Part shown: positions 1 through 34,731 of the stretch, one piece after another
Numbering within the stretch: position 1 is the first letter of the stretch
Layout: every line of letters starts with the position of its first letter
Assembly (NCBI GenBank): GCA_009930325.1
Contig: RZYO01000017.1
Location: forward strand, 1 to 34,731
Direction: 5' to 3'
Length of the DNA stretch: 34,731 nt
Source: Spirochaetia bacterium
GTDB lineage: Bacteria > Spirochaetota > Spirochaetia > Sphaerochaetales > Sphaerochaetaceae
Notes under the pieces: model-generated
The model's input: the letters and a program-made list of their open reading frames with translations, nothing else
Told to the model about the DNA's origin: nothing
Database searches by the model: none
Position numbers and translations under genes: made by a program

Positions 1-13
1 GAATAATTTATAA

Positions 14-1342
14 TCATTTAATTATTTTATTATAAGCCAAAGCTATTTCGCTTGCCAAATAAAAAGAACCACATACTAATATACAACCATCTTTTGGAGT
101 TATTGAGAAGGCTTTTTTTAAAGCATCCTCTCCATTAAGAATTAATTCAATATTACTATTTTTGTTTAAAGCAATGAAAAGATTAAATAAAGAATTCATA
201 TCACTTTTCTTAAATGATCCTGGCTTACTTAAAATAATGTTTTTGAAATTATTCAATAATATAGGAGCAATAGACTTGTGATCTTTATCGATAAGAGAAC
301 CAAAAATTACTGTACATTTATCTTTGTTTTCAATTTCATTAATAGAATCAACTAGGGCTTCAATTGAAATTTTTGTATGAGCTGCATCTATATATAAATC
401 TGGATTAGCTTGTAATAGTTGAAATCTTCCTTGTAACGTTGCATTATTAAATGCCTCATTTAAATTTTCGTTGTATAAGTTTAAAGCTTTAAGAGCTAAT
501 ATTGCTAATGCAACATTTCTAGCCATTACTGAACCTTTTAATTTTAATTTTAAAAAAGTATTCTTTTTATCTTTCCAAATGATTGAAGTATCTTCAAAAT
601 CTCTAGTTGTATGTGATGATATTGAAATTACTTCATCTTCTAGAAATTTAATGGGACTATTATTGTTATTAGCTTCATTTAGCATTACGGCTTTTGCTTC
701 ACTTTTTAATGTTGCCGTTACAACAGGTATATCTTTTTTTATAATTTTTGATTTTTCGATAGCAATTTTTTCAATTGTATCACCTAAAATATTTGTATGT
801 TCTAACTCAATTGGACAAATAACACTTAATTCAGGAATTAATGTGTTTGTTGCATCAAGTCTTCCACCAAGTCCTGTTTCAATAACTGCATAATCACACT
901 TTGAATGAGCAAATAACATATATCCATACAAAGTAAATAATTCAAATGTTGTTGGGAAAGATTCTCCCCAATCATCAATAAATTTAAAATTGTTTAGCTT
1001 ATCTAAAATATTATTTCCAACTTCTATTAATATGTTATCTTCAAAAAAATCACCACAAAGAGTAAATCTTTCCCTATAATCGAGAAGGTGAGGGGATGCA
1101 TATATTCCAACTTTGTAGCCTAGAGCTTTTAATCCAGCAGCTATAAATTTACTAGTAGAGCCTTTACCTTTACTTCCCGCAACATGAATAGTTTTATATT
1201 TTTTCTCAGGATTATTAAAAAAAGCTAAAAGTGTTTCCATCCGATCAAGTCTATAATTTCTTGTTGTATAATGATCTATATTTTTTTCTAAATTAGTGTA
1301 TTGTTCCATATTGTGAATAATATCAATAAAAGTTTTTTCCAT
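14..1342 (-). CDS. folC: bifunctional folylpolyglutamate synthase/dihydrofolate synthase
   Basis: This is a Mur-ligase-family enzyme that ATP-dependently adds glutamate to dihydropteroate or to reduced folates in the cytosol. The 442-residue length is normal for FolC. The P-loop GSKGKGS is at residues 56-62, followed by the family motif YASPHLLDYRERF near 81-93 and ETGLGGRLDATN at 155-166, which carries the glutamate and Mg-binding positions. The ATG at 1340-1342 is preceded by an AAGGAT Shine-Dalgarno, and the gene ends in TGA at 14-16, so it is complete. It stands alone; the next gene upstream is the histidine kinase, 271 bases away with no clear terminator between them. Whether it makes dihydrofolate de novo or only polyglutamylates cannot be told from this window, since no other folate gene is present. 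Confidence 0.95.
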   Translation of the reverse strand: MEKTFIDIIHNMEQYTNLEKNIDHYTTRNYRLDRMETLLAFFNNPEKKYKTIHVAGSKGKGSTSKFIAAGLKALGYKVGIYASPHLLDYRERFTLCGDFFEDNILIEVGNNILDKLNNFKFIDDWGESFPTTFELFTLYGYMLFAHSKCDYAVIETGLGGRLDATNTLIPELSVICPIELEHTNILGDTIEKIAIEKSKIIKKDIPVVTATLKSEAKAVMLNEANNNNSPIKFLEDEVISISSHTTRDFEDTSIIWKDKKNTFLKLKLKGSVMARNVALAILALKALNLYNENLNEAFNNATLQGRFQLLQANPDLYIDAAHTKISIEALVDSINEIENKDKCTVIFGSLIDKDHKSIAPILLNNFKNIILSKPGSFKKSDMNSLFNLFIALNKNSNIELILNGEDALKKAFSITPKDGCILVCGSFYLASEIALAYNKIIK

Positions 1343-1613
1343 TACAAATCCTTAACAAAACACTAAGTGTATAAGTGTATTAAATTATTAATTTTTAAAT
1401 TATAATACTAAAAAAATAAAAACAGTTGAATATAGTTTAATCATTCTTTTTAATAATTTTGATAATTTTGCTTAATAAATAATGAATTAAATAAAAAACA
1501 TAAATAATAAAAAATATAATTCTATATAAAAATAGTATAAATATAATAGTGTTTTAATAAATATTATATAAGAAATGATACAATTAATATATATAAAAAC
1601 ATATTAATTTAAC

Positions 1614-3473
1614 TTAATCTATAAAATTTAATAAAGAATCAAATAATTCATTTTGGTCAATTGGTTTACTAAGATGTAAGTTCATTCCAGCTTCGTAACA
1701 AGCTTCAATATCAGATTCGTATGAATTAGCTGATAGAGCTATTATTGGAATATTTTGGTTAAATGAACGAATTATTTTTGTAGTTTCTATTCCACTTAAT
1801 TTAGACATTTGAATGTCCATCAAAATCAAAAAATATTCGTTTACTTTTGTTTTTTCAATTGCTAATAATCCATTTTCAGCATTGTCTGTAAAAATACCAT
1901 AAGATTTTAAAATTTTATCAATTATTTTTATATTAATTAGATTATCATCACAAATTAGAATTTTTTTACCTTTTAATATAGTTGTTTTTTTAGTTTTTTT
2001 TATATAAGTAAGATATTCATTTTTTGTAATTTCATTTGCAGGGATTTGAAAATAAAAAGTTGTCCCTTGATTAATTTTACTTTCACACCATATCTTTCCA
2101 CCGTGTAAATCAATTAAATTTTTTGTAATTGATAATCCTAAACCATTACCAACATTAACACTTTTGTTATCGTTATCTTCTTGTGTAAATGGTTCATACA
2201 TTATCTTTTGGAACTCTTCACTCATTCCTATACCATTATCACTTACGATGTTAAAGAAATAAGGTTTATTGTTTTCATCATGAATATACTTTTTAGTCCA
2301 AGTTACAGTACTCCCTTCATTGGAGTAATTAATTGCGTTAGAGAGAATATTCAAATAAATTTGTTCTAATCTTGATATGTCAAACTTTTGATATGGCCAA
2401 ATTATTTTATCAAAATTTGTTATTAACTTTATGTTTTTTTCATTTGCCTTTGCTTTAATTATACCTAAAATGTTATTTAATAAAAGTTTTTTTGATATTG
2501 GTTTAGGGAACAATTGAATTTTCCCAGCTTCAATAGTATTAATATTCAATATATCCTTTACCAAAGTTAATAAATATTCTGCACTTTGATTAATTTGTTT
2601 GAAATAATCTTTTATTTCTTGTGAGGCATTCCCATTCAAGCCGAATTCACTATAAGAAAGGATAGCTGTAAGCGGGGTTTTCATATCATGACTCATTCTT
2701 GAAAAGAAATTATCTTTTGTTTTTCGATAGAGTTCTGCTTTTTTTAAAGCTGCTTCTAACCGTTCTGTATTGGCTTTATCTTTTTGTACTTCTTCAGTCT
2801 TATTTCTTATAAAAACTATTGCTCCAAAAAAGTTGTTTCTAAAGATTGTAGGAATTGCTAAAATATTTATAAAAATAAAGTCGTTATTCTTATCAGTAAT
2901 TTTTAAATCAATATCTGATGCACTTCCTTTTAAAATTGTTGTAGATAATTTTTTTAGTTTAGCGGTCTCTTCGGTATTAATTAAATTACATATTGTTTTT
3001 CCTAAAAGAGAAGAAGAATAAGAAAAAAATAAACTAAAATTTTTATTATAGTTAATAATTCTCATTTCTTGATCAAGTATACATATTGAGTCATTTGTTT
3101 CTTCATAATATTTTGAATCAATTTTAGTGAAATTATTAGAATTGATATTTGGATTAATTAGTGAAAATAATACAGTATTATTATCAATTAAAGTAGGGAA
3201 ACTTTGAACCTCTACTTCAATTATTTCTCCAGATGCTAATTTATGGGGAAAATTAAAATAATTACGATTTTCTGATTTAGCTAATTGCATTGCCTTTTTT
3301 ATTTGATCTTTTGAAAGAGTGTTTATATCAGAAATATTCATTTTTTGGAATTCTTCTATTGAATAACCATAGAATTGAGAAGCTTTTTTATTGGCATTCA
3401 AAATTTGTCCAGTATCTGGATTAATTAATATAATTATACTAGAATTGTTTAGACAAGCTTGATTGAAATCCAT
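1614..3473 (-). CDS. PAS/PAS hybrid sensor histidine kinase with C-terminal receiver
   Basis: The protein has 619 residues and no membrane segment, so it should be a cytosolic sensor. Two PAS domains lie at about 8-108 and 122-226, then a short helix leads to a HisKA domain with phospho-accepting His262 in SHDMKTPL. The HATPase domain has an N box around Asn379 (NILSNAINYS), a G1 box DNGIGMS at 412-418, FTQED near 429 and GNGLGL at 442-447. A receiver follows at about 503-619 with acidic pair Asp509/Asp510, phospho-acceptor Asp553, Ser581 and Lys603. All key residues for autophosphorylation and phosphorelay are present. No Hpt protein or partner regulator is adjacent, so its target is unknown. 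The start has a GAGAGG Shine-Dalgarno six bases upstream. The PAS ligand cannot be inferred. Confidence 0.93.
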   Translation of the reverse strand: MDFNQACLNNSSIIILINPDTGQILNANKKASQFYGYSIEEFQKMNISDINTLSKDQIKKAMQLAKSENRNYFNFPHKLASGEIIEVEVQSFPTLIDNNTVLFSLINPNINSNNFTKIDSKYYEETNDSICILDQEMRIINYNKNFSLFFSYSSSLLGKTICNLINTEETAKLKKLSTTILKGSASDIDLKITDKNNDFIFINILAIPTIFRNNFFGAIVFIRNKTEEVQKDKANTERLEAALKKAELYRKTKDNFFSRMSHDMKTPLTAILSYSEFGLNGNASQEIKDYFKQINQSAEYLLTLVKDILNINTIEAGKIQLFPKPISKKLLLNNILGIIKAKANEKNIKLITNFDKIIWPYQKFDISRLEQIYLNILSNAINYSNEGSTVTWTKKYIHDENNKPYFFNIVSDNGIGMSEEFQKIMYEPFTQEDNDNKSVNVGNGLGLSITKNLIDLHGGKIWCESKINQGTTFYFQIPANEITKNEYLTYIKKTKKTTILKGKKILICDDNLINIKIIDKILKSYGIFTDNAENGLLAIEKTKVNEYFLILMDIQMSKLSGIETTKIIRSFNQNIPIIALSANSYESDIEACYEAGMNLHLSKPIDQNELFDSLLNFID

Positions 3474-3491
3474 AAATTACCTCTCTTAAAA

Positions 3492-3500
3492 AGTATATCA
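3492..3500 (-). promoter_or_regulatory. extended -10 promoter for the hybrid histidine kinase
   Basis: Read on the minus strand this is TGATATACT, an extended -10 element (TGN plus TATACT), about 20 bases ahead of the kinase ATG and just before its GAGAGG ribosome site. No good -35 hexamer is visible, as is usual for extended -10 promoters. Confidence 0.4.
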
Positions 3501-3694
3501 TAATAAAAAAAATAATAAATTAAAAATATTTTAAAATTATTTTTGGTAATAAATAACAATTTTCTGTATAAAAATAAAAACACAAATTTGATTTATTTGT
3601 TATACTAACTTATTTTTTTTAATTAATTTCTAATTTGTACTGTTAAATAATAAAAAATAAGCATAATATTAATTTGTTGCGTTATTTGACACAA

Positions 3695-3717
3695 TTACAA
3701 TTTGTGACAAATTGTAA
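3695..3717. repeat. inverted repeat, candidate operator upstream of acyl-CoA synthetase 1
   Basis: The arms TTACAATTTG and CAAATTGTAA are perfect 10-base complements around a TGA spacer. The dyad ends nine bases before the -35 hexamer of the promoter for the acyl-CoA synthetase at 3789. This is the placement of an activator or repressor site; the protein that would bind it is unknown. AT-rich DNA makes short dyads common, but 10 of 10 matching arms in a 23-base site is notable. Confidence 0.5.
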
Positions 3718-3726
3718 CAATAAAGC

Positions 3727-3755
3727 TTGATATATTATTGTTGCTATTTTACAAT
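3727..3755 (+). promoter_or_regulatory. sigma-70-type promoter for acyl-CoA synthetase 1
   Basis: A -35 TTGATA (3727-3732) and -10 TACAAT (3750-3755) are separated by exactly 17 bases, each one mismatch from consensus. Transcription would start near 3762, giving a leader of about 27 bases to the ATG at 3789, with the GGGAGG ribosome site inside it. This also argues against a start upstream of 3789. Confidence 0.65.
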
Positions 3756-3788
3756 AAAGAAAGAAATAGTATTTTATGGGAGGTTACT

Positions 3789-5513
3789 ATGCCTAAAGAA
3801 ACGAAACACAATCCAATTGCTTTTTTAGAAGATTATAAAGGTAAAGAGTTTAATGGAAATTGGCCAACGCTTGTAGAAATGTTTAATATTTCTGTTATTA
3901 GATATCCTGATAGATTATGTTTTAGACAATTTGTTCCAAATGATTTACAATTTACTTATGCACAAGCTAAAGAAAAAATTATTTCAGTTGCAAATAATAT
4001 TTTAACTTTTGCTGAACCTAAAGAAAAAATAGGTTTGTGTGGTAAAAATAGTGTTGAATGGGCAATTTCATATTTAGCAATATTATATGCTGGATGTATT
4101 GTAGTTCCTTTAGATGCTAATTTAAAAGATCATGAGATTGATAAGTTAATTAAATTTGCTGATATAAAAATACTCTTTGCAGATTCAATGAAGCTTAAAG
4201 ATTTAGGTAAAGATCCTGAAATAAATATAACAAATAAAATTTCACTTGAAGAAGATAATCAAGAATTGTATTTATTTAATAATTTAAGTAAAGCTAAAAA
4301 ATTGAAAAAAGAAGCTTATAAAGCTGTTAGTTCTGACTTAGCAGCTATATTGTTTACAAGTGGGACAACAGGAACACCAAAAGGGGTTATGTTAACACAC
4401 GAAAATTTAGTAAGTGATTGTTACTTAGCTCAATTTAACATGGAGATTTTTCCATCTGATGTTTTCTATGCAATTCTTCCTATCCATCATGCATATACAA
4501 TGCTTGCTGTTTTTATTGAATCAATAAGTGTTGGTGCCTCAGTTGTTTTTGGTAAAAGATTAATTATTAGTCAAGTATTAAAAGAATTAAAAGTTGGAAA
4601 AGTTACTATGTTCTTAGGTGTTCCAATGTTATTTAATAAACTATTAGCTGGTTTATTAACTGGTGTTAAAAAGAAAAGTATAGTTTTATATGGTTTAATT
4701 CGATTTATGATGAGTATTTCAGGACTAATTAAGAAAATATTCAAAAAGAATGTTGGTCATAAAATGTTTAAATTTTTACTTAAACAAATTTCACTCGATA
4801 CTAATAGAATTTGTATATGTGGAGGAGGCCCTCTACCTTCTTCAACCTTTAAGATGTTTAATCAATTAGGAATAGATTTTGTTCAAGGTTATGGATTAAC
4901 AGAAACAAGTCCTATTACTCATTTAAACCCAACAGAAGCTTATATTGAATCATCTGTTGGTAAAATTATACCAACCTTAGAGCAAAAAATAGTTGATCCT
5001 GATAAAGATGGAAATGGTGTTTTATTTATCAAAGGCTCTGTAGTAATGAAAGGTTATTATAATAATGAAGAAGCTACAAATGAAGTACTTGATAAAGATG
5101 GTTGGTTAAATACAGGTGATGTTGGTCATATCGATTCTAAGGGTTATTTATATTTAACAGGTAGAGCAAAAAATATAATTGTAACTGAAGGTGGTAAGAA
5201 TGTATTCCCTGAAGAAATTGAAGATCATTTCCAATTATATAATGAAATAGATCAAATCTGTATTGTTCCATTTATTAAAGATGCGGCTAAGAAGAGTGAA
5301 GGTATTAAAGCATTAATTTTCCCTAATCAAGATTGGTTAAAAGAAGTTGGAAAAGAAAAAGCTGAAAAACAAATTAATGAAATTATAGATGAGGTTAATA
5401 AAGAAACTCTTCCTTATAAGAGAATAGAAAAAATATTTATTACTGATGAAGCACTACCTACAACAAGTACTAAGAAAATAAAAAGATTTGAAGTAGCAAA
5501 ATTATATAAATAA
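3789..5513 (+). CDS. AMP-forming long-chain acyl-CoA synthetase, paralogue 1
   Basis: An ANL-superfamily ligase that activates a fatty acid to acyl-AMP and then acyl-CoA (or acyl-ACP). It has 574 residues from the ATG at 3789, chosen because GGGAGG lies just upstream and the promoter leaves no room for a longer form. The ATP-binding motif ILFTSGTTGTPKGVML is at 187-202, GYGLTETSP at 368-375, NTGD at 441-444, the hinge segment LTGRAKN at 456-462, and the C-terminal catalytic Lys is probably Lys563 in STKKIKRF. All core residues are intact. It may be co-transcribed with yhbY downstream, since there is no terminator between them. It is one of three distinct paralogues in this window. Acyl chain preference and CoA versus ACP as acceptor cannot be read from sequence. 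Confidence 0.9.
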   Translation: MPKETKHNPIAFLEDYKGKEFNGNWPTLVEMFNISVIRYPDRLCFRQFVPNDLQFTYAQAKEKIISVANNILTFAEPKEKIGLCGKNSVEWAISYLAILYAGCIVVPLDANLKDHEIDKLIKFADIKILFADSMKLKDLGKDPEINITNKISLEEDNQELYLFNNLSKAKKLKKEAYKAVSSDLAAILFTSGTTGTPKGVMLTHENLVSDCYLAQFNMEIFPSDVFYAILPIHHAYTMLAVFIESISVGASVVFGKRLIISQVLKELKVGKVTMFLGVPMLFNKLLAGLLTGVKKKSIVLYGLIRFMMSISGLIKKIFKKNVGHKMFKFLLKQISLDTNRICICGGGPLPSSTFKMFNQLGIDFVQGYGLTETSPITHLNPTEAYIESSVGKIIPTLEQKIVDPDKDGNGVLFIKGSVVMKGYYNNEEATNEVLDKDGWLNTGDVGHIDSKGYLYLTGRAKNIIVTEGGKNVFPEEIEDHFQLYNEIDQICIVPFIKDAAKKSEGIKALIFPNQDWLKEVGKEKAEKQINEIIDEVNKETLPYKRIEKIFITDEALPTTSTKKIKRFEVAKLYK

Positions 5514-5580
5514 GTATATATTCTTTAAATATTATTTCTAAGTATTGCTTAATTTAACAAAGGTTGGTAAAGTCAGTTTT

Positions 5581-5877
5581 ATGAAAAGTAATTTAAGAAA
5601 CTATTTACGCTCTAAAGCGCACAATATTGACCCAATAGTAATGATTGGAAAAGATGGTGTTAATGATTCAGTAATCTTTGCATTAGATCAAGCATTATTG
5701 CACCACGAATTAGTAAAAGTTAAATTCCAAGCTCATAAGGATGAACTTAAGGATTTAAGCAATGAATTAGCAAAAAAAACAAAGAGTGAATTAATTTCTA
5801 CTATCGGTTTTATTGCAATTTATTATCGTGTAAGTGAAGAAAAACTGATTGAAATTCCCAAGTCTTTTTTAAGTTAA
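5581..5877 (+). CDS. yhbY: YhbY/CRM-domain RNA-binding protein
   Basis: A single CRM domain of 98 residues, the usual size of YhbY, a small protein linked to ribosome (50S) assembly. The start MKSNLRNYLRSKAHNIDP aligns with the family pattern in which RxxLRxxAH opens the domain. The RNA-binding loop motif IGKDGV is at about 22-27, and the VKVKF and GFIAIYYR strands follow. The frame is open upstream to a TTG at 5545, but the family start and size favour ATG 5581. The Shine-Dalgarno is weak, with AAAGG about 17 bases away, so the start is a judgement. The gene follows acyl-CoA synthetase 1 by 67 bases and ends at a strong terminator. Confidence 0.88.
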   Translation: MKSNLRNYLRSKAHNIDPIVMIGKDGVNDSVIFALDQALLHHELVKVKFQAHKDELKDLSNELAKKTKSELISTIGFIAIYYRVSEEKLIEIPKSFLS

Positions 5878-5886
5878 AAATTTATT

Positions 5887-5913
5887 AGATGCTATAAAAA
5901 TAGCATCTTTTTT
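5887..5913 (+). terminator. intrinsic terminator after yhbY
   Basis: A perfect 9-base stem, AGATGCTAT paired with ATAGCATCT, closes an AAAA tetraloop and runs straight into a T tract. It starts 10 bases after the yhbY stop and ends the acyl-CoA synthetase 1-yhbY unit. Confidence 0.9.
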
Positions 5914-5943
5914 ATTTTTTTTATGTTTCTATAGAAAAGTACA

Positions 5944-5972
5944 TTGACAATATTATTGTTTCTGTTTATAGT
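5944..5972 (+). promoter_or_regulatory. sigma-70-type promoter for the binding-protein gene
   Basis: A consensus -35 TTGACA (5944-5949) and a -10 TATAGT (5967-5972) are separated by 17 bases. It is among the best promoters in the window, so the downstream binding protein is probably well expressed. Initiation near 5979 gives a short leader of about 18 bases before the ATG at 5997. Confidence 0.75.
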
Positions 5973-5996
5973 AACAAACAATTAATGGAGATTTAT

Positions 5997-6995
5997 ATGA
6001 AGAGATTAACAAATTTATTATTATTAAGTGTATTAGCTATATCTACTATTTTTGCAAATGGTACAAAAGAAAATATTAATGTTGAAAAGACATTTAAAAT
6101 AGGTATATCGAAGTTTGTTGCTCATCCTGCTTTAGATGCAATTGAAAAAGGTATTATGGATGTTGTTAATGAAAATAACGTGCCAGCTGAATTTGATTTA
6201 CAAAATTGTAATGCAGAAATATCAACTGCAGTATCAATTGCTAATGTTTTTAAAGATGGTAAAAAGGATTTAGTGATTGGGATCGCTACTCCTCCAGCAC
6301 AAGCTTTAGCTGTAGCTTTCAAAAATTCTGACATTCCTGTTGAATATGCAGCAATAACAGATCCTCAAAGTGCAGGATTTATGGATGAAAATTTGACAAA
6401 TATTTGTGGTATTAGTGATAGAAATCCAATTGAGTTACAACTTGAAACTTTTGTTTCTTTAGCTTCTATTAAATCCTTAGGAATTATTTACAGTGGTAAT
6501 GAATCTAATGGTGTTGCGATATATGAAAGAGTAAAAGATTATTGTAATAATAATAATGTTGAATTAGTACCTGTAAGTATTTCAAATTCTGCAGAAGTTA
6601 AAACAGCCTTATTATCTATTGCAAATAGAGTAGATGGTGTTTTTGTAGGCAATGATAATACTGTTGTTTCTGCTATAGCAAGTGTGGACCAAGTTTGTAC
6701 ACAATATGATTTACCATTATTTAATAGTGATACTACTAGTAGCGAAAATACAAACTTTTTAATGAGTTTTGGACTTGACTATTATAAAGTTGGAAGAATT
6801 TGCGGTGAAACTGCTATAAAACTATTAAATGGTACAGACCCTAAAGAAATTGGAGCAATTTTCTTAGATGATATTTCTCAATTTAACTTTATACTTAATT
6901 TAGATAGAGCTAAAGTATTAAATATTGAAATTGAAGATCAATTATTAGCAAAAGCAAGCTTTGTTGTAAAAGATGGACTAATGATAGCACAATAA
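5997..6995 (+). CDS. TrpX-type ABC transporter substrate-binding protein, orphan
   Basis: This 332-residue exported protein belongs to the periplasmic-binding-fold family often labelled TrpX (COG2984), proposed to bind tryptophan/tyrosine or similar small solutes. A signal peptide spans residues 1-20 (MKRLTNLLLLSVLAISTIFA) and the mature protein would begin NGTKE. There is no lipobox cysteine, so it should be a free periplasmic protein. Family-like segments include VIGIATPPAQALA (~98-110), the ITDPQSAGF stretch (~118-126) and VFVGNDNTV (~215-223). The ATG at 5997 has a GGAG site six bases upstream, better than the in-frame ATG at 5985. Unusually, no permease or ATPase gene is next to it: a terminator and a convergent gpsA follow. 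It must use a transporter encoded elsewhere or act alone. The ligand is unknown. Confidence 0.82.
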   Translation: MKRLTNLLLLSVLAISTIFANGTKENINVEKTFKIGISKFVAHPALDAIEKGIMDVVNENNVPAEFDLQNCNAEISTAVSIANVFKDGKKDLVIGIATPPAQALAVAFKNSDIPVEYAAITDPQSAGFMDENLTNICGISDRNPIELQLETFVSLASIKSLGIIYSGNESNGVAIYERVKDYCNNNNVELVPVSISNSAEVKTALLSIANRVDGVFVGNDNTVVSAIASVDQVCTQYDLPLFNSDTTSSENTNFLMSFGLDYYKVGRICGETAIKLLNGTDPKEIGAIFLDDISQFNFILNLDRAKVLNIEIEDQLLAKASFVVKDGLMIAQ

Positions 6996-7017
6996 TAAAT
7001 TATAATTTAATTATATT

Positions 7018-7046
7018 AATGGGAAGCAAGATTCTTCCCATTTTTT
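7018..7046. terminator. shared convergent terminator between the binding protein gene and gpsA
   Basis: The stem AATGGGAAG/CTTCCCATT (9 bases, 7-base loop) runs into six T residues on the plus strand. It terminates the binding-protein gene and overlaps the gpsA stop codon at 7045-7047. In the minus direction the T tract is weaker, so it may only partly stop gpsA transcripts. Confidence 0.85.
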
Positions 7047-8004
7047 ATTTAAATACAGTATTAATATAGTCTGTTAAAGATTCTTCTTTATACATTAATT
7101 TATATAATGCAGTTACGATTGGATATTCATCAACAAGATTATGTTCTTTTGTTTTTTCATACATTAATTTTATTGTTCTATAGCCTTCAATTACTGTTGT
7201 ACTTTTATTATCTTGAAGAAATCCTTTACCAACTAACAAGCCTAAAGTTCTATTTCTTGATAAATCATTTAAACTTGTTAAACCCAAATCTCCCATTCCA
7301 CAATATGTAAAAATTGTTGAACTTTCACATTCAAAAAGTGTTAAAAATTTTCTCATCTCATTGACACTTTTTGTATAAATTAAAAAATCAACATTTGGAG
7401 AGTTGTATCTACCAGATACAAGTCCAATTGCTATGGCATACATATTTTTTAATATGCTAAGTAATTCAACTGCTCTTATATCATTAGTATAATCTAATGT
7501 TAAAGCTGTATTTTTTAATATTGAATCTTTTACAATAAGATAATCTTCTTTATTGCCACCAAAAGTAAAGGCTGATGGGAACCCATTTAATAATTCAATG
7601 GCAAAAGTAGGTCCTTTCATACTTGCTTTTCGTTTAAATGGAAGTTTTTCAGTTATAAAAGCTCCTTCATCACTCATTCCTTTTGCTAAATTAATTATTA
7701 AAGTATTATCTTTTACATGTTCTTTAATTTGATTACAAAAGGATAAAATGGCCTTAGATGGTATTGCAAGAAAAATATATGAAGCTTTTGAAAAGGTTTC
7801 TAAATTGTTAAAAGCTTTAATATTTTTATTTATATAACGAGTTGAAAAACTTTTTGAGTTTTTATGATTTGTATTAATTTCTTCAACGACGTCACTATTT
7901 CTTGCATATATTAATACTTGGTTATCAGTATTCCAAGCCAAACGTTCTGCTATGGCTGTTCCAAAAACACCACTTCCTGCTATTATTATTGTTTTTTTCC
8001 CCAT
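7045..8004 (-). CDS. gpsA: NAD(P)-dependent glycerol-3-phosphate dehydrogenase
   Basis: Converts dihydroxyacetone phosphate and NAD(P)H to sn-glycerol-3-phosphate, the phospholipid backbone precursor. The Rossmann motif GSGVFG is at 10-15, LAKG at 107-109, the GPTFA segment at 131-135, the likely catalytic Lys at 186 (LKNMYAIAIG), and SRNR at 249-252 in the C-terminal domain. The 319-residue length is normal to slightly short. Some usually conserved stretches are drifted, for example GLTSLNDLSRNR where GDLxxTCxSxxSRNR is typical. It begins two bases after the ktrA stop with no good Shine-Dalgarno, so translation is probably coupled to ktrA. Its place in a potassium-transport operon looks like plain co-transcription rather than shared function. 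Confidence 0.88.
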   Translation of the reverse strand: MGKKTIIIAGSGVFGTAIAERLAWNTDNQVLIYARNSDVVEEINTNHKNSKSFSTRYINKNIKAFNNLETFSKASYIFLAIPSKAILSFCNQIKEHVKDNTLIINLAKGMSDEGAFITEKLPFKRKASMKGPTFAIELLNGFPSAFTFGGNKEDYLIVKDSILKNTALTLDYTNDIRAVELLSILKNMYAIAIGLVSGRYNSPNVDFLIYTKSVNEMRKFLTLFECESSTIFTYCGMGDLGLTSLNDLSRNRTLGLLVGKGFLQDNKSTTVIEGYRTIKLMYEKTKEHNLVDEYPIVTALYKLMYKEESLTDYINTVFK

Positions 8005-8006
8005 AT

Positions 8007-8669
8007 CTATTTAGAATTCTGTTGTTCAAAAGCACTTATATCATGATTATTACCACTGATAACTAAAATATCTTTCTCTTTTAATACTGAATCAGGCATT
8101 ATGTAACCATTAGCTTTATTATCTCTTACTATAGCAACAATATTAATACCAAATTTTGCTCTAAAATTAAGTTCTTGAATAGATTTATTGGCAAATTTAT
8201 TATTAAGTTCAATTTCAATAATTGAAAAATCTTCTCCAATTGGAAGAACATCAAGTGTTAATCTTGCAGATAATGTTTTAGCGAGTTTTGTACCCATATC
8301 AACTTCTGGGTTTACAACACTTGCCCCAATTTTTTCAAGAATTCTTCCATGATCATTACTTATTGCTTTCGCATATACCCTAGGAACACCTAATTCAATT
8401 GCATTTAGTGTTGCTAGAATATTAGCTTCAATATCTTTTCCAATACAAACAATAACAGTACCACAATCCCCAATACCTGATTCTTTTAAAGAGTCTTTTG
8501 TTAATTCACCAAGATGAATTAATTGGTTAACTGTAGTTTTTAATGGATAAAGTTTATTTTGATCTTTATCAATAGCAATAATTGTTTTTCCGTTTTTTAA
8601 TAAATTTTCTGCAAGTGAAAGTCCGAATCTACCAACACCTATTATTCCGTATAAATTTGAATCTGCCAT
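8007..8669 (-). CDS. ktrA: KtrA/TrkA-type potassium channel regulatory subunit
   Basis: A 220-residue cytosolic RCK protein that gates the KtrB membrane subunit in response to nucleotides. The N-terminal RCK_N domain (about 6-120) has the Rossmann motif GVGRFG at 11-16 and an acidic residue at the end of the second strand (IAIDKD) for adenosine ribose binding. An RCK_C domain follows at about 135-215, ending in DILVISGNNHDI. The length fits KtrA rather than the duplicated TrkA. Its AAGGAG ribosome site overlaps the ktrB stop codon (TAAGGAG), and the ktrB-ktrA gap is nine bases, so the two subunits are made together. Confidence 0.93.
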   Translation of the reverse strand: MADSNLYGIIGVGRFGLSLAENLLKNGKTIIAIDKDQNKLYPLKTTVNQLIHLGELTKDSLKESGIGDCGTVIVCIGKDIEANILATLNAIELGVPRVYAKAISNDHGRILEKIGASVVNPEVDMGTKLAKTLSARLTLDVLPIGEDFSIIEIELNNKFANKSIQELNFRAKFGINIVAIVRDNKANGYIMPDSVLKEKDILVISGNNHDISAFEQQNSK

Positions 8670-8678
8670 ATAAACTCC

Positions 8679-9980
8679 TTATCCAATTAGGATTTCTTCT
8701 TCTATATAATGGAAACGTTTAGCTGAGCCTCTCCAACTAAAGGCTATGGTTAAAGGCCCAACTCTTCCAATAAACATTAAGAAGATTAAAAAAATCTTAC
8801 TTAAAGCTGATAATTTAGTTGTTATTCCCATAGAAAGTCCAACTGTCGCAAATGCACTTACACATTCAAAGATTACTTCTTCAAAACTAAAAGCATTCCC
8901 TTCTATAGAGAAAATAATACCACCTGTAATTAATATTGCAAACATTGCAAGTGTCGCAACTAAAAATGCTTTAATTATAGAGGAATCTGATATCTTCCTA
9001 TAAAAAGCTTTTACATTACTATGGGTTGGAATTCTTATAATTGACAATATTATTGTAAACATAGTTGTTGTTTTAATACCACCACCTGTTGATCCAGGGG
9101 ATGCTCCTACAAACATTAAAAACATCATTAATACAACACCAGCATTACTTAAATTACCAATATATATTGTATTAAAACCAGCTGTTCTTGCTGTAACACT
9201 TTGGAAAAAAGCTTGTAATAAACTAATTCCATATTCACTGAAGTAAAAATAAAAAGTACCAAAAACTAAAAGGGAGAAAGACATTGTTAATACAATTTTA
9301 GAGTGTGTTCTTAATCTTTTATTCTTTTTAAAAGAAAAAATATCATATATTACAAAAAAACCTAATCCACCAATAATAATTAATATTGCAGTAGTTAAAT
9401 TCATAATTACATTATTACTATAATTTGAAATACTTGTAAAATTACCAAGTAAATCAAAACCAGCATTATTGAATGATGAAATTGAGTGGAAAATTGAAAT
9501 ACCAAGTGCTTTTAAAGGATAATAATCATGTTTAAAAACTTGGTAGAAAATAATAGAACCACTTATTTCACAAATCAAAGAGGTTATAATTACTGTTTTA
9601 ACTAAAGCTCTAATATCAAAACCTCGAATATTATTTAATGAAGTTCTTGCAAGAGATAAATTTGAATATGATAAATTATTTCCTATTATCATTAAAAAGA
9701 AAACTGCAAAAGATGCAAAACCTAGTCCACCTAATTGAATTAAAGTAGCTAATACAATAGAGCCAAAACCTGATAAAGTATTTCCAACATCAATTGTTGA
9801 TAATCCTGTTACACATACTGCACTAGCAGATATGAAAAAGGAATTTACAACACTAATTGTTTTACCACTTTGATGACTAATAGGTAGTAGTAATAAAATA
9901 CCTCCAATAATAATTATTGAAGCAAAGCCAAAAATTAGCCTTAATCCAGGCATTAGCTTTATTTTATGTTTTAATTTCAT
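8679..9980 (-). CDS. ktrB: KtrB/TrkH-type potassium uptake channel subunit
   Basis: A polytopic membrane protein of 433 residues with the fourfold M1-P-M2 organisation of the SKT family; it carries K+ (often with Na+) into the cell. The four selectivity-filter loops are visible as SAVCVTGLS (~53-61), SSFNNAGFD, TARTAGFN and SAFATVGLS, each with its central glycine. The C-terminal segment after the last helix is short, as in KtrB. The gene leads a ktrB-ktrA-gpsA operon. No Shine-Dalgarno precedes the ATG at 9978-9980. Instead a -10 box ends only seven bases upstream, so the message may be leaderless. Confidence 0.92.
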   Translation of the reverse strand: MKLKHKIKLMPGLRLIFGFASIIIIGGILLLLPISHQSGKTISVVNSFFISASAVCVTGLSTIDVGNTLSGFGSIVLATLIQLGGLGFASFAVFFLMIIGNNLSYSNLSLARTSLNNIRGFDIRALVKTVIITSLICEISGSIIFYQVFKHDYYPLKALGISIFHSISSFNNAGFDLLGNFTSISNYSNNVIMNLTTAILIIIGGLGFFVIYDIFSFKKNKRLRTHSKIVLTMSFSLLVFGTFYFYFSEYGISLLQAFFQSVTARTAGFNTIYIGNLSNAGVVLMMFLMFVGASPGSTGGGIKTTTMFTIILSIIRIPTHSNVKAFYRKISDSSIIKAFLVATLAMFAILITGGIIFSIEGNAFSFEEVIFECVSAFATVGLSMGITTKLSALSKIFLIFLMFIGRVGPLTIAFSWRGSAKRFHYIEEEILIG

Positions 9981-9987
9981 AAAACCG

Positions 9988-10016
9988 ATTATAAATGTTT
10001 AGAATAATAAAAACAA
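9988..10016 (-). promoter_or_regulatory. promoter of the ktrB-ktrA-gpsA operon, leaderless spacing
   Basis: On the minus strand TTGTTT (10011-10016) and a perfect TATAAT (9988-9993) are 17 bases apart. Only seven bases (CGGTTTT) lie between the -10 and the ktrB ATG, so initiation would fall at or within a base of the start codon. Confidence 0.6.
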
Positions 10017-10059
10017 GATATAAATTATTTTTAAAATAATTTGATATAACTATAAATAA

Positions 10060-10093
10060 ATTATGGTCTGATTATTAATAATCAAACCATAAT
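10060..10093. terminator. long hairpin after pfp, probable terminator
   Basis: ATTATGGT pairs with ACCATAAT, and after one C/A mismatch the stem continues through TGATTATTAATAATCA, making a nearly perfect 34-base dyad. It lies about 35 bases after the pfp stop on the minus strand and is followed in that direction by TTTATTTAT. It is also upstream of the ktrB promoter, so a regulatory role there cannot be excluded. Confidence 0.55.
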
Positions 10094-10128
10094 ATATTAT
10101 TTTTTTAACTAGCTTTTTAAGAAATATT

Positions 10129-11787
10129 TTATTTTTCTTGTTCTAAAGCCAAAGTTCTTGTTGTTAAATCACAAACACTTTCAGGTCCATAATATTGAAT
10201 AGCACCAGGGAATGTAAAACATGTATCAATTGCCCATTGATCTCTATGAGCTTTAAAGTAATTAAATGGTTTACCATCTAATTCTACTAATGCTTTTTTA
10301 ATAACAGGTTTTTGTTCACCATGTCTTTGTTCCATATTCATCATCATTGTAATTGGAATACCACCAGCTACCCATTGTGAAGCAGGAGCACTTAAATTTT
10401 TAACACTTGATAAATATCCTGATAAACCACTTGCAATAAGCATAAAAGCATTAAATCCTAAACTATAACAATAATCAGCATCAAAATTTGATGGGAAGGC
10501 ACATCTTCCTTCATATCCAAAGAAATGGTTTTGAGCACTAAACTTACCTGTATATGAGCCTTCTTTTTTCATTACTTCTAATTTTTTAGATACCATCTCG
10601 ATTAAAAGTTTATCTGTTTCAATTCTTGATACTTGTACATTTCCATGAGGATCTCTATCCATTAATAATTGCATTTGAATGCTACTTGGAAGAATACTAA
10701 ATACTTCTTTTGATTCTAAAGAAACATTATTCAAAATGAAATTTATTTGATCTTCTGTTTTTGTGAATTTTGAATAATCCTCAGCTTTTTTTGCTAGTAA
10801 ATCATTTAATTCATCAATTAGAGCTTTTACTTCAGGGATAAATTCTACAAGACCTTCAGGAATTATAATTACTCCAAAGTTTAAACCTTTATTTCCTCTG
10901 TTTGCAATAATTGTACTAATATAATCAACTACACCAGAGAGGGAAGTTTTATTTTCTTCAATTTCTTCACTGATTAAACAAACATTAGGTTGAGTTTCAA
11001 GTGCACATTCTAAAGCAATATGTGAAGCACTTCTTCCCATAACTTTTATAAAATGCCAATATTTTTTAGCTGAATTTGCATCTCTTTCAATATTACCAAT
11101 TAATTCACTATATGTTTTTGTTGCAGTATCAAATCCAAAAGAAATTTCAATTGCATCATTTTTTAAGTCACCATCGATAGTTTTTGGACAACCAATTACC
11201 TGAATATTAGCCTTTTGTTGTAAAAAGTATTCAGCTAATACTGCAGCATTAGTATTAGAATCATCACCACCGATAATAACTACTGCACTGATATCATGTT
11301 TTTGACAAGTATTTTTTGCTAATTCAAATTGTTCAATTGTTTCAAGTTTTGTTCTTCCTGAACCAATAATGTCAAAGCCTCCAGTATTTCTAAATGAAGC
11401 TAAATAATCAGCTGTAATTTCCATTGTGTTGTCTTCAATTATACCACTTGGGCCACCTTTAAATCCATAAAGTTTACTTTCTGGATTAGCTTTTTTGAGT
11501 GCATCAAAAAGTCCACTAATTACATTGTGTCCACCAGGAGCTTGTCCACCTGAAAGGATAACGCCAACATTAATTTTCTTTTTAATATCTTCATTGTTAC
11601 CTTTTTCAAAGGATATTTTGTTTAATCCATAAGTGTTAGGAAATAAAGCTTTGATTTGTTCTTGATGAGTAGAAGATTGTGTTACTTCTCCTTTTACAGG
11701 AACTACTTGATCGATTGCTTCTCTTAATATAGCTGGAAGCTTTGGTTGGTACTCATAACGTGCACGTTGTAGAGGTGATAGATCCAT
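10129..11787 (-). CDS. pfp: diphosphate-fructose-6-phosphate 1-phosphotransferase, long form
   Basis: PPi-dependent phosphofructokinase: it reversibly phosphorylates fructose 6-phosphate with pyrophosphate in glycolysis. At 552 residues it is the long clade found in spirochaetes, plants and some anaerobes. The nucleotide/PPi loop [15 protein letters not shown] is at 78-92, GGDDSN at 173-178 and [10 protein letters not shown] at 201-210. The second Asp of GGDD and the Lys of PKTID are the residues that specify pyrophosphate rather than [16 protein letters not shown] (250-262) and [18 protein letters not shown] toward the C terminus bind the sugar phosphate. GGAG is found 11 bases ahead of the ATG. 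It is monocistronic, flanked by a hairpin downstream and a divergent gene upstream. Whether the cell also has an ATP-dependent enzyme is not visible. Confidence 0.95.
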
Positions 11788-11956
11788 AATTTAATAATCT
11801 CCGATTTTTTGGTTTTGTTTTTACAAGATAACTTGTATTAAAAAGATATTAAAATACAGTAGTAATTTCAAGACTTAATAATAAAAACAAGCACTAGAAC
11901 TAAAGTAAATATTGTATTATTCTACTAAAAATCAATTTGGAGATGTAAATTATTAT

Positions 11957-12508
11957 ATGAAAGTGTTTGTAGATGCTGATTCTTTTTTGAAACAGATGCG
12001 AGATATTGTACTTAGAGCCGCTATAAAAAGAAATTTGGATATAACTTTTGTTGCTGATAGAAGTTTAAAAGATGTGCTAATTGCAAGTGAAAGTCATACT
12101 TCTATTTTAAGAAAAGAAACTCTTAGTAATAATCCAAAAATTGAAAAAGAAGAATTAAAAAAAATCACTAGCTCAATAAAAATGATAATTGTCGAAAGTG
12201 ATAGTGATAGTGCTGATAATATGATTGTGGATTTAGCAAATGAAGGGGATTTAGCGATTACTCATGACATCCCTTTAATTGATAGATTAGCTGAAAAAGG
12301 TGTTTTAGTTCTTGATGATAGGGGAAATGTATTTACAGATAAAAACATAAAAGAAAGACTATCTATTAGAAATGCAATGACTGAACTTAGAAGCTATGGA
12401 ATAAATGTTGAAAAAAACAAGAAGATGGGTTCTAAAGAAGTTAGACTTTTTGCAGATGCCTTTTCAAAAACTTTAGATAAATATAAAGAAGAATTAAGGC
12501 AAAATTAA
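11957..12508 (+). CDS. YaiI/YqxD family (DUF188) PIN-like protein
   Basis: A 183-residue protein of the UPF0178 family, a PIN-domain-like fold of unproven function, perhaps a nuclease. MKVFVDAD opens the domain with paired acidic residues Asp6 and Asp8. SADNMIVD, GDLAITHDIPLIDRLAEKG and LDDRGNVF follow, with ERLSIRNAMTELRSYGI near the end, all matching the family order. It is about 30 residues longer than the common form because of an insertion near residues 45-75, and the usual DACP after the first strand reads DSFL. ATG 11957 was chosen over 11912 because the family begins at MKxFVDAD; the nearest GGAG is 14 bases upstream, longer than ideal. It is divergent from pfp and precedes the LuxR-type gene by 22 bases. 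Confidence 0.85.
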   Translation: MKVFVDADSFLKQMRDIVLRAAIKRNLDITFVADRSLKDVLIASESHTSILRKETLSNNPKIEKEELKKITSSIKMIIVESDSDSADNMIVDLANEGDLAITHDIPLIDRLAEKGVLVLDDRGNVFTDKNIKERLSIRNAMTELRSYGINVEKNKKMGSKEVRLFADAFSKTLDKYKEELRQN

Positions 12509-12519
12509 TCATTTTTTTT

Positions 12520-12525
12520 TATAAT
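12520..12525 (+). promoter_or_regulatory. -10 element abutting the LuxR-type regulator start
   Basis: A perfect TATAAT ends five bases before the ATG at 12531, and no Shine-Dalgarno is present. If used, the transcript would begin at or just inside the start codon. There is no convincing -35 hexamer, so the gene may instead be read from the YaiI-family gene upstream. Confidence 0.35.
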
Positions 12526-12530
12526 TATGT

Positions 12531-13079
12531 ATGAGCAATTCTTATTTAGTTATATATACAAATCAAAAAGATTTAAGAAGTTTGAGAAAATTTGCACTTT
12601 ATTCTTCAATCTATGAACAATGTGTTTTTTTCGATAATAAAAGTCATGTTGATTATGATCAATTTAAAGTATTAATTTATATGACTCATGATTTATTATC
12701 TTTAGTAAAAATTAAATGCAAGTATAAAAAAAATAAGCATTGTCATTTAATATTAGCCGACGGTGAAGATCTAAGTATTTTAAAAACATTAAATGAAGAT
12801 AATTTTATTATTTTAAATAGTGATTGTAGAGTAAGTGAATTTAGAGAAAATTTATTATATTTAAATCCTAAACAAAAAGATGAAATTAATATAACAAAGA
12901 GAGAAAAAGAAATTCTCTCTCTTATCTTAAAAGGTCAAAATAATTATAAAATTGCAAATCAATTAGGAATAAGTGAGCGAACTATAGAGGCCCATAAAAG
13001 AAATATTTATATGAAAATTGGAGTACATTCAATAATTCAATTAACTCTCTGGGCTGTAAATAATAAATTAATCAAATAG
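12531..13079 (+). CDS. LuxR-type regulator with a degenerate receiver-like N terminus
   Basis: A 182-residue predicted transcription factor. The C-terminal domain at about 120-182 is a clear LuxR/GerE helix-turn-helix: ITKREKEILSLILKGQNN, then KIANQLGISERTIEAHKRNIYMKIG. The N-terminal 110 residues alternate strand and helix like a response-regulator receiver (SYLVIYTN, FKVLIYMTH, CHLILAD, NFIILNS), but they lack the paired acidic residues and a clear phospho-acceptor Asp. It may therefore be a pseudo-receiver controlled by protein or ligand binding rather than phosphorylation. The stop overlaps the convergent PfkB-family kinase gene by eight bases. No quorum-sensing synthase or partner kinase is adjacent. 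Targets are unknown. Confidence 0.8.
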   Translation: MSNSYLVIYTNQKDLRSLRKFALYSSIYEQCVFFDNKSHVDYDQFKVLIYMTHDLLSLVKIKCKYKKNKHCHLILADGEDLSILKTLNEDNFIILNSDCRVSEFRENLLYLNPKQKDEINITKREKEILSLILKGQNNYKIANQLGISERTIEAHKRNIYMKIGVHSIIQLTLWAVNNKLIK

Positions 13080-14076
13080 CATAACTTGCTATCATTTGTT
13101 TTGCTTTTTCTAAATTAGCTTCATTAAATTGAGCTCCAATTTGAGATATTATTTCACCGGCCAAAATTGAAGCTATACGACCACATTCACTGATACTATA
13201 ATTATTACAAAGGCCATAAAGGAAGCCTGCAGCATAAACATCTCCAGCACCTGTTGTGTCTACAGGGTTTACTGAACCATGAACAGGAACAATAAATATT
13301 TCTCCTTTGTGAGAAATAATTGATCCTTTAATTCCATTTTTTACTATAGCTGTTTCACATATTTGCCCTAATATTTTACAATTTTCAATAGGGTCTTCAT
13401 TTCCAAACATAATTTTAGCTTCTTCTCTATTTGCAAAAATTATATCTATTTCTTTTTTAGCTAAATCTAAGAAAATTTCCTTATATCGAGCTACAGCAAA
13501 AGGATCAGCTATATCGAAAACTACCTTTGTATTTGATTCTTTACAAAGTCTTAGTGCTTTTTTAATTGCATTTTTTTGATTTTCTGTATCCCACATATAT
13601 CCAGTAAAATAGAAATAAGAAGCTTTTTTAACACTTTCTTCATTTACATCATTTTCATTAAATAATCTATTAGCACAAAGATAAGTATTCATTGTTCTTT
13701 CACTATCTGGAGTATCAAAAATTATAGAAGAACCTGTTGCTTGATTACAATCTATTAGCTCATCTTTAGTATTGAATTTTTTTAAATTATTATGGTAATT
13801 TTTTCCAAATTCATCGTTTCCGACTTTTCCAGCTAGAATTGTATCAATACCTAGCATAGACAAAGCAATTATTGTGTTAGGACAAGATCCACCACAAGAA
13901 TAAACTTTAGATTTATCTTTTATAAAATCAATTAATATTTCTCTAAAATCGGCATCTATTAATTGCATAATACCTTTAGTAAGATTTAACTTTTCTAAAT
14001 CTTCATATTCAACACTTGTGATAATATCAATTAAAGTATTACCAATTCCATAGACTATTGCTTTATCTTTTTCCAT
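13072..14076 (-). CDS. PfkB-family kinase, adenosine-kinase-like
   Basis: A ribokinase/PfkB superfamily enzyme of 334 residues that phosphorylates a sugar or nucleoside. Visible elements are the glycine pair in SCGGSCPNTIIALSMLG (60-76), GKVGNDEFG (83-91), the lid segment TPDSERTMNTYL (122-133), and DTTGAGD at 273-279 with catalytic base Asp279. The SERTMNTY stretch and NTIIALSMLG resemble bacterial adenosine-kinase-like members, but substrate assignment from motifs alone is weak; fructose or another sugar is possible. ATG 14076 was chosen; a longer TTG form (14112) would run through the promoter. There is no Shine-Dalgarno, and a promoter with leaderless spacing sits just upstream. Its 3' end overlaps the LuxR-type gene by eight bases, antisense. 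Confidence 0.82.
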   Translation of the reverse strand: MEKDKAIVYGIGNTLIDIITSVEYEDLEKLNLTKGIMQLIDADFREILIDFIKDKSKVYSCGGSCPNTIIALSMLGIDTILAGKVGNDEFGKNYHNNLKKFNTKDELIDCNQATGSSIIFDTPDSERTMNTYLCANRLFNENDVNEESVKKASYFYFTGYMWDTENQKNAIKKALRLCKESNTKVVFDIADPFAVARYKEIFLDLAKKEIDIIFANREEAKIMFGNEDPIENCKILGQICETAIVKNGIKGSIISHKGEIFIVPVHGSVNPVDTTGAGDVYAAGFLYGLCNNYSISECGRIASILAGEIISQIGAQFNEANLEKAKQMIASYAI

Positions 14077-14083
14077 AACGATA

Positions 14084-14112
14084 AAAATATTACAAAAAAA
14101 AGTAATATTCAA
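14084..14112 (-). promoter_or_regulatory. promoter of the PfkB-family kinase, leaderless spacing
   Basis: On the minus strand TTGAAT (14107-14112) and TATTTT (14084-14089) are separated by 17 bases, and only seven bases (TATCGTT) separate the -10 from the ATG. The arrangement copies that at ktrB, including a missing ribosome site. Confidence 0.45.
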
Positions 14113-14168
14113 GATAATTTTTAAATTAAATTAATTTTTATATATTATTAATGGTATTTTGAAATATA

Positions 14169-14191
14169 ACCACTACAAAAAATGTAGTGGT
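14169..14191 (-). terminator. hairpin after asnS, probable terminator
   Basis: A perfect 9-base stem (ACCACTACA/TGTAGTGGT) with a five-base homopolymer loop lies 24 bases beyond the asnS stop. The downstream T tract on the minus strand is interrupted (TATATTTC), so efficiency is uncertain. Confidence 0.65.
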
Positions 14192-14214
14192 AAATATTTG
14201 AAATTTATAATTAT

Positions 14215-15603
14215 TTAGAAATCAGCATTTCCAACTGTTCTTGGGTAAGGAATAACGTCTCTAATATTTTGAACACCTGTTACATATTGAACAATTCTTT
14301 CAAAACCAAGACCAAAGCCAGCATGAGGAACAGTACCATATTTTCTTAAATCTAAGTACCACCAATAATCTTTTTCATCCAAATCTAATTCTTTCATTCT
14401 TTTTTTAAGAGTTTCTAAATCTGATTCTCTTTCACTTCCGCCGATAATTTCACCAAGACGTGGTACTAATACATCCATACCTCTAACAGTTTTATTATCT
14501 TCATTGAGTTTCATATAGAAAGCTTTTATTTCTTTTGGATAGTCAGTCACAATTACTGGAGACTTGCAATAAACTTCTGTTAGATATCGTTCATGTTCAG
14601 TTTGTAAATCCGAACCCCATTCAACAGGGTATTCAAAAGCATCATTATTTTGGGATAGTACATCTATAGCTTCAGTATAAGTCATATGAGCAAATGGTGC
14701 ATTAACAACTGCTTCCAAATTTTCTTTTACACCTTTTTCGACAAAATTAGAAAAGAAATTCATATCTTCTTCACATTCATTTAATACCTTATTTAATAAA
14801 TATTTTAAGAAATCTTCAGCAACTTGCATATCTAATTTAAGATCACAGAATGCCATTTCAGGTTCAATCATCCAGAATTCAGCTAAGTGACGTTTTGTAT
14901 TTGAGTTTTCTGCTCTAAATGTTGGTCCAAAAGTATAAATGTTTTTTAATGCCATTGCATAAGTTTCACCTTCTAATTGTCCACTTACAGTCAAATTTGC
15001 CATTTTCCCAAAGAAGTCTTTAGAATAATCAACATTTCCTTCTTCAGTTTTAGGTACATTGTTTAAATCAAGAGTAGTTACTTGGAACATTTCTCCGGCA
15101 CCTTCACAGTCGCTAGTACTAATTAGAGGAGTATTAACATATACAAAATCGTTCTTTTGAAAAAATTCATGTACTCCAAAAGCTAAAGTGTTTCTTACAC
15201 GCATAACAGCGCTAATTAAATTTGTTCTTGCTCTTAAGTGACCAATTTCTCTCAAATATTCAATACTATGACGTTTTTTTTGAAGAGGGTAATCTGAGCC
15301 AGCTTCACCTAATATTGTTATATCAGTGCTTTGCATTTCTACAGCTTGGTTACCACCTTCGCTCTTTACAATAATACCACGAGCTACAATAGAAGCCCCT
15401 GTATTAATCTTAGTTAGAACATCACTATTATTATTAAGGTTTGCCTTATCGATAACAATTTGCAAACCCTTGAGACACGAACCATCGTTAAGCTCAAGGA
15501 AGCATACGTTTTTGCTATCACGTTTTGTTTTTACCCAACCTTCTGCAATTACTACTTCAGTACTTGGGGTTTTCATTAATAAATCTTTTATTCTATCATT
15601 CAT
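14215..15603 (-). CDS. asnS: asparaginyl-tRNA synthetase
   Basis: A class IIb aminoacyl-tRNA synthetase that charges tRNA-Asn. An N-terminal OB-fold anticodon-binding domain (about 15-105) is followed by the catalytic core. Motif 1 lies around FFQKNDFVYVNTPLIS (147-162), then DCEGAGEMF, motif 2 is FRAENSNTKRHLAEFW (229-244), and motif 3 is GFGLGFERIV (429-438). EGAGEMF and the RHLAEFWMIE pattern distinguish AsnS from AspRS and LysRS. The length of 462 residues is standard. An AAGGAG ribosome site precedes the ATG at 15601-15603. The presence of AsnRS means Asn-tRNA can be made directly without the GatCAB transamidation route. Confidence 0.97.
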   Translation of the reverse strand: MNDRIKDLLMKTPSTEVVIAEGWVKTKRDSKNVCFLELNDGSCLKGLQIVIDKANLNNNSDVLTKINTGASIVARGIIVKSEGGNQAVEMQSTDITILGEAGSDYPLQKKRHSIEYLREIGHLRARTNLISAVMRVRNTLAFGVHEFFQKNDFVYVNTPLISTSDCEGAGEMFQVTTLDLNNVPKTEEGNVDYSKDFFGKMANLTVSGQLEGETYAMALKNIYTFGPTFRAENSNTKRHLAEFWMIEPEMAFCDLKLDMQVAEDFLKYLLNKVLNECEEDMNFFSNFVEKGVKENLEAVVNAPFAHMTYTEAIDVLSQNNDAFEYPVEWGSDLQTEHERYLTEVYCKSPVIVTDYPKEIKAFYMKLNEDNKTVRGMDVLVPRLGEIIGGSERESDLETLKKRMKELDLDEKDYWWYLDLRKYGTVPHAGFGLGFERIVQYVTGVQNIRDVIPYPRTVGNADF

Positions 15604-15629
15604 TATAGTTGCTCCTTGAAATTTCTGTC

Positions 15630-15659
15630 ATTATCAAACTTAATAAGCCAATCAGTCAA
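15630..15659 (-). promoter_or_regulatory. promoter of asnS
   Basis: On the minus strand TTGACT (15654-15659) and GATAAT (15630-15635) are 18 bases apart, each one mismatch from consensus. Transcription would begin about 20 bases before the ATG, leaving room for the AAGGAG site. Confidence 0.6.
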
Positions 15660-15703
15660 GGTGTTTTATTAAAAATATACTATTTTAAACTTAAAAAAAC
15701 ACC
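15660..15703. repeat. inverted repeat abutting the asnS -35 box
   Basis: GGTGTTTTATTAA (15660-15672) pairs with TTAAAAAAACACC (15691-15703) at 12 of 13 positions around an 18-base AT-rich centre. It begins at the base next to the asnS -35 hexamer, the position of an activator or repressor site. The rest of the 379-base asnS/acyl-CoA synthetase 2 spacer holds the palindrome at 15913 and otherwise only featureless AT-rich sequence. Confidence 0.4.
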
Positions 15704-15912
15704 TAATTTAATATCATATTATTTATCTTAAAAATCACAATTTTAGTTGGTAAATATTTACACAATTCAATAATTCTTTTCTATAATATTTATTATAATA
15801 AATAGATTTTATAAATCTTCACAAAAAATACATAAATCTTATTATATGTATAAAAACAATCTTAAAATGCAAGAAAACCAATAGTTAAAGTTTTTTTTGA
15901 CAAAATTAAATA

Positions 15913-15934
15913 AATATGTCAATATTGACATATT
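15913..15934. repeat. 22-base perfect palindrome upstream of acyl-CoA synthetase 2
   Basis: Each half reads AATATGTCAAT outward-in and the two halves match at all 11 positions with no spacer. It contains a TTGACA hexamer (15925-15930) that could be a -35 box, followed 16 bases later by TAAAAC. It ends 48 bases before the synthetase ATG. A dimeric repressor bound here would cover such a promoter. The binding protein is not identifiable from this window. Confidence 0.6.
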
Positions 15935-15982
15935 GACTAGTAAGTGTAAAACAATTAATTTAAACACATATAGGAGTTACAT

Positions 15983-17878
15983 ATGGTTAAAACAGTAGCA
16001 CAAATGTTTCAAAATAGCGTTGCTAAATATCCTGATCTTACAATGCTAAGTGAAAAGAATAAAAAAGGTGTTTTTGTAGATGAAAAATATTCACAAGTTG
16101 AAGATAAAGTAATCAAATTAGCTCTTAGTTTAAAAGAAACTTTTAAATTAGAGAAGCAAGAATTAATTGCGATAATAAGTGATAATAGAAAAGAATGGTT
16201 ATACAGTGATTTGGCTTTACAATATATTAGTTGCGTAGATGTTCCTAGAGGACTAGATGCGACAGATATTGAATTAATTCAGATCCTAAATGATACTGAG
16301 GTTTCTATCTGTTTTGTTGAAAACTTAGAAACAGTAAAAAGATTTAATAATTTAAAAGAAAAATTCCCTAAACTAAAAATTTTGATACTAATGGAAGATT
16401 CTAATGTAGATTTTTCATGTGAATATGAAATTGTTAAATTATATGATTTGATTAATATTGGAAATCAATTATTATTAAGTAATAGTGAATTAAAAGATCA
16501 ATTATATAAAGAAATTGCAAAAGGAAAAGAAAATGATTTAGCAACAATTATATTTACAAGTGGTACAACTGGAAATTGTAAAGGTGTTATGCTTACTAAT
16601 GATAACTTTATTTATGAAGTTTCAAATCTGCAATCATTAGTTGATGATAAATTTAAACCAGGTCAGAAATGGATGACCGTTTTACCGATATGGCATTCAC
16701 TTGAAAGAGCAGTAACATATGTTGCAATTAATTATAATCAAGCAATATATTATAGTAAACCAATTAGTAAGATAATGTTAAGTGATTTTCAAAAAGTAAA
16801 TCCACATTGGTTTTCCTCTGTTCCAAGAATATGGCAATCAGTAAATAAGACCATTGAATCTAAGATTAGAAAAACAAAAGGATTCAAAAAAACTTTAAGT
16901 TTAATTTTAATCAAAAATGCAAAGAGATGGAAAGCTGGTTACAATATGTATCATGATTTATTGCCTAAATATAATGAAAATGAAAATAAGCTATTAAAAA
17001 AAGCTCATGGAATATTAAAAATGGTTTTTTATTACCCATTATACAAATTAGGTTATAAAATGATGTTTACAAAGATTAAAGGCCTCTTTGGAACAAATTT
17101 AATAGCTGGAGTGTGTGGAGGTGGTTCGATGCCAAAAGGTGTTGATGATTTCTTCAATGCTATTGGAATAACATTATTAGATGGTTATGGAATGACAGAA
17201 ACTTCTCCTATTATATCTGTTAGAAATTTAGCTAAACCTATTTTAGGTACAATGCAAATTATCGATGGTTGTAGTATTAAAGTTGTTGATGAGAATAATA
17301 ATGAGATAGGTGTTGGACAAAAAGGCGTACTAAAAGTTAAAGGTAGACAAGTAATGAAAGGCTACTATAATAACGAAAAAGCAACAAACGCAATTATTGA
17401 TAGTGATGGATATTTAAATACTGGTGATTTAGTAATAAAAACTCTAAATAATGACATTTCAATTGTAGGAAGAGCAAAAGACACTATTGTTTTAGCAGGT
17501 GGTGAAAATTTAGAGCCAGTTCCAATTGAAGGAAAATTAAGTGAGTTAGATTTCATTGAAAATGTAATTGTTATTGGTCAAGACAGAAAGTACTTATCTG
17601 CACTTATTGTACCGAATTGGACATCTATAAAAGAATATGTTGAACAATTAAGTGAAAAATACAAAGATGATAAAGAAGCTATCCATGCCTTTATAAAAGA
17701 AAAAATTGATGAAAAAATAAATATTAAATTTGGTTTTAAATCTTATGAATTAATAAATAAATTTGTTTTACTTGAAAAACCTTTTGAGGTTGGAAAAGAA
17801 TTAAGTGCAAAACAAGAGTTAAAACGGAATGTCATAGAAGAATGTTATAAGAAAGAAATAGATAATCTTTACGCTTAA
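15983..17878 (+). CDS. AMP-forming long-chain acyl-CoA synthetase, paralogue 2
   Basis: A 631-residue ANL ligase of the larger ACSL/FadD15-like type, activating long-chain fatty acids with ATP and CoA. The P-loop-like motif FTSGTTGNCKGVML is at 191-204, GYGMTETSP at 401-408, NTGD at 479-482, VGRAKDTIVLAGGENLEP at 495-512, and the C-terminal Lys segment is SAKQELKRN. The central insertion at about 290-365 (KNAKRWKAGY and basic surroundings) is typical of long-chain members and thought to contact membranes. Pro at the TGTPKG position is replaced (TGNCKG), a mild deviation. TAGGAG lies seven bases before the ATG. It is a single-gene unit, bounded upstream by a 22-base palindrome and downstream by a strong terminator. 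Confidence 0.92.
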   Translation: MVKTVAQMFQNSVAKYPDLTMLSEKNKKGVFVDEKYSQVEDKVIKLALSLKETFKLEKQELIAIISDNRKEWLYSDLALQYISCVDVPRGLDATDIELIQILNDTEVSICFVENLETVKRFNNLKEKFPKLKILILMEDSNVDFSCEYEIVKLYDLINIGNQLLLSNSELKDQLYKEIAKGKENDLATIIFTSGTTGNCKGVMLTNDNFIYEVSNLQSLVDDKFKPGQKWMTVLPIWHSLERAVTYVAINYNQAIYYSKPISKIMLSDFQKVNPHWFSSVPRIWQSVNKTIESKIRKTKGFKKTLSLILIKNAKRWKAGYNMYHDLLPKYNENENKLLKKAHGILKMVFYYPLYKLGYKMMFTKIKGLFGTNLIAGVCGGGSMPKGVDDFFNAIGITLLDGYGMTETSPIISVRNLAKPILGTMQIIDGCSIKVVDENNNEIGVGQKGVLKVKGRQVMKGYYNNEKATNAIIDSDGYLNTGDLVIKTLNNDISIVGRAKDTIVLAGGENLEPVPIEGKLSELDFIENVIVIGQDRKYLSALIVPNWTSIKEYVEQLSEKYKDDKEAIHAFIKEKIDEKINIKFGFKSYELINKFVLLEKPFEVGKELSAKQELKRNVIEECYKKEIDNLYA

Positions 17879-17883
17879 TTTAC

Positions 17884-17914
17884 ATACCTCAAAGTTATAA
17901 AAGCTTTGAGGTAT
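17884..17914 (+). terminator. terminator after acyl-CoA synthetase 2
   Basis: An 11-base perfect stem (ATACCTCAAAG/CTTTGAGGTAT) with a nine-base loop is followed by TTCTTTAATATT. It separates this gene from the operon starting at 18007. Confidence 0.82.
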
Positions 17915-17955
17915 TCTTTAATATTCACTTACAATAATAATTTTGATATATTCGC

Positions 17956-17984
17956 TTGCTAATTAGCAATTCATTTATTAAAAT
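17956..17984 (+). promoter_or_regulatory. promoter of the five-gene operon with a palindrome over its -35
   Basis: TTGCTA (17956-17961) and TAAAAT (17979-17984) are 17 bases apart. The -35 hexamer is the first part of a perfect 14-base palindrome, TTGCTAATTAGCAA (17956-17969), so a protein bound there would compete with RNA polymerase. Initiation near 17991 places the GAGGAG ribosome site in a leader of about 16 bases. Confidence 0.5.
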
Positions 17985-18006
17985 AAGGAATGTAATTGAG
18001 GAGTTT

Positions 18007-18342
18007 ATGATACAAATAATTGGTACTAAAAAATGTAAGGAAACACAAAAGGCAATAAGAGCATTAAAAGAGAGAAATATAAAATATCAATTTGTTGATT
18101 TGCAAGAAAGAGAATTAAGTGCTAGAGAATGGGAAAATATATTTTCTCATTACGATGCTAGTCAATTAATAAATGAACAATCTGCGTTATACAAGAAAAA
18201 AGGTTTTTCTTATATGATTTTTGATGCAAAACAAGAATTAATTGAAAATAATATTTTGTTAATAACTCCAGTTTTGAGAAATAAAAATAAAGTTAAATTA
18301 GGTTTTGATTTAGAAACTTTAATAAAATGGAGTAATGAATGA
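18007..18342 (+). CDS. ArsC/Spx-family thioredoxin-fold protein
   Basis: A 111-residue member of the ArsC-like family (ArsC, YffB, Spx). The family position of the redox cysteine is filled by Cys10 in IGTKKCKETQKAIRAL, then FVDLQERELSAREW matches the conserved second helix region. ITPVLRNKNKVKLGFD near the C terminus corresponds to the (L/I)xRPI...GF segment, with Pro89-like and Arg present. Single-cysteine organisation and the KC(K)xxxKA spacing look more like YffB than like a true glutaredoxin-coupled arsenate reductase, so arsenate reduction should not be assumed. ATG 18007 has GAGGAG three bases upstream. It opens a five-gene operon and overlaps the next gene by ATGA. Confidence 0.8.
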   Translation: MIQIIGTKKCKETQKAIRALKERNIKYQFVDLQERELSAREWENIFSHYDASQLINEQSALYKKKGFSYMIFDAKQELIENNILLITPVLRNKNKVKLGFDLETLIKWSNE

Positions 18343-19115
18343 ATTTATATCATGCTGTTTTAGGCTCTGGTTCTTGTGGAAATAGTTATGTATTCTATGA
18401 CGGGACAAGCTCTTTATTAATAGATCAAGGATATTCTTTTGTTCAATTTAAAAAGAAATTAAGTGAAACTGATGTTCCTTTAAATAGTATTAAAGCTATT
18501 TTTTTAACACATTTTCATCCAGACCATTGCCATGGATTAAAAACTACTTCAAATAAATTAAATGTACCTTTATATATAAATCAAGAAGCTATAGCAAAAG
18601 AACCAATAGTTTTTGAAAGATTAAAATTAAATAAAAACCATGTAAATGAAATAAGCGTAAAACAAGAATATCAAATTGGAAATTTTAAAGTAATCGCATT
18701 TAAAACTCTTCATGATAGTGGAGGCAGTGTTGGTTATTTCATAGAAAATAATGGTGAATGTTTCACCATTATAACTGATACTGGTGAAACTACTGAAGAA
18801 ATGATTAAATATGCTAAAGAAAGTAATGTTTTATTTTTAGAATCAAATTATGATGAAGATATGCTATTAAATGGTTCTTATTCATATAAACTTAAAACTA
18901 GGGTAAAGGGAAAATGGGGACATCTTTCAAATATCCAAGCTTTAAATTTTATAAAAGAAAGTAATTTTAAAGGTAGTTTATTATATTTAATTCATTTGTC
19001 AGAAAAAAATAATGATGTAGAATTGGTTAAAAATCTTTTTAAATCAAAATTAACGCAACAAGAAATAATTGTATGCCCACGAGGTGAATTAATAAATGTT
19101 ATGGGGAATAAATAA
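18339..19115 (+). CDS. WalJ/YycJ-like metallo-beta-lactamase-fold hydrolase
   Basis: A 258-residue MBL-fold enzyme. The metal-binding motif THFHPDHCHGL starts at residue 57, with His58, His60, Asp62 and His63. LGSGSCGNSYVF at the N terminus and LFLESNYDEDMLLNG followed by KGKWGHLSN are signatures of the YycJ/WalJ group, which is related to 5'-3' exonucleases implicated in mismatch repair and cell-wall stress. IITDTG supplies a further metal aspartate. The start ATG overlaps the stop of the ArsC-like gene (ATGA), so translation is coupled. No walRK genes are nearby, so any WalJ role here is by family only. Confidence 0.88.
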   Translation: MNLYHAVLGSGSCGNSYVFYDGTSSLLIDQGYSFVQFKKKLSETDVPLNSIKAIFLTHFHPDHCHGLKTTSNKLNVPLYINQEAIAKEPIVFERLKLNKNHVNEISVKQEYQIGNFKVIAFKTLHDSGGSVGYFIENNGECFTIITDTGETTEEMIKYAKESNVLFLESNYDEDMLLNGSYSYKLKTRVKGKWGHLSNIQALNFIKESNFKGSLLYLIHLSEKNNDVELVKNLFKSKLTQQEIIVCPRGELINVMGNK

Positions 19116-19118
19116 TAT

Positions 19119-20957
19119 ATGAAAAATAAAAAGCAAAAGCATATGGAAATTATGACTTATAAAAAATGTTTATCTATTAAAAGAGATGATGGGCTTAGAA
19201 TGCGTAGTGTTGATGAGTTTACCATGAATGCTTTATTGAGATGTACAGTAAGTAGAAACTTTAAACGACCTTTTATGAGTGTTTATGGAGACAATGACGT
19301 AATAACTTATGGTAAATTTAATTATATCATTCAAAATATTCGTGCTTTTCTTGTTAACAAAGGGTTAAAAAAAGGTGATAAGGTTGCTTTATTAGGAGAA
19401 TCTTCTCCGAACTGGATGATTGCTTATTTTTCAATTACAACTATTGGAGCGATAGCAGTTCCAATTTTACCAGAATTTTCAAAAAAAGAAATTGCAAAAA
19501 TTTTGGAACATAGCGAAGCAAAAGCAATTGTTGTAAATTCAAAACAGTTTGACAAAGTATCTACATTTTGTATTGATAATCCAAGAGCAGTTGTTAGAAT
19601 GGATGATTTATTTTATATCCCTGAAAAATTGTTTTGTGATATTAAAGAAAAAAAGGATTTTGAAGAAGCTGCTGGTATTGATATAAAAAGTTATAAAAGA
19701 AGAGCAAAAGAAAATAAAGAGCTTGATGAAATAAAAGTAAATGAAGATGATTTAGCATCAATTATTTATACAAGTGGTACCACTGGTACAAGTAAAGGGG
19801 TAATGCTCTCTCACAAAAATTTAGTATGGAATGCAGATATTTCATCTGATGCATATGTAAAAATTACACCTAGATATAAATTTTTGTCTATTTTACCAGT
19901 TGCTCATGTATATGAATTTACAGAAGGTCAATTATTAATGATGATGAATGGTGCTCAAATTATTTTCTTAGGAAAACCACCTGCACCTAGTATTTTATTG
20001 CCAGCATTAAACAAGATTAAACCACAAATTCTTCTTTCAGTCCCTTTATTGATGGAAAAAGTTTATAGAAGTGCTGTATTACCAACAATTAATAAAAATA
20101 AGAATATTCAAAATTTAATAAAGAATCCAATTACTAGACCTTTAATTTATAGATTAATTGGATCAAAACTCAAAATTACATTTGGTGGTAGGGTAAAATT
20201 CTTTGGATTAGGTGGTGCTCCATTAGATAAAGAAGTTGAAGATTTCTTGTATAGAGCAAAATTCCCATATGCAATTGGTTATGGTTTGACAGAAACTAGT
20301 CCTTTAGTAGCAGCTTGTGGATATAAAAAGAGTGACCACAAGAGAGGTACAATTGGAAAATTTGTACCCAATGTCCAATATAAACTATTAAATAAAGATC
20401 CAAAAACAGGCGTTGGTGAAATTGTTGTTAAAGGTCCTGGTGTCATGAAAGGATACTATAAAAATAATGAACTAAATAAAGAAGTATTTACTGAAGATGG
20501 ATATTTTAGAACTGGAGATTTAGGCGTCGTTGTTAAGAAAAGGCTTTTATTAAAAGGTCGTTCTAAAACAATGATTTTAGGCTCTGGTGGAGAAAATATT
20601 TACCCAGAAGCAATTGAAAGCATATTTAATAATCAAGAATTCGTAGAAGAAACATTAGTAATTCCAGAAGGATCTTCACTTGTAGCTTTAATTAAAATTG
20701 ATTATGAAGCTTTTGCAAAAATAACAAAATTATCTTTTGAAGATAGTAAAGCCGCTGCTTTTGAATATATTAATAAACTAAAGAGAGATATCAATAAAGA
20801 ATTAAATTCTTTTAGTAAAATTCATGAAGTTACTTTACAAGATGAACCTTTTCAAAGGACCCCTACACAAAAAATAAAAAGATTCTTATACTTAGATAGA
20901 TTCAAGAAAGATAAAACTGGAAAAGATGAAGAAAATAAAGAATCAAAAGACAAATAA
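19119..20957 (+). CDS. AMP-forming long-chain acyl-CoA synthetase, paralogue 3
   Basis: A 612-residue ANL ligase. YTSGTTGTSKGVMLSH is at 217-232, GYGLTETSP at 387-395, RTGDLG at 464-469, KGRSKTMILGSGGENIYPE at 479-497 and the probable catalytic Lys is 585 in TPTQKIKRF. It differs from the other two by a basic 40-residue N-terminal extension, a VAHVYEFTEG motif where the family often has LPxxHxYE, and a highly charged lysine/glutamate tail (KDKTGKDEENKESKDK). It starts three bases after the MBL stop; the best upstream purine run (GGGGA) is 12 bases away, so initiation is probably by coupling. The same operon carries DAHP synthase and DJ-1, not fatty-acid genes. Confidence 0.9.
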   Translation: MKNKKQKHMEIMTYKKCLSIKRDDGLRMRSVDEFTMNALLRCTVSRNFKRPFMSVYGDNDVITYGKFNYIIQNIRAFLVNKGLKKGDKVALLGESSPNWMIAYFSITTIGAIAVPILPEFSKKEIAKILEHSEAKAIVVNSKQFDKVSTFCIDNPRAVVRMDDLFYIPEKLFCDIKEKKDFEEAAGIDIKSYKRRAKENKELDEIKVNEDDLASIIYTSGTTGTSKGVMLSHKNLVWNADISSDAYVKITPRYKFLSILPVAHVYEFTEGQLLMMMNGAQIIFLGKPPAPSILLPALNKIKPQILLSVPLLMEKVYRSAVLPTINKNKNIQNLIKNPITRPLIYRLIGSKLKITFGGRVKFFGLGGAPLDKEVEDFLYRAKFPYAIGYGLTETSPLVAACGYKKSDHKRGTIGKFVPNVQYKLLNKDPKTGVGEIVVKGPGVMKGYYKNNELNKEVFTEDGYFRTGDLGVVVKKRLLLKGRSKTMILGSGGENIYPEAIESIFNNQEFVEETLVIPEGSSLVALIKIDYEAFAKITKLSFEDSKAAAFEYINKLKRDINKELNSFSKIHEVTLQDEPFQRTPTQKIKRFLYLDRFKKDKTGKDEENKESKDK

Positions 20958-20973
20958 TAATTTAGAGGACTAG

Positions 20974-22026
20974 ATGCATAATACAGATATTAGGATTAAA
21001 GGTTATGAGCCCTTAGTAACATCAAAGGAATTACAAGAAAGAATTCCTACTACAAAAGAAGTAGACGCCCACATTGAAGATAGTAGAAAAATTGTAAATA
21101 ATATTATTTTAAATAAAGATGATAGAATTTTAGCTATAGTAGGACCTTGTTCCATCCATGATCCAAAAGCTGCCATGGAATATGCAAAAAAGCTAAAAGA
21201 AATTTCATTAAAAATAAGTGACAAAATTTATGTAGTTATGAGAACTTATTTTGAAAAACCAAGAACAGTTGGCGGATGGAAAGGCTTAATAATTGATCCA
21301 GATATAGATGGAACTTATAATATTGAAAAAGGACTCGTTTTAGCTAGAACTTTATTAATTGATATAATCAAATTAGGACTACCTGTAGGTTGTGAGGTTT
21401 TAGATCCTGTTGTTCCTCAGTATATTGATGAATTAATGAGTTGGTCGGCAATTGGAGCTAGAACAACTGAAAGTCAAACACATAGAAATTTATCATCAGG
21501 TTTATCAGTTGCAGTAGGATTTAAAAATAGTACAAATGGATGTATTTCGAATGCTATTAACGCAATAAAAAGTGCTGCTTTACCTTCTGCCTTTATTGGA
21601 GTTGATAGATTAGGAAACATGTCTGTGATAAGAACTAGCGGTAATGAGTTAGGTCACTTAATATTAAGAGGTGGAAATAACGGACCCAATTATTATGATG
21701 AAAAAGTTGAAGAAGCAAGACAAAGTTTGATAAAAAATAATTTGAATCCCTCAATAATTGTTGATTGTTCTCATGCTAACAGTGGTAAAAAAGCATATAG
21801 ACAGGAAAGAGTCTTAAGAAGTGTAATTGATCAAATTAATTTTGGTGAAGAAAGTATAAGAGGTTTTATGATAGAAAGTAATTTGAAATCAGGATCACAA
21901 AGCATTTCTGATGATTTAAATTTACTTGATTATGGAGTTAGTATTACTGATGAATGTATTTCAATTGATGAAACAGAAAAATTATTATTATCTGCTTATG
22001 AAAGTTTAAAAGGAAATAAAAAATGA
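20974..22026 (+). CDS. class I-alpha 3-deoxy-7-phosphoheptulonate (DAHP) synthase
   Basis: Condenses phosphoenolpyruvate and erythrose 4-phosphate, the first step to chorismate and aromatic amino acids. It is 350 residues, the size of E. coli AroF/G/H. Signatures include GPCSIHDPKAAMEYA (~54-68), KPRTVGGWKGL (~90-100), GARTTESQTHR (~160-170), GFKNSTNG and IVDCSHANSGK, giving the metal cysteine and histidine, the PEP-binding Arg and Lys, and the E4P-binding KPRT. The feedback type (Tyr, Phe or Trp) cannot be read reliably. AGAGGA precedes the ATG. No other shikimate gene is in the window; it sits between an acyl-CoA synthetase and DJ-1, overlapping the latter by four bases. Confidence 0.95.
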   Translation: MHNTDIRIKGYEPLVTSKELQERIPTTKEVDAHIEDSRKIVNNIILNKDDRILAIVGPCSIHDPKAAMEYAKKLKEISLKISDKIYVVMRTYFEKPRTVGGWKGLIIDPDIDGTYNIEKGLVLARTLLIDIIKLGLPVGCEVLDPVVPQYIDELMSWSAIGARTTESQTHRNLSSGLSVAVGFKNSTNGCISNAINAIKSAALPSAFIGVDRLGNMSVIRTSGNELGHLILRGGNNGPNYYDEKVEEARQSLIKNNLNPSIIVDCSHANSGKKAYRQERVLRSVIDQINFGEESIRGFMIESNLKSGSQSISDDLNLLDYGVSITDECISIDETEKLLLSAYESLKGNKK

Positions 22027-22568
22027 TAAAAGCATTAGTTTGTTTAGCACAAGGATTTGAAGAAACTGAAGCAATTGTTCCAATTGATATTTTAAGAAGA
22101 AGTGGAATTCAAGTTGACGTTGCAGGAGTTGATAGTACAGAAATTATCAGTTCTCATAATATTAAAATAGTTTGTGATATAGAAATTTCACAAGCTCAAG
22201 AAACTTACGATGTTATTGTTTTACCTGGAGGTATGCCAGGTAGTAGTAATTTAGCAAATAGTTTCGAAGTAATAAGAAGAGTAATTAATACATCACAAAA
22301 CGGGTTTGTGTGTGCACTTTGCGCGGCTCCTGCTGTTGTTCTCGCTAATACAGGAATACTAGACAACAAAAAAGCAACCTGTTATCCATCAATGGAAAAA
22401 GTTGCACCATCAATTAATTTTACACATGAAAGAAGATGTATTGTTGATAATAAAGTAATTACAGCTCAAGGTCCTGGAGTTGCTGAAGAGTTTGCTTTTA
22501 GAATAGTTAAAGAAGTATTAGGTGAAGAAAAAATGCTTGAGCTTAAAAAAGGATTTATTGCACGTTAA
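22023..22568 (+). CDS. DJ-1/PfpI superfamily protein
   Basis: A 181-residue protein of the DJ-1/YajL group. The nucleophile-elbow cysteine is Cys100 in VCALCAAPAVVL, the paired acidic residue is Glu16 in AQGFEETEA, and VLPGGMPGSSNL precedes it. Family members have been reported as glyoxalases, chaperones, oxidative-stress sensors or deglycases; which applies is disputed and cannot be decided here. It ends the five-gene operon, with its start overlapping the DAHP synthase stop (ATGA) and its stop overlapping the antisense stop of the next gene by four bases (TTAA). Confidence 0.9.
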   Translation: MIKALVCLAQGFEETEAIVPIDILRRSGIQVDVAGVDSTEIISSHNIKIVCDIEISQAQETYDVIVLPGGMPGSSNLANSFEVIRRVINTSQNGFVCALCAAPAVVLANTGILDNKKATCYPSMEKVAPSINFTHERRCIVDNKVITAQGPGVAEEFAFRIVKEVLGEEKMLELKKGFIAR

Positions 22569-22972
22569 CAAGCCTTACATTTTAATAAAAGATTTACTAA
22601 TAATCTTCCTCTCTTATTGTCTCCGTAATTAAGGCAAAAATCATGAGCTACTGTTTCTATATTTAGAGATGGTTGCTCTTTTCTTTGTAAATATAGGTGT
22701 TTTAAAAATGAAAAATATAAACATTCTCTTTGTTCTTTTTTAAAAGCTATATCAAATTCCCAATTTTTTATTAATTTACATACTGGTAAAAATATTTCAT
22801 TTTTATATGATTCAATGGTCTCTTCTAAATTTGGATTTCTACCCAGTTTTTGTCCAAGAAAATATTTATGTGTATTTAATTGATCAATAATATTTTCAAA
22901 ACAAACATCACCAAGTTCTTTTTTTACAACAAAATAAAAGTCTTTGAATTCTTTGTTAATTTTAGTTTCCAT
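22565..22972 (-). CDS. unrecognised small helical protein
   Basis: I do not recognise this 135-residue protein. It is predicted mostly helical, rich in Lys, Glu and aromatic residues, with no signal peptide or membrane segment, so it is likely cytosolic. It has six cysteines, two of them in the C-terminal KCKAC. The segment HKYFLGQKLGRNPNLEETI is the most motif-like part. It looks real: a GAGGAA ribosome site lies five bases before the ATG, codon use matches its neighbours, and the stop abuts the DJ-1 stop without a wasteful gap. It has its own unit divergent from cysK. No function is proposed. Confidence 0.65.
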   Translation of the reverse strand: METKINKEFKDFYFVVKKELGDVCFENIIDQLNTHKYFLGQKLGRNPNLEETIESYKNEIFLPVCKLIKNWEFDIAFKKEQRECLYFSFLKHLYLQRKEQPSLNIETVAHDFCLNYGDNKRGRLLVNLLLKCKAC

Positions 22973-23255
22973 GTTTTCCTCAAATTAAAAAATTTTATAT
23001 ACAATTTTAATTTGTTCTTATAATAAACTTATCTTAATTTTTTGAAAAGGGGTAAGCTTGTAATTATAATGAATTTATATTAATAGTAATTTGTTTAACT
23101 AAAATTTAGATATTATTAATAATCACTTGTATATTAGTAAACAAATGAATCTTTTTTTTTAATTATATGTTTTTATATCTTATTGTTCTAAGATAGAATA
23201 AAATATAATATTAAAATTATAAATAAACTTTCTAATTAAATAATAGGAGAAGTAT

Positions 23256-24167
23256 ATGTTAATAAATAATATTACTGAGGCTATAGGAAATACTCCACTT
23301 GTAAAAATAAATAAATTAAATAAAACGTCAAATAATATATATGCAAAAGTTGAGTCATTTAATCCTCTATCAAGTATAAAGGATAGAGCTGCTTTGTTTA
23401 TGATAGAAGAAGCAGAAAAAAAAGGGATGTTAAAACCTTCAAGTGTTATTATTGAACCCACAAGTGGAAATACAGGAATAGCATTAGCATATATTTCTAT
23501 AATTAAAGGTTATAAATGTATACTTGTAATGCCTGATTCAATGAGTATTGAAAGAAGAATGCTTTTAAAATCATTAGGAGCAGAAATTGTTTTAACAAAT
23601 GGAACTGAAGGTATGAGTGGGGCAATTAAAAAAGCAAATGAATTGGTTAAAAATACAGATAATAGTTTTATGCCTTCTCAATTTGATAATCAAGCTAATG
23701 CCTTAGCCCATTATAAAACTACAGCTCGAGAAATATATAAAGATTTAGATGGGCAGATAGATATTTTTATTGCTACTGTTGGAACAAGCGGGACTCTTAC
23801 AGGTTGTGCCAGATATTTAAAAGAAATGAATCCAAAAATTAAAGTTATTGCTGTTGAACCTTATTCTTCTGATGTATTATCTAATGGAAAATCAGGATCA
23901 CACAAAATTCAAGGAATAGGTGCAGGTTTTATTCCAAATTTATATAATAGTAATTTAGTTGATCAAATTATAAAGGTAAAAGATGATGATGCTTTTGAAC
24001 AAAGTAGGAATTTATCAAAAAATGAAGCTTTATTAGTTGGTATTTCATCAGGAGCAGCTTTTCAAGCAGCAATAGACGTAAGTAATACAGTAAATGAGAA
24101 AAACATTGTTGTAATTTTTGCTGATAGTGGAGAGAGATATCTTTCTACAGATTTATTTAATTATTAA
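23256..24167 (+). CDS. cysK: cysteine synthase (O-acetylserine sulfhydrylase)
   Basis: A PLP enzyme that makes cysteine from O-acetylserine and sulfide. It has 303 residues, normal for CysK. The PLP lysine is Lys42 in SSIKDRAA, the substrate loop is TSGNTG at 69-74, the phosphate loop GTSGT at 176-180, and QFDNQANALAHYKTT near 142-155 matches the family QFxNxxNxxxHxxTT. GISSGAA near the C terminus completes the PLP site. GGAG lies seven bases ahead of the ATG. A TATAAT at 23204-23209 is a plausible -10, with a poor -35. The OGG1-type glycosylase gene follows after 26 bases. No cysE is nearby. Confidence 0.95.
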   Translation: MLINNITEAIGNTPLVKINKLNKTSNNIYAKVESFNPLSSIKDRAALFMIEEAEKKGMLKPSSVIIEPTSGNTGIALAYISIIKGYKCILVMPDSMSIERRMLLKSLGAEIVLTNGTEGMSGAIKKANELVKNTDNSFMPSQFDNQANALAHYKTTAREIYKDLDGQIDIFIATVGTSGTLTGCARYLKEMNPKIKVIAVEPYSSDVLSNGKSGSHKIQGIGAGFIPNLYNSNLVDQIIKVKDDDAFEQSRNLSKNEALLVGISSGAAFQAAIDVSNTVNEKNIVVIFADSGERYLSTDLFNY

Positions 24168-24193
24168 TAACAAATTACATTTTTGAGGTACAA

Positions 24194-24952
24194 ATGATAA
24201 ATTTTGATTTAGAAAATACTCTCTTTTGCGGACAAAGTTTCTGTTGGAGAAGAGAAGATGAAAATTATGTGGCTGTTTTAAATAATAAAGTTTATAGAAT
24301 TAATAATAATAGTGATATAACCGATCCATATTTAATTAATTATTTAGATATAAATTTTAATTATAAAGAAACATTAAATACAATTAAAGAAATGAATCCA
24401 GTACTAAATCAAGCAATCGAAACTTGCAATGAAATTCATATTTTAAATCAAGATTTATGGGAAACTATTATTTGTTTTATTCTTAGCCAAAATAATAATA
24501 TAAAAAGAATTGAAGGAATCTATGATACTTTATGTAAAACTTACGGAGTTGAAGTTGAAAAAGGCTATTTTACATTTCCACGTCCAGAAATGATGAAAAA
24601 TGTTAGTGAAAAGGAATTAAGAGATTTAAAAGTTGGATTTAGAGCTCCTTATATAATTGATGCAATAAATAATTCTGATTTACTTTTAACAATAGATACA
24701 ATGGAAGGTGAAGAAGCAGATATTATTTTACAAAAAATAAAAGGTATTGGGCCTAAAGTTAGTGCTTGTATTAGACTTTTTGCTCTCCATGACTTAAATG
24801 TTTTTCCAAAAGATGTTTGGGTAAAAAAAATAATGAAAAATGTATTTGAGGGAAGTGATGAAAGTATATTTTATCCTTATGCAGGATTAGCTCAGCAATA
24901 TTTATTTCATTATGCTAGACTTGGTTATTTAGATGAATATTTTAAAAACTAA
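24194..24952 (+). CDS. ogg: OGG1-type 8-oxoguanine DNA glycosylase/AP lyase
   Basis: A 252-residue HhH-GPD base-excision enzyme resembling eukaryotic-type OGG1. FCGQSFCW near residue 11 matches the OGG1 xGQSFRW strand, ICFILSQNNNIKRIEG (93-108) matches the conserved SNNNIxRIxG, and the helix-hairpin-helix KGIGPKVSACIRLFAL holds catalytic Lys188. Asp207 in FPKDVWV is the conserved catalytic acid. The Lys makes it a bifunctional glycosylase/lyase. The OGG1 length and N-terminal domain separate it from MutY and Nth. It follows cysK by 26 bases with GAGG before the ATG, so the two are probably co-transcribed. Confidence 0.88.
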   Translation: MINFDLENTLFCGQSFCWRREDENYVAVLNNKVYRINNNSDITDPYLINYLDINFNYKETLNTIKEMNPVLNQAIETCNEIHILNQDLWETIICFILSQNNNIKRIEGIYDTLCKTYGVEVEKGYFTFPRPEMMKNVSEKELRDLKVGFRAPYIIDAINNSDLLLTIDTMEGEEADIILQKIKGIGPKVSACIRLFALHDLNVFPKDVWVKKIMKNVFEGSDESIFYPYAGLAQQYLFHYARLGYLDEYFKN

Positions 24953-24977
24953 TAATTCTAGATAAATTTTAAATATA

Positions 24978-25050
24978 TTTTTAGTGATATTATAATTTAA
25001 AACATATGAAATAAAATATTGTGTTTTAACTTGATATCACACTACTAAAA
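24978..25050. terminator. imperfect convergent hairpin between ogg and the GGDEF pseudogene
   Basis: TTTTTAGTGATAT...TTTAAAACA faces TGTTTTAA...GATATCACACTACTAAAA, forming a long but interrupted inverted repeat with internal bulges, followed by TTTTGTTTATTT on the plus strand. It lies between two converging coding regions and could terminate both. The imperfect pairing keeps confidence low. Confidence 0.35.
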
Positions 25051-25089
25051 TTTTGTTTATTTAATAAATCTAATATTAGCTAAAAAATA

Positions 25090-25999
25090 TTAACCTATAT
25101 AAAATGTGTTTTTACCATTCTTTTTTGATTTATATAGTGCTTTATCGGCACGATTTATTATTGTTTCACTGCTATCATCTTTTTTGTAAATGGATAATCC
25201 AAAACTCATAGTTACCTTTATTGAGTTTGTAAAATTATTATTACTTATTTTGTTTAATAAGAGTTGAATAATTTCTTGAGAATCATTAATGTTCGTATTT
25301 TTTTATCAAAATTGAAAATTCTTCCCCTCACCAGCGAGCTAAAAAGCCTGATGATGGGATATTTTGTTTTAGTAAATTACTTAGTTCAATTAAAACTTTA
25401 TCACCAGTAAGATGTCCAAATTCATCATTTATTCTTTTAAAATTGTCAATATCGCCAATTATTATTACAAAAGGAAGTTTTTTTTCACTAGCTAATGATA
25501 GTTGTTCTGAGAGAATTTCATCAAACCTTCTACGATTGTAGAGCTTTGTAAGAGAATCTGTCATAATAGTTTTTTTTAGTTCTAAATTCATTTCCTCAAT
25601 TTTTTTTTGATATTTTTTCTTTTCTGTTATATCAATACTAGAGCCAGCAATTTCAATTATTTCACCATTTTTTTCAACTGGGGATAAAAATGTTTCAAAT
25701 ATTACATCTCCAAAATTCATTTCATAATTACAAACTTCACCATTAAAAGCTTTTTTAAAATATGGCTTAATAATTGAATCCATTTCAGTCCCATAGATTT
25801 CTTTAACCGATTTGTTATAAACAATTTCAGTTGTAACCCCAAATTTTCGAGATATAGGGCCTTCATTCATTAAATAAACAAATTCACCATCTGTTTTGCG
25901 GATACCAATTCGAAAAATATTACTTGTAATATGTTTGACAGTAAAATGATAATTTTCATTAATTAGCCGTGTTGTATAAAAGGATTCAGTTGATTGCAT
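25090..25999 (-). pseudogene. PAS-GGDEF diguanylate cyclase broken by a nonsense codon and a frameshift
   Basis: The intact part (25331-25999) encodes a PAS-like domain (about 18-130), a short coiled coil and the first half of a GGDEF domain, including TDSLTKLYNRRRFDE and GDIDNFKRINDEFGH with its metal aspartate. The frame then reads ARW, TGA (25328-25330), GEEF: the first Gly codon of the GGEEF signature is a stop, one base from GGA. Just beyond, seven A residues (25298-25304) put the rest out of frame by one. Removing one A restores NTNINDSQEIIQLL through MSFGLSIYKKD and RADKALYKSKKNGKN to a TAA at 25090-25092. A good AAGGAG site precedes the ATG. As it stands the product cannot make c-di-GMP; no RxxD inhibitory site is visible. 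A truncated PAS protein may still be made. Assembly error is an alternative explanation. Confidence 0.88.
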
Positions 26000-26045
26000 T
26001 ATCTCTCCTTAATTTTTGACACATAAAAAACTATTTTGATTTGTA

Positions 26046-26089
26046 ATTATTATAGCATTGCTCTTTTGAGAGCTCAATAAAATAATAAT
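26046..26089. repeat. imperfect hairpin in the divergent spacer
   Basis: ATTATTAT/ATAATAAT outer arms enclose ATTG-CTCT and AGAG-CT-CAAT with a TTTG loop, forming a bulged dyad between the GGDEF pseudogene start and the cytidylate-kinase-like gene. It lacks a clean T tract in either direction. It could be a regulatory dyad or chance in AT-rich DNA. Confidence 0.25.
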
Positions 26090-26228
26090 TCACATTTAAC
26101 AAATCAAAATAAGATTTAATAGTAAATGAAAAATGGATATATTAACAATTAAAAGGAAAATAGAGGTGGTTGCATTAGATAATTCAATTAAACAGCTTTA
26201 AAAAAAAGTACTCTTATGTAAAATAAAT

Positions 26229-26257
26229 TTGTATGAAAATTGTACTTATGGTATAAT
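26229..26257 (+). promoter_or_regulatory. promoter of the cytidylate-kinase-like/GGDEF unit
   Basis: A perfect TATAAT (26252-26257) has TTGTAT 17 bases upstream (26229-26234). Initiation near 26264 leaves an 18-base leader containing AGGAGG, which supports ATG 26282 rather than the longer frame beginning at 26240 upstream of the -10. Confidence 0.55.
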
Positions 26258-26281
26258 ATGAGTGTATTTATAGGAGGATTT

Positions 26282-26923
26282 ATGAATCAAGGAACAATTT
26301 ATACTATTGGTAGACAATTTGGTAGTGCAGGTCGACGTGTTGGAAGTGAGATTGCAAAAAAATTAAACATACCATTTTATGATAAAGAATTAATTTCTTT
26401 AGTTTCAAAAGATAGTGGATTAAACGAAGCCTTGATTGAAAATGTAGATGAAAAAGCTGCTAGTTCATTTTTTCAATCACTAATGGCTGGATCTAATCCC
26501 TTTGGTGCTTTCCCAATGGCAACTAGTAATTTAGGACTCCCAGATTTACCTATTAATGATAGAATTTTTTTAATTCAATGTGATGCAATTAGGGAAATAG
26601 CTAAAAAAGGATCATGTGTAATTGTTGGTAGATGTGCTGATTATGTTTTAAGAGAAGAAAAAAATCGTTTATTGTCAGTTTTTATTCATGCACCTTTAGA
26701 TATAAGATGTGAAAGAGCTATTAATTTATATAAAATTCCTGAAAAAAAAGTTTCAAGTGAATGTCAGAAAAATGATAGAACACGAGCACATTATTATAAT
26801 TATTTTACTGATCGCAAATGGGGAAAAGCAGATAATTATGACATCTCTGTAGATTCTTCAATATTAGGGGTTTCTAAAACAGCTGACTTTATTATTGAAT
26901 TTGATAAATTGCGTAGAAATTAG
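26282..26923 (+). CDS. cytidylate kinase-like family protein
   Basis: A 213-residue P-loop-type nucleotide kinase of the Cytidylate_kin2 family, found in many anaerobes and distinct from classical Cmk. The phosphate-binding motif is IGRQFGSAGRRVG near the N terminus, followed by FYDKELI. VIVGRCADYVL, LLSVFIHAPLDIRCERA, and the lid segment NDRTRAHYYNYFTDRKWG are all typical. The true substrate of the family is not well established; CMP is a guess from the name. ATG 26282 has a strong AGGAGG site. The intact GGDEF gene begins 25 bases after its stop, so they are probably one operon, but I know no established functional tie. Confidence 0.85.
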   Translation: MNQGTIYTIGRQFGSAGRRVGSEIAKKLNIPFYDKELISLVSKDSGLNEALIENVDEKAASSFFQSLMAGSNPFGAFPMATSNLGLPDLPINDRIFLIQCDAIREIAKKGSCVIVGRCADYVLREEKNRLLSVFIHAPLDIRCERAINLYKIPEKKVSSECQKNDRTRAHYYNYFTDRKWGKADNYDISVDSSILGVSKTADFIIEFDKLRRN

Positions 26924-26948
26924 AAAAAGTATTTAAAAGGATTATTTA

Positions 26949-28010
26949 ATGCAATTTATTAAAAAGAACCCTAATTTAAGAGTTCAAGATGAGTTGAATG
27001 TTAATAACATAACCAGAATCCATAACTTGTCTTTTTTAGTCATATTTATGGAAGTCTTTATGATTATTGCTTCATATATCATTTCTATTCCTTCTTATTA
27101 TAGGATTTCATATTATTTATTATTAATCTTAAGTATAATCTTTAACTTTTTTACTAATAATAAATTTAGTTATAAAAAATTATTACAAAGAATTATTGTT
27201 AATGTAGCCATTTATATTTTTTCGATATGGGGAATTATTATTTCAATAATTGATAATAATAGAGGGATTGCGCCTTTTATTTATTTAATTAATATTAGTT
27301 TAATTGTAAGTTTTATTACTGCAACCCCATTAGAAATGATATTGTATAATTTAATTAATGCAGTAATCTTTTTTATTGTTTTTTATATAAATAATTCCCT
27401 CTCATATCCTTTAATTATTAATATTGTAAGTTTTCACATTGTTTTAGTTATTATTTCTATTGATAGATATAAATCTATTACAACAAATATTGAAGATAAG
27501 ATAAATTTAAAAAAGTTAAATCATGAATTAACAATCCTTTCTACTATAGACCATCTTACTGGATGCAAAAATAGAAGAGGCTTGATTTATGAATTTGAAA
27601 AGTATGAAGGACAAGTTGTTTTTGCATTATTATTAGATATTGACGATTTAAAAATAATTAATGACAAATATGGCCATGATATTGGAGATTTATTTATTTT
27701 AAATTTTGCTAAAATTTTGCAATCCAATTTTGGTCAAAATAGTATATATAGAATAGGTGGAGATGAGTTTTTTATTATTAGTAATGATTATTCATTAGAG
27801 ACTTGTTTAAGAAAATATGAATTTTCTACAAGAGAAATTCAAGAAATATCTTTTGTAACTAATTCTGATATTAAAATGACAACAAGTGGTGGTTATCTTT
27901 ATAATGTAATAACTAATTCAAAGGACTTTGATTCAATTTATAAAAAATTAGATTTAGCTTTATATTCAGCAAAAAGAAAAGGTAAAAATAGGTTGGAATT
28001 TACTGAATAA
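26949..28010 (+). CDS. membrane-bound diguanylate cyclase (6TM-GGDEF)
   Basis: A 353-residue predicted c-di-GMP synthase. About six hydrophobic segments span residues 27-170, then a linker helix leads to a complete GGDEF domain. This has TIDHLTGCKNRRG (199-211), metal Asp230 in LLLDIDDLKIINDKYGH, the signature RIGGDEF with GGDEF at 270-274, and DLALYSAKRKGKN near the end. No RxxD product-inhibition site lies upstream of the signature, so feedback inhibition by c-di-GMP at that site is unlikely. The N-terminal membrane domain is not a recognised sensor type to me. AAAGGA precedes the ATG. This is the only intact cyclase in the window; no EAL or HD-GYP phosphodiesterase is present. Confidence 0.9.
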   Translation: MQFIKKNPNLRVQDELNVNNITRIHNLSFLVIFMEVFMIIASYIISIPSYYRISYYLLLILSIIFNFFTNNKFSYKKLLQRIIVNVAIYIFSIWGIIISIIDNNRGIAPFIYLINISLIVSFITATPLEMILYNLINAVIFFIVFYINNSLSYPLIINIVSFHIVLVIISIDRYKSITTNIEDKINLKKLNHELTILSTIDHLTGCKNRRGLIYEFEKYEGQVVFALLLDIDDLKIINDKYGHDIGDLFILNFAKILQSNFGQNSIYRIGGDEFFIISNDYSLETCLRKYEFSTREIQEISFVTNSDIKMTTSGGYLYNVITNSKDFDSIYKKLDLALYSAKRKGKNRLEFTE

Positions 28011-28241
28011 TTATAAAATTAAATATTATTGGTTACTTTTCCTTTTTGATTCACTATATAAATAGATACACTTATTTTTTGTGGGACTAACATGACAATC
28101 CCATGCATAATTATTAATCTTTATTCTACACTTTGCTTTAAGCACTATATGATACTTACAAATTATTTTTGTGGTTGACAAACTGCTTTTTTAATTTGTT
28201 CACAAAGCTATTAATCATTATTTGTAATCAAAATTAAGCTT
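28011..28241. other. non-coding stretch between the GGDEF gene and its terminator
   Basis: About 230 bases separate the GGDEF stop from the strong hairpin at 28242. I see no conserved RNA family or convincing gene. There is a small dyad, TGGGA...TCCCA, around 28082-28103, and a TTGACA at 28175-28180 without a matching -10. A 28-codon frame at 28091-28177 has no ribosome site. Confidence 0.5.
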
Positions 28242-28281
28242 TAATAATAAAACTCGGTATATGAACCGAGTTTTATTATTA
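28242..28281. terminator. strong bidirectional terminator between the GGDEF and FKBP genes
   Basis: A perfect 17-base stem with a six-base loop (ATATGA): the GC-containing core ACTCGGT/ACCGAGT is flanked by A and T tracts that give a U-rich tail on both strands. It ends the plus-strand GGDEF unit and the minus-strand FKBP gene. Confidence 0.9.
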
Positions 28282-28339
28282 GATAGTCTAATTGATATAT
28301 TTAATCAATTAAAAAAATACTTTTTGTAATTAATATTAA

Positions 28340-29617
28340 TTATTTATTAATTGAAATCAAATCAATTTTAAAAATTAATAATGAATTAGGTTCAATATTT
28401 TGATTACCTTCTTCACCATATCCTACTTGTGGTGGTATCCAAGCAATAATTGATTCACCAGGAGTCATTTGCATTACTGATTCTCTGAAACCTTCAATAA
28501 CTTGTGTAAGTTTAAATGTAGCAGGAGTTCCTCTTTCAAATGAGCTATCAATAATACTTCCATCTAATAAAGATAATTCATAATTAATTGTAACTTCATC
28601 TTCTGCTAATGGAGTATTTCCATTTCCCTGAGTTAATATTCTATATTGAACACCAGAATCAAGAGTTACAATACCAGGTTGTGTTTTATTTGAATCTAAG
28701 AATGCTTGTGCATCTGAAAGATTCTTTTCTTTCATTTGAGCTACTATTTTTTCTTGTTCAGCAGTAAATTTCTTTTCAAAATCTCTCATTGAATTTTCCA
28801 TTTGGTATTGTGATAATTGAGAATCTCTTTGATAAGCAGCATCTAATACACCTTGAACAAAATAGTTATTATCAACAGGAATTCCAGAAGTTAAGAATTG
28901 TGCAGCTATTAAATAGCCATAAGCATATGCAAATTGATCATCTAAAATAGTTGGTTCATCTAATGCTTCAATCTCATCTAAGTTTGATTCAATCCCATTC
29001 TCAGCTTTCTTTGGAATTTCAGTGTTTTGGAATTGTTCTTGATAGGCTTGTACAAAAGATTGTAGTTGAGATACATTGAAGAAATCTTCTGTATCAATAG
29101 AAATAACATCTAATATACCACGAACAAAATAATTTGCATTAACAAATAAACCTTGTGAATTAAAACTTTGCATTAAAGAATAACCATAAGCATAATTAAA
29201 TCCATGTTCAAGCACATTGTCGAAGCCATAATCATCTTCTGGTGTTTCTATTTGAGGTTCAGCAGGAATGAAGAAAACAGCTCCAGATGTAACATAAGGA
29301 GTAATGTATCTAATATTTGTTGAAGTAATGTTATCAGAATTTGTATTTAGGTTATTGAAACTTACATAATCACCAATTATATAAGAATCAAGATTATAAA
29401 CTGTATTAACATTATTTTTGTTTATATTAACAGTAATTTCATTAGAATCTGTTAAAACATCAAATGAATAAATATTATCATTAACACTAATATTTTGAAT
29501 CATAGCAATGGTTTCTGTTGATTTTATTTCTTTTGTACCTGCAGCAAAAACATTAGGTACAACAAAAAAACTTAATGCACATAGTGCAACAATAAAAGAT
29601 TGTTTTTTAATTTTCAT
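28340..29617 (-). CDS. exported FKBP-type peptidyl-prolyl isomerase with two Mip-like N-terminal repeats
   Basis: A 425-residue predicted periplasmic folding catalyst. A signal peptide covers about residues 1-25, and the mature protein would begin AGTKE; there is no lipobox. Residues 30-118 form a strand-rich region of unknown type. Two related helical segments follow at 139-197 (YAYGYSLMQSF, NYFVRGILD) and 229-285 (YAYGYLIAAQF, NYFVQGVLDA), each resembling the FKBP_N dimerisation region of Mip/FkpA, which normally occurs once. The FKBP domain at 337-423 includes VTINYELSLLDGSIIDSSF, VIEGFRESVMQMTPGE and IPPQVGYGEEG. The closest ribosome site is AAGGAAG, about 11 bases from the ATG. It is monocistronic with a strong terminator. 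Confidence 0.9.
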   Translation of the reverse strand: MKIKKQSFIVALCALSFFVVPNVFAAGTKEIKSTETIAMIQNISVNDNIYSFDVLTDSNEITVNINKNNVNTVYNLDSYIIGDYVSFNNLNTNSDNITSTNIRYITPYVTSGAVFFIPAEPQIETPEDDYGFDNVLEHGFNYAYGYSLMQSFNSQGLFVNANYFVRGILDVISIDTEDFFNVSQLQSFVQAYQEQFQNTEIPKKAENGIESNLDEIEALDEPTILDDQFAYAYGYLIAAQFLTSGIPVDNNYFVQGVLDAAYQRDSQLSQYQMENSMRDFEKKFTAEQEKIVAQMKEKNLSDAQAFLDSNKTQPGIVTLDSGVQYRILTQGNGNTPLAEDEVTINYELSLLDGSIIDSSFERGTPATFKLTQVIEGFRESVMQMTPGESIIAWIPPQVGYGEEGNQNIEPNSLLIFKIDLISINK

Positions 29618-29889
29618 AAGTCTGTATTCTTCCTTAATTTATATATACATATAGAATTTACTTAACTTTAGGGCATGAGAGCAAAATAGTCAAATATAAA
29701 GTTTCTTATTTTATAATCAAAAATAATGGTATATTGATTTAATTTATTATTATATAAGAGTTTAAATAAATGAATTTATAAATATGTAGAAATGTGATTT
29801 ATTTTGTATTTATTTTTATATGATTAAAGGATACTATTATCATACCAATTATAATAAATATGTGATAAAATAATTAAAAGAGAATTATT

Positions 29890-30924
29890 ATGATAGAAAC
29901 ACTACCTTATTTATTACAACCCTATAATATTTGCCATTTTGAAGGTTCAACTTTTTATATTGGCAATCGAAAAACATTCCCCAAAGAAAAAGGATTTGTT
30001 GAATGTCAAAATTGCCAACAAATAGCAAATGCTTTAAAATTGATGATTACTCAAGGTGGTGGCCCATTACAAGTTGCTTTAACAGCTTTTAGATATATTG
30101 CAAGTGAAATGGATAATAATAATATTCCCTTTTCTTATACTCATTTAGAAAATGAAATTGATTATATTGTGAGAGCAAGAGTTACTAATACAACAATGAA
30201 AAGAACTGTTGATTCCGTTTTAAGTCAAATAAAACCAAGATTTATTGATCCAACTTTTAATACTACAGACTTAATAATTGAGTTAAATAGTGTTATTGAT
30301 AAAATTGAAAAAGATTATGATGAAATTTATTATAAAATGGGAATTTTAGGCGCTTCTTTATTAAGAGATAATGATACTATTTTAACTACATGCTTTGCTG
30401 AACATACTTTTTTACTTTCTATTTATCTAGCAAAAGAGAGTGGAAAGCAAATAAGTGTTTTAGTAAACGAAACACGACCTTATTTTCAGGGGACACGTTT
30501 GACTGCACCAAGTTTAAATGAACTTTCAATTGATGTTAAGATTATTTCTGATTCCATGGGTTCTTTTTATATGGGAAAAAACATGATACAACATTATATG
30601 AGTGCAGCTGATTTAGTTTGCATGGATGGCACAGTTGTCAATAAAATCGGGACAAATCAAAATGCTATTTGTGCGAAATATTATAATATTCCGTATACAG
30701 CATTTGCTATTTCTCCAGATTCTACTAAAAAAACTTTTAACGATATTCAGATGGAATATAGAAATCCTAATGAGTTATTAATGATAAATGATAATTATAT
30801 AGGAGATCCTAAAATTAATGCTCTATATCCAGCATTTGATATAGTAAAATCAGAATTAGTTACGAATATTGTGACAAATAAAGGTGTATTTAAACCTAAT
30901 CAAATCAGAGGAGTTTTTGAATGA
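29890..30924 (+). CDS. mtnA: divergent S-methyl-5-thioribose-1-phosphate isomerase (MtnA-like)
   Basis: A 344-residue member of the MtnA/eIF2B-like aldose-1-phosphate isomerases. Catalytic Cys168 (ILTTCFAEHTF), ETRPYFQGTRLTA (194-206), the acidic Asp221 in SDSMGS and VNKIGTNQNA (250-259) match MtnA. Two usually conserved loops differ: the phosphate-binding vRGAPAIG loop reads ITQGGGPLQV (53-62), losing its arginine, and CNAG reads CFAE. Together with a shortened segment after Cys168 this suggests an altered substrate, although the fold and core catalysis look kept. It overlaps an MTA/MTI-phosphorylase-like gene by ATGA, so a 5-substituted ribose 1-phosphate is the natural guess. Ribose-1,5-bisphosphate isomerase is an alternative. 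A TATAAT at 29850-29855 may be its -10. Confidence 0.8.
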   Translation: MIETLPYLLQPYNICHFEGSTFYIGNRKTFPKEKGFVECQNCQQIANALKLMITQGGGPLQVALTAFRYIASEMDNNNIPFSYTHLENEIDYIVRARVTNTTMKRTVDSVLSQIKPRFIDPTFNTTDLIIELNSVIDKIEKDYDEIYYKMGILGASLLRDNDTILTTCFAEHTFLLSIYLAKESGKQISVLVNETRPYFQGTRLTAPSLNELSIDVKIISDSMGSFYMGKNMIQHYMSAADLVCMDGTVVNKIGTNQNAICAKYYNIPYTAFAISPDSTKKTFNDIQMEYRNPNELLMINDNYIGDPKINALYPAFDIVKSELVTNIVTNKGVFKPNQIRGVFE

Positions 30925-31628
30925 ATGCAATAATTGGTGGGACAGGAATAGATGAATTATTTCCTCAAGCTAAGGTAATAGAAATAGATACTAAATATGG
31001 AAAAGCTCATTATATTAAAGAAAAAGATACCATAATTATACTCAGACATGGAATTACTCATGATATCCCACCACATTTGATTAACTATAGAGCTAATATC
31101 GAGGCATTAAAATTACTAAATGTAGATAAATGTGTTGGAATTTATACAGTTGGTTCAATAAGTAATAAATTGCGCCCTGGTGCTGTTTCAATTATAAATG
31201 ATTTTATTGATTTTACTGGTGGTAATAGGATATCGACTTTTTCAACTCTTAACGATGTATTTCATATCGAAATGACTGATCCCTTTGATTTATCTTTAAA
31301 GGTTAAATTGAAAAAAGAAGCTTCTTTGTGTAATTTCCCTTTAGATGATGGAGGTGTTTATATCTGTACAAATGGACCAAGATTAGAGACTCCTGCCGAA
31401 ATAAGGATGTTTGACCATTTTGGTGCAGATTTTGTAGGTATGACAGGATGTCCTGAATTTTCACTTATTAATGAAGCAAATATAAAATTTGTTGCTTTAG
31501 CATATAGTATCAATTGGGCAAGTGGAGTAAATCACGAAAAAGTTACTTTTATTGACACTCATGCAAGAGCTAGAATTGCACAAGCTATTATTTCATTTTG
31601 TGTTAATACGTTAAATGTTGCTGATTAG
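30921..31628 (+). CDS. mtnP: MtnP-type purine nucleoside (5'-methylthioadenosine/-inosine) phosphorylase
   Basis: A 235-residue type II nucleoside phosphorylase that cleaves a nucleoside with phosphate to base and ribose 1-phosphate. IIGGTGID at the N terminus holds the phosphate loop, LRHGITHDIPPHLINYRANI (41-60) binds phosphate and ribose, and GPRLETPAEIRMF (152-164) with VGMTGCPE (172-179) forms the nucleoside site. The PPHLINYRANI and GPRLETPAE forms are nearer to bacterial methylthioinosine/purine phosphorylases than to human MTAP (MPSKVNYQAN). It is somewhat short for the family (235 versus about 245-280). The overlap with mtnA by four bases means the product of this enzyme is likely the substrate of MtnA. 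Other methionine-salvage genes (mtnB, C, D, K) are absent here. Confidence 0.85.
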   Translation: MNAIIGGTGIDELFPQAKVIEIDTKYGKAHYIKEKDTIIILRHGITHDIPPHLINYRANIEALKLLNVDKCVGIYTVGSISNKLRPGAVSIINDFIDFTGGNRISTFSTLNDVFHIEMTDPFDLSLKVKLKKEASLCNFPLDDGGVYICTNGPRLETPAEIRMFDHFGADFVGMTGCPEFSLINEANIKFVALAYSINWASGVNHEKVTFIDTHARARIAQAIISFCVNTLNVAD

Positions 31629-31729
31629 TCTTCAAATAATCTACATAATTCTACATTAAATATTTATAGTATTTCTTCTTATATTATGTACAATATAAAT
31701 AAGATTAATTTTTAAGAAGGTGAAATATT

Positions 31730-32104
31730 ATGAAAAAAGGTTCAATTGTAAGTTTGGTGTTTAGTTGTATTTTATTTGTACTAAGTGTTTCATTAATTAT
31801 TGCAAGTTTTAGACAAGCTCTTACACCATTATCAATTCAACATTATGCTGAAGGGTTTACTATGAGATTGAGCATAAATAATTTAAGTTTGGCAATTTCA
31901 TCAATTTCAATTATGTTTTTGATCTTAGGTTCAAGTTTATTAATTAGCTCAATTTTATTATTGATATTATCAAGTTATTTATTAGTATCTTCAAAGAAAG
32001 AAATTTCTGAAATTAAAGTTGATAATGTTAAAGTTGAAAAAAAATTAGAGAAAAAAGAGGAAACTCCTGTAATTGAATCAACTGAAGAAGAACCTAAGGC
32101 ATAA
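31730..32104 (+). CDS. small two-helix membrane protein, unrecognised
   Basis: A 124-residue protein with one hydrophobic segment at about 7-27 and a long one at 53-87, then a highly charged, Lys/Glu-rich tail of about 35 residues ending EEEPKA. I recognise no family. Both helices and the acidic/basic tail suggest an inner-membrane protein with a cytosolic C terminus, possibly interacting with other proteins through the tail. AAGAAGG lies eight bases before the ATG, and a strong terminator follows the stop, so it is a genuine single-gene unit. Confidence 0.65.
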   Translation: MKKGSIVSLVFSCILFVLSVSLIIASFRQALTPLSIQHYAEGFTMRLSINNLSLAISSISIMFLILGSSLLISSILLLILSSYLLVSSKKEISEIKVDNVKVEKKLEKKEETPVIESTEEEPKA

Positions 32105-32117
32105 TAATATTTTCAAT

Positions 32118-32154
32118 AAAAAAATCGCTGTTCATTTTGGATAGCGATTTTTTT
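32118..32154. terminator. bidirectional terminator between the membrane protein gene and tRNA-Arg copy 1
   Basis: A 12-base stem, AAAAAAATCGCT/AGCGATTTTTTT, with a 13-base loop has T tracts on both strands. It ends the plus-strand gene 13 bases after its stop and the minus-strand tRNA transcript about 30 bases beyond its 3' end. Confidence 0.9.
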
Positions 32155-32184
32155 AAATATTTAGACTTTTATTTTTTTATATAA

Positions 32185-32258
32185 TACGCCAGATAGGAGT
32201 CGAACCTATGACCTACTGCTTAGAAGGCAGTTGCTCTATCCAGCTGAGCTACTGGCGC
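32185..32258 (-). tRNA. tRNA-Arg (anticodon TCT), copy 1
   Basis: The 74-base minus-strand gene folds as a full cloverleaf: acceptor GCGCCAG with CTGGCGT (a G-U first pair), D arm AGCTCAGCTGGATAGAGCA, anticodon stem ACTGC/GCAGT around loop CTTCTAA, and T arm ATAGGTTCGACTCCTAT. The anticodon TCT reads AGA, the dominant Arg codon in this AT-rich DNA. The discriminator base is A and CCA is not encoded. It is identical to the copy at 33208. Confidence 0.97.
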
Positions 32259-32284
32259 ATATGTTATATTAAATAACCTCTGAA

Positions 32285-32313
32285 TAAATACTTCATTATT
32301 ATTATATTTTCAA
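32285..32313 (-). promoter_or_regulatory. promoter of tRNA-Arg copy 1
   Basis: On the minus strand TTGAAA (32308-32313) and TATTTA (32285-32290) are 17 bases apart. The bases around the -35 (CTACTTGAAAAT) are the same as at copy 2. Confidence 0.65.
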
Positions 32314-32395
32314 GTAGTTTTTAATTTTTTTTTATTTAACTTGTTTTATTATACAAATTATTTTAAATTAAACATAATTAAATGAGGTGATTCAA

Positions 32396-33160
32396 ATGAT
32401 TAGAAAATGTAATGAAGCTGATATAGAAATATTAAATAATTATTTATACAAACGAAAAGAACTTAATTTGTTCGTAATTGGGGACATTGAAAATTATGGA
32501 TTTAATAATACTAATTTAGAAATATTTATTGATTATGATAATAGAGTAAGAACTATATATCTTAGATTTTTTAATAATTTATGCGTAGTTTCATATGAAT
32601 TATTTTTTGATTTATCCTTTATAAAAGAACTTATAAATAAATATTCGATAAGAAATATATCTGGAGAAAAAGATTTATTGGATTTGATTTCATTAGATGA
32701 TTTTGCATTGAAGCCATATTTTTTTGCTTCTATTGATAAATTAGATCTAGAATTAGATACATCAAATGTAATTGAATTGAATAAAACGCATGTCCCTCAA
32801 TTATTGGAGAAAACAAATAAAATATTTGATATGGATGTTACTGCTCCAGAATCATTAATATTAGAACTTGAAAATAAATCTAAACACATATATGCAATAC
32901 TTGAAGGTGATGAAATTATTAGCTCAGCAAGCTCTAGTGCGGAATCTAAAGAGTTGGCAATGGTTGTTGCTGTTTTTACATTAGAAGGCTATAGACAACA
33001 AGGATACGCTCTAAAATGTGTATATGCTCTTTGTAATAGATTAATTAAAGAAGGAAAAACCGTTTGTTTATTTTATGATAATCCTCATGCAGCAAAGTTG
33101 TATGAAAAAATTGGATTTAAATTTAAAGGGTATTTTTCAAGTCTTCGTAAATTAAAATAG
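32396..33160 (+). CDS. GNAT-family N-acetyltransferase
   Basis: A 254-residue protein. The C-terminal half (about 150-254) is a GNAT fold: strands IYAILEGDEIISSAS and MVVAVFTLEGYRQQGYALKCVYALC, the latter containing the acetyl-CoA pyrophosphate loop YRQQGYA, then VCLFYDNPHAAKLYEKIGF, the usual (N)xxAxxxYxKxGF end. The N-terminal half is a degenerate GNAT-like or unrelated domain. The acceptor is unknown. ATG 32396 was chosen because GAGGTGA lies five bases upstream; the GTG at 32387 would fall in that site. The gene lies between two identical tRNA-Arg genes in opposite orientation. Confidence 0.82.
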   Translation: MIRKCNEADIEILNNYLYKRKELNLFVIGDIENYGFNNTNLEIFIDYDNRVRTIYLRFFNNLCVVSYELFFDLSFIKELINKYSIRNISGEKDLLDLISLDDFALKPYFFASIDKLDLELDTSNVIELNKTHVPQLLEKTNKIFDMDVTAPESLILELENKSKHIYAILEGDEIISSASSSAESKELAMVVAVFTLEGYRQQGYALKCVYALCNRLIKEGKTVCLFYDNPHAAKLYEKIGFKFKGYFSSLRKLK

Positions 33161-33174
33161 GATTAATAATATAT

Positions 33175-33206
33175 AAAAAAGACTCTAATAACATAGAGTC
33201 TTTTTT
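33175..33206. terminator. bidirectional terminator between the GNAT gene and tRNA-Arg copy 2
   Basis: The stem AAAAAAGACTCTA/TAGAGTCTTTTTT (13 bases, six-base loop ATAACA) has T tracts on both strands. It ends the GNAT message 15 bases after the stop and almost touches the tRNA 3' end at 33208. Confidence 0.92.
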
Positions 33207-33207
33207 T

Positions 33208-33281
33208 TACGCCAGATAGGAGTCGAACCTATGACCTACTGCTTAGAAGGCAGTTGCTCTATCCAGCTGAGCTACTGGCGC
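33208..33281 (-). tRNA. tRNA-Arg (anticodon TCT), copy 2
   Basis: Identical base for base to the copy at 32185-32258, with the identity running 76 bases (33208-33283). The cloverleaf, anticodon TCT, A discriminator and lack of encoded CCA are the same. Confidence 0.97.
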
Positions 33282-33285
33282 ATTA

Positions 33286-33306
33286 GCGAGTTAAAACGTA
33301 ACTCGC
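33286..33306. repeat. 8-base perfect hairpin in the tRNA-Arg copy 2 leader
   Basis: GCGAGTTA pairs with TAACTCGC around a five-base loop. It lies between the promoter at 33314 and the tRNA 5' end, so it would be transcribed in the precursor leader. It has no T tract. Copy 1 has no equivalent. Confidence 0.6.
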
Positions 33307-33313
33307 GATTGTG

Positions 33314-33342
33314 TTTATACGATATTATTTAATTATTTTCAA
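33314..33342 (-). promoter_or_regulatory. promoter of tRNA-Arg copy 2
   Basis: On the minus strand TTGAAA (33337-33342) and TATAAA (33314-33319) are 17 bases apart. It is a strong match, with the same CTACTTGAAAAT context as copy 1. Confidence 0.75.
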
Positions 33343-33439
33343 GTAGAATATTAAAAAAAGTTAAAAAAAATAGTCAAAAACAAGGATTCTATTCAAATTT
33401 TAATAAATATAAAAAAAATTAAACAATAATTTAGTATTT

Positions 33440-33985
33440 CTAAACTAAATTATGTTCTAAATATATTGAAGTTTTCTTGTTAATTGGATTGTTTATAATC
33501 AGATATTTACCATTGTCAATAAAATGACCTAAAGCCATTTCTTCACTAAAATTATAAACTTTTGCATAAAGAATATTGTTTTTAATTTCATAGTTCATAA
33601 CAAAACTTTCACCACCACTAGTGTCTTTTATAATTAATTTATCTTTTAAAATAGTATAAGTTAATTCTCCAAGTAAATCCTCTCTAAGAATTGTATTTTT
33701 ACTTAATGAACTTACTAATAAATTATACTCATCTACATAATTAATATTTTTATTTGTAATATTTCTATTAAATAAATATTCATCTACAAATTTACTTACT
33801 GATTTATTAGTAACAGAATATGATCCTAAATACTTTGTTACATTAATACTATTTATATTATAATCATTTTGATTATTTATTTGAGAAGTGTTATTACTTG
33901 TGTTTGCGAAATTTAATGTTGTTGCAGCCATAATACTTGTTGTAATTATAAAGGTAGTAATACTTCTAATAATTTTTGCTTTCAT
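33440..33985 (-). CDS. small exported protein, unrecognised
   Basis: A 181-residue protein with an N-terminal signal peptide: basic start MKAKIIR, a hydrophobic core at about 8-24 and a likely cleavage in NFA-NTS near residue 27. No lipobox cysteine is present, so it should be a soluble periplasmic or secreted protein. After an Asn/Ser-rich linker (28-50) the rest alternates strands (YLGSYSV, LTYTILKDKLIIKD, VMNYEIKNNILYAKVY, YLIINN), suggesting a small beta fold. I recognise no family. GGAG lies about 10 bases before the ATG. The gene is downstream of nothing obvious and reads toward tRNA-Arg copy 2. Confidence 0.65.
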   Translation of the reverse strand: MKAKIIRSITTFIITTSIMAATTLNFANTSNNTSQINNQNDYNINSINVTKYLGSYSVTNKSVSKFVDEYLFNRNITNKNINYVDEYNLLVSSLSKNTILREDLLGELTYTILKDKLIIKDTSGGESFVMNYEIKNNILYAKVYNFSEEMALGHFIDNGKYLIINNPINKKTSIYLEHNLV

Positions 33986-34074
33986 TTATTTATATCTCCA
34001 AATTTATTCTCAATAAATATATTTTTATTGAGTAAAGTAGTCAATATTAATAGTTGCTACTAAATCATATATAT

Positions 34075-34080
34075 TATAAT
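34075..34080 (+). promoter_or_regulatory. -10 element for the second GNAT gene
   Basis: A perfect TATAAT about 35 bases before the ATG. TTGCTA (34054-34059) is the only -35-like hexamer, at a short 15-base spacing. Confidence 0.35.
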
Positions 34081-34114
34081 CTTTTTTTAAATAATAATTA
34101 AAGGGGTACAAGTT

Positions 34115-34633
34115 ATGAGTAAATATAAAGAAATTTTAGAATCAGATAGATTGTTGTTTAGACATTTTAATATAACTGATGTACAAGATGTTTTTGAATA
34201 TTCTAGTGATGAAGAAACTGTGAAATATCTTACATGGTCTGCTCACAAAAATATTAATCAAACAATTGAAAGTATAAATACTTTTTTATCTGGGGATAGT
34301 GTATATGCTATCGTTTTAAAAGATATTAAAAAGGTTATTGGTTGTTTTGATTTTAGAATTGTAGATGAAAATATTGCAACTTTTGGTTATGTTTTAAACC
34401 GTAAATATTGGAACAAGGGATATATGAGCGAAACATTATCTACTTTTATAAAATATTTATTCAATGAATTAGATATAAAAGAAATATATGCTATGCATGA
34501 AAGAAAAAATATTGCATCTGGAAAAGTTATGAAAAAATGTGGGATGACTTGGACACATTATATAAAAGAAGAGACAGTAAATAATAAAACTGCTGATTAT
34601 GATCATTATAGAATAAAAAAAGCTACTATATAG
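34115..34633 (+). CDS. RimJ/RimL-type GNAT N-acetyltransferase
   Basis: A 172-residue acetyltransferase of the Acetyltransf_3/RimJ-RimL type, which modify ribosomal-protein N termini or small molecules. LESDRLLFRHFNITD at the start, IGCFDFRIVDENIATFGYVLNRKYWNKGYMSE (acetyl-CoA loop NKGYMSE) and IYAMHERKNIASGKVMKKCGM are in the usual order. GGGG lies nine bases before the ATG. The last codons and the stop TAG (34631-34633) are inside the stem of the transcription terminator, and the gene converges on tRNA-Pro. The substrate is unknown. Confidence 0.88.
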   Translation: MSKYKEILESDRLLFRHFNITDVQDVFEYSSDEETVKYLTWSAHKNINQTIESINTFLSGDSVYAIVLKDIKKVIGCFDFRIVDENIATFGYVLNRKYWNKGYMSETLSTFIKYLFNELDIKEIYAMHERKNIASGKVMKKCGMTWTHYIKEETVNNKTADYDHYRIKKATI

Positions 34634-34642
34634 TAGCTTTTT
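34617..34642. terminator. bidirectional terminator overlapping the GNAT 3' end, shared with tRNA-Pro
   Basis: AAAAAGCTACT/AGTAGCTTTTT is a perfect 11-base stem with an ATAT loop and T tracts on both strands. It includes the last four GNAT codons and the stop codon, and its right edge is five bases from the tRNA-Pro 3' end. Confidence 0.88.
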
Positions 34643-34647
34643 AAATA

Positions 34648-34720
34648 TCGGGATAAAAGGACTCGAACCTTCGATATCTTGCTCCCAAAGCAAGCGCCAT
34701 AGCCACTAGGCGACATCCCG
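34648..34720 (-). tRNA. tRNA-Pro (anticodon TGG)
   Basis: The 73-base minus-strand cloverleaf has the C1-G72 pair typical of bacterial tRNA-Pro (CGGGATG with TATCCCG), anticodon stem CTTGC/GCAAG around loop TTTGGGA, T arm GAAGGTTCGAGTCCTTT and an A discriminator. The anticodon TGG reads CCA and, by wobble, the other proline codons. CCA is not encoded. Its promoter lies beyond the window edge. Confidence 0.95.
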
Positions 34721-34731
34721 TATAAATAATA

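Follow-up and report, generated by a model that had tools for sequence, protein, structure and literature searches.

A PAS-GGDEF gene, once presumably coding for a diguanylate cyclase, opens with an ATG at position 25999 on the minus strand of a 34,731-nucleotide stretch of Spirochaetia DNA, referred to here in its whole length as the window. The features of the locus are listed below with the evidence for each in brackets; G001 denotes a genome of the same genus.

24194-24952, plus strand: 8-oxoguanine DNA glycosylase (OGG) gene with OGG_N and HhH-GPD, intact flanking gene (Pfam, G001 alignment)
24953-26218, no strand: segment of about 1.27 kb that holds the gene and is absent from G001, limited on one side by the OGG gene's end and on the other by the cytidylate-kinase-like gene's conserved promoter region (comparison; junctions approximate)
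25090-25296, minus strand: 3' remainder of the GGDEF domain in a shifted frame, ending with TAA (sequence, Pfam)
25298-25304, minus strand: run of seven A residues (A7), with a frame change at or beside it (sequence; the GGDEF match resumes in another frame)
25328-25330, minus strand: in-frame TGA replacing the first Gly codon of GG(D/E)EF (sequence; relatives with an intact motif)
25331-25999, minus strand: open 5' part with PAS-like domain, linker helix and first half of GGDEF, 223 amino acids (ORF, Pfam, predicted structure)
26000-26080, minus strand: upstream signals, a ribosome-site-like AAGGAG and a promoter-like pair at 26077-26049 (consensus matches only)
26279-26923, plus strand: cytidylate-kinase-like gene (Cytidylate_kin2), intact flanking gene (Pfam, G001 alignment)

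A GGDEF domain in two frames

From the ATG, 223 codons stay open and end in ...FLARW (ORF 25999-25328, TGA included). At the catalytic motif the minus strand reads CGC TGG TGA GGG GAA GAA TTT, with an in-frame TGA (25330-25328) occupying the position of GGEEF's first Gly codon; in relatives the motif is intact and follows R-W/L/Y/F. On the 3' side of the stop lies the A7 run (25304-25298), at or beside which the reading frame changes: past the run the starting frame soon reaches a TAA, and the remainder of the domain runs on in the other frame to a TAA at 25092-25090. The Pfam GGDEF profile (PF00990) matches the 5' part with its positions 2-79 (E 1.1e-24) and 25296-25090, in a different frame, with its positions 98-160 (E 9.1e-9). 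The domain is recognisable over most of its length, but in two frames, and is therefore read as a single GGDEF domain that a stop and a change of frame have divided; a GGDEF search of the organism's own genome returned the identical split. The earlier note had reported a TGA within GGEEF and a frameshift nearby, with both halves of the cyclase well preserved. The two lesions are indeed present in the assembly at those coordinates, and the two Pfam matches bear out the state of the halves. As the first Gly codon is a TGA and the frame changes downstream, no GG(D/E)EF motif in one continuous frame was found and the gene is not filed as a working cyclase. Set beside intact relatives of about 30% identity, it has the stop and the frame change of a pseudogene. 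No third lesion was seen in the gene.

The 5' part was also said to hold a PAS domain. By sequence the match is weak, with PAS_4 at E 0.011, below the Pfam cut-off, and in relatives of about 30% identity the aligned position is occupied by PAS_4, and the GG(D/E)EF motif is intact. The predicted structure of the 5' product (mean pLDDT 87.5 overall, confident over residues 20-223) finds its top match in the LOV-activated diguanylate cyclase of PDB 8c05, the other matches being LOV/PAS chains as well. This supports the claim, and the 5' part probably carries a PAS-like domain. At most, the gene would yield a product of 223 residues in which a PAS-like domain is predicted to fold and the GGDEF domain is incomplete. 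Because the latter lacks the GGEEF loop, the truncated product is expected to make no c-di-GMP. The related claim that the TGA would block catalysis even if the frameshift were suppressed holds as well, as the stop sits inside the motif and would leave no active site. Upstream, the ribosome site described as preserved was found as an AAGGAG-like sequence before the ATG, and a promoter-like TTGAGC-17-TATAAT lies at 26077-26049, such matches being no commoner in the region than in shuffles.

A full-length protein could still arise through recoding, with the TGA read as an amino acid (as selenocysteine, as Trp or by suppression) and with slippage on the A7 run, programmed or transcriptional. A7 runs can slip. 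There is also a precedent in Shigella, where full-length bands were obtained from dgcQ and dgcN despite nonsense mutations, by a mechanism that is unclear (PMC11327459). Within the window, TGA terminates five of the 30 intact genes and is a normal stop, and A/T runs of 7-8 occur commonly in genes that have no need of slippage. No tRNA-Sec was found in the organism's own genome, in which all matches to RF01852 fall below the gathering score and are tRNA-Leu, tRNA-Tyr and tRNA-Gly, and no SelB reached the cut-off; in a bin about 92% complete these absences are no proof. Folding of the RNA downstream of the TGA is no better than that of its shuffles (z -0.51), so that a selenoprotein would have neither tRNA-Sec, nor SelB above the cut-off, nor a notable hairpin to draw on, and both an alternative code and selenocysteine were rejected on these grounds. 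Moreover, recoding calls for two independent events and would still replace the first Gly of the motif unless Gly itself were inserted. We give it hardly any credence.

The locus in related genomes

The genome of the same genus, G001, is colinear with the whole window. Thirty of the genes annotated in the window align with it at full length and in a single piece, at protein identities of 50-95%. Its order at the locus (CysK, OGG, cytidylate-kinase-like, membrane GGDEF) presents the same neighbours, with the gene absent: about 57 bp lie between OGG and the kinase instead of the segment. The region upstream of the kinase is conserved in G001 and matches 26219-26285 of the window, which delimits the difference between the two genomes to 24953 to about 26218. 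The gene is likewise absent beside OGG in G002, where another gene is found, and in G003, where a glutamyl-tRNA-reductase-like gene is found. Among 139 genomes from the family and 393 sampled across the phylum no ortholog turned up, the best matches being PAS regions of multidomain proteins at about 30% identity; nor was a copy from the same species found. Given the absences at the locus in these three genomes and the lack of an ortholog in the family and phylum samples, the gene is, as judged from these comparisons, accessory and dispensable between species. Gain in its own lineage is a simpler reading than loss from the others.

Two origins were considered. Recent duplication of a paralog was rejected, since the closest counterpart elsewhere in the own genome is about 35% identical; so was an origin from phage or plasmid, with no phage match and plasmid matches only at about 23-31% identity. 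A plasmid search at near-identity gave no matches, one short viral-contig match was seen, the G+C content is like that of the host, and no clear insertion repeats were found at the ends of the segment.

Other features of the region differ in their conservation. An intact membrane GGDEF protein with the motif GGDEF (26949-28010), which adjoins the broken gene, is 63% identical in G001. The cytidylate-kinase-like protein (26279-26923) is 95% identical to that of G001, with its neighbours at 63-75%; since the DNA identity of its gene is 83%, against 76% and 70%, strong constraint on this protein is likelier than recent transfer. Further along (32184-33282), two copies of tRNA-Arg (tct), identical in 75 of 76 bases, flank an acetyltransferase-like ORF (32387-33160). 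This ORF is absent from G001, which has a single tRNA-Arg in the region; it is a second accessory insertion, apparently linked to a duplication of the tRNA.

The comparison also bears on the proposal in the earlier note that loss of c-di-GMP output was selected while the PAS protein was kept. A truncated PAS/half-GGDEF product would then be made and retained as a regulator (a sensor, an adaptor or a dominant-negative partner, which might work by pairing with other PAS-GGDEF proteins), with the loss of catalysis itself selected. In its favour, the 5' part has an open frame, the prediction of a folded PAS-like domain is confident and the start signals remain. Yet the samples of family and phylum offer no orthologs in which selection on the PAS part could be seen, the retained product would include one half of GGDEF, which is unlikely to be a stable form, and the undecayed remainder of that domain fits a young lesion rather than a truncated protein kept for long. 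We therefore set the proposal aside as very unlikely, both for selected loss in general and for a retained regulator. With the whole gene missing from G001, no ortholog found in genus or family and about 21 other GGDEF domains remaining in the own genome, decay of a dispensable accessory gene is the simpler reading.

Origin of the lesions

Whether the lesions belong to the organism or to its assembly is the alternative that deserves most weight. One or both could be consensus errors, arising for example from low coverage of the accessory segment, a collapsed strain mixture or a miscalled homopolymer, and the true gene would then encode an active cyclase. The assembly is a fragmented and partly contaminated bin (413 contigs, contamination 7.94%), coverage of the accessory segment may be lower than that of its flanks, or mixed, and the two halves of GGDEF are otherwise well kept. 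In addition, the lesions lie about 24 bases apart, which has a probability of about 6% if they were placed at random within the gene, and one of them is at a homopolymer; this may mean a local sequence problem. A published Vibrio fischeri genome, in which an incomplete GGDEF domain was due to a sequencing error, provides the precedent (PMC2330054).

The rest of the assembly speaks against such errors. In the genes shared with G001, 29,214 coding bases with 35 A/T runs of seven and 10 of eight contain no frame break, and within the gene's own 5' part runs of 7, 8, 8 and 9 keep the frame. With a uniform spread of two lesions across this coding sequence, the chance of both falling in the gene would be about 0.0009. 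Genome-wide, no internal stops occur in the other GGDEF domains or in the 31 Response_reg domains over the cut-off, and one occurs among 103 ABC_tran matches. (That one match, at G000:C407:4481-4723 near a contig end, is to half of an ABC transporter ATP-binding domain and has a TAG inside it.) With shared genes and other GGDEF domains intact, uniform assembly error is unlikely to have given two lesions in one gene; moreover, a homopolymer error would not produce the base substitution that gives TGA. We consider an artefact, such as local misassembly or a mixture of strains, fairly unlikely, at something like one chance among several, and if the lesions were errors the matter would concern annotation only.

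What remains, and what we regard as probable, is a genuine pseudogene, formed fairly recently from an accessory gene for a PAS-GGDEF diguanylate cyclase. We infer that the lesions are biological, which the intact surroundings in the assembly favour. The gene would have been present in the lineage as a segment of about 1.27 kb between two conserved genes; selection on it would have lapsed; and its activity would have been ended by two changes, in either order: a stop codon arising within the catalytic motif and a shift of one base nearby. Which came first, and how recently, can only be inferred. Recent inactivation, as had been suggested, is plausible because each half of the domain still gives a good score and no further lesion was noticed. 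The position of the stop was rejected as meaningful in itself: the 291 codons offer 132 possible single-base changes to a stop, and as a few of these lie in any five-codon stretch, a stop within the motif needs no special cause. A phase-variable homopolymer was also rejected, A/T runs of 7-8 being common in intact genes of the window. As a pseudogene, the gene would be an example of GGDEF turnover: one species of a genus has the accessory cyclase, already broken, and the next lacks it. The gene should not be counted as an active cyclase.

Comparison with known systems

The nearest structural counterpart, the LOV-activated cyclase of PDB 8c05, is of the single-PAS GGDEF type and shares with the gene the order of PAS-like domain, linker helix and GGDEF. 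In the gene the GGDEF domain is broken, and sequence identity in the structural alignment is about 24%.

Broken cyclase genes have been described in Shigella flexneri, in which dgcE, dgcQ, dgcN, dgcM and pdeR are degenerate (PMC11327459). As in our case, GGDEF genes are broken by premature stops and other intact cyclases are present in the genome. There the stop comes before the GGDEF domain, and restart or read-through can still yield active enzyme, with c-di-GMP having been measured (PMC11327459). In contrast, the stop described here lies inside the motif and is followed by a frame change. Since the two split the domain itself, restart would be unable to supply a complete GGDEF domain. Shigella also has known intact relatives of its genes, whereas none is known for this one.

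In the published genome of Vibrio fischeri ES114, a frameshift truncates the GGDEF domain of VF_1515; resequencing showed it to be a sequence error (PMC2330054). Our gene, known from its assembly alone, differs in having a nonsense codon as well and in lying within an assembly that looks clean around it. Broken cyclase genes of such a kind are well known, and among them this one has the look of a real, ordinary pseudogene of a known kind.
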